Under the pieces are notes generated by a model. That model searched no databases, had not been told where the DNA came from, and saw only the letters and a list, made by a program, of their open reading frames with translations. From Yersinia alsatica (GTDB lineage: Bacteria > Pseudomonadota > Gammaproteobacteria > Enterobacterales > Enterobacteriaceae): a stretch of DNA of 64,000 nt. The stretch is taken from assembly GCF_902170305.1 (NCBI RefSeq), contig NZ_CABHWW010000026.1:310001-374000 (forward strand), written 5' to 3'. Both the position numbers and the translations under genes were made by a program. Of the stretch, positions 1 through 64,000 are shown piece after piece. Within the stretch, counting starts at the first letter, position 1; each line of letters starts with the position of its first letter.

Positions 1-93
1 AAACGTGGATGTCGCGTAAATGGCGGGCATCACGGCACCGGTGCTGTCAGGGGTATAACCGGCGTGGACGGTCAGCGTATCGAACTTTGCCAT
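1..93 (-). CDS. Cystathionine gamma-lyase/gamma-synthase family enzyme (5' end only)
   Basis: Only the first 31 codons are inside the window. They begin with ATG at 93 and read MAKFDTLTVHAG, then a conserved TGAVMPAIYATSTF segment. This matches the N-terminus of the Cys/Met-metabolism PLP enzymes (MetB, MetC and cystathionine gamma-lyase family). The gene lies 25 bp downstream of a cystathionine beta-synthase on the same strand, so the two probably form an operon for reverse transsulfuration, homocysteine to cystathionine to cysteine. The lyase role is inferred from that neighbour. The visible part cannot separate gamma-lyase from gamma-synthase. Confidence 0.85.
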   Translation of the reverse strand, partial: MAKFDTLTVHAGYTPDSTGAVMPAIYATSTF

Positions 94-118
94 AATAAAA
101 ATCCTTAATAAGAGAAGG

Positions 119-1486
119 TTAAGCCAGCTTTTGACGCCAGGTATTCAAAACATCGGTGCGGGTAATCAGGCCAAGAAAGTGTTCGCCATCCAGTACTACC
201 GCGACATGACCATCATTAAAGGTGGTCAGTAGCGCGTGGTAATCCGCCTCTTTTTGCAGCGTGTTGACTTGACGTGTCATGGCGGTACTGACGGGTAATT
301 TAAAATGGTTGGCATCGGCTTGGACCGCATTCAGCAGATCCCACTCATCAATCAGCCCAACGACTTTTTCGCCGTCTAACACCGGTAACTGTGAGATGTC
401 ATACAGGCGCATCCGGGCATGAGCGACCGCCAGTGTGTCTTGTGGCGTGACCGAGACAGTCGCACCATCCTGATGGCTATAAGTGATGTAATCGCGCAAA
501 TCGCCATGTTGAGGTTTGCTGAGTAAACCCTGCTCCAGTAGCCAGTAGTCATTGAACATTTTTGACAGGTATTTATTCCCACTGTCGCAGACAAAGGTCA
601 CGACCCGTTTCGGTGTGGTCTGCTCGCGGCAATAGCGCAATGCCGCAGCCAGCAAGGTACCGGTTGAAGAACCCGCCAGAATCCCTTCTTCGCGTAATAG
701 GGTGCGGGCAGTGCTGAATGCTTCGGCATCATCAATTTGGTAGGATTTTTTTACCTGAGAGAAATTACTCAGTGGCGGAATGAAATCCTCACCAATACCT
801 TCGACCAACCAACTGCCGGCATCATTAATCTGTGAGCTGTTGACGTAATCCGCCAAAATAGAACCGGCGGGATCAGCCAGCACAAACTCGGTGGTCGGCG
901 AAACCTCAGCAAAATATTGGCTCAGCCCACTCAAGGTGCCACTTGAGCCGACACCGACCACGATGGCGTCGATGTGTTCGTCCATCTGCTGCCACAGTTC
1001 TGGGCCGGTTGATGTCCGGTGTGCCGCCGGATTCGCAGGGTTATTGAACTGGTCAATATAGAAAGCGCCGGGGATTTCCTGGGCCAGACGCAGGGCATAA
1101 TCCTGATAATAAGCCGGATGACCTTTACCCACATCAGAACGGGTTAGCAACACTTGTGCGCCTAACGCCCGTAGATGGAAAATTTTCTCCTGACTCATTT
1201 TATCCGGCACCACCAAGACCAATTTGTAGCCTTTTAGTGCCGCTACCAGCGCCAGCCCCAGGCCAGTATTGCCCGCAGTGGCTTCAATAATAGTGCCACC
1301 GGGTGACAGCAGACCATCTCGTTCCGCCTGTTCAATCATCGACAGCGCGACTCTATCTTTAATCGAACCGCCGGGGTTTTGATTTTCCAACTTCACAAAC
1401 AATTGGCACGGGTCGGTATCAAAGCGGGTCAGTTCCAAAAGGGGGGTATGGCCGATAAGATCAAGCACCGAGCGAGGGATTGCCAT
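119..1486 (-). CDS. Cystathionine beta-synthase with C-terminal CBS domain pair
   Basis: A PLP-dependent fold-type II enzyme of 455 aa. It is expected to condense serine (or O-acetylserine) with homocysteine to give cystathionine in the cytoplasm. The PLP lysine is K43 in the NPGGSIKDR motif. A phosphate-binding loop GSSGTLSGL lies mid-protein, and about 120 C-terminal residues form two CBS repeats (ending in GLITRTDVLNTW). Plain CysK/CysM enzymes lack the CBS pair. The ATG at 1486 is preferred because GGAG precedes it by 6 nt; an upstream TTG at 1501 would make that ribosome-binding site coding. The gene is followed after 25 bp by a cystathionine lyase/synthase gene. An array of MetJ-like boxes lies about 140-205 bp upstream. 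Confidence 0.9.
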   Translation of the reverse strand: MAIPRSVLDLIGHTPLLELTRFDTDPCQLFVKLENQNPGGSIKDRVALSMIEQAERDGLLSPGGTIIEATAGNTGLGLALVAALKGYKLVLVVPDKMSQEKIFHLRALGAQVLLTRSDVGKGHPAYYQDYALRLAQEIPGAFYIDQFNNPANPAAHRTSTGPELWQQMDEHIDAIVVGVGSSGTLSGLSQYFAEVSPTTEFVLADPAGSILADYVNSSQINDAGSWLVEGIGEDFIPPLSNFSQVKKSYQIDDAEAFSTARTLLREEGILAGSSTGTLLAAALRYCREQTTPKRVVTFVCDSGNKYLSKMFNDYWLLEQGLLSKPQHGDLRDYITYSHQDGATVSVTPQDTLAVAHARMRLYDISQLPVLDGEKVVGLIDEWDLLNAVQADANHFKLPVSTAMTRQVNTLQKEADYHALLTTFNDGHVAVVLDGEHFLGLITRTDVLNTWRQKLA

Positions 1487-1627
1487 TATTTGCTCCAGCA
1501 AAAATTTGAGTTAACTGAGTGAGTTCAGTTAACAACCTATGGCGGGATAATAGCGCTAGCGACTTAGGCACTAAAAAGAACAAATAACCCATTTATATTC
1601 CTTTTTGGAATATGATTATTGTTTTTT

Positions 1628-1691
1628 AGACGTTTAGCTGCTTAGGTGTAAGGACGTTTAGATAGGAAGATGGTTAGCCGCGTAGCCATCA
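1628..1691. promoter_or_regulatory. Putative MetJ operator array (tandem metbox-like 8-mers)
   Basis: Eight consecutive 8-bp units run in register and seven of them begin with AG. The best are AGACGTTT (1628-1635, 7/8 to the metbox consensus AGACGTCT) and GGACGTTT (1652-1659, 6/8); the others match 3-5 of 8 positions. MetJ is known to bind tandem 8-bp metboxes cooperatively. The site lies between the divergent transsulfuration operon and dacC. Control of the transsulfuration genes by methionine/SAM status is the more sensible reading, but this is inferred from sequence only. The rest of the 419-bp intergenic region shows no gene. Confidence 0.5.
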
Positions 1692-1905
1692 ATATTTATT
1701 GAAAAAGCGCATCTTTACAAAACAAAACGTAAAACTACGCCCAATTGACTCGGCAATGGGATAAATTTAGAAAAGGTGCTGAAGTATGACTAAGCTAATA
1801 TTTCAGTATCAGTGAAAAGACGTTACTTTTTCGCTAATTGGACTGTGGTTTGTTCTGGGAATACCACTTATTTCCGATTATTTGCAAGGATACTCTGGCG
1901 ACCTC

Positions 1906-3111
1906 ATGATGAAATTTACCCTCCCGTTTAAGACAAAAAAGTTCTCTTTCAGTGCCGGATTATTGCTCTTGGTACTGCCCGCCGCCCATGCGGCTGATGC
2001 TCCAGCGGCTCCGGTGATCGATGCTAAAGCCTATGTATTGATGGACTATGACAGTGGGAAAGTGCTGGCTGAGGGGAACAGTGACCAACGCCTTGACCCG
2101 GCCAGTTTGACGAAAATTATGTCCAGCTATGTGATTGGGCAGGCGATTAAAGCCGGTAAAGTTCATCCGGATGATCTGGTGACTGTCGGGAAAGATGCTT
2201 GGGCCACTGGTAATCCGGCCTTGCGAGGCTCTTCACTGATGTTTTTGAAACCGGGCGATCAGGTGAAATTGTCCGATTTGAATAAAGGCATTGTTATTCA
2301 ATCAGGTAATGATGCCAGCATCGCATTGGCGGATTATATCGCTGGGAGCCAGGATAGTTTTGTTGGCTTGATGAATAATTACGCCAAAGCATTGGGCCTG
2401 AACAATACCAACTTTATGACAGTGCATGGCCTTGATGCGCCGGGGCAGTATAGTACCGCACACGATATGGCCTTATTGGGGCAAGCACTGATCCGTGATG
2501 TGCCCGAAGAGTATGCACTACACAAAGAGAAAGAATTTACCTTTAATAAAATTCGCCAGATTAACCGTAACCGCCTGTTATGGAGCACTAATCTCAATGT
2601 CGATGGTATGAAAACCGGCTATACCACCGGGGCGGGGCATAATCTGGTGGCTTCGGCGACCGACGGGCCAATGCGACTGATTTCTGTGGTACTAGGTGCG
2701 CCCAGCGATAGAGTGCGTTTCAGTGAAAGTGAGAAACTCCTGACGTGGGGATTCCGCTTCTATGAAACCGTGGTGCCGATTAAAGCCACCAAACCTTTTG
2801 TGACGCAGAAAGTATGGTTTGGTGACACCGGGCAAGCTGAACTTGGTGTTGCGCAAGATGCCGCCATCACCATCCCGAAAGGGCAGATGAAGAACTTGAA
2901 AGCCAGTTATAAGCTGGATCAAACAGAGCTACGAGCACCACTGGCGAAGCATCAGGTGGTGGGGACGATAGATTTTCAACTGGATGGCAAAACTATCGAC
3001 CAGCGCCCGCTAGTGGTATTGAACGAAGTCAAAGAGGGCGGCTTCTTTAGCCGTATCTGGGATTTTGTCATGATGAAACTTAACCAGTGGTTTGGCGGGG
3101 TTTTTGGTTAA
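1906..3111 (+). CDS. dacC: D-alanyl-D-alanine carboxypeptidase (PBP6 type)
   Basis: A low-molecular-mass penicillin-binding protein that removes the terminal D-Ala from peptidoglycan pentapeptides in the periplasm. Counting from ATG 1906 (401 aa), a signal peptide ends near AHA at residue 29. The active-site triad follows: SLTK at 67-70, SGN at 133-135 and KTG at 236-238. The C-terminal beta-rich PBP5-like domain ends in an amphipathic anchor helix (residues around [19 protein letters not shown]). The TTG at 1882 would extend the protein before the signal peptide and is less likely. dacC rather than dacA is chosen because deoR and the ybjG/ybjL block follow, as around E. coli dacC. Confidence 0.9.
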
Positions 3112-3126
3112 GTTTAGGATGATTAT

Positions 3127-3152
3127 ATAGGGCGACTATCCGGTCGCCCTAT
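3127..3152 (+). terminator. Hairpin after dacC
   Basis: A perfect 10-bp stem (ATAGGGCGAC / GTCGCCCTAT) with a 6-nt loop begins 15 bp after the dacC stop. No clear T-run follows, so intrinsic termination is likely but not certain. Confidence 0.5.
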
Positions 3153-3157
3153 TACCC

Positions 3158-3464
3158 TTCGAACTTGAAGCCGCAGGGGTGTTAGCGGCGCTCACTCACC
3201 CGAATCACTGACTTGAGTCAGCTCATCGGGATTTGCTCTCTTGCTGCCTACCTGCAACACCACGTTCTTTGGGTAACCTCTTCGGACTTGAAACCGCAGG
3301 GGTTAGCGGCGCTCACTCACCCGAGTCACTGACTTGAGTCAGCTCATCGGGATTTGCTCTCTTGCTGCCTACCTGCAACTCCACGTTCTTTGGGTAACCT
3401 CTTCGGACTTGAAACCGCATGGGGTAGTGGCGAGAACTCACCCGAATCACTGACTTTAGCCTTA
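3158..3464. repeat. Tandem ERIC-like repeats (about 2.5 copies)
   Basis: A unit of about 122 bp starts at 3158, repeats at 3281 and starts a third, incomplete time at 3402. Each copy has a CGCTCACTCACCCGA-like segment, an AGCTCATCGGGATTTG-like segment and a CTGCAACNCCACGTTCTTTGGGTA-like end. These correspond to the core segments of enterobacterial repetitive intergenic consensus (ERIC/IRU) elements. The array fills the gap between the convergent 3' ends of dacC and sdaB. Confidence 0.8.
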
Positions 3465-3469
3465 GTGCA

Positions 3470-4837
3470 TCAGTTGCAGGCGACTATCTTGATTGCCAGC
3501 CCACCGCGAGACGTTTCACGATATTTTGAGTTCATATCTTTGCCGGTTTCATACATCGTTTCGATGACTTTATCCAGACAGACACTTGGCTCACTAGTCC
3601 GACGCAGCGCCATCCGAGCGGCATTAACCGCTTGCACGGCGGAAATGGCATTACGCTCAATGCAAGGCACCTGAACTTGCCCGGCCACAGGGTCACAAGT
3701 TAGCCCCAGATTATGCTCCATGGCGATTTCAGCGGCGATACAGACCTGAGCAGGGCTACCTCCCATTAACTCAGCCAAACCTGCTGCGGCCATTGAACAG
3801 GCAACCCCGACTTCCCCCTGACAGCCCACTTCTGCGCCAGAAATAGATGCGTTCATTTTATACAGCGCACCAATAACCCCTGAAACCAGGAAATAACGGC
3901 TGTAAGAGTTTTCATTCACTGGGCGAATGAATTTATCGTAGTAAGCCAAAACCGCAGGAATAATACCGCAAGCCCCGTTAGTCGGTGCTGTGACCACACG
4001 CCCGCCCGCGGCATTTTCTTCGTTAACCGCTAAGGCATACATATTGATCCAATCAACCACCATCATTGGGTCAGCATTATGCTTATCCGTAGTGACCAGC
4101 ATCCGGCGCAATGCCGCGGCACGGCGCGGCACTTTCATCGGGCCGGGTAACAGGCCTTCAGTATTAATACCGCGCTCAATCCCCGCTTGCATCACCTCCC
4201 AGATCGCCGCAAAGTGCGCGCTTATCTCGGCTTTACTGTGCAAAGCCAGCTCATTTTGCATCACTAAACCTGATAAAGATAAACCGGTATCTTTACAGTG
4301 TTTTTGCAGATCGCGGGCAGAATTGAAGGGATAGGGCACGGTCACTGCGTGGCTATCTTGCTGACCAAACTGAGTTTCATCGACAATAAACCCGCCGCCG
4401 ATGGAGTAATAGGTTTTGCTGTAAATACAGTCATCACCAGCATGTGCACTGATGGACATGCCATTTTCATGCAGTGGCAAATTGGTTTCATGGAAGTTCA
4501 TGCCACCCACTGCCGGGAAATCAACTTCATGGCTACCATTAGCCAGTAACAGGCGTTCCCGCGACTCTACATCACGGATAAATCCTTGTATTGCATCAAT
4601 ATCAACGGTATCAGGCAAGTTACCCGCCAGCCCCATGATAATGGCGATATCAGTATGGTGACCTTTACCAGTCAGAGACAGAGAGCCGTAAACATCAACA
4701 GTGATTCGGGTGACGGCAGGAAGATGTCCTAGTGTGATTAAATCATCGGTAAACAGCTTGCCGGCTTTCATTGGGCCGACGGTGTGGGAGCTGGATGGAC
4801 CAATACCAATCTTGAAAATGTCAAAAACGCTGACCAT
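3470..4837 (-). CDS. sdaB: L-serine dehydratase (L-serine ammonia-lyase, Fe-S type)
   Basis: A 455-aa, single-chain iron-sulfur serine deaminase that converts L-serine to pyruvate and ammonia. The N-terminal beta domain starts with the family signature GIGPSSSHTVGPMKAG. The C-terminal alpha domain carries conserved Gly/Cys segments (APTNGACGIIPAV, GCQGEVGVACSMAAAGL) with the 4Fe-4S cluster cysteines. The length fits E. coli SdaA/SdaB. It lies downstream of the serine transporter sdaC on the same strand, as in the E. coli sdaC-sdaB operon, which favours sdaB over sdaA. A GGAGG ribosome-binding site precedes the ATG at 4837. The 3' end abuts the ERIC-like array. Confidence 0.92.
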   Translation of the reverse strand: MVSVFDIFKIGIGPSSSHTVGPMKAGKLFTDDLITLGHLPAVTRITVDVYGSLSLTGKGHHTDIAIIMGLAGNLPDTVDIDAIQGFIRDVESRERLLLANGSHEVDFPAVGGMNFHETNLPLHENGMSISAHAGDDCIYSKTYYSIGGGFIVDETQFGQQDSHAVTVPYPFNSARDLQKHCKDTGLSLSGLVMQNELALHSKAEISAHFAAIWEVMQAGIERGINTEGLLPGPMKVPRRAAALRRMLVTTDKHNADPMMVVDWINMYALAVNEENAAGGRVVTAPTNGACGIIPAVLAYYDKFIRPVNENSYSRYFLVSGVIGALYKMNASISGAEVGCQGEVGVACSMAAAGLAELMGGSPAQVCIAAEIAMEHNLGLTCDPVAGQVQVPCIERNAISAVQAVNAARMALRRTSEPSVCLDKVIETMYETGKDMNSKYRETSRGGLAIKIVACN

Positions 4838-4918
4838 ATATTCGCCTCCTTCATGTTAAAGGCGTTATACCCATGCTGGGTAATATTATTAAAATGCTTA
4901 CATTACCGTGGAATAGAG

Positions 4919-4943
4919 AGCCGGCGCGGACGCACCGGCTTTT
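4919..4943 (-). terminator. Hairpin in the sdaC-sdaB gap
   Basis: A 6-bp stem, AGCCGG (4919-4924) with CCGGCT (4935-4940), lies between sdaC and sdaB. On the transcribed minus strand it is not followed by a T-run, so it may be a partial terminator, an mRNA-stabilising hairpin or a processing site. Confidence 0.3.
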
Positions 4944-5006
4944 GAAACAATTTACAACGTCAGATGATGGTTGTGAGCTGGCCGTGAGCACTGGCCAGCC
5001 TCTAAA

Positions 5007-6302
5007 TCATTTACCGAACAGGCTGAACAAGATTGCAGAGATAGCAATCAGGCCCATGATGACGACGAATACGTTGCTGATGTGACCGCTGTATTTGCGC
5101 ATCGCAGGAACTTTATGGATTGCATACATTGGCATCAGGAACAGCAGCATTGCGATGATTGGGCCACCCAATGTTTCAATCATGCCCAAGATGCTTGGGT
5201 TCATGGTTGCTACGATCCAGGTTGTCACCAGCATGAACAGTGCAGTAATGCGGTTCAGTTTGTCATGATTGATGGCTTTGCCTTTGCTACGCAGAGACTT
5301 GATCATCATCCCGTTAAAGCCTTCACGTGCGCCTAAGTAGTGGCCCAGGAAAGATTTGGTGATAGCGATAAAGGCAATGACCGGAGCCATATAGGCAATC
5401 ATTGGGGTATTAAAGTGGTTAGCCAGGTAAGACAGAATAGAGATATTCTGGCTTTTTGCTTCAGCCAAATCAGCCGGAGACAGGCTCAGTACGCAGCTGA
5501 ATACGAAGAACATCACCGTAACAACCATCATGATGTGAGCGAAAGCCAAAATGCGGGAGCATTTTTTCTCAGCCTCAACACCGTACTCTTCACGTTTTGC
5601 TACCGCAAAGGCGGAAATGATCGGGGAGTGGTTGAACGAGAATACCATCACCGGAATCACCAGCCATAGGGTCATCCACAGGCCACTGCCAGTCCCATTG
5701 CCATCCATTGATACATGTTCAAATATCGCACCTGACCAGTTAGGGATCAGATAGACCGCCAACAGCATCAATACCGCGACAAATGGGAAGACCAGAATAC
5801 TCATTGCTTTCACAATGGCATGCTCACCAAAACGCACGATAGTCATCAGGCCGATGATCAGAATCAGCGACAGAATGGCACGTGGGGGTGATGGCAGATG
5901 CATCTGGTGTGTGATGAAGCTATCAACAGTGTTGGTAATTGCCACACTGTAGACCAACAAGATTGGGTAGATAGCAAAGAAGTAAAGCAGAGTAATCAGC
6001 TTACCCGCGCCTTTACCAAAATGCTCTTCAACCACTTCAGTAATGTCTTCACCCGGATTTTTACCTGACAGCACAAAGCGGCACAGGCCACGGTGAGCAT
6101 AAAACGTCATCGGGAAAGCGATGATAGCCATAACGATAAGAGGCAGAAGGCCGCCGATACCCGCGTTGATTGGCAGGAACAGTACGCCAGCACCGATTGC
6201 TGTTCCGTACAGACCCAACATCCACATGGTGTCGGTTTTACGCCATGTGCTTGATGAAACTTTTCCCGTGGAGGCAATAGTGCCTACTTGAGTAGTGTCC
6301 AT
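5007..6302 (-). CDS. sdaC: Serine/proton symporter
   Basis: A 431-aa inner-membrane amino-acid permease of the HAAAP (serine/threonine) family that imports L-serine with protons. The sequence contains about 11 hydrophobic segments. The N-terminal part has the conserved [21 protein letters not shown] stretch, in which a glycine-rich unwound helix binds substrate. It is upstream of sdaB with a 169-bp gap, so uptake and deamination of serine are probably coupled in one transcript. The upstream 1.1 kb is unusually long and AT-rich for this genome. Confidence 0.93.
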
Positions 6303-7440
6303 GAAAAATCTCCATAGTGAACACGTTAATTTAAAATTAAGAACCGAAAGTTAGGCTCCTGTAATGCTTTATTTAGCGACATTATCAGGCGAAAAATTCA
6401 GTCTAAACGATTCGTCTAAAATGGTGCCCTGGTTATTACGTTGGTGCCGTAGTCGCGTGTTATACCTAAAAGTTAAAGTGCAAAAATTAACCGATTGTAA
6501 GAGTGTGAATTCGTTTTATCGGATATTTTTATTGTTCTGATAAGAACTCTAGTTTTTGCTGGCGGCAAGATAGCGATTTGTAGTGAAAACTACCGTGATC
6601 CTGCTCTCAAATGCTCAATAAACTCGCCGACGATCACTTGTTACGAATTTACATCTGATTGTTGTGTTAATGTTTATTTTTTATCACTAAGGATAATAAA
6701 TAAGCATTCTTTGCACTGTTCAATAAATAAACAATCAGATTTTCATCCTCTCTATCTTGGTGGGAAATATATTTTAACCACGCTTATGAATCTAGTTAAA
6801 ATCAAGTTTTTCACTGATTTATTGATGAATATCATTAATGTAAAATAATGATATTGAATTAACTAATTGATTTTAAATGACTTTATCTTTTTTCTGTTAT
6901 CAGTATGGCTGCTGATACCTGGCGGTAATATAAACAGTTAAATAAGACAAAAATGAAAGGTTTATTGCTGAATTAAATAAGTCAGTGAGTGACTATTTGC
7001 ATTCCATGGTTTATTTGTCATATGAAATATTGTGATGATTATTTGTCTGACAATATAACTGTCGCTATTTCTTGGCATAGATGTATTAAAAAGAATGACA
7101 AATGTTAAATTAATTTACCTTAAGCTCAGTTATTACTGGCACTTAATTATGGAATGAAATTGTGTTTTAAATTTTTTATAGATTAAAAATCATATTAAGC
7201 ACAAATAAAATAGGGTTATAACCCCTTGGCTTATTTTGCTTAAATATAATACGTTTTTTAGATAATACACCTCTATCGTATTCATCCAGTATTTACACAA
7301 TTAAGATTTTTGCTATGTAATCAAGGCGATCTGTCAGCGAGCGACTAAATCAGTATTTAGAGCGGAAAAAATCCCATGCCAACGAGATGACGCGCATCTC
7401 ACTAGCAAGGGAAATAATCAGTGGGGCAGGGCGTGCGGGC
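6303..7440. other. AT-rich intergenic region without a recognisable gene
   Basis: This 1.14-kb gap separates sdaC from deoR. It is visibly more AT-rich than the flanking genes and contains no protein-like reading frame on either strand. The only clear structure is a GGGTTATAACCC palindrome around 7213-7224, flanked by an imperfect AAGCA...TGCTT inverted repeat. It may hold the sdaC promoter and binding sites for global regulators, or degraded DNA. No specific site could be assigned. Confidence 0.6.
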
Positions 7441-8205
7441 TTAACAGTAGGTTTTAATACTATGCTGTAAAAAGAATTGGCTGAATTCATCATCAGGTTG
7501 GCGATCAGTCACCAATGCATCAAAGAGGGTCAGAGCGCCAATACTGGCAGGTTTTATTTTGCCGAACTTACTGTGGTCAGCGACCAGAATTTTATGCTGG
7601 GATTTGGCAATCGCCCGTTGCTTCAGTAGGATCTCGTCGAAGTTGAAACACGTTGCGCCGTACTCAATTGAAACACCGGCTGCGGAGATAAAAGCTTTAT
7701 TCGGGCAGGCGTTGTCTAGTTCATTGTGCTGGCTGATAGGGGTGAAAATGTAGTTGTTAGGCTTGAACTCGCCACCACACAGGATCACTTTACAGTTAGG
7801 TTTATCTTGTAAGGAAAGAAAAGTGTTGAGGGAGTAGCAAATGGCGGTAAATGACAGTTCTTCATCTATTTCGTCAATGATTGATGGAATTGTGGTGCCA
7901 CAATCAAAAAAAACAGTGTCATTCTCGGCAATAAGACGTGCTGCCAACTGACCGATGCGGCGTTTTTCTTCCACCTGCTTGGCTTGTTGGTCCGAAACAA
8001 AATAGTTATTGGCGTTATTGCTTTTTGGGTCCATCACCACGTAACCGCCCAACAAAATGACGGCAGTAGGTTCAGCGCTAAGATCTCGGCGAATGGTCAT
8101 TTCAGACACGCGCAGCAGATTGGCGGCGTCTTTTAGATGGATTTTGTCGGAACGCTTAAGGGCCTGAGTAAGTTTATTAATTCGTTCAGCACGGCGGGTT
8201 TCCAT
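7441..8205 (-). CDS. deoR: Deoxyribose operon transcriptional repressor DeoR
   Basis: A 254-aa DeoR-family repressor, close in length to E. coli DeoR (252 aa). The N-terminal winged HTH includes the segment LKDAANLLRVSEMTIRRDL (about residues 24-42). The C-terminal sugar-phosphate sensor domain keeps the FFDCGTT and SAAGV motifs typical of the family. DeoR represses nucleoside and deoxyribose catabolism and is released by deoxyribose-5-phosphate. Its neighbour is deoC, which carries a DeoR-like operator. It lies downstream of dacC as in E. coli, although sdaCB has been inserted between them. Confidence 0.9.
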   Translation of the reverse strand: METRRAERINKLTQALKRSDKIHLKDAANLLRVSEMTIRRDLSAEPTAVILLGGYVVMDPKSNNANNYFVSDQQAKQVEEKRRIGQLAARLIAENDTVFFDCGTTIPSIIDEIDEELSFTAICYSLNTFLSLQDKPNCKVILCGGEFKPNNYIFTPISQHNELDNACPNKAFISAAGVSIEYGATCFNFDEILLKQRAIAKSQHKILVADHSKFGKIKPASIGALTLFDALVTDRQPDDEFSQFFLQHSIKTYC

Positions 8206-8353
8206 AAGCTATTCCTGACAAGTTATTTTCAAAACCAAATATTGCGCACAACTCTTTGTAATGCAATCTAAAACAAGCTATTACAAAACAAAAAACAGAG
8301 TAAAACAGTCGATGGCAATAATTAAGCCCGACAAGCGCCGGGCTTACAATAAT

Positions 8354-9025
8354 TTAGTAACTTGATGCGGAGGCGGACTGGCCTGAAACGATGGCCACTC
8401 CTGAACTGGTACCAATGCGTGTCGCGCCAGCTTTAATCATGGTTTCAGCTGTTGCTTGGTCTCGAACTGCACCGGATGCCTTAACACCCATGACCGGGCC
8501 GACTGTGGCACGCATCAATTTTACATGTTCTTCTTTCGCGCCACCGGTGCTGAAACCGGTTGAAGTTTTAACAAAAGCGACGTCAAGCTCACGGCAGATA
8601 TCACAAACTTGTACAATTTGTGCATCGCTAAGCAGGCAAGTCTCTAATATTACTTTCAACGGTGTTGCGCCGCAATTATCACGCACAGCCTTGATGTCAG
8701 CTTTAACTTCATCAATTTTGCCGCTTTTTAACCAGCCAACATTGATAACCATATCAATCTCTTGTGCGCCAGCCTTGATAGCCGCTTGAGCTTCAAAGGC
8801 TTTTGCTTCGGTCAGACCGGCCCCCAGAGGGAACCCAATTACTGAGCATACTTTTACTGGGCTACCCGCCAGTTGCTGTGCCGCCAGGGGAACATAGCCA
8901 GAGTTAACACATACAGTATAGAAATGATGCTGTTTAGCTTCTTCACACAACTTAATGATTTGTGCTTCAGTGGCATCCATTGCCAGTAGGGTATGGTCAA
9001 TGTAGCTAGCGTAATTGATCGTCAT
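8354..9025 (-). CDS. deoC: Deoxyribose-phosphate aldolase
   Basis: A class I aldolase of 223 aa that splits 2-deoxy-D-ribose 5-phosphate into glyceraldehyde 3-phosphate and acetaldehyde. The Schiff-base lysine lies in [12 protein letters not shown], and the conserved [10 protein letters not shown] and [14 protein letters not shown] motifs are present. The ATG at 9025 is chosen because AAGGA precedes it and it matches the family start ([14 protein letters not shown]). The upstream in-frame extension is low-complexity AT-rich sequence. The gene stands next to its regulator deoR instead of inside a deoCABD operon; no deoA, deoB or deoD is in the window. Confidence 0.93.
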
Positions 9026-9063
9026 GATTATTATCCTTTTGTTCATCTGTAAGTTAGTTCTGT

Positions 9064-9079
9064 TGTTATAATAATAACA
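9064..9079. promoter_or_regulatory. Putative DeoR operator upstream of deoC
   Basis: The 16-bp palindrome TGTTATAATAATAACA lies 38 bp upstream of the deoC start. It matches 13 of 16 positions of the E. coli deo operator TGTTAGAATTCTAACA. Its position and the adjacent deoR gene make repression of deoC by DeoR likely. This is inferred from sequence. Confidence 0.65.
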
Positions 9080-9299
9080 TTTAAAAGAAAAAACAAAGAT
9101 AATTCTCACAAATATGGCTATTTTAGATTTTATTTTGTTATTTTAATTACATTGATGGCGATTAAATAGACAACAGATACACTTAATTGAAGTGTATCTG
9201 ATTGAATTTTATTGGTTTTAAATAGAGTGGTATTTTTGACGAGAGAGATTGCCGGTCTTTTCGCTTACCGGCAATGTGAGATAAGTAACGTGCGGAGGA

Positions 9300-9908
9300 T
9301 TAGCTTCTGACCCATCCTCTACTGATCGGCAAGGCAAAACTTACGTGATAAAGACGCTGCATACCATTCGAAATAGCTTCCCCGAATAAATTCCACACTA
9401 GCTGTGCGAACAAGCAGCCGACAATCCCTAGCAGGAAGGCTCCCACCATATCTAATGGCCAGTGAACACCCAGATAAATGCGTGACCATGCAATGGCGAC
9501 CGCCACGATCATCATGCTGACTGCCGACCAGAGTTTGTGCCAGAAAACAAAGGCTAAGGCCACGGTAAAAATAGCGGTGCCGTGATCGCTCGGGAAAGAA
9601 CTGTCCGGTGAGTGCGGTAAAAAGTTATAGCCAAAACCCACCACGAAAGGTCGATCATGGGGAATAAGCATGCCAATACAAGTGGCTGATAGCATGGAGA
9701 ATGCAAGGGCAATGGCAGCTTTAGTGACCATGGTGCGCTGCATATCCATAGTGTTTTTCGGCCCCCATAGCCACAGCCCTATGAGCAAAATAGGGATAAT
9801 CATAATGAGATCGCGTGCGATAAAAGTCGCAAAAGAAATTATCCACGATGGTGATGCTGGAGTCGCATTTATCATGGAAAAGAAAAAGTAATTCATTTGT
9901 TCCATCAT
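9300..9908 (-). CDS. ybjG: Undecaprenyl-diphosphatase, PAP2 family
   Basis: A 202-aa polytopic membrane protein that closely matches E. coli YbjG, one of the undecaprenyl pyrophosphate phosphatases that recycle the lipid carrier for peptidoglycan. The PAP2 phosphatase motifs are visible: HDRPF in motif 1, PSDHGT in motif 2 and SRIYLGVHWPLD in motif 3. Five to six hydrophobic segments surround them. The start overlaps the end of the upstream PAP2 gene by 4 bp, so the two are probably translationally coupled. Confidence 0.88.
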   Translation of the reverse strand: MMEQMNYFFFSMINATPASPSWIISFATFIARDLIMIIPILLIGLWLWGPKNTMDMQRTMVTKAAIALAFSMLSATCIGMLIPHDRPFVVGFGYNFLPHSPDSSFPSDHGTAIFTVALAFVFWHKLWSAVSMMIVAVAIAWSRIYLGVHWPLDMVGAFLLGIVGCLFAQLVWNLFGEAISNGMQRLYHVSFALPISRGWVRS

Positions 9909-10675
9909 TTTGTACCTTTATCGCGGTGGTAAAAACCGCTAATCATCCAAAACACAGCCAACTGGCTGAGCCATACCCACCAACCTGCCCACAGGTTGTG
10001 AGTAAGAAAATGTGCCCCACGCATAATTTGACCAAACCCCATCAACATGCCAAGGCTGGCACCGACGAACCAACACAGTGTGGCCAATCGCGGGCGCTCT
10101 GGGTAAAACAAGAAAAACAGTGCCATTACTGCAAAACCGCTGGATGCATGGCCACCGGGGAAGCAGTGGCCGGGGCCTGCACCGACTGGGGCCGTCCCCA
10201 TCAATACGTAGCTCAGGGATTTACCGCCGTACTCCACCAAATCCCAAGGGCAGGAGTGCGCGCTGGTGGCTTTTAGAATACCGATCACCAATGGGCCGAT
10301 ACCCAGCAGCAACATGGTGGTCACCAAGCGCCCATTGCGACGATAAATGCCCCATAACAATGTGACGATCGCCGCACTGATAATGCTCAGTTTCAGTAAC
10401 CGGTGGTTAAGTAAATCCAGCCAGTAATTATTATCCCACGGAAAATTCTGGCCAACCGGGTCAAACCAGTAATTACTGATAAACCAATCCAGTTGCTCGT
10501 TGCGGGACAACCACAGAAACAGCAATCCGCTGATCAACAACCCAAAAACCTGCCAAAAATAAAAGGATAACGGCAGTGAGTAAAGGGACTTTGTCCTAAT
10601 TATCTGTACCGTTGAGGTATTATTTAATATAGACATAGTTGCGTTTGATTGAGCGGGCAGTTTGTTGGTCTTCAC
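9905..10675 (-). CDS. Membrane-associated PAP2 phosphatase
   Basis: A 256-aa polytopic protein with PAP2-superfamily features: SAHSCPWDL in place of motif 1, PGGHASSGFA as motif 2 and RGAHFLTHNLWAGWW as motif 3. It probably dephosphorylates a membrane lipid or lipid-linked diphosphate; the substrate is not evident. This variant lacks the classical RP of motif 1 and resembles a branch of uncharacterised acid-phosphatase-like proteins. GTG at 10675 is the longest start, and ATG at 10636 is a possible alternative; neither has a strong ribosome-binding site. It overlaps ybjG by 4 bp and is the first gene of that pair. Confidence 0.75.
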   Translation of the reverse strand: MKTNKLPAQSNATMSILNNTSTVQIIRTKSLYSLPLSFYFWQVFGLLISGLLFLWLSRNEQLDWFISNYWFDPVGQNFPWDNNYWLDLLNHRLLKLSIISAAIVTLLWGIYRRNGRLVTTMLLLGIGPLVIGILKATSAHSCPWDLVEYGGKSLSYVLMGTAPVGAGPGHCFPGGHASSGFAVMALFFLFYPERPRLATLCWFVGASLGMLMGFGQIMRGAHFLTHNLWAGWWVWLSQLAVFWMISGFYHRDKGTK

Positions 10676-10783
10676 GAAATGGCCTGAAGCAGAGGTTTTG
10701 ATGTTGATATTGTGTTTATTTTGTCTTAAGAAAGCCTTAAGGGCTGATAGCGAAGGGGATTACAGCAGGACTCAAATTCCAGA

Positions 10784-10799
10784 CAAGAAAAAACCCGAT
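10784..10799. mobile_element. Left attachment-site core (attL) of the island
   Basis: The 16-mer CAAGAAAAAACCCGAT is repeated exactly at 16185-16200, the rybB terminator. The flanks are also similar (AAATTCCAGA here, GAATTTCAGG on the right). It lies 77 bp beyond the 3' end of int, the arrangement used by P2-type phages. On this side only half of the terminator hairpin is present, as expected after integration into a terminator. Confidence 0.7.
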
Positions 10800-10875
10800 A
10801 GTCTCATTACTCTATATAAAACAACAATATACAATAAATACAGTGAGTTAATTAGTTATTGAGGGGTAGTAAATA

Positions 10876-11925
10876 CTAGGGAAGGGTAACCTCCGCCGCC
10901 ACTTTGCCGCCAGTGCTCATGGTGGTTAGCGGATTGAACTGTACAGCGGTTTCTAGGTGCTCTGGCGCGAAGTGAGCATAACGCATTGTCATCTGAATAT
11001 CACTGTGGCCAAGGATGCGCTGTAATACCAGAATGTTGCCCCCGGACATCATAAAGTGAGCGGCAAAGGTGTGGCGCAAAACATGCGTGAGCTGGCCAGC
11101 AGGTAACTTAATGTCTGTGGTGTTGATTGCCGCCATAAAGCGGAAATAACACTCACTGAAAAGCCGGTCTCCCTCTAACGCGATTAACTCGTCATGAAGT
11201 TCTTTGCTGATTGGCACACTGCGGTTCTTTTTACCTTTGGTTCTGACAAAAGTAATTTTGTGCGGGCTAACCTGTGAGCGGGTGAGCTTTTCTGCTTCAT
11301 TCCATCGCGCCCCGGTACTGAGGCAAACTTTAACTACCATAGGTAAATCTGCCCGGCCAAAACTACATGCGGCCAATAGTGTTTTAATCTGTTCATGAGT
11401 GAGCCACGCCATCTCTTTTTCTGCCACGGCATACTTGCGCAGATTGTCTAATGGGTTCGGTAGGTTCCATTCGCCTAATCTGGCCAACTCGCTAAACATA
11501 CCGCTCAAAAAACTTTGTTCCAGATTCACGGTGACTGGCTTTGCGCCTTTCTTCCATTTCTCTGAGAAATAAATCTCGCCAGACAAACGCTTAGAGCGAT
11601 AGTGAGCAAAATCTTTGCCACTCAAACTGTGGGCAGGGGGATCACCCAGTGCGGCAACTATCAGTTTCAGTTTTTTATAAACCTTTTCACCGGCCTCTAA
11701 AGAACGGCCGTGCAGGTTATACCAAAGTTCGGCAATTTCGCTTAATGTGCGGCGGTCTGGTGCGTCCCCTAACCAAGGCTTATTACTTACCTGATCCATG
11801 GTGTATCGTTCAAAGGCTAACGCTTCACCTTTGGTCGCAAACATTTTTCTTACCCGGCGACCTGTACGGCCTGCCGGGTAGCACTCACATAACCATTGGC
11901 CTGTTGGCTGTTTGCGTACTGACAT
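10876..11925 (-). CDS. int: P2-family tyrosine recombinase (integrase)
   Basis: A 349-aa site-specific tyrosine recombinase. The N-terminus has the compact arm-type domain of P2-like integrases, then a core-binding domain (about 60-160) and a catalytic domain (about 173-330). The catalytic residues are visible: R207 (GARWNE), H281 and R284 (THVLRHTF), H307 (LGHSDI) and the nucleophile Y316 (MRYAH). It appears intact. It would integrate or excise the surrounding element at the 16-bp repeat. Its ribosome-binding site is enclosed in a strong hairpin (11931-11953), suggesting low or controlled translation. Confidence 0.9.
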   Translation of the reverse strand: MSVRKQPTGQWLCECYPAGRTGRRVRKMFATKGEALAFERYTMDQVSNKPWLGDAPDRRTLSEIAELWYNLHGRSLEAGEKVYKKLKLIVAALGDPPAHSLSGKDFAHYRSKRLSGEIYFSEKWKKGAKPVTVNLEQSFLSGMFSELARLGEWNLPNPLDNLRKYAVAEKEMAWLTHEQIKTLLAACSFGRADLPMVVKVCLSTGARWNEAEKLTRSQVSPHKITFVRTKGKKNRSVPISKELHDELIALEGDRLFSECYFRFMAAINTTDIKLPAGQLTHVLRHTFAAHFMMSGGNILVLQRILGHSDIQMTMRYAHFAPEHLETAVQFNPLTTMSTGGKVAAEVTLP

Positions 11926-11930
11926 TGATA

Positions 11931-11953
11931 ACCCCCTTTGAAGATAAGGGGGT
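11931..11953 (-). promoter_or_regulatory. Hairpin enclosing the int ribosome-binding site
   Basis: On the minus strand, ACCCCCTT (from 11953) can pair with AAGGGGGT (11938-11931) over 8 bp with a 7-nt loop. The AAGGGGGT arm is also the Shine-Dalgarno sequence, 5 nt before the int ATG. It may block translation, or partly terminate transcripts coming from the upstream repressor/cargo genes. Confidence 0.6.
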
Positions 11954-12040
11954 ATTTAACTGTATGAATGAACAGTGGTCAATGTTTGATATTATCAATA
12001 AAAAGATTGTAATTGGACAGCAATACATAATCTAATTCAC

Positions 12041-12586
12041 TTAAATACTTTGAAGCCCACTAATGAACACATTATAACTATGGGAAAGATTACCATGTAT
12101 TCTTAATACTTTCCCAATAGCCCTAGAGCCGGCTACTTTTTGATATGAGTGATTAGTGAGTTTAATCAACTCTTCTGCCGCATTTGCTAAGTTATCGGGA
12201 GTCCTAAATTTTCTATTATTCTGTTGGGGGGTTGTATTTAGGTTTAGCGCTTGATCAACCGCAATCAAATCACCTAGATACCAACTTTCTAGTTCATGAC
12301 AGGCTATACGTATTAAATAACTCTGCTTACCGGATGCAGCGCATAACATTAATAGCCGCTGTTTTATTGTAGGGCCATCTCCACCATCTTTATCTCGGAT
12401 AATAACAAATGTTGTATTAGGTGTTTGCCATCCTCTCAGTTTTTTTGTTAATTGTTTTTCAAGATCATTTTTACCTTCAAATGCAATATATCGGACAGTT
12501 ATATCACCCGGAATAACTCTTGGAACTAAGCCTTTTAACATTTCAGCGGCAGATAACTCTTCAAGTAAAAAGACAATAGTTCTCAT
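12041..12586 (-). CDS. DUF4276-like TOPRIM protein, partner of an ATPase
   Basis: A 181-aa protein. It has an N-terminal acidic motif (LLEE, E9-E10), an IIRDKD motif (D65, D67) and a CHELESWYLGD segment (E98-D106). This spacing of a Glu followed by DxD is typical of TOPRIM nuclease folds, and the ELESWYLGD segment resembles DUF4276 proteins. The start overlaps the stop of the upstream ATPase gene by 4 bp, so the two are almost certainly made together. A nuclease effector role is inferred from paired systems such as PARIS (AriA/AriB) and RloA/RloB. Family membership was judged by eye and needs an HMM check. Confidence 0.65.
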   Translation of the reverse strand: MRTIVFLLEELSAAEMLKGLVPRVIPGDITVRYIAFEGKNDLEKQLTKKLRGWQTPNTTFVIIRDKDGGDGPTIKQRLLMLCAASGKQSYLIRIACHELESWYLGDLIAVDQALNLNTTPQQNNRKFRTPDNLANAAEELIKLTNHSYQKVAGSRAIGKVLRIHGNLSHSYNVFISGLQSI

Positions 12587-13782
12587 TGAGGGTCAACTCC
12601 AGGGAAGAATCCTTGCTTCCAAAGATATCCCATCTTGTCGCCATCATTCATATAAGCAACAAGTTGAGTATCTTCTTTTGCTCTATTTGCAGTTGTATAA
12701 CCTTGATTCTTTGACAACCAAAAAACTTCGTCAATACCTACTGCATTTAGAAAATCAGGTGAATGTGTTGAGACGAAAACTTGGCCACCTCTAGTAGTAT
12801 ATGCTCTAAATTCTTCAGCTAATTCTGTTAATAATTTAGGGTATAATTGGTTTTCAGGTTCTTCAACACAAAGTAATGGGTGAGGAGTGGGATCATGTAA
12901 TTGTACTAAGTACGCAAACATTTTTAATGTACCATCAGACACAAATCTGTCGATAAAAGGGTCTGCAAAACTCCCATCTTGAAAACCTAATAAAAGTCTA
13001 CCGTCTTGTGTACTTATTGGTTTTACGTCAGAAACACCAGGAACTCTATGTTTCATCGCAGTAATTATTTCAGCGAATATCTCAGGGTAATTGTCATGAA
13101 TATTTCGAGCAACTAGTTGTAAATTATCACCAGTGGCAGATAGGTGATCTTCGTACCCTACAGCATCTTTTGTTCCTCTGGCTGCGTTAATATGAAAATC
13201 TGAAACATGCCAATTTTCAATTAATTGTCTGAAAGCACTTGCAGCCTTAAATTTAGAAAACTGGCCAAGCCCTTTTATTGCTAGAACATCATCGGAATCA
13301 AGAATTTGTTCTTCTCTATTAAGCTCCTCATCTTTTTTACTAAAGTCATCTTCATTAATAATGGCAGTCCCTTTTCCCTTAGAAAAATCAAGAAAATGAT
13401 AAGGGGAACCATATGGGCCACGCTTATAACGGAGTATCTCTCTATCAACATAAGTTCTTTTTTTTGCATCTTCATTTAATTTTAAAATATATGTGACTAA
13501 ACGTTCATAGCCACTAATTTCTAGTCTGAATTTTACTTCAATCTCGATTGTTCTATTATTAAAATCTGTTCCTCTACTAAGAACCTCATTAAAACCTCCC
13601 CGCCTTTGTATCGCATTTCTAACATTGTATGTCAGACAGTCTTTGAGGAAGCCAAATACATCAAACAAAGTTGTTTTCCCAACCCCATTAGCCCCTACAA
13701 TCACACAAAATTTCGGAATGTCATTCATTTCTAAATTCTTGAATGATTTGAAATTTTTTAATTTAACTGATTCTATGAACAT
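12583..13782 (-). CDS. AAA (ABC/SMC-like) ATPase of a putative defence pair
   Basis: A 399-aa RecF/OLD-like ATPase. It starts with the family pattern MFIESVKLKNFKSF and has Walker A GANGVGKT (30-37), a signature-like SDGTLKMFAYL (282-292), Walker B LLCVEEPE (303-310) and an H-loop VSTHSPDF (337-344). The region between about 90 and 220 is the expected coiled/insertion segment. No TOPRIM domain is fused; a separate TOPRIM protein overlaps its 3' end. It begins 13 bp after the CI repressor stop, so it is probably transcribed with the repressor. It is more AT-rich than the chromosomal genes around it. Anti-phage function is an inference. Confidence 0.75.
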   Translation of the reverse strand: MFIESVKLKNFKSFKNLEMNDIPKFCVIVGANGVGKTTLFDVFGFLKDCLTYNVRNAIQRRGGFNEVLSRGTDFNNRTIEIEVKFRLEISGYERLVTYILKLNEDAKKRTYVDREILRYKRGPYGSPYHFLDFSKGKGTAIINEDDFSKKDEELNREEQILDSDDVLAIKGLGQFSKFKAASAFRQLIENWHVSDFHINAARGTKDAVGYEDHLSATGDNLQLVARNIHDNYPEIFAEIITAMKHRVPGVSDVKPISTQDGRLLLGFQDGSFADPFIDRFVSDGTLKMFAYLVQLHDPTPHPLLCVEEPENQLYPKLLTELAEEFRAYTTRGGQVFVSTHSPDFLNAVGIDEVFWLSKNQGYTTANRAKEDTQLVAYMNDGDKMGYLWKQGFFPGVDPQ

Positions 13783-13795
13783 ATGTCCCTTGATT

Positions 13796-14371
13796 TCAAT
13801 TAGTAATTAAAAACATGGATTTTATTGCAATAAGGAAATTGATATCTTCTAACCTACAATCAAAAGAAAACTTCCCGCCTTCAACCCTCACTTTGCCACC
13901 GGGAATCCGGATAATATCTCGGACGCTGATTGTTCCCTCAATATCAACAACCCATTTGCCATCCTGTACTTCATCGAACTTGCGATCAGCAATATAGGTA
14001 ATATCCCCATCAAGGATAACTACCGGGTCTTTTAATCCGTCAGGCAAGAACGCCTTATCGAACATATAGAAGTTTGAATCGTAGAGTTTGCCGTCTAACA
14101 ACTTTTGGCGAGGAATCTGCACGATATCAAGCTGTTTAGCATTTTCATACATTACGCCCTCGCCAGTCGTTAACCAACGTAGTGATGCGCCAGTCTCTAA
14201 AGCACACTGAATCACAAGGTCTGCGGGAAAAGTATCACGTAGATAACGGTTGGCTAATGTACTGGCAGATATGCCTAATTGCTCACATAAAGCCTGCTTT
14301 GTACTGAAGCCATAAGCCTCCAGCATCCGGTCAATTGCCGCTTGGCCACCACGTCGAAGATCCATGTTCAT
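13796..14371 (-). CDS. Phage CI-type repressor (186/P2-like)
   Basis: A 191-aa repressor. The N-terminal HTH has the phage CI pattern (IDRMLEAYGFSTKQALCEQLGISASTLANR region, about 13-42, with WLTTGEG following at about 66-72). The C-terminal part resembles the oligomerisation/S24-like region of CI repressors. It should keep the element lysogenic by binding three related sites at 14367-14438. Two in-frame ATGs (14371 and 14365) overlap operator 1, so the repressor could block its own expression. The genes downstream on the same strand are the ATPase/TOPRIM pair and int, forming a lysogenic transcription unit. Confidence 0.85.
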   Translation of the reverse strand: MNMDLRRGGQAAIDRMLEAYGFSTKQALCEQLGISASTLANRYLRDTFPADLVIQCALETGASLRWLTTGEGVMYENAKQLDIVQIPRQKLLDGKLYDSNFYMFDKAFLPDGLKDPVVILDGDITYIADRKFDEVQDGKWVVDIEGTISVRDIIRIPGGKVRVEGGKFSFDCRLEDINFLIAIKSMFLITN

Positions 14372-14438
14372 CTCGAAAAGTGAAGTTTATTTATTGACAT
14401 TCACTTTTCGAGATATTAAATTCATCTCGAAAAGTGAA
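14367..14438. promoter_or_regulatory. Three CI operators and the rightward early promoter
   Basis: TTCATCTCGAAAAGTGAA occurs at 14367-14384 and 14421-14438, and the same motif occurs inverted (TTCACTTTTCGAGAT) at 14400-14414. A plus-strand promoter fits here: TTGACA at 14394-14399, 17 bp, then TAAATT at 14417-14422, so the middle operator fills the spacer. Operator 1 covers the repressor start codons. Repressor binding would therefore shut off cox expression and regulate the repressor itself. Confidence 0.75.
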
Positions 14439-14498
14439 TAACCACCCGTTATTTATCGTTACTACCGCTCACCACAAGCGAATAGGGGATGTTGCATC

Positions 14499-14669
14499 AT
14501 GAGACCTAATATTTCAATCACTCTTCTAACTCCTCACGTCACAGTTGAGAGATATGGCGAGTTGACTGGTTTAGATTCAGACACTATCAAAGCGATGTTG
14601 GCCGATGGTCGTTTGACACGCCAGCCACGCCCCGCGCACGTAGCAGAACACGCCACGGAAGAAACGTAA
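14499..14669 (+). CDS. Small Cox/Apl-like phage regulatory protein
   Basis: A 56-aa protein (MRPNISITLLTPHVTVERY...), with AGGGG upstream of the ATG. The segment TVERYGELTGLDSDTIKAML has the pattern of the small winged-HTH excisionase/Cox/Apl proteins that lie opposite the repressor in P2 and 186. It is the first gene of the rightward early transcript and the operators overlap its promoter. It is shorter than P2 Cox or 186 Apl (about 90 aa), so it may be a truncated relative. Function is inferred mainly from position. Confidence 0.6.
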   Translation: MRPNISITLLTPHVTVERYGELTGLDSDTIKAMLADGRLTRQPRPAHVAEHATEET

Positions 14670-14671
14670 TC

Positions 14672-14878
14672 ATGACGGAAACGGCACTACACCGCACCCG
14701 CCTGCACACTTTGCGTTATAAAGTTTTTTCAGTTTTATTTTTCTACAAAACATCCCGCCAGCCCGCGCCGTGGCTGGGGCTTTGCGGCGTTTCGCCAACT
14801 GAAAAGATTGAAAAGAATTTCAATGTTTTTCAGTTTTTGGATCTTGGAGTGGATCGCGTAAAAGTATTAGTGCATTGA
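14672..14878 (+). CDS. Short phage-type ORF downstream of the cox-like gene
   Basis: A 68-aa frame that starts 2 bp after the cox-like stop. The middle segment (SRQPAPWLGLCGVSPTEKIEK) looks like small hypothetical proteins encoded after cox/cII in enteric prophages, but I do not recognise a family with confidence. After it, another frame stays open with protein-like composition up to a TAA at 15004-15006, so the original gene may have been frameshifted or replaced. No function is proposed. Confidence 0.35.
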   Translation: MTETALHRTRLHTLRYKVFSVLFFYKTSRQPAPWLGLCGVSPTEKIEKNFNVFQFLDLGVDRVKVLVH

Positions 14879-15140
14879 ATTTAAAGGGGATTGTGTGGTT
14901 TGCGTGGAATGAATTGGATCTCTTTACGCGCTTTTGTTCAATGCGGATAAATGCCACTATGTCAGAGCTGGCGTGGGTTGTGGGGGATTTCACAGACCGT
15001 TTCTAAGCTGAAATTTAAGTGATTAATAGTGTTACTATAGCTACAGATTGATTTGGGTCTATAGGGGCGGATGCTTTCTTGGATTAATTTATGTATGTAT
15101 TATTGAAAGAATATTTTTAGATGACTTTCTGGAGAATACA

Positions 15141-15803
15141 TTGCTAACGGTCTGGGGTCGTAAAACTTCATCGAATGTGCAAGCTCTCATGTGGTGTATT
15201 GGGGAGTTGGATTTACCTTATAAGAGACATGATATTGGGCATCGTTATGGTGGTACTAACACTGACGAGTTTTATCGCTTAAATCCAAACCGTACTGTTC
15301 CTGTTTTACAGGATGGCTGTAATCCTCCTTTATGGGAAACCGGAGCTATACTGCGATATCTTGCTAATCGATATGCAAAAGGGGATTTTTGGCCTGATGA
15401 TTTACTGGCAAGAACCGAAGTTGATCGTTGGATGGAGTGGTCAAAGTTAAATGTCGCATTGGCATTTACGGCACCAATTTTTTGGCGGGTTGCACGTACT
15501 CCCAATGAATTGCATGATATAGAAGCTATCAGATTGGCAGTTGAACAGTTTGAAAATAATTTAATGATTGCCGAAGAAATATTCACCTCTAGGAATTATT
15601 TGGCAAGCGAACACTTCTCATTAGCCGATATTCAATTTGGACATGTTTTGTATCGTTACTATGATATTGATATAAAAAGAAAATCAATGCCATATGTTGA
15701 AGCCTACTATAAACGACTTCTTAATAGACCTGCATATAGTGAGCATGTCGCTATTTCGTATGATGAACTCCGACCCAGCAATGCATACAGCAAGCCTATT
15801 TAA
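15141..15803 (+). CDS. Glutathione S-transferase family protein
   Basis: A 220-aa cytosolic GST. The N-terminal thioredoxin-like domain begins LTVWGRKTSSNVQ, where the Ser residues after the WGR motif are candidates for glutathione activation. It has the cis-Pro segment RTVPVLQDG, then the WETGAILRYLA glutathione-binding helix. The helical C-terminal domain contains FSLADIQFGHVLYRYY. TTG at 15141 is preferred because TGGAG lies 6 nt upstream and the reading then starts like other GSTs; a frame open from 15048 would add 31 unrelated residues. It lies inside the att-bounded island and is more AT-rich than the core genes, so it is probably cargo. The substrate is unknown. Confidence 0.8.
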   Translation: MLTVWGRKTSSNVQALMWCIGELDLPYKRHDIGHRYGGTNTDEFYRLNPNRTVPVLQDGCNPPLWETGAILRYLANRYAKGDFWPDDLLARTEVDRWMEWSKLNVALAFTAPIFWRVARTPNELHDIEAIRLAVEQFENNLMIAEEIFTSRNYLASEHFSLADIQFGHVLYRYYDIDIKRKSMPYVEAYYKRLLNRPAYSEHVAISYDELRPSNAYSKPI

Positions 15804-15960
15804 GGCTCTTGAGCTTTGCCCCCAAATATTTCATTGGAGCGAGTCTGTAAACTTTTTTACGAAATAGATCTTATGATAGTGAGATAAAATAGTGCGTAAG
15901 TCAGGTGTGGTAATGCTTGCGCTGGAATTCGATATTAAAAAAAAGAAATGAAATTGTCAG

Positions 15961-16165
15961 CTATCCTTTCCTTTCTATTTGAGAATCTAGTTCACTCGCC
16001 TTTTTAGCACCATCCTGTATGTAAGTATTTAATATCTCTATAGTTAAGATGCGTAAATACTAGGCGAACAGACCTAAAACTCAAGCATTTAAATGAAAAA
16101 TTTCAAAGTGCTGCCGCCATTCCACCGCCAATGGCCATGCAAAGTGCTTGTAAGGTATTGATAGG
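15961..16165 (-). pseudogene. Possible decayed coding remnants inside the right island end
   Basis: Two short minus-strand segments look protein-like but have no start. The first ends at 15961 and includes IQDGAKKASELDSQIERKG. The second ends at 16103 and reads QALCMAIGGGMAAAL, similar in character to the glycine-rich C-terminal loop of thiolases. They may be the 3' remains of genes lost from the island. The evidence is weak. Confidence 0.25.
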
Positions 16166-16184
16166 TAATGGTTTGAATTTCAGG

Positions 16185-16200
16185 CAAGAAAAAACCCGAT
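16185..16200. mobile_element. Right attachment-site core (attR) inside the rybB terminator
   Basis: This copy of CAAGAAAAAACCCGAT matches 10784-10799 exactly. On the minus strand it reads ATCGGGTTTTTTCTTG, the 3' stem arm and U-tract of the rybB terminator. The complete terminator is therefore kept on this side and rybB remains whole. Confidence 0.7.
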
Positions 16201-16269
16201 TAGTCTTGAACCTAAGAAGGCGGGACTATCGGGCTCCTCAATATGGGGACATCAAAGAAAAGCAGTGGC
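16189..16269 (-). ncRNA. rybB: RybB small regulatory RNA
   Basis: An 81-nt Hfq-dependent sRNA made in response to sigma-E that represses outer-membrane porin mRNAs. The 5' end GCCACTGCTTTTCTTTGATG followed by TCCCCAT is essentially the E. coli RybB seed region. The molecule ends in an intrinsic terminator with a CCCGATAGTC / GACTAATCGGG stem and six Ts. It is next to ybjL as in E. coli. The loop region is diverged, as expected between genera. The island's attachment core overlaps its 3' end. Confidence 0.92.
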
Positions 16270-16275
16270 ATTAAT

Positions 16276-16303
16276 TCAGACCCCAGCTCGGTAAGAAAGT
16301 TCT
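16276..16303 (-). promoter_or_regulatory. Sigma-E promoter of rybB
   Basis: On the minus strand, AGAACTT (16303-16297) matches the sigma-E -35 element GGAACTT at 6 of 7 positions. It is followed after 16 bp by TCTGA (16280-16276) as the -10. Six bases then lead to the predicted first base of RybB at 16269. This geometry is typical of RpoE promoters. Confidence 0.85.
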
Positions 16304-16363
16304 GGGCAAATGAAAAAAGTATAAAATAATGTTTAGTTTTATCTTAAATGCACTTTTTCCGCG

Positions 16364-18052
16364 CTAACCTAATACCCCCGGCCAGACAATGACGATTAAT
16401 GAGCCTGCTAACGTCAATAATACGTTCGCGATGGCATAAGTTCCTGCATAACCTAGGGCTGGGATATTACTGCGGGCGGTGTCGCTGATGATATCCATCG
16501 CCGGAGCGCACGTCCGAGCCCCCATTATCGCGCCGAAAAGCAGAGCTCGGTTCATGCGCAATACATAAGCGCCAAAGATAAAGCAGATAACGACCGGCAC
16601 TAAACTGACTATCAGGCCAGATATTAGCATCTGCCCACCAATGGCTCCCAGACTGCTATTAATGCCCCCACCGGCGCTTAACCCGACGCCAGCCATAAAG
16701 ACCATCAACCCGAACTCTTTCACCATATTAAGCGCCCCTTGCGGGATATAGCCGAAAGTAGGGTGGTTAGCACGTAAAAACCCGAGCATGATGCCAGCCA
16801 TTAATAACCCGGCAGCATTACCAATACCGAAGCTGAAATTACTGAATTGGAAGGTAATCAGGCCAATCATTAATCCCAAAATAAAGAAGGCACAGAAAGC
16901 CAGTAGGTCGGTAACTTGGCTGTGAATGGAGATAAAGCCAATCTTTTCAGCCACGCTTTTCACTCGGCGGGCATCACCACTGACTTGCAATACATCGCCT
17001 TTATTCAAGACCACATTGTCATCAATCGGCATTTCGATTTGGCTGCGAATCACCCGGTTAAGGAAACAGCCGTGGTCGGTCAGTTTTAAATGACTTAGAC
17101 GTTTGCCTACCGCATTGCTGTTTTTGACCACAATTTCTTCTGTCACAATGCGCATGTCCAGCAGGTCACGGTCAAAGACTTCTTTCCCATTACGGAAGCT
17201 GGGGTCAAGCCGCGAATGTGCATCGGGATAACCCACCAGCGAGATCTCATCACCCACTTGCAGCACTGCATCGCCATCCGGGTTTGCCAGAATACCATTG
17301 CGGCGAATTCGCTCGATATAACAGCCCGTTTGGCGGTAGATCCCCAGTTCGCGTAGATTTTTACCATCAGCCCACGCCACCAGTTCTGGGCCGACACGAT
17401 AGGCACGAATCACGGGTAAATAAACTTTACGTTGGCTATCGGTATCAAGGCCACGTTCGCGCGCAATTTGCTGAGCACTGGTCGGTAAGTCTTGATGCTG
17501 CAATTTAGGGAGGTAGCGCGCGCCTAAAATCAGGCTGACCAAGCCAATCAGGTAGGTCAGGGCATAACCGAGGCTCAGGTTATCTTGGGCATGTTGCAGC
17601 GCTGGATTATTGGCGATGGTATGGCGCAATGTGTCGCCGGCACCCACCAGCACGGGAGTTGATGTCATTGAACCTGCAAGCATACCGGCCGTTAGACCAA
17701 TATCCCAGCCAAATAACTTACCAAGACCGAGGGCCAGAATCATGGCACTGCCCACCATGACCAAGGCGAGCATCAGGTAGTTTTTGCCATCGCGGAAGAA
17801 AATAGAGAAAAAGTTTGGGCCAGCTTCGACACCGACACAAAAAATAAACAGCATAAAGCCCAGATTGAGCGCTTCTGTATTGATAGTAAAATGCTGTTGC
17901 CCAAGCAACAGTGATACCACCAACACACCAATAGCGTTGCCTAATTGAATAGGACCCAGTCGCAGTTTGCCTAGGCATAATCCTAGCGCTAAAACTACGA
18001 ATAACAGCAATATGTAGTTGCCGTTTAACAAATTTGCGACGTTTATATTCAC
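16364..18052 (-). CDS. ybjL: AspT/YidE-family transporter YbjL
   Basis: A 562-aa inner-membrane protein, the same size as E. coli YbjL (561 aa). The two hydrophobic halves (about residues 1-180 and 390-562) resemble the aspartate:alanine antiporter AspT family. A cytoplasmic region between them contains two RCK/TrkA_C-like domains (about 205-375). The second half has the conserved [14 protein letters not shown] motif. The substrate is not established. It is transcribed away from grxA with its own 401-bp upstream region, and rybB lies just beyond its 3' end. Confidence 0.88.
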
Positions 18053-18352
18053 TAGTATGACTTTCTATTTAGCCCGGATGACGATGATTTACGATGCACT
18101 CGCCCTCAATGTAACGCTAGAGCGACACATATCTTTAAATTCAAAAATGTTATCGCCAAAAAAAGATAAATGTTGGCAATAGCGGGGCTTATTCTAATCG
18201 GTCTGCTGCGAGACAGCCAGTAGTAAGCAGGAAGTTTGGCATAGCCAGATAGATATGCTTGGTTAGTAATAAAATGTGGGCTTATATGCTACTAATAATC
18301 GAGGTGAACCGCTTTGGGACGATATTTTTACTGCGGTGAGATAAATGACAGG

Positions 18353-18382
18353 CAATAAAAAAGGGTGTTAAACACCCTTTAT
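18353..18382 (-). terminator. grxA intrinsic terminator
   Basis: On the minus strand AAAGGGTGTTTAACACCCTT folds into an 8-bp stem and is followed by TTTTTT. It lies about 72 bp after the grxA stop. The remaining 18053-18453 intergenic sequence shows no gene. Confidence 0.8.
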
Positions 18383-18453
18383 CGGATAAAACCAACCAAA
18401 ATTGACAGAAAAACCCTATTGGTATAGAAAACTTCAGTTGGTTGCTAACCGGA

Positions 18454-18717
18454 TTACTGGAACAGGCTTAGATTTTGTTTCGCGTAAGCTTCAAAATCGG
18501 TGCAACCACCAATGTGTTTTTCATCGATAAAGATTTGTGGCACGGTTTCTACCGGTTTGCCGACTGTTTTTTCCAGGTCAGCTTTGGTAATACCTTCCGC
18601 ATGGATGTCGATGTAACGGAATTTAAAATCGTCGCGTTCAGTTTCCAGCTTTTCCGCCAGTTCTTTGGCACGAACACAGTAAGGACATCCAGGACGCCCG
18701 AAAATTACAGCAAACAT
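18454..18717 (-). CDS. grxA: Glutaredoxin 1
   Basis: An 87-aa glutaredoxin with the CPYC redox motif at residues 11-14 (GRPGCPYCVRA) and the glutathione-binding TVPQIFID segment with its cis-proline. It uses glutathione to reduce disulfides, including those of ribonucleotide reductase and, in E. coli, oxidised OxyR. Length and position beside ybjL and ybjC match E. coli. It is divergent from ybjC, with a 248-bp gap. Confidence 0.95.
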   Translation of the reverse strand: MFAVIFGRPGCPYCVRAKELAEKLETERDDFKFRYIDIHAEGITKADLEKTVGKPVETVPQIFIDEKHIGGCTDFEAYAKQNLSLFQ

Positions 18718-18965
18718 GTATAACTCCTTGATTAAATTGAGATAATCACTTCGCCAACAGTTACTGATATATTCAACTGTTAAATGACTTCTGGCGCATT
18801 ACTCACTCTCACTGGGGTCTACTATGCCCTTTGGCGTAGTGAAAAAAAAGCAGGAATTACCTGTTAGTCTGATTAATCTTACCTATTTGCTTATCGATAC
18901 TGTTACAAACAGTGAGGATTCAATACACTGAGTCAAAGTCGTTCTTGAGCTTATCGGAGGCAAAG

Positions 18966-19274
18966 ATGCGCTCGTTAGGAGATATGCCCCGCATTGTGAT
19001 TATTTCAGAAGTGTTGGGGATGGTATTACTGGTTGTTGCCTATCTCAGTATTAATGACTTTGTGTCATTACCTGGTTCGATGGGAACCGCCACTGTTGCG
19101 ATTATTATGATTTTTGTCGGAATTGGCCTGATGCTCCCGGCTGCCGCCTATATTGTTTGGCGCGTTGCCAGCGGTTTTGGGCCATTATTAGGCAGTGCAG
19201 ATAGAATATCCAAACCGCAATCCAAGAAAGAGTTAGATGAAGAGCGAATAAAAAAGGAGAATAAATCTGAGTAA
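18966..19274 (+). CDS. ybjC: DUF1418 membrane protein YbjC
   Basis: A 102-aa protein with two predicted transmembrane helices (about residues 8-30 and 38-60) and a charged C-terminal tail. It matches E. coli YbjC (95 aa) in layout (MRSLGDMPRIVIISEVLGM start). The ATG at 18966 is chosen because GGAGG lies 5 nt upstream; the frame is open earlier, from 18912. In E. coli ybjC is the first gene of a SoxRS-linked ybjC-nfsA-rimK-ybjN operon. Here nfsA and rimK are missing and ybjN follows after 118 bp. Function is unknown. Confidence 0.85.
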   Translation: MRSLGDMPRIVIISEVLGMVLLVVAYLSINDFVSLPGSMGTATVAIIMIFVGIGLMLPAAAYIVWRVASGFGPLLGSADRISKPQSKKELDEERIKKENKSE

Positions 19275-19392
19275 GGTCATGACCAAGTCTTCTTTAGGGC
19301 ATTAAATTAGTCGGGATTGAAGTGGCGCTGTCGGCCAATATTCCGTAAGCTATGCCACTTTTCGTATTATGAGAATCGTGAGGTAGGTAGTT

Positions 19393-19878
19393 ATGGATTC
19401 ACTCATCGTCCCGGATTTAGCCTTATTACGGCGTTGGCTGGATCAGCTCGGTATCTCATTTTTTGAATGCGATTCCTGCCAGGCACTGCATTTGCCGCAT
19501 ATGCAAAATTTTGAGGGTGTGTTTGATGCCAAAGTTGATTTGGTTGATAACGTCATTCTGTTCTCTGCACTGGCCGAGATTCGGCCGACAGCCTTGATCC
19601 CATTAGTGGCCGATCTTAGCCAAATTAATGCCAGTTCACTGACGGTTAAAGCCTTTATTGATATTCAGGATGATAATCTGCCAAAACTGATTGTTTGCCA
19701 GTCGCTGACAATAGAAGTGGGGGTGACATTTGCCCAATTTGGCTACTTTATGCAGCAGTGCGAAGAACAGATCTCAATGATTATTTTGGAAGCGCGTGCT
19801 AATGATTTGCTCTTCATTGGCAACAGTGACGACGATGAGTTGCCGCAAACTGCCACGGCTTATCCTGTTATTCATTAA
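19393..19878 (+). CDS. ybjN: YbjN-domain protein
   Basis: A 161-aa cytoplasmic protein similar in length and position to E. coli YbjN (158 aa). The fold is that of the type III secretion chaperone-like YbjN superfamily. The sequence is acidic, with no transmembrane segment, and runs from a variable N-terminus through LIPLVADLSQINASSLTVKA to a C-terminus rich in acidic residues. YbjN affects motility, biofilm and stress responses in E. coli, but the biochemical role is unknown. Confidence 0.85.
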   Translation: MDSLIVPDLALLRRWLDQLGISFFECDSCQALHLPHMQNFEGVFDAKVDLVDNVILFSALAEIRPTALIPLVADLSQINASSLTVKAFIDIQDDNLPKLIVCQSLTIEVGVTFAQFGYFMQQCEEQISMIILEARANDLLFIGNSDDDELPQTATAYPVIH

Positions 19879-20292
19879 TTGACACCCCACATCAATTATC
19901 AGAGTGCTGCTGATCATCAGTGGCACACTGCTATTCCCCTTATAAACCATAAGATATTCTGCTTTTTACCCTCCTTTGCCAGATATTTATCGCCGTTTAT
20001 ACCGTTAGTGGCGCATTACATAGATAGAATATGCATAAAAAATCGATAAAAGGCGTTTTTTACCCTAGAGTCTGGTGTGAATTGCGAACTGCGGTTATGC
20101 TGCTGTTTCTGCAAAGGGCATAATATTCCCCCGCAATATCAGTGATTATCCTTGTTAGGTTAATAATCACACGCCGTGCATAGTCATGCATCTGGTGTTT
20201 GTGGCAATCGCGCTCGGCAGGCCAAAGGTGTTGTATCCCATCGGATACAAATTTGCGTACGACCTCACCCCCTATTTTGGAGGAGTTAACGG
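19879..20292. other. potF upstream intergenic region
   Basis: This 414-bp gap contains no gene. GGAGGAGTT immediately before the potF start is a strong ribosome-binding site. No convincing operator was found. A TGGCAC at 19920 lacks the -12 GC partner of a sigma-54 promoter. Confidence 0.5.
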
Positions 20293-21402
20293 ATGTTCAC
20301 CCAACGTAAAAAGTGGTTATCGGGTGTTGCTGCTGGCCTGTTAATGGCCGCGTCCGTCTCAGCATCTGCTGAGGAAAAAACACTGCACGTTTACAACTGG
20401 TCCGATTATATCGCGCCGGATACGCTGGCAAATTTCCAGAAAGAGACCGGCATTAAAGTTGTCTATGATGTGTTTGACTCCAACGAGGTGTTGGAAGGTA
20501 AATTGATGGCGGGGAGTACCGGGTTTGACTTGGTGGTGCCATCTGCCAGTTTCCTCGAACGTCAATTGTCTGCTGGCGTATTTAAGCCGCTGGATAAAAG
20601 CAAATTACCGAATTACAAAAATCTTGATCCCGAATTGTTGGCGCTGGTCAGCAAACACGATCCTGAGAATAAACACGCAATCCCTTATCTGTGGGCGACT
20701 ACGGGTATCGGCTATAACGTAGAAAAAGTTAAAGCAGCACTGGGGACTGATGCCCCTGTCAACAGCTGGGATTTAGTATTAAAACCCGAAAATCTTGAGA
20801 AGCTGAAAAGTTGTGGCGTCTCTTTCCTCGATGCGCCAAGTGAGATTTTTGCCACCGTGCTCAATTATCTGGGCAAAGATCCGAACAGTATTCAGGCCAG
20901 TGATTACACCGGCCCGGCCACTGATTTACTGTTGAAATTACGACCGAATATCCGCTATTTCCACTCATCACAATATATTAATGATTTGGCCAACGGCGAT
21001 ATCTGCGTTGCGGTAGGTTGGGCTGGTGATGTTATGCAGGCTTCTAATCGTGCCAAAGAAGCTAAAAATGGTGTGAATGTGGCTTACAGCATTCCAAAGG
21101 AAGGGGCACTAGCTTTCTTTGATGTGTTTGCGATGCCATCTGATGCCAAAAATCAGGATGAAGCTTATCAGTTCCTGAATTACCTGATGCGCCCTGATGT
21201 GATTGCGAATATCAGTAATCATGTGTTCTATGCGAATGCCAACAAAGCGGCAACCCCGCTGGTGAATGCAGAAATTCGTGATAATCCGGGCATTTACCCG
21301 CCAGCTGATGTGCGCGCCAAAATGTTCACTCTGAAAGTACAAGATCCGAAAATTGATCGCGTGATCACGCGGGCCTGGACCAAAGTGAAAAGCGGTAAAT
21401 AA
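20293..21402 (+). CDS. potF: Putrescine ABC transporter periplasmic binding protein
   Basis: A 369-aa secreted binding protein, nearly the same length as E. coli PotF (370 aa). The signal peptide ends at SASA (residue 26). The mature sequence starts EEKTLHVYNWSDYIAPD, the polyamine-binding-protein pattern in which W and D residues line the ligand pocket. It captures putrescine and delivers it to PotGHI. It is the first gene of potFGHI; a terminator-like hairpin lies between potF and potG, which probably gives more binding protein than transporter. Confidence 0.95.
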   Translation: MFTQRKKWLSGVAAGLLMAASVSASAEEKTLHVYNWSDYIAPDTLANFQKETGIKVVYDVFDSNEVLEGKLMAGSTGFDLVVPSASFLERQLSAGVFKPLDKSKLPNYKNLDPELLALVSKHDPENKHAIPYLWATTGIGYNVEKVKAALGTDAPVNSWDLVLKPENLEKLKSCGVSFLDAPSEIFATVLNYLGKDPNSIQASDYTGPATDLLLKLRPNIRYFHSSQYINDLANGDICVAVGWAGDVMQASNRAKEAKNGVNVAYSIPKEGALAFFDVFAMPSDAKNQDEAYQFLNYLMRPDVIANISNHVFYANANKAATPLVNAEIRDNPGIYPPADVRAKMFTLKVQDPKIDRVITRAWTKVKSGK

Positions 21403-21473
21403 ACCATTGGCGTGACGCAGTTACTCATTGAAGACTGTTAACCCATTGATGAAAAAGTAAAATAGACCATGGT

Positions 21474-21510
21474 AGGGACAGGGAGTGTATCTTCCTGTTC
21501 CTGTTTTTTT
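21474..21510 (+). terminator. Attenuating terminator between potF and potG
   Basis: AGGGACAGGGAG (21474-21485) pairs with CTTCCTGTTCCT (21491-21502) over 12 bp with two G-T wobbles and a 5-nt loop. Seven Ts follow (21504-21510). It sits inside the operon, 71 bp after the potF stop, and should lower expression of potGHI relative to potF. Confidence 0.75.
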
Positions 21511-21563
21511 ATTGTGCCGCACCTTGATTGCGGCCTGTTCTGCTTTCACGGAGAGCACGCTGA

Positions 21564-22697
21564 GTGAATGATGTAATTCCCCGTCCGCAGCCAAAATCCC
21601 AGAAGGTGTTTACCCCCTTGCTGGAGATTCGCAATTTAACCAAATCATTTGATGGTCAGGCCGCGGTAGATGATGTCAATTTGACCATCTATAAAGGTGA
21701 GATTTTTGCGCTGTTAGGGGCTTCAGGCTGTGGCAAATCCACCCTGTTGCGTATGCTGGCCGGTTTTGAACAACCGACTCAGGGGCAAATAGTGCTTGAT
21801 GGGCAGGATTTGTCGCATGTGCCGCCTTATCAGCGCCCAATCAATATGATGTTCCAGTCGTATGCATTATTCCCACATATGACTGTCGAGCAAAATATCG
21901 CCTTTGGTTTGAAGCAAGACAAACTCCCAACGGATGAAATCAAAAGCCGAGTGGCAGAGATGCTGACATTGGTGCATATGCAAGAGTTTGCCAAACGTAA
22001 GCCGCACCAGCTCTCTGGCGGTCAGCGCCAGCGAGTGGCACTGGCGCGCAGTTTGGCGAAACGGCCCAAACTGCTGCTGCTGGATGAGCCCATGGGCGCA
22101 TTAGATAAAAAGCTGCGCGACCGCATGCAACTGGAAGTAGTGGATATCTTAGAGCGGGTGGGGGCCACTTGCGTCATGGTGACCCATGATCAGGAAGAAG
22201 CGATGACCATGGCCGGGCGCATTGCCATTATGAACCGTGGCAAGTTTGTGCAAATTGGCGAGCCAGAAGAGATCTATGAGCATCCTAACAGTAGATTCAG
22301 CGCAGAGTTTATCGGTTCGGTGAATGTGTTTGAAGGGGTGCTAAAAGAGCGTTTGGATGATGCACTAATTATTGATAGCCCCGGCTTACGTCATCCGTTG
22401 AAAGTTGATTCTGATGCTTCGGTGGTTGACGGTGTGCCAGTTTTTGTTGCCCTGCGTCCAGAGAAAGTGATGCTGTGCGAGCAGGTGCCGGAAGACGGTT
22501 GTAACTTTGCGGTGGGTGAAGTGGTGCACATTGCCTATCTGGGCGATTTGTCTATCTATCACGTTAAATTACACAGTGGGCAGATGCTGAGTGCGCAGCT
22601 ACAGAATGGCCATCGCTATCGTAAAGGGATGCCAACCTGGGGTGATGAAGTGCAACTCTGCTGGGACGCGGATAGCTGTGTGGTGTTGGGAGCTTAA
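21564..22697 (+). CDS. potG: Putrescine ABC transporter ATP-binding protein
   Basis: A 377-aa ABC ATPase, the same length as E. coli PotG. It has Walker A GASGCGKST (52-60), signature LSGGQRQRV, Walker B LLLLDEPMGALD and H-loop THDQEEA, followed by a C-terminal TOBE regulatory domain. It powers putrescine uptake through PotH and PotI. The start codon is GTG, as in E. coli. potH begins 4 bp after the potG stop. Confidence 0.95.
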   Translation: MNDVIPRPQPKSQKVFTPLLEIRNLTKSFDGQAAVDDVNLTIYKGEIFALLGASGCGKSTLLRMLAGFEQPTQGQIVLDGQDLSHVPPYQRPINMMFQSYALFPHMTVEQNIAFGLKQDKLPTDEIKSRVAEMLTLVHMQEFAKRKPHQLSGGQRQRVALARSLAKRPKLLLLDEPMGALDKKLRDRMQLEVVDILERVGATCVMVTHDQEEAMTMAGRIAIMNRGKFVQIGEPEEIYEHPNSRFSAEFIGSVNVFEGVLKERLDDALIIDSPGLRHPLKVDSDASVVDGVPVFVALRPEKVMLCEQVPEDGCNFAVGEVVHIAYLGDLSIYHVKLHSGQMLSAQLQNGHRYRKGMPTWGDEVQLCWDADSCVVLGA

Positions 22698-22701
22698 TAT
22701 T

Positions 22702-23667
22702 GTGATACCAGAATCTACCCGTGGGGCAGCAGAGCCACCGACCCGCACTATCGGGCCAGTTAAGGTGCTGATACAGCGCTTCCAGATGTCGCATGGCCGC
22801 AAATTGGTCATTGCGATGCCCTATTTGTGGCTATTCCTGCTGTTTATGTTGCCATTCCTGATTGTGTTTAAAATCAGTCTGGCAGAGATGGCGCGTGCCG
22901 TTCCCCCTTATACCGACCTGGTGACCTGGTTGGACGGTAAGTTGGATATCTCGCTCAATCTTGGCAACTATCTGCAACTGCTTGATGATCCACTGTATAT
23001 CGATGCTTATCTGCAATCATTGCAAGTGGCGGCGGTATCGACATTTTGTTGCCTGATTATCGGCTATCCATTGGCGTGGGCGATTGCCCACAGTAAATCA
23101 TCCACACGCAATATCTTATTGCTGCTGGTGATTTTGCCGTCATGGACCTCATTCCTGATTCGCGTTTATGCCTGGATGGGGATACTAAAAAATAACGGTA
23201 TCCTGAATAACTTCCTGATGTGGACCGGGATTATTGATCAGCCGCTGATTATTCTGCACACCAATCTGGCGGTATACATTGGCGTGGTGTATTCCTATCT
23301 GCCTTTTATGGTGCTGCCTATCTATACCGCGCTGACCCGGCTGGATTATTCGTTGGTTGAAGCCGCGCTGGACTTGGGTGCGAAGCCATTTAAGACTTTT
23401 GTCAGTGTCATTGTCCCCTTGACCAAAGGGGGAATTGTTGCGGGCTCCATGCTGGTCTTTATTCCTGCGGTCGGTGAGTTTGTTATCCCTGAACTACTCG
23501 GTGGGCCAGATAGCATCATGATTGGCCGTATTTTGTGGCAGGAGTTCTTCAATAACCGTGATTGGCCGGTGGCCTCAGCGGTAGCTACGGTGATGTTGGT
23601 GTTGCTGATTGTGCCGATACTCTGGTTCCACAAACACCAGAATAAAGAGCCAGGAGGCTCGGTATGA
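22702..23667 (+). CDS. potH: Putrescine ABC transporter permease PotH
   Basis: A 321-aa inner-membrane permease with six predicted helices. The EAA loop that contacts the ATPase is EAALDLGAKPFKTFVSVIVP. GTG at 22702 is chosen: it follows the potG stop directly, GGGAGC lies 8 nt upstream at the end of potG, and it gives the family length (317 aa in E. coli). The open frame extends earlier into potG. It overlaps potI by 4 bp. Confidence 0.93.
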   Translation: MIPESTRGAAEPPTRTIGPVKVLIQRFQMSHGRKLVIAMPYLWLFLLFMLPFLIVFKISLAEMARAVPPYTDLVTWLDGKLDISLNLGNYLQLLDDPLYIDAYLQSLQVAAVSTFCCLIIGYPLAWAIAHSKSSTRNILLLLVILPSWTSFLIRVYAWMGILKNNGILNNFLMWTGIIDQPLIILHTNLAVYIGVVYSYLPFMVLPIYTALTRLDYSLVEAALDLGAKPFKTFVSVIVPLTKGGIVAGSMLVFIPAVGEFVIPELLGGPDSIMIGRILWQEFFNNRDWPVASAVATVMLVLLIVPILWFHKHQNKEPGGSV

Positions 23668-24509
23668 ATAACCTACCGGAAGTGCGTTCGGTCTGGCGCC
23701 GGGTGATCCTGATTGTCGGCTATACATTCTTGTATGCGCCGATGCTGATGTTGGTTATCTATTCGTTTAACAGTTCGAAATTGGTCACCGTGTGGGCGGG
23801 GTGGTCAACCCGTTGGTATACCGAACTTTTTAATGACTCGGCGATGATATCTGCTGTTGGCTTGAGTCTAACTATCGCGGCGGCTTCTGCCACGATGGCG
23901 GTGGTGCTGGGGACGATAGCCGCAGTGGTCATGGTGCGCTTCGGGCGTTTTCGCGGCTCTACCGGCTTCGCTTTTATGCTGACCGCACCATTGGTGATGC
24001 CCGATGTCATTACGGGTTTGTCACTGTTGCTGCTGTTCGTTGCTATGGGCCACGCCATTGGCTGGCCGGCGGAGCGCGGTATGTTTACCATCTGGCTGGC
24101 CCATGTGACGTTCTGTACCGCCTATGTGACGGTGGTGATCAGTTCTCGTTTGCGCGAGTTGGATCGGTCAATCGAAGAAGCGGCGATGGATTTGGGGGCG
24201 ACGCCATTAAAAGTCTTTTTCGTGATTACCGTGCCGATGATTGCACCGGCGCTCATCTCCGGTTGGTTGCTGGCCTTTACCTTATCGCTGGATGACTTGG
24301 TGATTGCCAGCTTTGTTGCCGGGCCGGGCGCAACCACGTTACCGATGTTGGTGTTCTCCAGTGTGCGCATGGGGGTTAATCCAGAGATAAATGCCTTAGC
24401 GACGCTTATCTTGCTGGTGGTCGGGATTATCGGCTTAATCGCGTGGTGGTTTATGTCCCGCGCGGAAAAACAGCGATTGCGCGAATTACGTAAAGCTGCC
24501 CGTAGCTGA
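23664..24509 (+). CDS. potI: Putrescine ABC transporter permease PotI
   Basis: A 281-aa permease, the same length as E. coli PotI. It has six hydrophobic segments and the EAA loop EEAAMDLGATPLKVFFVITVP. It pairs with PotH to form the channel. The ATG overlaps the potH stop (ATGA type), so translation is probably coupled. Confidence 0.95.
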   Translation: MNNLPEVRSVWRRVILIVGYTFLYAPMLMLVIYSFNSSKLVTVWAGWSTRWYTELFNDSAMISAVGLSLTIAAASATMAVVLGTIAAVVMVRFGRFRGSTGFAFMLTAPLVMPDVITGLSLLLLFVAMGHAIGWPAERGMFTIWLAHVTFCTAYVTVVISSRLRELDRSIEEAAMDLGATPLKVFFVITVPMIAPALISGWLLAFTLSLDDLVIASFVAGPGATTLPMLVFSSVRMGVNPEINALATLILLVVGIIGLIAWWFMSRAEKQRLRELRKAARS

Positions 24510-24622
24510 TTAGCATTAAAACTGTTAGGCTTTCATCATCTTATAACGCCGCGCTTAAGCGGCGTTATTGTCAAGGATAACATCAGGTTGCAAAACCTGA
24601 GCAGGGAGACCAACAGGGCAAT

Positions 24623-25099
24623 ATGAGATCGTTATTTTCATCCTCAGCGTTTTCATCTGCGGCGACTACGCCGGTGCCGGTGTTAATTGCCGGAACGGCC
24701 ATCATTGCGACCCGTTTTATCGGGGTATTACTGTTGGTGGCGGAACTGGGCTGGAGCGGTACCGGCAGTTTTATTTATGAAAGTCTGCAAACCTGGGGTT
24801 CCGGCTTGGTCTTTACTGTCAGTATTTTGCTGCTGCTACTGGAGATCCTGTGTGGTGTCGCAGTCTGCCTACGGCAAAATTGGGCGCGCTGGACCTATCT
24901 GGTGTGTCAGTTACTCGTCATTGTTTATTTATTGATGGTATCGCTGGATTGGCTATCTCTTGATGTGGATGTTTTCCGCGTCGAAGGGGATACCGGTGCA
25001 GAAATCCTGCATAGCCTGCTGTTACAGAAGATCCCGGATGTGGTGATTATCGGTTTGTTGTTTTTCCCCTGGCACCACGACTTCCGCGCGCCAAAATGA
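24623..25099 (+). CDS. ybjO: DUF2593 inner-membrane protein YbjO
   Basis: A 158-aa membrane protein with about four hydrophobic segments, in the same place (after potI, before rlmC) and of similar length to E. coli YbjO (162 aa). A GCGGCGTTATT hairpin region between potI and ybjO may terminate most pot transcripts. Function is unknown. Confidence 0.82.
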   Translation: MRSLFSSSAFSSAATTPVPVLIAGTAIIATRFIGVLLLVAELGWSGTGSFIYESLQTWGSGLVFTVSILLLLLEILCGVAVCLRQNWARWTYLVCQLLVIVYLLMVSLDWLSLDVDVFRVEGDTGAEILHSLLLQKIPDVVIIGLLFFPWHHDFRAPK

Positions 25100-25191
25100 G
25101 TGTTTAGCGTGACACAGTGCTACAATCCGTTCCCATCAACAGCCTCGGCTGCAAATTATTTAACGTCTCAGATTATAACGGTCAATTATTA

Positions 25192-26322
25192 ATGCATTGC
25201 GCACAATATACGGCAGGTAGTTGCCGTTCTTGTCAGTGGCTGGATAAACCTTATCCCCAGCAACTAACTGACAAACAACATCATTTAGAAAGTCTGTTAT
25301 CCGGTCATGCCGTAGCTCAATGGCTCGATCCGGTGTTCGGGCGTGAAAGTGCTTTTCGTAATAAAGCGAAAATGGTGGTCAGTGGCAGTGTTGAACGCCC
25401 ACTGTTAGGGATGTTGCATCGTGATGGTACTGCGGTAGATTTGTGTGATTGTCCACTTTATCCGGCCAGTTTTGCCCCCATTTTTGCGGTGCTTAAAATC
25501 TTTATTGCCCGCGCGGGTTTGACGCCCTATAACGTGGCCCGTAAACGGGGTGAGTTGAAATTTCTGTTGTTGACTGAAAGCACCTATAGCGGCGAGCTTA
25601 TGCTGCGTTTTGTACTGCGCTCTGAAGCTAAACTGGCGCAACTGCGGGCAGCGTTGCCGTGGCTTCAGCAACAATTGCCGCAACTGGCGGTTATCTCGGC
25701 CAATATTCAGCCGGTGCATATGGCGATTTTGGAAGGGGAGCAGGAAATTCCATTAACTGAGCAACAAACACTACCCGAGAGTTTTAATCAGGTACCGTTG
25801 TTCATCCGCCCACAAAGCTTTTTCCAGACTAATCCACAGGTAGCGGCCTCGCTGTATGCCACGGCCCGCCAATGGGGGCGTGAACTGAATATTGATAGCA
25901 TGTGGGATTTGTTCTGTGGGGTGGGCGGGTTTGGTTTGCATTGTGCCGATACCGATACTCAGCTTACCGGGATTGAAATCAGTGCTGAAGCTATTGCTTG
26001 CGCGCGACAGTCTGCGGATCAGTTAGGGCTAAAAAACGTCAATTTTGCCGCGCTCGATTCAACCCGATTTGCTACCGCCGAAGCACAAGTGCCGCAGTTA
26101 GTTTTGGTCAATCCGCCGCGCCGTGGAATTGGCAGCGAACTGTGCCACTATCTCAGCCAGATGGCACCTGAATTTATTCTCTATTCAAGCTGCAATGCTG
26201 AGACGATGGCAAAAGATATTGGCCAGTTAGCGGATTACCGTATTGAGCGGGTGCAGTTGTTCGATATGTTTCCACATACTAGCCATTATGAAGTGCTGAC
26301 ATTACTTACCCTTCGTCCTTGA
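25192..26322 (+). CDS. rlmC: 23S rRNA (uracil747-C5)-methyltransferase
   Basis: A 376-aa SAM-dependent RNA methyltransferase that makes m5U747 in 23S rRNA. The N-terminal cysteines (C3, C12, C15 in [16 protein letters not shown]) and CDCPLY belong to the RumA/RumB-type Fe-S cluster. The SAM-binding part is [14 protein letters not shown]. The catalytic region has NPPRRGIG and the nucleophile Cys in [12 protein letters not shown] at 25192 gives the family length (375 aa in E. coli); the frame is open from 25117 but that extension is not conserved. The last codons and the stop lie in an ERIC-like repeat, so the C-terminus is TLLTLRP instead of the usual ending. Confidence 0.93.
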
Positions 26323-26430
26323 AGCCGCTGGTGGGTTAGCTGCGCGCACCCACCCGAATCACTTACCTGAATAAGCTCATCGGGATGTGTTTACTGGTTG
26401 CCGACCTGCAACTCCAATGACTTTGGGGAC
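26306..26430. repeat. ERIC-like repeat overlapping the rlmC stop
   Basis: It begins TTACCCTTCG...CTTGAAGCCGC like the copy at 3154. It keeps a CACCCGAATCACTTACCTGA segment, AGCTCATCGGGAT and an end CTGCAACTCC...CTTTGGGG. It lies between the convergent rlmC and artJ genes and supplies the rlmC stop codon at 26320-26322. Confidence 0.75.
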
Positions 26431-26445
26431 TGATTAACGTGTGGA

Positions 26446-27177
26446 TCAGTTAGGAAACCACTTATCATTGATGGCTTTGTATGTGCCATCAGCTTTTACT
26501 GCATCAATCGCTTTATTCAGTTTTTCCAACAGCGCGGTGTTCTCTGGGCGCACGGCAATCCCCAGCCCAGTACCGAAATATTGCGGATCAGTCACATGCT
26601 CGCCAACTGACGCCAGATTCGGGTTGGTTTTCAGCCATTCATTAACGACCGCAGTGTCACCGAACACCCCATCAATACGGCCATTTTTCAGGTCGATAAT
26701 GGCATTTTGGTAGCTGTCATAAGCCACGGTTTGAATTTCAGGGTGCTTATCCTGTAGATATTTTTGGTGGGTGGTGCCATTTTCCATGCCGATTTTCTTG
26801 CCTTTCAAGTCAGCGAAAGAACTGAATTTACCTTTCGGGGCGATGACAATGGCTGAGTTAGCATAGTACGGCTGGGTAAATGCCACTTGCTTGCTACGTT
26901 CAGGAGTAATGTCCATACCGGAAATGACTGCATCATAACGTTTGAATTTAAGCGCGGGGATCAAGCTATCAAAGGCCTGATTGGTAAAAGTACAGTTGGC
27001 TTCCATCTGCTTGCATAATGCTTTTGCCAAATCCATATCAAAGCCGACAATTTCGTTATTGGCACCAATAGATTCAAAAGGCGGGTAAGTTGCAGAAGCG
27101 GCAAACCGGATAGTTTCTGCGGCAGTCGCACTGAAAACCATACCACTTAAGATTGTTGCCAATAGTAACTTTTTCAT
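26446..27177 (-). CDS. artJ: Arginine ABC transporter binding protein ArtJ
   Basis: A 243-aa periplasmic binding protein of the amino-acid (SBP3) family. The signal peptide ends near ATAA, then AETIRFAASATYPPFES. The ligand region DLAKALCKQM and the MDITPERSKQVAFTQPYY motif are characteristic. It is a paralogue of artI at 29.4-30.1 kb. ArtJ is the arginine-specific binding protein that works with ArtPQM. It is separated from artM by a 552-bp repeat element, and tandem ARG boxes lie 120-158 bp upstream, pointing to ArgR repression. Confidence 0.9.
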   Translation of the reverse strand: MKKLLLATILSGMVFSATAAETIRFAASATYPPFESIGANNEIVGFDMDLAKALCKQMEANCTFTNQAFDSLIPALKFKRYDAVISGMDITPERSKQVAFTQPYYANSAIVIAPKGKFSSFADLKGKKIGMENGTTHQKYLQDKHPEIQTVAYDSYQNAIIDLKNGRIDGVFGDTAVVNEWLKTNPNLASVGEHVTDPQYFGTGLGIAVRPENTALLEKLNKAIDAVKADGTYKAINDKWFPN

Positions 27178-27296
27178 GCTTAAACTCCTGTCTGAATTTT
27201 TTTAATAGAATACGTTGTTAGTTATTGATTTTATTATTACTGATGATGCTTCATCGCGATTTATTCGGATGGTTGATGGTGTTTACATTGCCATTT

Positions 27297-27335
27297 TATG
27301 AATTTATATGCAAGTAATGTGATTAAAAATTTAGT
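27297..27335 (-). promoter_or_regulatory. Tandem ARG boxes upstream of artJ
   Basis: Box 1 is TATGAATTTATATGCAAG (27297-27314) and box 2 is TGTGATTAAAAATTTAGT (27318-27335). Each matches 16 of 18 positions of TNTGAATWWWWATTCANW. They are separated by 3 bp, the classical ArgR spacing. They probably mediate arginine-dependent repression of artJ. Confidence 0.75.
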
Positions 27336-27410
27336 TTTTATTTTTGTGATAAAAGGAGGGGGGATATTTTGATTAATCGATATCGAATCAGATTTCGGTT
27401 GATATTCATT

Positions 27411-27962
27411 TAGGTGTTCGGTTCGGTTGTTAAAGCTTCACTGCTCACTTAATCTCCGTGGCCTCAACCGGTCAAGGGTGTGTTGGCGCACACCCTTGAC
27501 AATCCCGCGCCTACGCACGTATCGCTAGCCCACTTCGTGGGTGTCCCTCACTCATCGTTTCGGCTGGCGGACGGCTTTACGCGGGTCCCTCCGCGCGACG
27601 CCTAAAACGGGCGTCCTGCCCATTTTCCTTGCCTACTCTCTTCACTCGGCTGCTCAAATGTGCTTTTAAATATTAAGGTCAAAACATTGGTTTTTGGACT
27701 TTGATGTTAAGCGCAATCAGGAATATTGCCGACAAGGATGGAGGGTAGAGTGAGCGGGCATGGACGCCCGCGAAAAGCGCGCTCGGGCAAGGATGCCCGT
27801 CGCGCTGGCTCGTTAAGCCCGGAAGACGCAGGAGGTTTACCCGCAGGGCAATATTTCGCGCAAGCGCGGGATTCCACAAGGGTGTGCGCTCACACCCTTT
27901 GGCGGTTGGTTCATCCGAGATTAAGTGAGCAGTGAAGCTTTAACAACCGAGCTGAGCACCTA
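27411..27962. repeat. 552-bp non-coding element with terminal inverted repeats
   Basis: The ends are inverted repeats: 34 bp are perfect (27423-27456 against 27917-27950) and the similarity extends imperfectly to about 46 bp. Each end also has an inner hairpin, GTCAAGGGTGTG...CACACCCTTGAC on the left and AAGGGTGTG...CACACCCTT on the right. The interior has further stems, such as CGGGCA/TGCCCG nested in AGCGCG/CGCGCT near 27775-27807. No convincing gene is present. It lies between artM and artJ and is GC-rich in its right half. It could be a MITE-like element or a family of structured RNA repeats. Confidence 0.75.
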
Positions 27963-27994
27963 GTTCAAGCAAAACCATTAGGAAAAGCTTCCCC

Positions 27995-28663
27995 CTAATT
28001 ACGCCGCTCAAACGCTAATGCTCTGCGCTCCACCAACCGCATTAACAGGGTCAGCAAACCATTGACACACAGGTAAACTATCCCCGCCGCACCGAATACC
28101 ATCACGTCATAGGTACGGCCATACATCAATTGGCTATAACCCATAACTTCCATCAATGTGATGGTGTAAGCCAGTGAGGTACTTTTGAACACCAATACCA
28201 CTTCGTTGGAATAGGAGGATAGCGCGCGTTTGAAAGCATAAGGCAGCAGAATGCGTAAGGATTGTGCTTTGGACATCCCCAGAGCTTCGCAGGATTGCCA
28301 CTGACCGGCCGGAATAGCGCGGACAGCACCGTGGAACAGCAAGGTGGTATAAGCCGCGCTGTTCAGCGCGAGGGCTATCATGGCACACAACCAAGGTTGC
28401 GATAGCACATGCCACAACCACGGAAATTCGCGAATCGCTGGGAACTGGCCGGGGCCATAATAAATCAGGAAAATCTGCACCAACAGCGGAGTACCAGTAA
28501 ACAGAGTGATGTAAATCTTTACCACCTGGCTCGCTATCGGGGTTTTCAGTGTCAACACAATGGTAAACAGCAGTGACAGCACCAAAGCAACCAACAGAGA
28601 GGCGATGGTCAATGTCAGGCTGGTATGCAGCCCTTTAAGAATCTCGGGTAAGTATTCCAACAT
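27995..28663 (-). CDS. artM: Arginine ABC transporter permease ArtM
   Basis: A 222-aa inner-membrane permease of the His/Glu/Gln/Arg family with about five helices. The EAA loop is CEALGMSKAQSLRILLPYAFK. Length matches E. coli ArtM (222 aa). It overlaps artQ by 1 bp and is the last gene of artPIQM. Together with ArtQ it forms the channel used by ArtJ and ArtI. Confidence 0.93.
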   Translation of the reverse strand: MLEYLPEILKGLHTSLTLTIASLLVALVLSLLFTIVLTLKTPIASQVVKIYITLFTGTPLLVQIFLIYYGPGQFPAIREFPWLWHVLSQPWLCAMIALALNSAAYTTLLFHGAVRAIPAGQWQSCEALGMSKAQSLRILLPYAFKRALSSYSNEVVLVFKSTSLAYTITLMEVMGYSQLMYGRTYDVMVFGAAGIVYLCVNGLLTLLMRLVERRALAFERRN

Positions 28664-29379
28664 CAGGATGGGCTCCGCTCAAAACGGGTGGTACGGAGTT
28701 CAATCCATTTGAGTACATACTGACTCAGCAGGGTAACCACCAGATAGATTGCCGCGGCAATCATATACCAAGTGAAGGGTTCCTGTGTTCGAGTGGCAAT
28801 GCTTTTGGTTTGCAGCATCAAGTCATTGACACTGATCAGCGACACTAACGCAGTATCTTTCAGCAGCACCAGCCATTGGTTACCCAAGCCGGGTAAGGCA
28901 TGACGCCACATCTGCGGCATAATCAGACGGAAGAAGATAGCCGCCTGACTTAAGCCCAGCGCCTGACCTGACTCCCATTGCCCGACAGGCACCGCTTTCA
29001 GTGCACCGCGTAAGGTTTGCGAAGCATAAGCGGAATAGAGCAGGGCCAGGGCGATAACACCACACAAGAACGGGCTGACCTCGAAATCATCAATATTGAG
29101 CTTAATGGGCAGCTCAAACAGATAGAGATTTAGAGTAAAGCCGTCTGACAGCATCATCAGTAGCTGAGAAGAGCCAAAATAGATAAACAGGACCACCAGT
29201 ATCTCGGGTAGCCCGCGTAAAATAGTGACCCAGCCGGTGGTCAGGTAACTGACCACTTTCCAACGCGATGATTCACCGACGGCAAACAGCATCGCCAGAA
29301 CCAGGCCGAGGACCAAGGCACAAACGGCAAGGCCGACGGTCATGCCGGCGGCGCTTGCTAAAGGTTGAAATTCATTCAT
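28663..29379 (-). CDS. artQ: Arginine ABC transporter permease ArtQ
   Basis: A 238-aa permease, the same length as E. coli ArtQ, with the EAA-type loop [20 protein letters not shown]. It partners ArtM. It starts 11 bp after artI ends and overlaps artM by 1 bp, so it is translated as part of the artPIQM operon. Confidence 0.93.
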
Positions 29380-29390
29380 GGGTGCTTAAA

Positions 29391-30122
29391 TTACTGCTGG
29401 AACCATTTTTTATAGATTGTCTGATAGGTGCCATCTGCTTTAACTTTCGCCAGCGCAGCATCTAACTTACCCTGTAGTTCGGTATTGTTTTGACGAACCG
29501 CAATACCTAAACCGGTGCCGAAATAGTTGGCATCAGTCACTTTATCACCGACCGCCACCAGTTGGTTGTTCTGCTTCAGCCACTCATTGACCACGGCTGT
29601 GTCACCAAATACGGCGTCCAGACGACCATTTTTCAGATCAAGAATGGCATTCTGATAGCTGTCATAAGGAACGGCAGTAATTTCAGGGTGTTTTTCCATC
29701 AGGAATTTCTGATGGGTAGACCCATTTTGCATACCAACACGTTTACCTTTCAGTGCCGCCAAATCAGCAATTTTGCCTTTCTCTGCAATAAACAGGGCAG
29801 AGTTGTCATAGTAAGGCTGGGTGAAAGCTACTTGTTTCTGGCGCTCAGGGGTGATGTCCATCCCAGAGATAACTGCATCAAAACGTTTGAATTTCAGGCT
29901 TGGGATCAAACTGTCGAAAGCCTGATTGGTAAAGGTACAATCGGCTTGCATCTCTTTACACAGCGCATTGGCCAGATCAATATCAAAGCCCTGCATTTTA
30001 TTATTGGCATCAATAAATTCGAATGGCGGGTAAGTTGCTTCAGCAGCGAAACGAATAGTTTCAGCGGCAGAGGCAGACAAACTGATACTGGCGAGGACTG
30101 CAGCAATTATTAATTTTTTCAT
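29391..30122 (-). CDS. artI: Arginine transporter periplasmic binding protein ArtI
   Basis: A 243-aa binding protein paralogous to ArtJ (same MDITPERQKQVAFTQPYY and FGDTAVVNEWLK motifs). The signal peptide MKKLIIAAVLASISLSASA is followed by AETIRFAAEATYPPFEF. ATG at 30122 is preferred over an open extension to 30146 because it starts the signal peptide. It lies between artP and artQ. The ligand of ArtI is less certain than that of ArtJ. Confidence 0.92.
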   Translation of the reverse strand: MKKLIIAAVLASISLSASAAETIRFAAEATYPPFEFIDANNKMQGFDIDLANALCKEMQADCTFTNQAFDSLIPSLKFKRFDAVISGMDITPERQKQVAFTQPYYDNSALFIAEKGKIADLAALKGKRVGMQNGSTHQKFLMEKHPEITAVPYDSYQNAILDLKNGRLDAVFGDTAVVNEWLKQNNQLVAVGDKVTDANYFGTGLGIAVRQNNTELQGKLDAALAKVKADGTYQTIYKKWFQQ

Positions 30123-30142
30123 CGCAAATTCCCAAATAGATA

Positions 30143-30871
30143 TCAATGTGACAGATAGCTGGCAAAAGCTTCAGTTGTTGGCTGTGTAAAGTGGCTGGCA
30201 TCGCCTTGTTCCACTACGTGACCGTTTTCCATGTAAACCACACGGCTGGCCGTTTTGCGGGCCACTTCAACCTCATGGGTAACAATCACCTGAGTGATAC
30301 CGGTGCCGGCCAATTCACGGATAATACTGACAATTTGTGCCGTAATTTCTGGATCCAGTGCCGCGGTTGGTTCGTCAAACAGCAACACCTGTGGCTCCAT
30401 CATTAATGCACGCGCAATCGCCACACGCTGTTGTTGACCACCAGAAAGGTGCAGCGGATAGCGATCAGCAAAATCAGTCAAACGCAGACGTGTTAGTAAT
30501 TTTTGTGCCCGCGCCATGGCTTCATCTTTTGACAGACCCAGCACACGGCAAGGGGCTTCAATCAGATTTTGTACCACTGACAAGTGCGGCCAAAGATTAT
30601 ATTGCTGGAAGACCATACCCACATTCTGGCGTAATTCGCGGATAGCTTTTGCGCCCGGAGCCTGAGTAAAGTCGAAGTGATTACCGGCGATCTGCAAGGT
30701 CCCTGAACGAGGCATTTCCAGCAGATTAAGTACGCGCAGCAATGAGCTTTTACCGGCACCACTTGGCCCCAATAGCACCAAGGTTTCGCCCGCAGGACAA
30801 TCTAATGTAATGTCGAACAGCGCCTGGTGTACGCCGTAGTAACAGTTAATTCCGTTAAGTTGAATACTCAT
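30143..30871 (-). CDS. artP: Arginine ABC transporter ATP-binding protein
   Basis: A 242-aa ABC ATPase. It has Walker [10 protein letters not shown], signature LSGGQQQRV, Walker [13 protein letters not shown] and H-loop VTHEVEV. The start at 30871 ([15 protein letters not shown]) matches E. coli ArtP (242 aa); the open extension to 30922 is not conserved. It is the first gene of artPIQM, with artI starting 20 bp later. The upstream 272 bp contain no further gene. Confidence 0.94.
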
Positions 30872-31143
30872 GCGCCAAATCTGAATAGCCAATGATGCGG
30901 TGAATGGTAACTTCCGCGGCATACTTATGCAATCTTTGTGCGTTAAAATTTATTAATAACCAGTGTTACGGCTAAATAACAGCATAACATTTGGATTTGA
31001 ATGCTATCAGAGGGAATTTGTCATGCGATGAATAAATCTGACAGAGCATCCGCAGTGTGGGTTAAAAAACAAGCGAAATAGGTTTGTACTTGCAAATCAA
31101 AGGGTACCGGTTTACTGGAATAAAACCGGTACACCCAATATGG

Positions 31144-31683
31144 CTATTTCAATTTTATCTGATTGAATGTGGTGAAGATGATCTCAACATCAGCTTCTTT
31201 TAAATTATGCTGGCGGATGGTTTTGATAAATAGCGCTTTATCGCCCATCTCTGCGGGTTGGCAGCTTTTCAGCTCTTGCGCTATCTGCCGCAAAATTGTG
31301 CTGCTTAACTCACTAATGTGGGTTCGCACTTCATCCAGTGGCTTTGGCTGCCAATGTGTTTCTGGCTGTGATAGCCAATCGGCGCGGTAACGATATTGGA
31401 TGGCTTTTGCGGCATTGATTTGTGCCACCATGAACGGCTTGATAGATGCGCCACTTAACCCCAGCGACTCGGCTTCAGCCAGACTTTTATCCATTACTTT
31501 ATCTTCTTGGATGAGGTCTTCTATCGGCAAATGATTGGCGGCTTTATAGCCCGCGACATCCTTCATATAACTTAAACGTTCGTTGAGCAGTTGGGCGGTT
31601 TGCCCACAATTTTGCGCTTGAGCCGTCGCGGAGATAAAAAAGCAGCTAACAGCGATAAACCGGATGAATGGGTGCATAGTCAC
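31144..31683 (-). CDS. aroQ: Secreted chorismate mutase, gamma class (*AroQ)
   Basis: A 179-aa protein with a signal peptide ending near TAQA (about residue 23), so it acts in the periplasm. The mature helix starts LLNERLSYMKDVAGYKAANHLPIED, the AroQ pattern with catalytic Arg and Lys. A second segment, FMVAQINAAKAIQYRYRADW, supplies further active-site residues. The C-terminal helices fit the gamma class described in Yersinia pestis and Salmonella. It converts chorismate to prephenate, but why this is done outside the cytoplasm is not known. It takes the place of the E. coli ybjQ/ybjR genes near artP/ybjP. Confidence 0.85.
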   Translation of the reverse strand: MTMHPFIRFIAVSCFFISATAQAQNCGQTAQLLNERLSYMKDVAGYKAANHLPIEDLIQEDKVMDKSLAEAESLGLSGASIKPFMVAQINAAKAIQYRYRADWLSQPETHWQPKPLDEVRTHISELSSTILRQIAQELKSCQPAEMGDKALFIKTIRQHNLKEADVEIIFTTFNQIKLK

Positions 31684-31790
31684 GACTTCCTTGTTGAGGC
31701 TTATTTATTCGGTGGTTGAAAGGCAAGAGTTCTACATCAGGTACTTCCAGTAAACATCATGGTTGTTTACTGGAAGATTAGCTAACGGAA

Positions 31791-32366
31791 TTAACGATCG
31801 CCCAGCAGTTGACGCAGGCTGCTCGCTGGGGCAGAGACACCCATAAAGCGAATATCATCGACAACCCAGCAGGTTCCTTCGCGGATCATTAACACTTCAT
31901 CCTGCCACGCCACGGATTTCCCGTCGGCTGTTTGGTGCGTCAAATTGACACGTAACGGAATATTCCGCGCATCGGTATTAGGGATGGTTGAGGCGCTAGC
32001 GACGTCGGCACTGGTGCTGCCTTCACGGAGGCTGGTAAAAATATCGCCATTAATAGTTTGTGTGGTATTTACCTGAGTAGTGGCGCGGTTACCGGCTTGT
32101 TTTCTGGCTGTTTGGATAGTTTCATACAGTGCCTGACTCAGATAAGGGCGAAATTGAGCTGACAAATTATCGTCAGGCAAGCCGTTCTTATTACCAATTT
32201 GCTGAATCCGTAAGTCATAGAATTGCTGCGCGACTTGGTCCGGTCCCCCGTCAACACAAGGTGCCGTGCGGCTGCTAACATCCTTGAATGCTGGAGAAAC
32301 TGAAGTGGTACAAGCACTGAGCAGGATGGCGAGTGGGAGAATCAGGGCAATATTTTTCTTTTTCAT
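31791..32366 (-). CDS. ybjP: Lipoprotein YbjP
   Basis: A 191-aa lipoprotein. The lipobox LLSAC places the lipidated cysteine at residue 19 after a short hydrophobic signal. Residue +2 is Thr, so outer-membrane sorting is expected. The mature domain is a DUF3828-like fold with GKSVAWQDEVLMIREGTCWVVDDIRF near the end. Position and lipobox match E. coli YbjP (171 aa). Function is unknown. Confidence 0.8.
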   Translation of the reverse strand: MKKKNIALILPLAILLSACTTSVSPAFKDVSSRTAPCVDGGPDQVAQQFYDLRIQQIGNKNGLPDDNLSAQFRPYLSQALYETIQTARKQAGNRATTQVNTTQTINGDIFTSLREGSTSADVASASTIPNTDARNIPLRVNLTHQTADGKSVAWQDEVLMIREGTCWVVDDIRFMGVSAPASSLRQLLGDR

Positions 32367-32412
32367 ATGATGACCTTAAGTGAAAGAATCTATTATGAAA
32401 GTGATTGTAGTA

Positions 32413-32438
32413 TATACCCAAAGAATGTGGAGTTGCAG
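32413..32438. repeat. Truncated ERIC-like end
   Basis: TATACCCAAAGAATGTGGAG followed by TTGCAG is the inverted end of the ERIC-like units near 3.1 kb (they end CTCCACGTTCTTTGGGTA). Only this end is recognisable between ybjP and ybjS. Confidence 0.5.
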
Positions 32439-32479
32439 CAAGGCAAAGTGAATGACAAACCTCCAGCTAACCTACCTTA

Positions 32480-33487
32480 TCAGCCGCGTAATTTACCATG
32501 CTCTTTTAACCAGCGGGCGGTACGAATAATACCTTCGTCCAGCGACACTATTGGGCGATAACCTAACTCTAACTCGGCACGCTGGGTATCCAGTGTCAGG
32601 TCAAAATTGAGTTTAGCGACGCCATAATGCGTCAGTACCGGCTCTTTCTCTGCTTTATTGCCCAACTTTTCCATGGCTCTGGCCATAATATCCATCATTG
32701 GGTAGGGCACGGAGCGAATGCGGCATGTCATCCCCAACTCTTCCAGCAGATGTAGCGCGATAGTGCGCAGCGGACGAGGCTGCTGATTGGTAATATTGTA
32801 AGCTCGGCCCGATAAGGTATTTTGGCTTTGGGTCGCCTGCCACATGGCATGAACCGCATTTTCCAGATAGGTCATGTCCACCAATGCATCACCGCCCCGC
32901 GGCAGTAGCAAAGTGCCATAATACTTAATCATCTGTAGCAGGCGCGGGAGCATCACCGTGTCATGCGGGCCGAATAAACCTTGTGGGCGCAAAATAGTGA
33001 AGTGGGTCTGTGGGTTAGACAGCGCCAATTGCTGGATAACCTCTTCTCCAGCGGCCTTACTGCGGGCAAACTCGTTGGCAAAACGTGCTGGGCGGAAATC
33101 TTCCTGAATATTACGGTGGTGGTGATAATCGAAATAAATGGCAGGTGAGGAGATATGAATAAAATTCTCTACGCCATAAGCCGCGGCCCATTCACCCAGG
33201 CGACGTGTGGCGCGGACATTGGCTAATTCAAACGCCTGTTCAGTCCCCCACGGCGAGGTGAAACTGGAGCAATGCCACAAGGTATCAACATCCGCCAGCA
33301 TGGCTTTTGCCTGCGAGGAAACCAGATTGGTCAGATCAGCATGAATAAATTCAGCGCCTAATTTTGTCAATAATGCGCCCATCGCCGGGTTGTTGCCGGT
33401 GGCGATGACTTTGATGCCCTGACGACGGAGATATTCAACGGCATTTCGGCCTAACCCGCAGGTTGCACCGGTAACCAATACCTTCAT
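32480..33487 (-). CDS. ybjS: NAD(P)-dependent epimerase/dehydratase family protein YbjS
   Basis: A 335-aa extended short-chain dehydrogenase. It has the Rossmann motif TGATCGLG near the N-terminus and an [11 protein letters not shown] segment that replaces the usual YxxxK surroundings. The start at 33487 (MKVLVTGAT) matches E. coli YbjS (337 aa); the open extension to 33508 is not conserved. Its neighbour ybjT is another NAD-binding protein. Substrate unknown. Confidence 0.88.
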
Positions 33488-33660
33488 AGCGAATTCGGTT
33501 CCCACCAATAATCAGAATGCTAGAGCTTAGAACTATTAGCCCCGCAAATAAGATGCCATTCTTCCGTGAAATGATGCGCTATGCAATCAGAAAGGGCTGA
33601 GTAAATATTACAAATGTCTCAATTGGCCGACAAATAACCGTTATTTATCGGCCTTTTGGT

Positions 33661-35184
33661 TCATTGGGCTGATGTATCCACGGTTTTGATGTTTGGCTTA
33701 TTTGTTGATGAAGCACTCTGTGGGCCACTACTTTGATGCTCGCGGTCATATTGCTCGGCTAAAGTTGTAATTCGCTGGGCCATTCCACGGAAAATAAACA
33801 GGTGTGCCGGCATCATAACAAACCAGTACAGTAATCCGTTAAAACCAGCCGGGTGCCACCATGCTCGAACATCAAAACTCCGACGTCCACCCAAGTCTTT
33901 GATAGTAAAAGTCAGCCGCCCGAGTCCTGGCGCTTTCATTCCGAACATCATGGCGAGTTGGCGCATTGGCTTGAGAGTGATAACTTTCCAGCCATCAATC
34001 AGGTCACCCAACTCCAGTGTTTCCCTCTCCGGGCGGCCATAAACGACACCACCACCGGCAAGGTCATCCATCCAGGCGCGGGTTTTCCACAGCAGATTGC
34101 CATAGAAATAGCCCTCTTTGCCGCCAATTTGTTGTACCACGTGCCACAGCGCCTCACTGGAGGCGGTGGTATACAGTTGGCAGCCAGCTTGTTTGGGATA
34201 AAAACCGTAACCCGGCCGCCAGCGGGCGCGCGCCTCTGGGTCATAGCCCCAATCCGCGGAGTCCACCACTTCATCTTCACGGCGCAACGTCTCTTTAACA
34301 GCATCATCAAAACTGATGAGTTGCTGAGGAATTAGCGCCTGCAAAGCTTGGCCGTCGGCAGGTAGGTCGTGATTCAGCCCTTCAATCAATGCACTGGCAA
34401 TTGATGTGGGTACTGAGGTGATCATATTGATGAAATAGACTGAGATAAAACGGGTGGGGAGGGGAATTGGTACCAGCCAGCGCCGCTTGCCACTGATGGC
34501 AATAAAGCGCTCGAACATGGTCTGATAGCTTATATATTCCGGCCCGGCGACATCGAAAACGCGGTTTTCAGTGGCCGGGTGATTGAGCAATTCGGTCAAA
34601 TAAACCAGCAGATTTTCCAATGCCACTGGGGAGGATTTTGACCGCACCCACCGTGGGGGCGTTAGGATGGGCAGGTTATAGACCATGTCGCGCATCACTT
34701 CAAAGGCCGCAGAGCCGGGGCCGATGATGATACTGGCGCGCAGCTCTGTCACTGGAATGCCACTCTGGCGCAGCAGATCACCGGTCAGTTTGCGGGCAAC
34801 CAAGTGCGTGGAGTTGCTATCACCGGGCTGTGAAGCTCCCAGATAAATAACCTGCTTGACCGAGGAGGAGGTGCTGGCAGCATGCTGTAACGCGGTCTTC
34901 ATATTGTTGGCTGCAATACGTTCTTGCTCAATCAAATCCTGTCCATCCCCCATGCCATGCACCAGATAGTAAACAACATCAATATCTTGCAAAGCAGCAT
35001 GTAAGGTTGCGGGTTGATAAAGGTCAACAAAGCGGCAATCGACCCCCGGCCACGGTTGCTCTTTTAACCATTCGATACGGCGGGCGGCGGCAATGACCTG
35101 GTGCCCCTGTTGGCTAAGCTTTGGAATCAGGTGCTGACCGATGTAGCCACTGGCGCCTAGCACCAATATCCGTTGTGGTGTCAT
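33661..35184 (-). CDS. ybjT: SDR family oxidoreductase with DUF2867 domain, YbjT
   Basis: A 507-aa protein with two parts. The N-terminal NAD(P)-binding domain starts [17 protein letters not shown]. The C-terminal DUF2867 domain (about 340-480) contains [20 protein letters not shown] and [18 protein letters not shown]. coli YbjT (476 aa) has the same layout. The start overlaps the ltaE stop by 4 bp, so translation is coupled with ltaE. Function unknown. Confidence 0.87.
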
Positions 35185-36200
35185 GAGCGCTGTTCTGTCA
35201 AAAATTCACGCCACAATGCGACCACTTTTTCCAGATCTGGGCGGCTGATATTGATATGAGTAATCATTCGGGTGATGGGGCCAGCACTGATTAATACCCC
35301 ACGCTCGCGCATCCAAGGGCCAAGTTTGGCAGCATATTCAGCCGATTGCTTAATATACAGCACGTTGGTTTGTGCGCCGGGAGCCACAATGTCGATATCC
35401 AATGAGCGCAGTTGTTGTTCCAGCCACACGGCATTGTCGTGGTCGTCTTTTAGACGGGCGACATTATGCTCTAAGGCATATAGCCCAGCAGCCGCAAGGA
35501 TCCCAGCCTGACGCATGCCACCGCCGGTCATTTTCCGCCAGCGGCGGGCGCGGTGAATATATTCAGCACTGCCACACAGCAGAGAACCTACTGGGGTTCC
35601 CAAGCCTTTAGAAAGGCAAATAGTCAAAGTGTCGCAATATTGGCTGATTTCGCTTAATGGCACATTCAGTGCCACCGCGGCATTAAATATACGTGCGCCA
35701 TCAATATGCAGTGCAAGTTTATGTTCGTCGGTCAATGCTCTGGCTTGCTGTAAATAGCTCAGTGGCAACACTTTGCCGCTGTGAGTATTTTCCAAACTTA
35801 GCAGTCGCGTTTGGGCAAAATGAATATCATCAGGTTTGATGGCCGCCAAAACTTTATCTAAAGGCAGCGTACCGTCATCATTGGCATCAATAGGTTGGGG
35901 TTGGATACTACCGAGAACTGCGGCACCGCCCGCTTCATACAGGTAGTTATGCGCCTTCTGGCCGACAATGTACTCTTCACCACGCTGACAGTGAGTTAAC
36001 AACGCCACCAGATTTGCCTGGGTGCCGGTTGGTAAGAATAGCGCGGCTTCTTTACCTGATAACCGGGCGGCTTCAGCTTCTAGAGCATTTACCGTTGGGT
36101 CATCGCCATACACATCATCGCCAACTTCGGCATTGGCCATAGCACTGCGCATCGCAGCGCTAGGTTGTGTTACTGTGTCACTGCGTAAATCGATAAACAT
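35181..36200 (-). CDS. ltaE: Low-specificity L-threonine aldolase
   Basis: A 339-aa PLP enzyme that cleaves threonine/allo-threonine to glycine and acetaldehyde. The N-terminal signature is [12 protein letters not shown]. The PLP lysine lies in [13 protein letters not shown], with [11 protein letters not shown] for cofactor binding. ATG at 36200 is chosen over the longer open frame (36260) because it matches the family start and GAGAA precedes it. It overlaps ybjT by 4 bp. Confidence 0.93.
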
Positions 36201-36342
36201 AATTTTCTCGCGGCTGGGAAAGAAAAGCGTTGTTTCATCATAGCGAGAATATTGAAACAAAAAAGCCCACTGCAGCGTTATTTGTTTTAAATAGCATAAT
36301 AGGCCCGAGCAAGAAGCTTATTGGCTGATTTTATTTTGATTT

Positions 36343-37245
36343 TTATTTAATAGCATGGGCAATAGCCAGCGCGGTATTCAGTTTGCCCAGCACCTTTCCT
36401 TGTGAATTGGCAAAAAAGCGCTGTTCAAGAATATTGGCATCCATCTCATCAAGCAGTTTCATATGGTGTTGATTTAGAAAAGAATCCAGGCGACCTTTTT
36501 CTATGCCAAAAAGCATATGCTCGCCAATATTTTTTAGCCCTTCAAAAACCTCGATAGAACCATATGAAGTGTTCTCCCCGGTTAAGACATCGGAATAAAC
36601 ATAATCGAAAATGATTTCGCTGGCGGGGGAGGCATAAGTGCCAATCGCGGAGAAAATATTCTCTACTGTGTCAGGGAGCAAATACATAATCAGCCCCTCC
36701 AATATAAATAGGTTTTTTTCGCCTTTTTTTCTCGGCAACTCCTGCAATATTTTAACCAAATTGTTTTGGTTAAAATCGATAGGGATATAGCGCAAGTTGC
36801 GCGGGGTAGAGATGCTCAGTTCTTGTAGTTTGGCTATTTTATTTTTTTGCGCTACCGGATGGTCTAACTCATAAATCAGGCTTTGCTGTAGTAAATTCTG
36901 AAACCTAATGGCTCTGGAGTCAAAACCGGCACCAAGAATGAAAATATTGGCAAACTCACTAGCACGTAATTGGAAAAACTCATCTAGATACTTTGTCCGG
37001 CTAATTAAAAATTCATAGCTGCCCGCAGGTATTTGTGGTGAGAGAATATTACCCGGCATCAAAAATGATTTTTGGGTCATTGAAAAAAAAGAGGTTAATG
37101 AGTGTGAAATTAATAGCGAGATATAATCCTCTGTTTTGTATCCCTCCCTTTTTTCACTGTAGGATTTTGCCCTGAGTATGCAGACTAACTCAGCAGAGGG
37201 TGAGAAATCTGACATAGTGCTTTTTGCCATTTGATTTATCCTCAA
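36343..37245 (-). CDS. SAM-dependent methyltransferase, PPM1/LCMT family
   Basis: A 300-aa methyltransferase. It has the SAM-binding motif FILGAGFDSRAIRF, the acidic YELDHP that binds the ribose and LFILEGLIMYLLP, typical of leucine carboxyl methyltransferase-like bacterial proteins. The target is unknown; many relatives modify secondary metabolites. It is inserted between ltaE and poxB relative to E. coli, and is more AT-rich than its neighbours, which suggests lineage-specific gain. The start could also be an internal ATG (MSDFSPSAEL). Confidence 0.8.
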   Translation of the reverse strand: MRINQMAKSTMSDFSPSAELVCILRAKSYSEKREGYKTEDYISLLISHSLTSFFSMTQKSFLMPGNILSPQIPAGSYEFLISRTKYLDEFFQLRASEFANIFILGAGFDSRAIRFQNLLQQSLIYELDHPVAQKNKIAKLQELSISTPRNLRYIPIDFNQNNLVKILQELPRKKGEKNLFILEGLIMYLLPDTVENIFSAIGTYASPASEIIFDYVYSDVLTGENTSYGSIEVFEGLKNIGEHMLFGIEKGRLDSFLNQHHMKLLDEMDANILEQRFFANSQGKVLGKLNTALAIAHAIK

Positions 37246-37463
37246 TATAGATTCGATTTTGTTATGATTTTACGGCACACATTATGAATGAGGATTTAAA
37301 TAAAACAGCCTCATGTGCCTGCATAATTTTTGTCTGGATATGATGTAAAAACTGTTAACTGGCTGGAGAAAACACCAGAATTATGTGCCAATGGCACCGA
37401 TGGAACACCGGTATCATTGGCGGGGAAAACGAGGAAGATTTTTATTGATTGAAACGCTGCTTA

Positions 37464-39185
37464 TTAACGTAACCAGTTAGTTTTTGCCAATTCGACGACT
37501 TCATCACCACGGCCATTAATAATCGCCCTGAGCATATACAAACTGAATCCTTTGGCTTGCTCAAACTTGATTTGCGGTGGCATCGAAAGCTCTTGCTTGG
37601 CGGTGACAACATCCACCAATACTGGCCCCGGATGCGCGAAAGCACTCTCCAGTGCAGCATCCAGCTCAGAGGCTTTTTCTACTCGAATCCCTTTGATTCC
37701 CGCGGCATTGGCAATGGCGGCAAAGTCTGGATTATGCAAGTCGGTGCCGTCAGTTAGATAACCCCCAGCTTTCATCTCCATGGCGACAAAGCCCAGCACG
37801 CTGTTATTAAACACCACAATTTTCACCGGTAATTTTAGCTGCGCCAGCGTGAGGAAATCCCCCATTAGCATGGTGAAACCGCCATCGCCGCATAAGGCGA
37901 CAACTTGCCTATTCATATCAGTGGCTTGCGCACCAATAGCTTGCGGCATGGCATTCGCCATCGAGCCATGGTTAAACGAACCTAACAACCGCCGCTTACC
38001 GTTCATTGCCAGATAGCGCGCGGCCCAGACGGTTGGCGTGCCAACATCGCAAGTAAAGATGGCGTCATCAGTAGCATGGCGGCTAATTTGCTGCGCCAGA
38101 TACTGTGGATGAATAGGTTGGCTGTCATTGGCGGTTGCCAGCCCATCAAGATCTTTGCGGGTGGTACGATAGTGTTCCAGCGCCTTAGTCAAAAATGCCT
38201 TGTCACTTTTGGCTTCGAGCTGCGGTAACAGGGCTGTAAGGGTGGTTTTGATGTCACCGACCAGCGCCATATTGACCGGGCAGTGGGCACCGATACTGCC
38301 TGGATTGATATCAATTTGAATGATATTGGCATTGGTTGGATAAAAGGCGCGGTAGGGGAATTGTGTTCCCAATAGCACCAAAGTATCGGCGTTGATCATC
38401 GCATGATAGCCGGAGGAGAAACCGATCAGCCCGGTCATACCTACGCTATAAGGATTATCCCATTCAATATGCTCTTTCCCGCGCAGGGCATGCACCACCG
38501 GAGCCTGAAGCATTTCAGCTAATTTCACTACTTCATCATGGGCATCGGCACAGCCACTGCCGCACATCAGTGTGATATTTTTTGCCTGGTTCAGGGTCTG
38601 CGCCAAAATATTCAACTCACTCATCAGCGGTTGAACCAATGGCAGTTTAGGGGTTTGCCACACGATGGCGGCATCTTCAGGTGCGGCTTGCAGCGCAACA
38701 TCACCCGGTAGCACAATCACTGAAACACCGCGGTTAAGAATGGCTTTGCGCATGGCAATTTCCAGCACGCGCGGCAACTGCTCTGGATTGGAGACCAATT
38801 CACAGTAGTGGCTGCATTCACGGAACAGTTCTTGTGGGTGGGTTTCCTGGAAATAGCCGCTGCCAATTTCGCTGGAAGGAATATGCGCGGCGATGGCGAG
38901 CACCGGAACATGGTTGCGATGACAATCAAATAAACCATTAATCAGATGTAGGTTTCCTGGGCCACAGGAGCCCGCACATACCGCTAACTGCCCGGTTAGC
39001 TGCGCCTCGGCTCCAGCGGCGAAAGCGGCAACCTCTTCATGGCGAGTCCCCATCCATTCGATAGTTCCCATACGGTGCAGGCTATCACTCAGGCCGTTGA
39101 GTGAGTCCCCGGTTACACCCCAGATTCGCTTAACACCAGCTTGTTCCAACGTTTTTGCGACCAGTGTTGCCACGGTTTGCTTCAT
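37464..39185 (-). CDS. poxB: Pyruvate dehydrogenase (quinone)
   Basis: A 573-aa thiamine-diphosphate flavoenzyme that oxidatively decarboxylates pyruvate to acetate and CO2, passing electrons to ubiquinone at the membrane. The ThDP activating glutamate lies near [15 protein letters not shown]. The ThDP-binding motif is [19 protein letters not shown], and the C-terminal membrane-binding region is present. The length matches E. coli PoxB (572 aa). In E. coli it is RpoS-dependent in stationary phase; no such promoter was confirmed here. Confidence 0.94.
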
Positions 39186-39306
39186 AGTTGTCCCCTCAAG
39201 GATTAATGGCGAGTCATTATTCTATGAGGTCAAAGTATGGCGTGTTTGGCAATAATTGCCCCATTAAAGGTAGTTCTACACAAGTATGGGGCGGCTAAAG
39301 GTGGGT

Positions 39307-40329
39307 TTAGGCCAGTTGAGTATCACCTTGTAGCTGACAACTGCATGCCAGCACATAACCTTGGGCAATTTCTTCTGGTGTCAGCGTCATAGTGCTGGTG
39401 GTGGTGTATTCACCATGCAGAATGCGGGTCTTACATGAACCACAGACTCCCGCACGGCAAGCGGCCATCACCGGAACTTGGTGTTGCTCCAGTGCAAATA
39501 ACAGTGAAGTACCGACCGGAACTTTCACTTGGCGCAGTGGGTGGCTTATGGTCATCGTAAGTTCATTGCTGGTATCAATAGCATCATCGGTGGTGCGGAA
39601 TTGCTCTTTCTGGAAATGATCCATGGGCACCGACTGCTCGCGACAATATTGCTCGACCCAATCCATATAAGGTGCTGGCCCACAAGTCATGACCCGACGG
39701 CGGGCAATGTCCGGAGCTACTTGCTGCATCACTTGAGCATTAATTCGCCCAGCAATAAATCCGGCTGTTGCTTCAGACTCCGCCATCAGTGTGAGCTGTA
39801 ATTGTTGTGGGTAGCGCTGCAATAGCTTTTGCCACTCATCAGCAAAAATGACATCTGCCGGGGTGCGGACATTAAAAATGACGCGGATATCGGCTTGCGC
39901 GCGGCGGGCCAGCACATCACGGCACATCGACATTATTGGGGTGACACCGCAGCCAGCCGCCAGCATCAGGTAGTGGTCATCATCAGCCTGGGCACAAGTA
40001 AACTCACCTTGAGCATCAGATAACCACAGATAATCCCCCGCGCTGACCTGTTGAGTCAGCCACTTTGAACCTTCGCCATCAGCCAGACAGCGTACCGTCA
40101 GTTGGATAAAAGGGCTTAACCCGGGTGTGGAGGACAGCGTATAAGCTCGTAGGGTTTCATCACTGTTACGAATACTGACTAAAGCATATTGCCCCGGTAA
40201 ATAGGGGTAAAAATCGTGATTGATTAAACGCAGGCTCCAGACATCAGGGGTTTCTTGCACCATAGAGTGGACTTGCATGCGGTTAGGACAGAGGGGCGTT
40301 GGGCAATCACTGGGAATAAAATCGGTCAT
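39307..40329 (-). CDS. hcr: NADH oxidoreductase Hcr
   Basis: A 340-aa flavoprotein that reduces the hybrid-cluster protein. An N-terminal FAD domain (RAYTLSSTPG), an NAD domain (AAGCGVTPIMSM) and a C-terminal plant-type 2Fe-2S ferredoxin domain (CRAGVCGSCKTRI with a later Cys) are visible. ATG at 40329 is chosen because GAGG precedes it by 5 nt; the open extension to 40380 is not conserved. It lies 107 bp after hcp on the same strand, forming hcp-hcr. Confidence 0.93.
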   Translation of the reverse strand: MTDFIPSDCPTPLCPNRMQVHSMVQETPDVWSLRLINHDFYPYLPGQYALVSIRNSDETLRAYTLSSTPGLSPFIQLTVRCLADGEGSKWLTQQVSAGDYLWLSDAQGEFTCAQADDDHYLMLAAGCGVTPIMSMCRDVLARRAQADIRVIFNVRTPADVIFADEWQKLLQRYPQQLQLTLMAESEATAGFIAGRINAQVMQQVAPDIARRRVMTCGPAPYMDWVEQYCREQSVPMDHFQKEQFRTTDDAIDTSNELTMTISHPLRQVKVPVGTSLLFALEQHQVPVMAACRAGVCGSCKTRILHGEYTTTSTMTLTPEEIAQGYVLACSCQLQGDTQLA

Positions 40330-40436
40330 CGGGGCCTCACAACGAATCAGATAATTAGCAAAAAAGTAGTAAAAGACCATGAATAAAAGCCCGGTCAGAG
40401 GCGAAAAGTGCCTTAACCGGGCTGGCTGTTATCGGC

Positions 40437-42089
40437 TTAGTTACCCAAAATCGCGTTCATATCTTGCTCTACGGTCGTAATTGGTCGCATACCAAATTTC
40501 TCATAGAGAATGGCCATGAGGTTGTCAGTCAGGAATCCCGGAGCAGTCGGCCCGGTATAAATATTTTTCACACCTAATGACAGTAAAGTCAGCAGAATAA
40601 CAATGGCTTTTTGTTCAAACCAAGACAGCACCAGACTGAGTGGCAGATCATTGACGGTACAGCCCAGTTTTTCCGACAACTTAACGGCCAGCATAATGGC
40701 TGAATAAGCATCATTGCATTGGCCGACATCCAGTAGGCGCGGTAAACCTTCCAGGGTGCCAAAATCCAGTTTATTGAAGCGATATTTGCCACAGGCCAGT
40801 GTCATGATGATGCAATCTTGCGGCACACTGCGGGCAAAGTCGGTGAAATAGCTGCGTTCTGTGCGGCTACCATCACATCCCCCCACCAGGAAAACATGGC
40901 GCAGTTTTTTGCTGGCAACCAAATCAATAACAGTGTCTGCGGCATTCAGTAAGGTCTGGCGACCAAAACCGACGGTAATCAGCTGTTCCAGCTCATTGTA
41001 TGGGAAACCGGCCATGCCCTGTGCTTGTTCAATAACTGGCGCAAAATCCTCACCATCCAGATGATTCACCCCCGGCCAGCCAACAATACTGCGCGTCCAG
41101 ATGCGGTCGCCGTAATTGCCCACATTTGGATCAATAATACAGTTGGATGTCATCAAAATAGGGCCGGGGAATTTGGCAAATTCTGTCTGCTGATTCTGCC
41201 AGCCACTGCCATAGTTGCCGACTAGATGTGGGTAACGTTTTAACTCCGGATAGCCGTGGGCGGGCAGCATTTCGCCGTGGGTATAAATATTCACGCCGCT
41301 GCCCTGAGTCTGTTCCAGCAGCATCTGTAAATCTTTGAGATCATGGCCGGAAATCAGAATGGCTTTACCGGCGACCGGGCGCACGTTAACCGACGTTGGC
41401 TGTGGATCGCCGTAAGCTTGGGTTTCACCACGGTCTAAAATAGCCATGACATTGAAGTTCATTTTGCCAATGCCCATGGCGTTATTGAGCAAGGTATCGA
41501 CATCACGTGGTTGCGTGCCCAACCACGCCATGTAGGCATGATATTCGGCATAAATCTGCTCATCAAACTGGCCTAATACGTGGGCGTGTTCCATATAGGC
41601 CGCCGCCCCCTTCAGGCCATACAAACACAACATACGCAAACCATGAATGTCGTCGCCGACCTCAGCTTTGTCACTATTTAATGCGAATTGTTGCGATTGC
41701 TGTTGCAGGGCAGAGATATCGTCTGACAGCAGTTGCAGCTCGGCTAGCGGGTGATCAACCGTGATGGTGTTGTCAATCAGGCGGCAGCGAATAGCCAGTG
41801 ATTGGCGTAACAGAATGGCCTCTTTGGCATAGCCGACGATGCGCTCGGAATCGAAGTTCACATTGGTTAGCGTTGAGAAGAAGGCTCTGGGTGCAAAGCT
41901 ATCAATTTGATGATCAACAATGCCAAGTTCGCGGGCGGTCAATGCCCAAGCCGAAAGTCCTTGTAATACGGCAACCAATAAGTCTTGTAAATCAGAAGTT
42001 TCGGCGGTTTTCCCGCACATTCCCTGCGCGTAAGAGCAGCCGTTACCCGCGGGTGTTCGGATGGTTTGTTCACATTGCACACAGAACAT
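40437..42089 (-). CDS. hcp: Hybrid-cluster protein (NO reductase / protein S-nitrosylase)
   Basis: A 550-aa protein, identical in length to E. coli Hcp. The N-terminal cysteines C3, C6, C18 and C25 (CVQCEQT, NGCSY, MCGK) hold the first Fe-S cluster. Later Cys/His/Glu residues ([25 protein letters not shown]) bind the hybrid 4Fe-2S-2O cluster. It detoxifies nitric oxide under anaerobic conditions and can initiate S-nitrosylation. Upstream are an NsrR-like palindrome and an FNR-like site. It is followed by hcr. Confidence 0.95.
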
Positions 42090-42106
42090 AATTATTTTTC
42101 CTTTTA

Positions 42107-42129
42107 AAGTTGCATTTGTAATGCGTGTT
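42107..42129 (-). promoter_or_regulatory. Putative NsrR operator upstream of hcp
   Basis: The site AAGTTGCATTT-G-TAATGCGTGTT is an 11-1-11 palindrome matching the NsrR pattern AAGATGCATTT-N-AAATGCATCTT at 18 of 22 arm positions. It lies 17 bp before the hcp start codon, so it could block transcription initiation or elongation. A second inverted copy of its left arm (AATGCAACTTTAA, 42172-42184) pairs with TTAAAGTTGCATT (42104-42116). Confidence 0.6.
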
Positions 42130-42190
42130 TAAAAGCATAGAGATGCTACGAGGGTTTAAAAAGGCTTTTTTAATGCAACTTTAACTTGTT

Positions 42191-42204
42191 TTGATTTAGC
42201 GCAA
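42191..42204 (-). promoter_or_regulatory. Possible FNR site upstream of hcp
   Basis: TTGATTTAGCGCAA matches TTGAT-N4-ATCAA at 8 of 10 positions. It lies about 100 bp before hcp, a plausible activator position for an anaerobically induced gene. Confidence 0.45.
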
Positions 42205-42287
42205 CTTTTGCTGCGAATGAGAATTTATTCAATATTAGGCAGGGATACTGCGCAGTAAACCGAGAGATTCACTGCGCAATAGCAAGA

Positions 42288-43187
42288 TTATGAAGAGAAG
42301 AAAGCAATCAAGATGGGTGCCAGCAAGCTCAATAAGAAACCATGCACGATAGCCGCTGGAACCATTTCCAACCCGCCACTGCGCTGTAATACCGGTAAGG
42401 TGAAGTCCATTGAGGTTGCCCCACATAAGCCCAGTGCCGTGGAGCGGCTGCTGCGCACCAGTGTGGGAATCAGCATGATCGCCACCAATTCGCGGGCCAG
42501 ATCATTAAAGAATGCGGCACTCCCAATTACTGGGCCGAATGTATCGGTCAATAAAATACCTGATAGTGAATACCAACCAAAACCGGAAGCCATCGCCAGC
42601 CCGGTTTTAACGGGCAATCCAATCAACATTGCGGCAATAGCGCCGCCTGCCAATGCACTGATCGCCACCACAAATGCCACTATAGTGCCGCGGCGATTTA
42701 ACACAATCTGGCGCAGTGTCATGCCACTGTTACGTAATTGAATACCAACTAAAAATAGCAAGAAAATCAGCGCTAGCTCACTGCCTTTCGCCGCAAATTG
42801 CAGCCATTCCCATTGGGTCAATCCCAGCAGAAAACCGACAATAACCACGCCACAGAGTTTTAATGATTCCAGTGCCATATGTAGGCGAGATGGCAGTGCT
42901 TCCTGACGATGCGTATTTTTCCACGGAGTTTTGCGTTCGAGTAAAAATAGTGCCAGCAAATTGGCGCAAAAAATACACAGAAAAAAGATGCCGGTGTATT
43001 GGAATATCAGCAGCAGGTTAGCGCTGAGATTTTCCAGAAATGCCAGGCTGATGCCCATAAAGAATAAAATAACGTAGACCATCCAGCTTAATAAGCGGTT
43101 GATCAATTGAATTAATGATTTGCGGCTAAGTGGGATCAGATAACCAATAATTAACGGCAAAAGAATGATCAGCAATCCTGAGTACAC
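42288..43187 (-). CDS. lysO: Lysine exporter LysO
   Basis: A 299-aa inner-membrane protein, the same length as E. coli LysO (YbjE), which exports L-lysine and toxic lysine analogues. It has about eight hydrophobic segments. Motifs shared with E. coli include VGIQLRNSGMTLRQIVLNRRG, the ASGFGWYSLSGILL segment and GLCGATSMDFTLPVLQ. The start codon is GTG at 43187. It lies between hcp and ybjD; aqpZ, which separates lysO and ybjD in E. coli, is absent. Confidence 0.92.
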   Translation of the reverse strand: MYSGLLIILLPLIIGYLIPLSRKSLIQLINRLLSWMVYVILFFMGISLAFLENLSANLLLIFQYTGIFFLCIFCANLLALFLLERKTPWKNTHRQEALPSRLHMALESLKLCGVVIVGFLLGLTQWEWLQFAAKGSELALIFLLFLVGIQLRNSGMTLRQIVLNRRGTIVAFVVAISALAGGAIAAMLIGLPVKTGLAMASGFGWYSLSGILLTDTFGPVIGSAAFFNDLARELVAIMLIPTLVRSSRSTALGLCGATSMDFTLPVLQRSGGLEMVPAAIVHGFLLSLLAPILIAFFSS

Positions 43188-43245
43188 GAGTTATACCGTC
43201 CTATACCTTTTTCATTGACGTTACTGCGATGTTAGCAGCACGAAA

Positions 43246-43376
43246 TTACCCGCTATCTAAGCTCATTGGGATTATGAGTCTCATCAGAGGGGGTAGCGCC
43301 AATACTATTCAAATCGGTTTACCACCAATTTGTCATTCGTTTGCGCCTTGCTGTAATGCCAATGACTTTGGGTATT
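43246..43376. repeat. Degenerate ERIC-like sequence between lysO and ybjD
   Basis: Segments AAGCTCATTGGGATTATGAG and CCAATGACTTTGGGTATTA match ERIC-like copies elsewhere in the window, but the middle is diverged. The 369-bp gap holds no gene, and the divergent lysO and ybjD promoters must lie around it. Confidence 0.4.
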
Positions 43377-43556
43377 ATGAGTAGATGAATAATGGGCTGT
43401 GGCGCAATAAGCTATCTAAAATCAGGGAGAGAGTAAAGAGCACCGGCTACCGTGGTACTTGAGCTATAAGGTTTTTTTGCTTCAGATAATCAGGTAATGG
43501 ATTAAGCCAGTAATCTGATAGTATCAATATGAATACATTCGCACCGGAGGCGTAGT

Positions 43557-45221
43557 ATGTATCTTGAACGTGTCGATATTGTCGGTTTTCGCGGTATTAA
43601 TCGTATTTCATTGAATCTTGATGATAATACAGTGCTTATTGGTGAGAATGCTTGGGGTAAATCCAGCTTATTAGATGCCCTCACGTTACTTTTATCCCCC
43701 GAACCGCAACTTTACCATTTTACCTCGCAGGATTTTTATCACCCGGCAGGGGATGAAAGTGCTAAAGAACGCCACTTGCAAGTTATCTTCACGTTTTGCG
43801 AAAAAGACATTGGCCACTGGCGCGCACCCCGTTATCGCCAATTAACACCGTTATGGATAAAAAATGACGATGGCTTACATCGTATTTATTATCGGATTGA
43901 AGGTGAGTTAGGTGACGATGATACCGTGTGTACTTGGCGCAGTTTCCTCGATTTAGAGGGGTTGCCATTGGCATTGCACGATATTGAAAAGCTGGCGCGT
44001 GGTGTTATTCGTATTCATCCGGTATTACGGTTGCGGGATGCGCGTTTTATACGCCGGCTACGCAGTAGCACCGCCGAAAATAACCGCCAACCCGATAAAG
44101 CGGCACTGAATCAACAATTGGATCAATTAAGCCGTGAACTGGTGCGTAACCCGCAGAAGCTAACTAACTCCGAGCTACGCCAAGGGTTGGAGGCGATGCG
44201 CCAACTGCTGGAGCACTACTTTGCCGAGCAAGGGTCACAATCAGCCAACTTGCGTAATCACCATTACCGCCCACAACCGGAGCGTGAGGCATGGCTTGCT
44301 CTCGATAGCATTAACCGCATGGTTGCAGAGCCTAATAGCCGCAGCATGAGATTGATTCTTCTGGGAATGTTTTCAACATTGCTGCAAGCCAAAGGGCCAT
44401 TGAGTCTTGACCCACATGCTCGCCCACTGCTGTTGGTAGAAGACCCGGAAACTCGTTTGCATCCCATCATGCTGTCTGTTGCCTGGGGGCTGCTCAGCCA
44501 ACTTCCTCTGCAGCGCATTACCACCACCAACTCAGGTGAGCTGGTTTCATTAGTGCCAATTGAGAGCATTTGTCGACTGGTTCGTGAGTCTTCTAAAGTT
44601 GCAACTTACCGTATTGGGCCACGCGGCATGAGTTCTGAAGACAGTCGCCGCATCGCGTTTCATATTCGTTTCAACCGGCCCTCGGCATTTTTCGCTCGCT
44701 GCTGGTTGTTAGTCGAAGGTGAAACAGAAATCTGGTTACTCAACGAACTGGCGCGCCAATGCGGCTATCACTTTGAAGCCGAAGGGGTAAAAGTGATTGA
44801 GTTTGCTCAGAGTGGCTTGCGCCCATTACTGAAATTTGCAAACCGGATGGGGATACAGTGGCATGTTCTGACCGACGGTGATGATGCAGGGAAGAAGTAC
44901 GCGGCGACAGTGCGTACTATGGCGGATGACGGGCGTGATCATGAACGCGATCGTTTGACCATTTTACCGGCACCAGATATGGAGCACTTTTTGTATCGTG
45001 AAGGTTTTGACGAGGTATATCACCGGATATCGGCTATTCCTGCCAATGCTAAAATGCAGCCGCGTCGGGTGATTGAAAAAGCGATTCATCGCACGTCAAA
45101 ACCGGATTTAGCTATCGAGGTTGCCAGCCAGGCCAGAGATTGGGGGGTAGAATCTGTCCCCCCATTACTGAAAAAAATGTTTTCTCGTGTGGTATGGCTA
45201 GCGCGTGGGCGAGCTGATTAA
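43557..45221 (+). CDS. ybjD: OLD-family ATP-dependent endonuclease YbjD
   Basis: A 554-aa OLD-family protein (E. coli YbjD is 552 aa). The N-terminal ATPase has MYLERVDIVGFRGI, Walker A GENAWGKSS, and a Walker-B-like LLLVEDPETRLHP. The C-terminal TOPRIM nuclease part contains the LLVEGETE motif and VLTDGDDAGKKY (DxD). OLD relatives act in phage interference or DNA metabolism; the role of YbjD is not established. It is a core-genome gene, unlike the split ATPase/TOPRIM pair at 12.0-13.8 kb. Confidence 0.88.
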   Translation: MYLERVDIVGFRGINRISLNLDDNTVLIGENAWGKSSLLDALTLLLSPEPQLYHFTSQDFYHPAGDESAKERHLQVIFTFCEKDIGHWRAPRYRQLTPLWIKNDDGLHRIYYRIEGELGDDDTVCTWRSFLDLEGLPLALHDIEKLARGVIRIHPVLRLRDARFIRRLRSSTAENNRQPDKAALNQQLDQLSRELVRNPQKLTNSELRQGLEAMRQLLEHYFAEQGSQSANLRNHHYRPQPEREAWLALDSINRMVAEPNSRSMRLILLGMFSTLLQAKGPLSLDPHARPLLLVEDPETRLHPIMLSVAWGLLSQLPLQRITTTNSGELVSLVPIESICRLVRESSKVATYRIGPRGMSSEDSRRIAFHIRFNRPSAFFARCWLLVEGETEIWLLNELARQCGYHFEAEGVKVIEFAQSGLRPLLKFANRMGIQWHVLTDGDDAGKKYAATVRTMADDGRDHERDRLTILPAPDMEHFLYREGFDEVYHRISAIPANAKMQPRRVIEKAIHRTSKPDLAIEVASQARDWGVESVPPLLKKMFSRVVWLARGRAD

Positions 45222-45228
45222 CATCAGG

Positions 45229-45355
45229 TATACCCGTCATCTTTCAAGATGCAGGGTTGTTGGCTGCCATCACTCACCCAAGTCATTGAGTTGTCTCAAC
45301 TCCTTGGATTCATTCAGTTGCCGCCTACCTGCAACTCGAAAGTTATTGGGTATAT
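45229..45355. repeat. Complete ERIC element
   Basis: It is 127 bp long with inverted ends (TATACCCGTCATCTTTC at the left and GAAAGTTATTGGGTATA at the right). The inner segments CACTCACCCAAGTCATTGAG and CAACTCCTTGGATTCATTC follow the ERIC consensus. It sits between the convergent ybjD and ybjX genes. Confidence 0.85.
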
Positions 45356-45379
45356 ATTAATGTATTAACATCATTAACT

Positions 45380-46327
45380 TTAGGTGAAATGCGTGCCTAA
45401 GCCGTTTTCGAGTTGATCAAGTAATTGATAACGGCGGCGATATTCGGCACGTTTTTTACTGGCAATATCTTCAATCGATTTACGTGCAATCTTGGCCGGT
45501 AAACGGAAATGGCCTTCTGCGCACTGTACCCCGCCTAGCGATATCCAGAAGTTGTCATAATCTGCGTGTAATTTATCTTTTTTCTTCGCCCGATAGCGCC
45601 AGTTTTGATAAACATGGGTGGCATTACCTACGGCAATAATATGTGTTATTCCCATCAGTTCTGCCAGGCAGCAAGTGGCCTCCAAAACCAGACGTTTGGG
45701 AAACAACCCATGGCAGGCTTTGGTGCTGGTGTGAATTTCGTGGTGCGGAGTTTCATTATCTGCACCTTGTAATCCACCAATAAACAAGGTTTTTTGGTTT
45801 TGATAATAAAATAGGCTGAAAGTCAGCAGTGCCAGTGTTTGTTGTTGCTCATTAGCCAGCATCAGCGTAATTTCGCCCTCTTTATTGAGTTTTGGAAAAC
45901 TACCCAAATAAAGAGAATACTTTTCATCATTTTTGCCAATTAACTCAGTCAGTTTATAAGGCGAATGATGTAAAAAGTTGCGGCGTAATGATTCAGGCAT
46001 ACATTGATTGATCAGCTTGAAATGGTCCTGTAATACCCCCAGTTTCTGGCGATTATTGAGTGTGTTCGCCAGATAAGGGCGATGCAATTTACAGGGTAAA
46101 TCAGGTTGAGCGCGAAGTATGCTGTTGAGTAGCGGCTGCTTCACCAGCACGCCGAGTAAGTTAAAGGTCAGCTTTGGGCAGATTAAGGCCCGGGCAATAA
46201 ATTTAAGCCGAAACTGTAATTCTTTCCATGAACCACCGAGTGCTTGATGACCTTTGAATAGCAATGCAATTAACCCCCAGCGGTTAATATTATTAGGGAT
46301 TAATACGGTATTCTTTATGTTTTGCAT
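45380..46327 (-). CDS. ybjX: VirK/YbjX family protein
   Basis: A 315-aa DUF535 protein similar to E. coli YbjX and to VirK. The central motif HYDNFWISLGG-like (ADYDNFWISLGG) and ITHIIAVGNATHVYQNWRYR are family hallmarks. VirK-type proteins are linked to antimicrobial-peptide resistance and envelope remodelling in enteric pathogens, and are often PhoP-regulated; no clear PhoP box was seen. It is divergent from macAB. Confidence 0.88.
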   Translation of the reverse strand: MQNIKNTVLIPNNINRWGLIALLFKGHQALGGSWKELQFRLKFIARALICPKLTFNLLGVLVKQPLLNSILRAQPDLPCKLHRPYLANTLNNRQKLGVLQDHFKLINQCMPESLRRNFLHHSPYKLTELIGKNDEKYSLYLGSFPKLNKEGEITLMLANEQQQTLALLTFSLFYYQNQKTLFIGGLQGADNETPHHEIHTSTKACHGLFPKRLVLEATCCLAELMGITHIIAVGNATHVYQNWRYRAKKKDKLHADYDNFWISLGGVQCAEGHFRLPAKIARKSIEDIASKKRAEYRRRYQLLDQLENGLGTHFT

Positions 46328-46511
46328 GATTAAATCCGTTATATCAATGTATTTCTGGCGCTATTGAAACAAATGGGAACTAAACAGAGTCTCAATACAT
46401 CTTAGATTCCGCCTGTTGCCCGGTAGGCATTGATATTTGGTTTAGTTAAATGAGAATTTCTGATGTTATTTTCAACGAGTTGGTCATTTACAATTAAGGA
46501 AGGTAATTGCT

Positions 46512-47627
46512 TTGATGCAGTTAAGTAGAAGTCAGCGCCGATGGTTTGCCGCAATTGCTGTGTTAGTTATCGGTGGCTTTTTCATTATTCGGCACCTAAT
46601 GGCACCTGCACCGGTGCAATTTCAAACCGTGAAAGTGGCCCATCGTGACCTGCAACAAAATGTGCTGGCAACCGGCAAACTCGATGCTGTCCGCAAAGTT
46701 GATGTGGGTGCTCAGGTGAGTGGTCAGTTGGAAAAACTGTATGTGGAAATTGGCGACCAAGTTAAGCAAGGGCAACTGCTGGCGATGATTGACCCGCAAC
46801 AGGCTCAGAACCAGATTAAAGAAGTTGAAGCCACATTACAGGATCTGAATGCCCAACTAGGGCAGGCAAAGGCTGAGCAACAATTGGCTGAGGTGACCCT
46901 GCGTCGCCAGCAGGAGCTGGCAAAATTGCAGGCCGTTTCACGCCAGGATCTGGATCAAGCCAGCACCACATTGGCCGTGAAAAAAGCGCAAGTTGAGACC
47001 ATTAAAGCGCAAATCAATAAGACCAAAGCCAGCCTGGATACGGCCAACATCAATCTGGATTACACCAAGATTTCGGCTCCAATGGATGGCGATGTGGTGC
47101 AAATCACCACCTTGCAAGGCCAGACCGTGATCGCCGCGCAGCAAGCACCGAATATTCTGACGTTGGCGGATATGAGCACCATGCTGGTTAACGCGCAGGT
47201 TTCAGAAGCCGACGTTATTCACCTTAAACCCGGCATGAAAGCTTCATTCACCGTGTTGGGTGATCCCGGCAAGCACTTTGATGGAGTGTTAAAAGATATC
47301 CAACCCACGCCCGAAAAAGTGAATGACGCGATTTTCTATTCGGCGCGTTTTGAAGTGCCGAACCCGGATCGGCTATTACGGCTGCAAATGACTGCGCAAG
47401 TGTCAATCCAGCTCGCGAATGTTCCGCAGGCTATGGTTATCCCATTATCGGCATTAGGTGATGAATTGGGAATTAATCGTTACCAGGTTGCGGTACTGAA
47501 AGAGGGTAAAGAAGAGAAACGCGAAGTGACGATTGGCATCCGTAATAACGTTGATGCGCAGGTGATTTCGGGGTTAAACGTGGGTGAGGAAGTCATCGTG
47601 AGCCGCGGCGGCGCGGAGGAAGCATAA
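46512..47627 (+). CDS. macA: Macrolide efflux periplasmic adaptor MacA
   Basis: A 371-aa membrane-fusion protein. It has an N-terminal membrane anchor (about 10-30), a lipoyl/barrel-sandwich domain ([24 protein letters not shown]), a long alpha-helical hairpin (about 95-185) and a beta-barrel domain with [12 protein letters not shown]. It links MacB to TolC for export of macrolides and other substrates. TTG 46512 fits the AAGGAAGG site best (8 nt) and ATG 46515 is the alternative. The stop overlaps the macB start (TAATGG). Confidence 0.93.
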
Positions 47628-49576
47628 TGGCGGCATTGCTTGAATTAAAAGGCATCCGTCGCAGCTATCAGTCCGGCGAAGAAACGGTTGATGTATTGCA
47701 GGATGTCTCACTCACGATAAATGCTGGCGAACTGGTGGCCATTATTGGGGCTTCCGGCTCAGGTAAATCCACGCTGATGAACATTCTTGGCTGTCTGGAT
47801 AAGCCGAGTGCCGGTGTTTACCGTGTCGCAGGTCAAGATGTTGCCGTATTAGATAACGATGCGCTGGCAGCACTGCGCCGTGAGCATTTTGGCTTTATTT
47901 TCCAGCGCTATCACCTGTTGCCTCATCTTAGCGCCGCCCACAATGTGGAAGTCCCAGCGGTCTATGCTGGGGTCGGCAAAAATGAGCGCCGTGAGCGAGC
48001 GAACATGCTATTAACCCGGCTAGGGCTGGGTGAACGTGTCAGTTATCAGCCCAATCAACTGTCTGGTGGGCAGCAACAGCGCGTCAGTATTGCTCGTGCT
48101 TTAATGAATGGCGGGCAGGTGATTCTTGCTGATGAGCCGACCGGTGCACTGGATAGCCATTCCAGTGTTGAAGTGATGGCCATCTTGAAACAGCTACAAC
48201 AGCAGGGGCACACCGTGATTATTGTGACCCATGACCCGACTGTTGCGGCTCAGGCCGAGCGAATTATTGAGATCAAAGATGGCCGCATCATGGCTGACTC
48301 TGGCTCAAAAACAGTGGCAACTGCCGCGGCTTCAGCGGCTATTAGTCTGACGCCACCGGCACCATCATGGCAGCAGTTAGTCGGCCGTTTCCGTGAGGCA
48401 CTATTGATGGCCTGGCGTGCGATGTCGGCCAATAAAATGCGTACCGCGCTGACCATGTTGGGCATCATTATTGGTATTGCTTCGGTGGTTTCGATATTGG
48501 TGGTCGGGGACGCCGCTAAACAGCTGGTGCTGGCGGATATTCGAGCAATTGGCACCAATACCATTGATGTTTATCCGGGCAAAGATTTTGGCGATGATGA
48601 CCCCAGCACTCGGCAAGCACTGGTTTATGACGATATGGCGGCGCTAAAAGCGCAGTCTTACGTCAGTGCGGTATCCCCGACAATCGCCGGCAGTATGCGG
48701 CTGCGTTATGGCAATATTGATGTCGCCGCCAGTGTGTCTGGGGTGAGTGAGCAATATTTTCGGGTGTATGGCATGAAACTTGAACAAGGAACCCCTATCA
48801 CCAGCGAACAGGTTGAGCGCCAGTCGCAAGTGGTGGTTATTGACCGCAATACTCAGCGCCGCCTGTTTCCTCACCTCAAAGAGGTTGTTGGGCAGGTGAT
48901 ATTGATTGGCAACATGCCCGCAACGGTTGTGGGTGTGGTGGAGGAAAAACAATCGATGTTCGGTAGCAGCAAAGCGCTGCGGGTATGGGTTCCTTACAGC
49001 ACTATGGCGAGCCGCCTGATGGGGCGCTCCTATTTTGACTCGATCACTATCCGCATCAAAGAGGGTTATAGCAGTAAGGAGGCTGAACAGCAGTTGGTCC
49101 GGTTATTGACCATGCGTCATGGCAAGAAAGACATATTCACCTACAACATGGATAGCTTGCTGCAAACGGCAGAGAAAACCACCCGAACCATGCAACTGTT
49201 CCTGACATTGATGGCGGTAATTTCGCTGGTGGTCGGTGGGATTGGTGTGATGAATATTATGCTGGTGTCGGTGACCGAACGTACGCGAGAAATCGGCATC
49301 CGCATGGCCGTGGGTGCGCGTTCCAGTGATGTTATGCAGCAATTTTTAATTGAGGCGATACTGGTTTGTCTGGTCGGTGGCGCGCTCGGTATTTCGCTAT
49401 CCTTTGCTATTGGTTTGATTGTGGAAATGTTTTTACCTAACTGGCAAATTGCTTTCCCACCAATGGCACTATTCAGCGCATTCCTGTGCTCAACGGTGAT
49501 AGGGGTGGTGTTTGGCTATCTACCGGCCCGCAGTGCTGCCCGGTTAAATCCTATTGATGCATTGGCGCGTGAATAA
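47627..49576 (+). CDS. macB: Macrolide ABC exporter MacB
   Basis: A 649-aa fused ABC ATPase and permease (E. coli MacB is 648 aa). Walker A is GASGSGKST (41-49), with signature LSGGQQQRV and Walker B VILADEPTGALD. One transmembrane helix follows at about 275, then a large periplasmic domain and three C-terminal helices with the FtsX-like motif TREIGIRMAVGA. It drives mechanotransmission through MacA-TolC. The start overlaps macA. Confidence 0.95.
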   Translation: MAALLELKGIRRSYQSGEETVDVLQDVSLTINAGELVAIIGASGSGKSTLMNILGCLDKPSAGVYRVAGQDVAVLDNDALAALRREHFGFIFQRYHLLPHLSAAHNVEVPAVYAGVGKNERRERANMLLTRLGLGERVSYQPNQLSGGQQQRVSIARALMNGGQVILADEPTGALDSHSSVEVMAILKQLQQQGHTVIIVTHDPTVAAQAERIIEIKDGRIMADSGSKTVATAAASAAISLTPPAPSWQQLVGRFREALLMAWRAMSANKMRTALTMLGIIIGIASVVSILVVGDAAKQLVLADIRAIGTNTIDVYPGKDFGDDDPSTRQALVYDDMAALKAQSYVSAVSPTIAGSMRLRYGNIDVAASVSGVSEQYFRVYGMKLEQGTPITSEQVERQSQVVVIDRNTQRRLFPHLKEVVGQVILIGNMPATVVGVVEEKQSMFGSSKALRVWVPYSTMASRLMGRSYFDSITIRIKEGYSSKEAEQQLVRLLTMRHGKKDIFTYNMDSLLQTAEKTTRTMQLFLTLMAVISLVVGGIGVMNIMLVSVTERTREIGIRMAVGARSSDVMQQFLIEAILVCLVGGALGISLSFAIGLIVEMFLPNWQIAFPPMALFSAFLCSTVIGVVFGYLPARSAARLNPIDALARE

Positions 49577-49638
49577 TTGGCACTGAGTCAAGGGTTGATA
49601 TTGACGACTTTGGCCGCATAATAGGAAGACAACAAAGA

Positions 49639-49670
49639 AAAATGCCAGTCGCAACTGGGCTGGCATTTTG
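49639..49670 (+). terminator. Terminator after macB
   Basis: AAAATGCCAG and CTGGCATTTT form a 10-bp stem around a 12-nt loop, 62 bp after the macB stop. A-T tracts flank the stem, so it may work for both strands (macB and the convergent cspD). Confidence 0.75.
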
Positions 49671-49792
49671 AACAGATGTTTTTGAATGGTCACCGATGTA
49701 GGGCTGCAACAACCCGCCTTGGAAATACCTTTGGCACCAGAATGTTTTAGGTGATGGTATGCCGAGATAAGCAGGCAGAGAAGTGCGTGGTG

Positions 49793-50050
49793 TCAGGCCA
49801 ATGCAGCCAGTTCCTGCGGTACGGCTTCTTGCAATACCACATCTAACCCGAGTGGCACAATTAGGCTGGCGTGATTGCCCTTTGGTCCCTGATGGACATC
49901 AAAGTTAACCATCTGACCCGCTTTTAACGTTCGGTAGCCATCCATCTGTATAGTTGAATAGTGAGCGAAGATATCTTCGCCGCCGCCCTCAGGGCAAATA
50001 AAGCCAAAACCTTTGGCATTGTTGAACCATTTAACAGTACCCGTCTCCAT
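49793..50050 (-). CDS. cspD: Cold-shock-like protein CspD
   Basis: An 85-aa CSD protein. The RNA-binding motifs are GTVKWFNNAKGFGFI (RNP1) and DIFAHYST (RNP2). The C-terminal tail after the cold-shock domain is longer than in CspA-type proteins and fits CspD, which is an inhibitor of DNA replication induced in stationary phase. Its location divergent from clpS is the same as in E. coli. The 359-bp divergent region to clpS contains both promoters but no further gene. Confidence 0.93.
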   Translation of the reverse strand: METGTVKWFNNAKGFGFICPEGGGEDIFAHYSTIQMDGYRTLKAGQMVNFDVHQGPKGNHASLIVPLGLDVVLQEAVPQELAALA

Positions 50051-50409
50051 ACTTCTACGTTCCTCGCAAGGCTATTTTAGTTCGAGATGAGGTAATCACT
50101 GGTTAAAGTGAGCGCGAATTGGTTAAAACTCCAACAGCTCACGAAAATACACTCTAGTGGAAATGGCCTTAACGTCAAGGGGACGGCTTTTGTCAGAGCC
50201 GGGCAGTTCTTCAAAGTTTGATGTAGCTAACGCTATTGTATTTATTTGGGTACAATTTAATCGTTCTTAACGTCAATACCCTTACTTTTTTCTCGAGCGG
50301 CGTTATGACATAAGTGATGATAAAATAATAATAGATATCTGCATGAAATGGTCTTATAACCGGAGTGAGATGTTGCTCCTGTGTGGTTCAGTAAAACGAT
50401 GGGCAGGCA

Positions 50410-50730
50410 ATGGGCAAGAACAACGACTGGCTGAATTTTGAACATTTAGTCAAAGATAAACAAATCGAGGCGCTCAAACCGCCGTCTATGTATAAAGTTA
50501 TACTTAACAACGACGATTACACACCGATGGAATTTGTGATTGACGTTCTGCAAAAGTTCTTTTCTTATGATATTGAACGTGCAACACAACTGATGCTCAA
50601 TGTGCATTATCAAGGAAAGGCGATTTGTGGTGTTTTTACTGCCGAAGTTGCAGAGACCAAAGTCGCACATGTAAATCAATACGCCAGGGAGAACGAGCAT
50701 CCGTTGCTTTGTACGCTGGAAAAAGCCTGA
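50410..50730 (+). CDS. clpS: ClpAP adaptor ClpS
   Basis: A 106-aa N-end-rule adaptor. The family core [19 protein letters not shown] with the acidic N-degron pocket, and [19 protein letters not shown], are present. It delivers proteins with N-terminal Phe, Leu, Trp or Tyr to ClpAP. It is followed after 25 bp by clpA, as in other Enterobacterales. The aat gene 3 kb downstream acts in the same pathway. Confidence 0.96.
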
Positions 50731-50755
50731 TTAAGGCAATTATTGGGAGGTGCCT

Positions 50756-53032
50756 ATGCTCAATCAAGAACTTGAACTCAGTCTCAACATGGCTTTCGCC
50801 AGAGCGCGTGAGCACAGACACGAGTTTATGACCGTGGAGCACCTATTGCTGGCATTGCTAAGCAATCCAGCCGCGCGGGAAGCGCTGGAGGCGTGTACGG
50901 TTGACCTGGTGGCATTACGCCAGGAACTGGAAGCGTTTATCGAACAAACCACACCAACATTACCTGCGAGTGAAGAAGAGCGCGACACCCAGCCGACGCT
51001 CAGTTTCCAGCGCGTGTTACAACGTGCGGTCTTCCATGTCCAATCATCAGGGCGCAATGAAGTTTCTGGTGCCAACGTGTTGGTCGCCATCTTCAGTGAA
51101 CAAGAATCTCAGGCGGCCTACCTGCTGCGTAAGCATGATGTCAGCCGTCTGGATGTAGTGAACTTTATTTCCCACGGCGCCCGTAAGGACGAACCGGGTC
51201 AGGCACCGAATGCAGAAAATCCGGTGAATGAAGAGCAGGCAGGAGGGGAAGACCGTATGGAAAACTTCACCACCAATCTGAATCAACTGGCCCGCGTTGG
51301 CGGCATTGACCCGCTTATTGGTCGCGAGAAAGAGCTGGAACGAACCATTCAGGTATTGTGCCGTCGTCGTAAAAATAACCCGCTGCTGGTGGGGGAGTCC
51401 GGTGTCGGTAAAACCGCTATCGCGGAAGGTCTGGCTTGGCGGATCGTGCAGGGCGATGTCCCTGAAGTGATGTCAGAATGCACATTATATTCATTGGATA
51501 TAGGTTCACTGCTGGCTGGCACCAAATATCGTGGCGATTTTGAAAAACGCTTCAAGGCGCTGCTGAAACAGTTGGAAAATGACAAAGACAGCATTCTGTT
51601 TATCGATGAAATTCACACTATCATCGGGGCAGGGGCCGCGTCTGGTGGGCAGGTCGATGCCGCTAACTTAATCAAACCACTGCTTTCCAGTGGCAAGATT
51701 CGGGTTATTGGCTCCACGACTTACCAGGAGTTCAGCAATATCTTCGAAAAAGATCGTGCTCTGGCACGACGCTTCCAGAAAATTGATATTACTGAGCCAA
51801 CACCAGAAGAAACTGTGCAGATTATCAACGGCTTGAAGCCGAAATATGAAGCGCATCATGACGTACGTTATACCGCGAAAGCGATACGTGCGGCAGTGGA
51901 GTTGTCGGTTAAGTATATTAATGACCGTCACCTGCCAGATAAAGCCATTGATGTGATTGATGAAGCTGGCGCACGTAGTCGTTTGATGCCAGTTAACAAA
52001 CGTAAAAAAACCGTCAATGTGTCGGATATTGAATCCGTGGTGGCGCGTATTGCCCGTATTCCGGAAAAAACAGTATCGGCCAGTGACCGTGATGTGCTGA
52101 AAAACTTGAGCGACCGCCTGAATATGTTGGTGTTCGGCCAGGATAAGGCCATCGAGGCGCTGTCTGAGGCCATCAAGATGAGTCGTGCGGGCTTGGGCCA
52201 TGAGCATAAGCCGGTTGGCTCCTTCCTGTTTGCTGGCCCTACAGGGGTGGGTAAGACAGAAGTGACCGTGCAATTGGCTAAAGCGCTGGATATCGAACTG
52301 CTGCGCTTTGATATGTCCGAATATATGGAGCGCCACACCGTTAGCCGGCTGATTGGTGCACCTCCGGGCTATGTTGGCTACGACCAAGGCGGTCTGCTGA
52401 CCGACGCGGTTATCAAGCATCCGCATGCCGTTCTGCTGCTGGATGAAATTGAGAAAGCCCACCCGGATGTGTTTAACCTGTTATTGCAGGTCATGGATAA
52501 TGGGACTCTGACGGATAACAATGGGCGTAAAGCTGATTTCCGTAACGTCATTCTGGTGATGACCACCAATGCCGGTGTGCGGGAAACTCAGCGTACTTCT
52601 ATTGGCTTTAAACAGCAGGACAACAGCACTGACGCGCTGGAAGAGATCAAAAAAGTGTTTACACCGGAGTTCCGTAACCGGCTGGATAACATCATTTGGT
52701 TCAACCACTTGTCACCTGCCGTTATCCAGCAAGTGGTCGATAAGTTTATCGTTGAATTGCAGGCGCAATTAGATGCTAAAGGTGTGTCACTGGAAGTCAG
52801 TGAAGAAGCACGTAATTGGCTGTCTGATAAAGGCTATGACAAGGCGATGGGCGCACGACCAATGGCGCGAGTGATTCAGGAAAATCTGAAGAAACCACTA
52901 GCTAACGAGCTGCTGTTCGGTTCTCTGGTTGATGGTGGCTCAGTCACTGTTGGGCTGGATAAAGAAAAACAACAACTGGCTTATGAGTTTCAGAGTGCGC
53001 AAAAACGCAAAACTGAAGGTGCGGTTCATTAA
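50756..53032 (+). CDS. clpA: ATP-dependent Clp protease ATP-binding subunit ClpA
   Basis: A 758-aa AAA+ unfoldase, identical in length to E. coli ClpA. The N-domain repeats (about 1-145) bind ClpS. The first ATPase has Walker A GESGVGKT and the second has GPTGVGKT. The ClpP-contact loop IGL/IGF lies in RTSIGFKQQ. ATG 50756 is preferred over GTG 50750 because GGGAGG lies 5 nt upstream and it matches the family start MLNQELELS. It feeds substrates to ClpP. Confidence 0.96.
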   Translation: MLNQELELSLNMAFARAREHRHEFMTVEHLLLALLSNPAAREALEACTVDLVALRQELEAFIEQTTPTLPASEEERDTQPTLSFQRVLQRAVFHVQSSGRNEVSGANVLVAIFSEQESQAAYLLRKHDVSRLDVVNFISHGARKDEPGQAPNAENPVNEEQAGGEDRMENFTTNLNQLARVGGIDPLIGREKELERTIQVLCRRRKNNPLLVGESGVGKTAIAEGLAWRIVQGDVPEVMSECTLYSLDIGSLLAGTKYRGDFEKRFKALLKQLENDKDSILFIDEIHTIIGAGAASGGQVDAANLIKPLLSSGKIRVIGSTTYQEFSNIFEKDRALARRFQKIDITEPTPEETVQIINGLKPKYEAHHDVRYTAKAIRAAVELSVKYINDRHLPDKAIDVIDEAGARSRLMPVNKRKKTVNVSDIESVVARIARIPEKTVSASDRDVLKNLSDRLNMLVFGQDKAIEALSEAIKMSRAGLGHEHKPVGSFLFAGPTGVGKTEVTVQLAKALDIELLRFDMSEYMERHTVSRLIGAPPGYVGYDQGGLLTDAVIKHPHAVLLLDEIEKAHPDVFNLLLQVMDNGTLTDNNGRKADFRNVILVMTTNAGVRETQRTSIGFKQQDNSTDALEEIKKVFTPEFRNRLDNIIWFNHLSPAVIQQVVDKFIVELQAQLDAKGVSLEVSEEARNWLSDKGYDKAMGARPMARVIQENLKKPLANELLFGSLVDGGSVTVGLDKEKQQLAYEFQSAQKRKTEGAVH

Positions 53033-53077
53033 GTCAGTGAGCAGCTAATACTGCGATAGTTTGATGTTAAGAAAAAT

Positions 53078-53115
53078 AAAGGGCGATAAGCTAATTTAGC
53101 TATCGCCCTTTTTAT
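53078..53115 (+). terminator. clpA intrinsic terminator
   Basis: AAAGGGCGATA and TATCGCCCTTT form an 11-bp outer stem with GCTAA/TTAGC inside, followed by a T-rich tract, about 45 bp after the clpA stop. Confidence 0.85.
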
Positions 53116-53210
53116 TTTTTTGCACATTTTACTTTTGTTTGTTCGATAAATAATTTATGCGATGAGCCAACTGCACTCAATCGACAAATACTAAGCCGAC
53201 AAATAAAAGA

Positions 53211-53245
53211 AAACGCAAAACGCCCTTACCATAATAGGAAGGGCG
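53211..53245 (-). terminator. infA intrinsic terminator
   Basis: On the minus strand CGCCCTTCC...GGTAAGGGCG forms a stem followed by TTTTGCGTTTT. It lies about 60 bp after the infA stop. No tRNA gene is present between clpA and infA. Confidence 0.75.
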
Positions 53246-53304
53246 CCGGAGGGGGACTACATCCTCAGAGCTCGCAGGTCGTTGACTTGCGACAGTTTAG
53301 CCGA

Positions 53305-53541
<237 letters not shown>

Positions 53542-53688
53542 CTACCTTAGTTTTTAACCGGCAAGATAATGCCGAAAAACCCACATTATGTAAAGAAGTG
53601 TTGGCGGTCATCGCACCATTTCAGCAAAATTAGTCTGCCGGTAAGAGGGGATAAAGCCTAATGTGGGGTTCTTTTCAACGGTTGAGCT

Positions 53689-54399
53689 TTACTGCATCGC
53701 GGATGAAAAATTCAACGATTGCGGTAACCAGCATTCAGCCGGTAGTGGACTAAACTGGAGTTGACTCAACTGCTGCAAAAAAAAGTTGCGTGGGATCTCA
53801 ATTGCACCCAGCGACGCAGTGTGAGCGTTGAGGACCTGACAGTCAATCAGTTCTCCACCATGATGGGTAAAATGATGACAAAAAACCATTAATGCGCTTT
53901 TTGAAGCATTGTCAGCCCGGCTAAACATGGATTCACCACAAAACAGTGAGCCCACTGCAATTCCATATAAACCACCAACCAGTTCATTTTCCAACCAAAC
54001 TTCTACCGAGTGAGCATGACCCAAAGCATGTAGCTGGCAATAAGCTTGTTGCACATCGTCACCAATCCAGGTTCCCTCATCACGTTGCGAGGCACAGGCG
54101 CGGACGACATCTTCAAAAGCATGATTAAGGGTAAAATGGTAAGGGCAACGACGCAGAAAACGCCGCATACTCCGGCTGATATGCAAATCTTCTGGAAATA
54201 ATACGGCTCGAGGGTCAGGAGACCACCATAAAATCATCTCTCCGGGACTGAACCAGGGGAAAATCCCTCGCTGGTAAGCTGCCAGTAAACGAGGTGCGGA
54301 TAAATCCCCCCCGAGAGCCAGCAACCCGTTTGGTTCGCGCAGAGCCAGCTCAGGTGAGGGGAACGCGAATGATTGAGATGAGAGCTGTGTGATGCGCAT
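53689..54399 (-). CDS. aat: Leucyl/phenylalanyl-tRNA--protein transferase
   Basis: A 236-aa enzyme that adds Leu or Phe from aminoacyl-tRNA to proteins with N-terminal Arg or Lys, making them ClpS substrates. Family segments [22 protein letters not shown] and [16 protein letters not shown] are clear. E. coli Aat is 234 aa. It lies upstream of infA on the same strand. Confidence 0.95.
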
Positions 54400-54428
54400 A
54401 AATCCCCTTGGTGACGTTTACAGGCCCA

Positions 54429-54499
54429 TATCCTTCGTGTTCGATGTTGCAGGAGTGTTCACTAGCAACCTACCTGCAACTACTATCACGCTGGGTATA
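54429..54499. repeat. Truncated ERIC-like sequence between aat and cydC
   Basis: TATCCTTCGTGTTCGATGTTGCAGG and CTACCTGCAACTACTATCACGCTGGGTATA-like ends resemble ERIC termini, but the middle is shortened to about 70 bp. Confidence 0.45.
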
Positions 54500-54636
54500 A
54501 TCATCAATAACAAATAATACTGCTTTGGTTTCAGCAGCTTTACTTAATATTAGCTGCAAATTTGCTGATTATCTGCCTGTATTCAATTGGCGCTCACACT
54601 GGTCACCTTTGCATTAATGCCGTTGATGAATTTGTC

Positions 54637-56361
54637 TTAATGCCGTTGATGGAATTGGTAATAACGGCCTTTGTTCTGTAGCAAACTTTGATGATCCCCT
54701 TGCTCGACTATCTGCCCGCCATCCATTACGCAGATTCGATCCATATATTCCAGCCCATATAAGCGATGAGTGACAATAATCAGGCTTTTTTGCTGACAAT
54801 GCTCGCGCAATAGCGCCAGAATTTGTTGTTCGGTTTCAGCATCCAAACCTTCGGTAGGTTCATCAAGCAGCAAAAGCGGGGCCGGATGCAGTAGGGCACG
54901 AGCAATACCTAAACGCCGTTGCTCACCACCGGATAATGGCCGCCCGCCATCCCCCATCCAGGCATTTAGCCCTTCGTTGTTATCCAGCAAGTTGGCTAAC
55001 CCCACTTGTTGCAGCACAGTTTTTAGCTGCGCATCTGATGCATCAGGGCAGGCTAGTAGCAGGTTCTCGCGCAAGGTGCTGCTGAAAATATGCACCCGCT
55101 GGCTGACGACTGTCATCATTTGGCGCAATGTGGCTTCATCATAGCTGGCTAATGATTTCCCATTGAGGGTGATAACGCCCTGATTGGCATCCCAGGCTCG
55201 GGTTAATAACTGCAACAGTGTGGATTTACCACAGCCGGTGCGACCCAATAGCGCAATATGCTCTCCTGCGGCCAGTGACAGCGATATATTCTGCAAAACA
55301 GGCAAGGGTTGCTGCGGGTAGGTAAAACTCAACCCTGTCACTTCTAGCGCTACCTGTGAGGTTGGTACTGGACCACTGGTCGGGAATGTCACTTCAGGCT
55401 TTTGTTCCATTAGCTGACCGACACGGGTTGCAGAGGCAATCACTTGCCCCAAGTGTTGGAAAGCACCGGCTACTGGCAATAGGGCTTCAAATGCCGCTAA
55501 AGAGGTGAAAACAAACAGTGCCAGTAATGCGCCAGGCTGACTATCCCCACCAATCCCTGCGGCGGCGAGCCATAAAATCAATGTTACAGTCAGACCGGAA
55601 GCCAGAATCATTAGGGCCTGCGCTAACCCAGCCAAAGAGGCTTGCTGTTTTTGGCGGCTCATCCAGCGCTGTTCAATGCCCTCCAAAGAGACGCGGAAGC
55701 GATGTAATGCACCGAACACCAGCAATTCAGCCTGGCCTTGTAGCCAAGAAGTCAATTGTGAACGGTAAAGGCCGCGTAAGTCGGTCAAATCACGGCCAAT
55801 AGGCTGACCAGCACGGTAGAAAATCAAGGGTACGAGTAATAACAACCCAAGCAGAATGGCCCCCAACGTTAGGGCTAAATTAACATCCAGATAGCTCAGG
55901 CCAAAAGTCACCGCAGCAATAATGACAATGGCCGCCACCAACGGCGATATGACCCGAAGATAGAGATGATCCAGTGTGTCGACATCGGCAACTAGGCGGT
56001 TTAACAGCTCACTTTGACGAAAACGAGCAATACCCGCAGGGGACAGCGGCAGGATCTTTTGGAATGCAAATACCCGCAGATGCGCCAGTACACGGAATGT
56101 TGCGTCATGACTGACCACTCGCTCAGCATAGCGGCCTGCGGTCCGGGTAATTGCAGCCCCTCGCACACCCGCCGCCGGTAGCAGATAGTTAAACGTATAT
56201 AGGCCTGCGGGACCAGCAATGGCCGTGCCTGCCAAGAACCAACCGGATAACGTGAGCAAGCCAATACTGGCCAGCAGCGTAATAATTGCCAGTACAATAC
56301 CCAGACAAATCAGGAACCAATGACGGCGATACAGCGCCAGAAAAGGGAGAAGTACGCGCAT
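54637..56361 (-). CDS. cydC: Heme/glutathione-cysteine ABC exporter subunit CydC
   Basis: A 574-aa half-transporter with six helices (about 15-310) and a C-terminal ATPase: Walker A GRTGCGKST, signature LSGGEQRRL, Walker B LLLLDEPTEGLD. With CydD it supports cytochrome bd assembly by controlling periplasmic thiol/heme status. The start follows the cydD stop by 2 bp. A 23-bp imperfect tandem duplication (54614-54636 and 54637-54659) covers the stop codon and the last seven codons. Confidence 0.94.
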   Translation of the reverse strand: MRVLLPFLALYRRHWFLICLGIVLAIITLLASIGLLTLSGWFLAGTAIAGPAGLYTFNYLLPAAGVRGAAITRTAGRYAERVVSHDATFRVLAHLRVFAFQKILPLSPAGIARFRQSELLNRLVADVDTLDHLYLRVISPLVAAIVIIAAVTFGLSYLDVNLALTLGAILLGLLLLVPLIFYRAGQPIGRDLTDLRGLYRSQLTSWLQGQAELLVFGALHRFRVSLEGIEQRWMSRQKQQASLAGLAQALMILASGLTVTLILWLAAAGIGGDSQPGALLALFVFTSLAAFEALLPVAGAFQHLGQVIASATRVGQLMEQKPEVTFPTSGPVPTSQVALEVTGLSFTYPQQPLPVLQNISLSLAAGEHIALLGRTGCGKSTLLQLLTRAWDANQGVITLNGKSLASYDEATLRQMMTVVSQRVHIFSSTLRENLLLACPDASDAQLKTVLQQVGLANLLDNNEGLNAWMGDGGRPLSGGEQRRLGIARALLHPAPLLLLDEPTEGLDAETEQQILALLREHCQQKSLIIVTHRLYGLEYMDRICVMDGGQIVEQGDHQSLLQNKGRYYQFHQRH

Positions 56362-56363
56362 AA

Positions 56364-58130
56364 TTAAAGCTCCTCACTGCGGTGGGACAGCAGATTGGCA
56401 AATGAGCCAGCGGATTGACTTAAGCTTGAATAATCACCTTGTTGAATCAAAAGGCCGTTATCCATTACCCAAATTTGATCATATCCCAAGGTATCTTCCA
56501 GTTGATGGGTGACCAACAGGGTTGTCTGCTGGCGGGAGGCTTCTTCTAGCGCCTTCATCACCAACTGCTCACTATGGGCATCCAGGCTGGCGGTGGGCTC
56601 ATCCAGTAGCAATAGACGGCATGGATTCAGTAGTGCTCTGGCAACAGCAACTCGCTGAGCCTGCCCAACAGAAAGCCGCGCTGAATGGTCACCGACTTCG
56701 GTATTTAGCCCTTGTGGCAAGTCGTTGAGGAACTCGTTGATATAGGCGCGTTCAACAGCCAGTTGCAGTTGGTTATCATCAGCGTCAGGCTGCCCCAACA
56801 AAATATTGGCGACAAGCGTTTGTTCCGGCAAGTGTGGGTTTTGGCCAACCCAACTTAACTGAGCACGCCAGGCTTGCGGGTCTAATTCACGCAATTCTAC
56901 GCCGTTGACTTTTAACGAGCCGCGATAGGGCAAAAAGCCTAGTAGCAAGTTAAGTAATGAGCTTTTACCCGCACCACTCAGGCCTACAATGGCAACTCGT
57001 TTTCCGGCAGGTAGGGAGAAGGTGAGTGGCCCAGCCAAGCGGGTACCGCTGGGAGCCAGAATTTCTAGCTCGTTAGCCTCCAAAGTAATGGCATCAATGC
57101 CACTAAGAACTTTATCACCTTGGCCGATAGCCTCACTTTCACTACTCAAAAACGTCACTAACGACTCTGCGGCACCGACGGCTTGCGCTTTGGCATGATA
57201 GAAAGTGCCCAAATCCCGCAAAGGTTGGAAGAATTCAGGTGCCAAAATTAGCACCAGAAAACCTGCAAACAGTGTTACACCTAAACCGTAACTACCAAAA
57301 TTCAGCTCTCCCAAATAGGAAAAACCAAAATAAACCGCAACCACTGCAATGGATATCGCCGCGAAAAACTCTAATACCGCCGAAGAAAGGAAGGCCATCC
57401 GCAGCACTTCCATGGTGCGACGGCGGAAATCTTCTGAAGAGTCACGAATTTGATCAGTTTCTGCTTTGGCGCGGTTAAATAACCGCAAAGTGTCCAAGCC
57501 ACGTAAGCGGTCGAGGAAGTTACCACTTAAGCGAGCCAGTGCCACAAAATTGCGCCGATTGGCATCAGCAGCACCCATGCCGACCAAAGCCATAAACAGA
57601 GGGATCAGCGGGGCTGTAACAAATAAAATTAAACCTGCTACCCAGTTAATGGGGAAAACAGCAATGAGAATCAGGACTGGAATAAAGACCGCTAAATACA
57701 TCTGCGGCAGATAGCGAGAATAGTAATCTTGCATATCTTCAATCTGTTCCAGAATGATAGTCGCCCAACTTCCGGCAGGTTTGCCTTTCACCCAGGCAGG
57801 GCCCAGCTGTTCTAGTCGGTCCAGCACCATTTTGCGGATTTGCTGCCGCACCTTCATGCCACAAATAAACCCCACTCGCTCGCGTAACCAACTGATCACC
57901 GCACGTAAGGCAAAGGTTCCTGCCAGCAACCAAAAGTCAGCGAGCAATGCCGCACGGGGCACTTTGTCAATGATCAGCGATTGCAGCAAGGTGGCCAATA
58001 ACCATGCCTGAGCGATAATTAATAACCCACTGAGGAGGCCAAGTAACATGGACAGGCGGAGCCAACGTTGCGCGGGGGCGCTTTGTTTTTTCAGCCAACG
58101 AATCAACTCATACTGTCGTGTTTTATTCAT
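56364..58130 (-). CDS. cydD: Heme/glutathione-cysteine ABC exporter subunit CydD
   Basis: A 588-aa half-transporter, the same length as E. coli CydD. It has six helices in the N-terminal half, then Walker A GLSGAGKSS, signature LSVGQAQRV and Walker B LLLLDEPTASLD. It pairs with CydC. It is the first gene of cydDC, downstream of trxB after 277 bp, as in E. coli. Confidence 0.94.
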   Translation of the reverse strand: MNKTRQYELIRWLKKQSAPAQRWLRLSMLLGLLSGLLIIAQAWLLATLLQSLIIDKVPRAALLADFWLLAGTFALRAVISWLRERVGFICGMKVRQQIRKMVLDRLEQLGPAWVKGKPAGSWATIILEQIEDMQDYYSRYLPQMYLAVFIPVLILIAVFPINWVAGLILFVTAPLIPLFMALVGMGAADANRRNFVALARLSGNFLDRLRGLDTLRLFNRAKAETDQIRDSSEDFRRRTMEVLRMAFLSSAVLEFFAAISIAVVAVYFGFSYLGELNFGSYGLGVTLFAGFLVLILAPEFFQPLRDLGTFYHAKAQAVGAAESLVTFLSSESEAIGQGDKVLSGIDAITLEANELEILAPSGTRLAGPLTFSLPAGKRVAIVGLSGAGKSSLLNLLLGFLPYRGSLKVNGVELRELDPQAWRAQLSWVGQNPHLPEQTLVANILLGQPDADDNQLQLAVERAYINEFLNDLPQGLNTEVGDHSARLSVGQAQRVAVARALLNPCRLLLLDEPTASLDAHSEQLVMKALEEASRQQTTLLVTHQLEDTLGYDQIWVMDNGLLIQQGDYSSLSQSAGSFANLLSHRSEEL

Positions 58131-58336
58131 CGGGCAATTTGTCTGCGCAGAGTACTGGAAAATATCAAAAAGTGTTTGTCACCATGGGAGGTGGCACACC
58201 AGCGAGGGGCAATATTACCTCGTCATGCCATGAGGTGAAACCATAATGCTTGTGATAGTTGCCGCATTAGTGGATATCAATAATTTGCTGTTTTTCATTG
58301 ACATGACGAGGTACAAAAATAAAGGGCAAAATAGAA

Positions 58337-58377
58337 ATTAAAAACGGGCAGCTCACCTATGTGTCAGCTGCCCGTTG
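58337..58377 (-). terminator. trxB intrinsic terminator
   Basis: On the minus strand AACGGGCAGCT and AGCTGCCCGTT form an 11-bp stem with a 12-nt loop, followed by TTTTAATTTC. It ends trxB transcription before cydD. Confidence 0.85.
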
Positions 58378-58407
58378 GTACGAGGTCCAATGCCACTATC
58401 AATGGCG

Positions 58408-60139
<1,732 letters not shown>

Positions 60140-60634
60140 ATGATAGATAATAAAAAACGCCCGGGGAAAGAGCTTGATCGTATAGATCGTAACATCCTGA
60201 ATGAATTGCAAAAGGATGGGCGCATCTCTAACGTCGAGCTTTCAAAACGAGTAGGGTTGTCACCAACACCATGTCTGGAACGGGTTCGCCGCTTAGAGCG
60301 TCAGGGCTTCATTCATGGTTATACCGCACTGCTTAATCCACAGTATTTGGATGCATCATTGCTGGTTATCGTTGAGATTACTCTGAATCGTGGCGCTCCG
60401 GATGTATTTGAGCAATTTAATGCCGCTGTAAAAAATCTTGAGGAAATTCAAGAGTGTCACCTGGTTTCCGGCGATTTCGACTATTTGTTGAAAACCCGTG
60501 TACCTGATATGTCAGCTTACCGTACTTTACTCGGTGAGACCTTGCTTCGCCTGCCGGGCGTGAACGACACCCGTACCTATGTGGTCATGGAAGAAGTGAA
60601 GCAGAGTAACCGCCTAGTGATTAAAACGCGGTAA
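60140..60634 (+). CDS. lrp: Leucine-responsive regulatory protein
   Basis: A 164-aa global regulator, identical in length to E. coli Lrp and nearly identical in sequence. The HTH includes ISNVELSKRVGLSPTPCLERV (about 31-51) and the C-terminal RAM domain binds leucine. It controls amino-acid metabolism, including serine and branched-chain pathways. ATG 60140 is chosen as the conserved start; the open extension to 60068 is not conserved. Confidence 0.97.
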   Translation: MIDNKKRPGKELDRIDRNILNELQKDGRISNVELSKRVGLSPTPCLERVRRLERQGFIHGYTALLNPQYLDASLLVIVEITLNRGAPDVFEQFNAAVKNLEEIQECHLVSGDFDYLLKTRVPDMSAYRTLLGETLLRLPGVNDTRTYVVMEEVKQSNRLVIKTR

Positions 60635-60755
60635 ACAGGCAGGTGCAAAACCTGAGTAATTTGGTTACACTCCTGTTTATTCATACAGTTTCAACGCCGG
60701 GAGGGTTCTCGGCGTTGTTACTCATACCAATTAACAGGAACCTGGAGAGCCTTTC

Positions 60756-63700
60756 TTGAGCCAGGAATATACAGAAGATAAAGAAGTTACTCTGAAAAAA
60801 CTCAGCAGTGGGCGTCGTTTGCTTGAGGCTGTTTTGATTATAGTAACGATATTGGCAGCCTACCTGATGGCAGCGCTGCTTAGTTTCAATCCTTCGGACC
60901 CGAGTTGGTCCCAAACCTCATGGCACGAGCCTATCCATAATCTTGGTGGAAGTGTTGGTGCCTGGATGGCCGATACGCTGTTCTTCACTTTCGGTGTGCT
61001 GGCTTATGCCATTCCCGCCATTATGGTGATGTTGTGCTGGGCGGCATTCCGCCAGCGTGATGCCAGTGAACATGTTGATTACTTTGCGCTTTCGTTACGC
61101 CTGATTGGCACATTAGCCCTGATTTTAACGTCATGTGGGCTAGCGGCATTAAATATTGACGACCTCTATTACTTTGCCTCTGGCGGGGTGATTGGCAGTC
61201 TATTCAGTAATGCAATGTTGCCATGGTTTAATGGTGTGGGTGCGACCCTGACGTTGCTTTGCATCTGGGCTGTTGGTCTGACGCTCTTTACTGGCTGGTC
61301 ATGGTTAGTCATCGCAGAGAAAATTGGTGGAGTAGTCTTAGGATCATTGACATTCATGACGAATCGCTCACGTCGTGAAGAGCGTTATGACGACGAAGAT
61401 GACGATTATCAGATTGATGATGTGAACGCCGCCGAGCAAGAGCCGAATAAAGCTGTTACAGCGAGTGTGGTTGCCGCAACCGCCTTAGCGGCAAACTCTG
61501 CTCATGCCGATGATGATGATGATGTGTTGTTCTCTGCGCCGTCAGTGACTGACGCGCCAGTTAATCCTCTACAGAATCATGATAATGCTTCGCGAACTGA
61601 TGGGCTATCGGCAGGAATCAATAATAGCGACGACCCATTATTAAGTACATTACGTGCGACCGATGATAGCGGCTTGTCTCCATTATCTGCTATCTCCTCA
61701 GAGGATTCGATTGAACCGGTTATTGGTCATAGTCACGGTACTATCCCTGTAACTGATAGTGTGATGGTAACACCGCCACTCTATTCTTTTGAAATTCCAC
61801 CAGAAGCGATATCTCCTGCGCCGACCTACGTTGCGTCGCCCGCAGAGCGGCCAGAGCCTCAATTGGGGGCATGGGATAAGCCAGCAGCGTCTGCAAGCCA
61901 TTCGCCATTTGATTTCTCGGCGGCACAACGTCATAGCGATCAGGTGGAAAGTACTCCTTATATGAATCCTGGGCTGAGCACTGATAGTGATAGTTTGGCC
62001 GCAATGGGAGCAACAAATCGCCCGGTATCTACCTCTGGAATAGTGGCGGCAAGTGCAGCTGCTGCTACGTTTATGCCAGCATTTACGGCGACCAGCGATA
62101 GCAGTTCTCAGATTAAACAAGGTATCGGCCCTGAGTTGCCACGGCCTAACCCGGTGCGTATTCCAACACGGCGTGAGTTGGCATCCTATGGCATTAAATT
62201 GCCGTCTCAGCGTATGGCAGAACAAGAGCAACGCGAGCAGCATGAAGAGGGTGTCCAAAATCCGTCAGTAACAGAGACTCCGTTTGATGCAAGGGCTGCA
62301 TCGGAAGATGATGATGCATTGCAGCAGGCCATTTTGCGCAAAGCCTTTGCTGAACAGCAATCAGAGCGGTATGGGCAAGCATCAGAAACAGGGATTAATG
62401 CTTTCTCGGCACCTGAACCTGAAGACGAGCAGGCTTTGCAAGAGGCGGCTTTACGGCAGGCCTTTGCAGCACAACAGCAGCATCGTTATGGTGAGGTTCA
62501 TACTGAAAATCACGCAACTAATGTTGTTGAAAATACGAGTGCTGAAGAGATGCAGCCGGTAAATACGCGCAGTGCTTTTACCTTCTCGCCAGTTGCAGAC
62601 CTCGTCGACGAGAGCCCGCGTGAGCCGTTGTTTACGCTTTCTCCGTATACTGAAGAGGTTGCTCAGCCAGTAGTTGATCACCGTACGCTGGCACCAGATT
62701 ATCCTGAACAGGCCTCGGCCTATCAGCCATCTGCGCCACAGCAAGCTTATTCAGGGCAAGCAACACCTGTTCAGCCCGCAGCGCCAGTTCAACCGGTTGC
62801 ACCGGTACAACCAACGCCAGCAATGGACAGTTTGATTCATCCGTTCCTGATGCGTAATGACCAGCCGCTTATTAAACCGACAACGCCATTACCGACTCTT
62901 GATCTGCTCTCTTCTCCGCCAGCGGAAGAAGAGCCGGTCGATATGTTCGCGTTGGAGCAAACTGCTCGTTTGGTCGAGGCGCGGTTAGGGGATTACCGGG
63001 TAAAAGCTGAAGTGGTGGGTATTTCTCCGGGGCCAGTGATTACGCGCTTTGAGCTAGATTTAGCTCCGGGTGTTAAAGCTTCACGCATTTCCAATCTTTC
63101 GCGCGATTTGGCACGTTCTCTGTCTGCCATTGCGGTGCGTGTGGTTGAAGTGATTCCAGGTAAACCTTATGTCGGTCTGGAGCTGCCAAACAAACACCGC
63201 CAGACTGTATATTTGCGCGAAGTGCTGGATTGCGCCAAATTCCGTGATAATCCTTCACCACTGGCTATCGTGCTGGGTAAAGATATTGCCGGGCAACCGG
63301 TGGTGGCCGATCTGGCCAAAATGCCGCACTTGTTGGTAGCGGGTACCACTGGCTCGGGTAAATCGGTTGGGGTGAACGCGATGATCCTCAGCATCTTATA
63401 TAAAGCCACGCCAGACGATGTGCGCTTTATCATGATTGACCCGAAAATGCTGGAATTGTCCGTGTATGAAGGCATTCCTCATCTGTTAACTGAAGTCGTG
63501 ACAGATATGAAGGATGCGGCGAATGCATTGCGCTGGTGTGTCGGTGAAATGGAACGGCGCTATAAACTGATGTCGGCTTTGGGTGTCCGTAACCTTGCCG
63601 GGTACAACGAACGAGTTGCTCAAGCCGAAGCTATGGGGCGGCCAATTCCAGATCCATTCTGGAAACCATCCGATAGCATGGACATTTCACCGCCAATGTT

Positions 63701-64000
63701 GGTGAAATTGCCTTATATCGTGGTCATGGTGGATGAATTTGCTGATCTGATGATGACGGTAGGCAAGAAGGTTGAAGAGCTGATTGCCCGTTTGGCACAG
63801 AAGGCGCGTGCCGCCGGTATTCATTTGGTTCTTGCAACTCAGCGTCCGTCAGTAGATGTGATTACCGGTTTGATTAAGGCAAATATTCCAACCCGCATCG
63901 CGTTTACCGTCTCCAGTAAAATTGACTCGCGAACTATCCTTGATCAGGGGGGTGCCGAATCACTACTGGGAATGGGTGACATGCTGTATATGGCACCTAA
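60756..64000 (+). CDS. ftsK: DNA translocase FtsK (3' end cut by the window)
   Basis: The first 1,081 codons of the septal DNA pump are present. The N-terminal four-helix membrane domain (about 20-190) anchors it at the division site. A long, Pro/Gln/acidic linker follows to about residue 800. The motor domain carries Walker A GTTGSGKS (from residue 863, at 63342) and [11 protein letters not shown]. The C-terminal gamma domain lies beyond the window. TTG at 60756 is the start, with GGAGAG 6 nt upstream, matching MSQEY of E. coli FtsK. The linker has two similar 24-residue repeats (518-541 and 556-579). Confidence 0.97.

Follow-up and report, generated by a model that had tools for sequence, protein, structure and literature searches.

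The window, a 64,000-nucleotide stretch of a Yersinia alsatica contig, contains two genes in tandem between a P2-type CI repressor gene and a P2-type integrase gene (Table 1). The upstream gene codes for an ABC ATPase and, according to the ORF calls, has 4 bp in common with the downstream gene, which codes for a smaller protein. The gap between the end of cI and the ATPase start is 13 bp, and int follows the small-protein gene on the minus strand. The two ORFs, their overlap, the distance to cI, the neighbouring integrase and the common strand had all been pointed out in the original prediction, and all were found. The GC content of the pair is 35-36%, versus 49% for int and 43% for cI, which fits with an inserted cargo.

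Table 1. Position of the features of the locus, in window coordinates.
Feature	Position	Strand	Description
attL	10775..10804		imperfect 30-bp repeat whose 16-bp core, at 10784, is identical in attR
P2-type integrase gene, int	10876..11925	-	349 aa
Small-protein gene, HEC-01, DUF4276	12041..12586	-	181 aa; TOPRIM fold modelled
ATPase gene, HEC-01 ABC ATPase	12583..13782	-	399 aa; OLD/PtuA/Rad50-type head
P2-type CI repressor gene, cI	13796..14371	-	191 aa; Phage_CI_C 5.9e-37, Phage_CI_repr 5.7e-28
ATCTCGAAAAGTGAA x3 (two direct, one inverted)	14367..14438		at/upstream of cI start; putative CI operators
Truncated cox	14499..14669	+	56 aa; Cox family positions 1-46 of 71, then foreign tail
Right-end segment of sister prophages	14617..14906		abuts broken cox
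Glutathione S-transferase (GST)-like gene	15048..15803	+	within att boundaries, 38.5% GC; outside defence pair
attR	16176..16206		imperfect 31-bp repeat, with the 16-bp core of attL at 16185

When compared with Pfam, the ATPase matched AAA_21 (E = 1.1e-32) and the small protein matched DUF4276 (1.5e-8; 35.6 bits for a cut-off of 30.2), as expected for the OLD-like ATPase and the DUF4276-type partner that had been predicted. With the PADLOC models, both proteins were recognized as HEC-01 over almost their whole length, the ATPase by PDLC04144 (2e-208; residues 1-399 on profile positions 1-395 of 395) and the small protein by PDLC04143 (6.5e-74; residues 1-180 on positions 1-182 of 190). As the HEC-01 models of PADLOC-DB 2.0.0 use the letters A and B both ways, the names "ATPase" and "small protein" are used here. 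These E-values place the initial observation far above chance and, judged by the profile matches, the pair belongs to the catalogued candidate defence system HEC-01. The original prediction was unsure whether this exact pair had been described; it is already catalogued, as PADLOC HEC-01.

HEC stands for Hma-embedded candidate (PMC12111858), and HEC-01 reportedly comes from the set of Payne et al. 2024. Antiphage activity is stated for several HECs, HEC-06 among them, in a passage that does not name HEC-01 (PMC12988326). Within the limited literature collection searched, the name HEC-01 occurred in five papers; one deals with defence and has it as a list entry (PMC12724379), the other four being judged by title, and the word DUF4276 did not occur.

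The ATPase carries a Walker A motif, GANGVGKT (residues 30-37), a signature, SDGT (282-285), the segment LLCVEEPE (303-310, Walker B proper being 303-308) and the residue H340. Conservation was followed in a 48-row alignment (A2) including 40 of the 46 genome loci described below; L026, L031, L045, L056, L061 and L062, whose ATPase is partial or broken, and the viral locus L065 were omitted. G30, N32, G33, G35, K36, S282-D283-G284-T285, C305, E307-E308-P309-E310-N311 and H340 were invariant in 48/48 sequences, and the Walker A and Walker B motifs noted at the outset thus keep their key residues throughout.

The predicted structure of the small protein is a TOPRIM fold, in which strands and helices alternate, a Glu follows strand 1 and a DxD motif follows strand 3; the model agrees in this respect with the fold proposed in the original prediction. 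The nearest structures were class 2 OLD nuclease domains. In the Foldseek comparison with the PDB, 6nk8 matched with an E-value of 1.2e-3 and no match fell below 1e-3, and this backing for the predicted TOPRIM match is modest. AriB chains were absent among the matches listed for the model, which has no weight either way. A PDB sequence search, with the small protein alone or with the 46-row profile, gave nothing at E up to 10. In the BFVD structure search, the sole match below 1e-3 was to an uncharacterised protein of Tupanvirus; an RloB-like row was also listed, but weakly (E 0.045).

For the small protein, the alignment (A1, 46 rows) combined 42 of the 46 genome loci with the window, L063, L010 and L012. 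L062, which is partial, and L046, L052 and L058, where the small protein is split over two frames, were omitted; several ATPases are partial as well. Twelve residues were invariant in all the rows, namely E9, E10, S12, G38, D41, D65, R93, E98, E100, D106, D131 and S168, while position 67 is D in 45/46 and position 155 is basic in 46/46 (R in 41, K in 5). The acids E9/E10 and D65xD67, to which attention had been drawn originally, are therefore conserved, and by comparison with the OLD protein of B. pseudomallei (PMC6755086) the invariant acids sit at the metal-holding places of TOPRIM enzymes. The 46-row alignment has no conserved acid four residues (+4) after E9 or E10, the place of E404 in class 2 OLD. 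When Pfam and PADLOC were searched at E up to 1, the small protein matched neither DUF4435 nor AriB, and HEC-01 was the only PADLOC system matched.

The pair was compared with the systems that it resembles. Gene order and overlap are those of other HEC-01 loci, but the pair is carried here between int and cI in a prophage remnant, whereas elsewhere it was found in a type I restriction-modification (RM) locus or beside a phosphorothioation-associated gene. PARIS (AriA/AriB, class 4 OLD) also consists of an OLD-type ATPase and a separate TOPRIM protein, and the ATPase matched the AriA model at 1e-30; however, PARIS membership was rejected, since the small protein is a DUF4276 protein that matches neither DUF4435 nor AriB. 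In addition, the ATPase has 399 residues against 464 for AriA chains. GajA was matched at 8.6e-17. Class 1/2 OLD and Gabija membership were also rejected: unlike in class 2 OLD and GajA, the ATPase and the TOPRIM protein are separate, the neighbours are cI and int, and there is no adjacent UvrD-like helicase. WonAB, an OLD-ABC ATPase and a nuclease from a Vibrio prophage, is likewise a two-gene operon downstream of a regulator (PMC12137116), but its nuclease, WonB, has been assigned to a PD-(D/E)xK variant, whereas the small protein is modelled as TOPRIM, the best matches of the model being TOPRIM domains. Finally, the ATPase resembles MADS (MAD3) and AbiL (PADLOC mad3 2.1e-25 and AbiLi 7.5e-25; NCBIfam MAD3 1.9e-33), but the NCBIfam score of 116 bits lies under the cut-off of 420 and, in PADLOC at E up to 1, the small protein matches HEC-01 models only.

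When the small protein alone was used as query against 84,980 species, each represented by a single genome, 46 loci distributed over many phyla were obtained. An ATPase homologue lay directly upstream on the same strand in 46/46 loci, and the junction was ATGA in 32 and GTGA in 6 (38/46); the pairing on which the original prediction depended is thus seen at every small-protein locus. Pairing evidence from the ATPase side is weaker. Among order-level genomes, that of the window included, six had an ATPase match at 1e-40, and the small protein accompanied it in five, two of them matching at only about 1e-4; it was not found in the sixth (L014). Three viral ATPase loci were recovered: L063 contains the small protein, which was not found beside the ATPase of L064 and L065, so that 3/9 ATPase-side loci are without a recognisable small protein. 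At 6973-9188 of L064, the HEC-01-type ATPase overlaps a second, upstream ATPase-like ORF, and no DUF4276 gene was found. Over 41 loci, the distances between ATPases and those between small proteins were correlated (r = 0.73; highest of 5000 permutations, 0.37), a result that shared descent alone would also yield.

At a threshold of 1e-15, the HEC-01 small protein was present in 28/398 genomes drawn evenly from the phylum (own genome included), in 20/338 of the good-quality subset and in 0/14 control genomes. HEC-01 is thus common in the phylum. None of the 24 other genomes of the genus contained it, which suggests a recent arrival of the pair.

The surroundings of the pair elsewhere are varied. 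In L107, it stands in a type I RM locus, with hsdS (PADLOC 9.3e-99) on one side and hsdM, recognized by eye, on the other. On plasmid pSYSM of Synechocystis PCC 6803, the pair (WP_011153560.1 and WP_011153561.1) adjoins two genes, one annotated as a cysteine desulfurase, the other as a phosphorothioation-associated methyltransferase. A survey of the neighbours at the 46 genome loci (130 proteins of 100-1000 aa encoded no further than 2.5 kb from the pair, with five longer proteins omitted) gave no dominant partner: the top PADLOC families, type II/III methyltransferase models, reached 3/130, as did the top Pfam families, and HmaC and DrmD had one match each among the best 25 of 237 families. 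In L106 (G057, 6246-12617), the pair (7298-9051) lies between a 117-aa copy of an HsdR-like N-terminus (6246-6596) and the full ORF (9270-12617), an arrangement that looks like an insertion with flanking duplication, the HsdR reading being made by eye.

The carrier of the pair in the window is reduced. About 5.4 kb separate attL from attR, and this interval holds int, the pair, cI, a cox fragment, a right-end segment and the GST-like gene. In G019, the site is empty and 31 bp are common to the two flanks; by coordinates, the flanks overlap by 30-36 bp in 12 of the 24 other genomes of the genus. The cox product has 56 aa, whereas that of the G004 sister prophage has 75 aa. The similarity to P2-like relatives stops at 14611-14623 and that to the right end of prophages starts at 14617 (14624 in G012, where a different ORF, of 220 aa, stands next to this right-end segment); in G004, the two segments joined here stand 26.0 kb apart. 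A complete P2-like prophage was ruled out by the short attL-attR interval and the truncated cox. Consequently, the prophage of the original prediction stands as regards its P2-type int and CI, but it is a deleted remnant and not a complete element.

The same order, cI - ATPase - small protein - int, occurs in L063, an IMG/VR contig of 33.9 kb, whose ATPase and small protein are 87% and 67% identical, respectively, to those of the window; there, the pair adjoins long ORFs that resemble, by eye, phage replication and tail genes. In the window, the three copies of ATCTCGAAAAGTGAA near the cI start are probably CI operator sites and suggest that the CI operator region survives, in which case the pair may be expressed together with cI. 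A promoter scan gave 12 sites for a mean of 15.6 in shuffled sequence, and no promoter is proposed on this basis.

Related int and cI genes with other genes between them were found at the same site in 5/24 other genomes of the genus (G003, G004, G005, G012 and G013). This sister-slot cargo was scanned with PADLOC (eleven proteins) and with Pfam (ten proteins). PADLOC recognized PDC-M11A (4.1e-133) and PDC-M11B (8.3e-49) in G005, PDC-S20 (2.6e-176) in G013 and, weakly, LeoBC (3.3e-4) in G004, while the cargo of G003 and G012, where int looks broken by eye, had no match at 0.001. Among 128 phage records with a match, the slot was inspected in six. It contains PD-Lambda-1 (7.3e-120) in phage KP12, a gene sharing its name and length in 813R9, and a protein without match at 1e-5 in 4LV2017; it is empty in ev040, ev129 and YenM_06.16-2. 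Furthermore, when 51 loci (the 46 genome loci, L063, L064, L065, L106 and L107; ORFs of at least 100 aa, flanks of at most 8 kb) were searched for homologues of the window int and cI, these were found in L063 only, which makes the carriage of HEC-01 by such prophages an exception. A defence hotspot between cI and int has already been described in K139-like Vibrio prophages (PMC9122126). There too, the defence genes carried between cI and int vary and the phage is related to P2 (PMC9122126); the difference is that the present slot is seen in enterobacterial P2-like prophages. The position of the GST-like gene at the right-end segment may be a second cargo slot.

Two further P2-like contexts were observed in the same genome. 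In L067 (G000:C11), three ORFs in tandem, CI-like by eye (194, 198 and 196 aa), come after another P2-like int (3933-5818), and a 431-aa ORF beside that int (1594-2889), RelA/SpoT-domain-like by eye, had no PADLOC match at 1e-5. In a second P2-like element of this genome (L066, G000:C38, 3649-5764), Aga_Nuclease (1.3e-58) and AbiJ (4.8e-16) were matched by PADLOC beyond int.

We propose, with a probability of about 0.7, that the pair is a HEC-01 defence module in which an ATPase gates a TOPRIM nuclease acting by abortive infection, and that it is a cargo which has outlasted its prophage. The ABC ATPase assembly would be both sensor and gatekeeper; the DUF4276 protein, in complex with it, would be a nuclease, probably a two-metal one, kept idle until the ATPase detects the trigger of an infection. 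Once released or switched on, it would cut its nucleic acid substrate and stop the infected cell, thereby protecting against the phage. The pair, possibly transcribed from the cI promoter, would have entered the int-cI slot as cargo and stayed when most of the P2-like prophage was lost. This sensor-effector scheme follows the precedent of PARIS, where AriB is kept caged by AriA and is freed by a phage protein (PMC12409363). The defence reading is supported by the HEC-01 matches, the TOPRIM model, the invariant acids, the ATPase motifs and the pairing, by the proven defence pairs of an ATPase and a nuclease, PARIS (PMC9122126, PMC12409363) and WonAB (PMC12137116), and by carriage on mobile elements and in a restriction locus. 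Counted against it are the modest Foldseek match, the lack of a PDB profile match and of an acid at +4, the ATPase-side loci without the small protein (3/9) and the fact that the distance correlation is explicable by shared descent.

Within such a scheme, the nature of the target divides the evidence. The small protein could be an endonuclease of tRNA or other RNA that shuts down translation, as suggested by AriB, the TOPRIM protein of the best-known split pair and a tRNase whose site resembles that of RNase M5 (PMC12409363), and by WonAB, which halts translation (PMC12137116). The split form leans to RNA, but the nearest folds are class 2 OLD DNA nuclease domains and the HMM search gave neither AriB nor DUF4435; an RNA target is therefore a serious possibility somewhat short of an even chance. 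A protein that nicks or degrades phage or host DNA, like OLD and GajA, deserves the same degree of belief: fold proximity to class 2 OLD leans this way, but the fold does not fix the substrate, AriB being also TOPRIM and yet cutting tRNA (PMC12409363).

Two other explanations dispense with defence. The overlapping genes, in one operon on mobile elements, could be a toxin-antitoxin pair for element maintenance, with the small protein as toxin and the ATPase as a simple antitoxin; the Pfam text on AAA_21 mentions a putative AbiEii toxin of a type IV toxin-antitoxin family, and the pair has outlasted most of its prophage. However, the ATPase keeps all its catalytic motifs, either PARIS gene can be deleted without toxicity (PMC9122126) and WonB is toxic only with WonA (PMC12137116), so that we regard this explanation as very unlikely. 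Alternatively, the pair could be a silent leftover of a dead prophage, of no use to the strain. This would agree with the deleted carrier, the broken cox and a promoter scan no richer than shuffled sequence, but neither frame is shortened, every key residue is preserved, and cI is still there together with the repeated operator-like sites upstream of it; this too seems quite unlikely.

In conclusion, the original observation was real and its interpretation right in kind and partly supported, with abortive infection and expression in the lysogen as its conjectural parts; the find is largely known, HEC-01 being already a catalogued and widespread candidate. To this the present analysis adds the TOPRIM model, the set of conserved residues, a survey of the slot and the finding that the carrier is a remnant. 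HEC-01 is common, yet its effector bears only a DUF label; the TOPRIM model, a confident one, and the named conserved residues make its mechanism directly testable. The locus represents defence cargo retained in a prophage stripped of nearly everything else, and the cI-int cargo slot known from Vibrio (PMC9122126) is now extended to enterobacterial P2-like prophages. More broadly, and tentatively, at close to even odds, DUF4276 may be a large overlooked branch of TOPRIM effectors near class 2 OLD and HEC-01 a split OLD lineage apart from PARIS, with its own trigger and substrate, and the int-cI interval of enterobacterial P2-like prophages may serve generally as a defence slot, with cargo able to persist after the prophage itself is lost.
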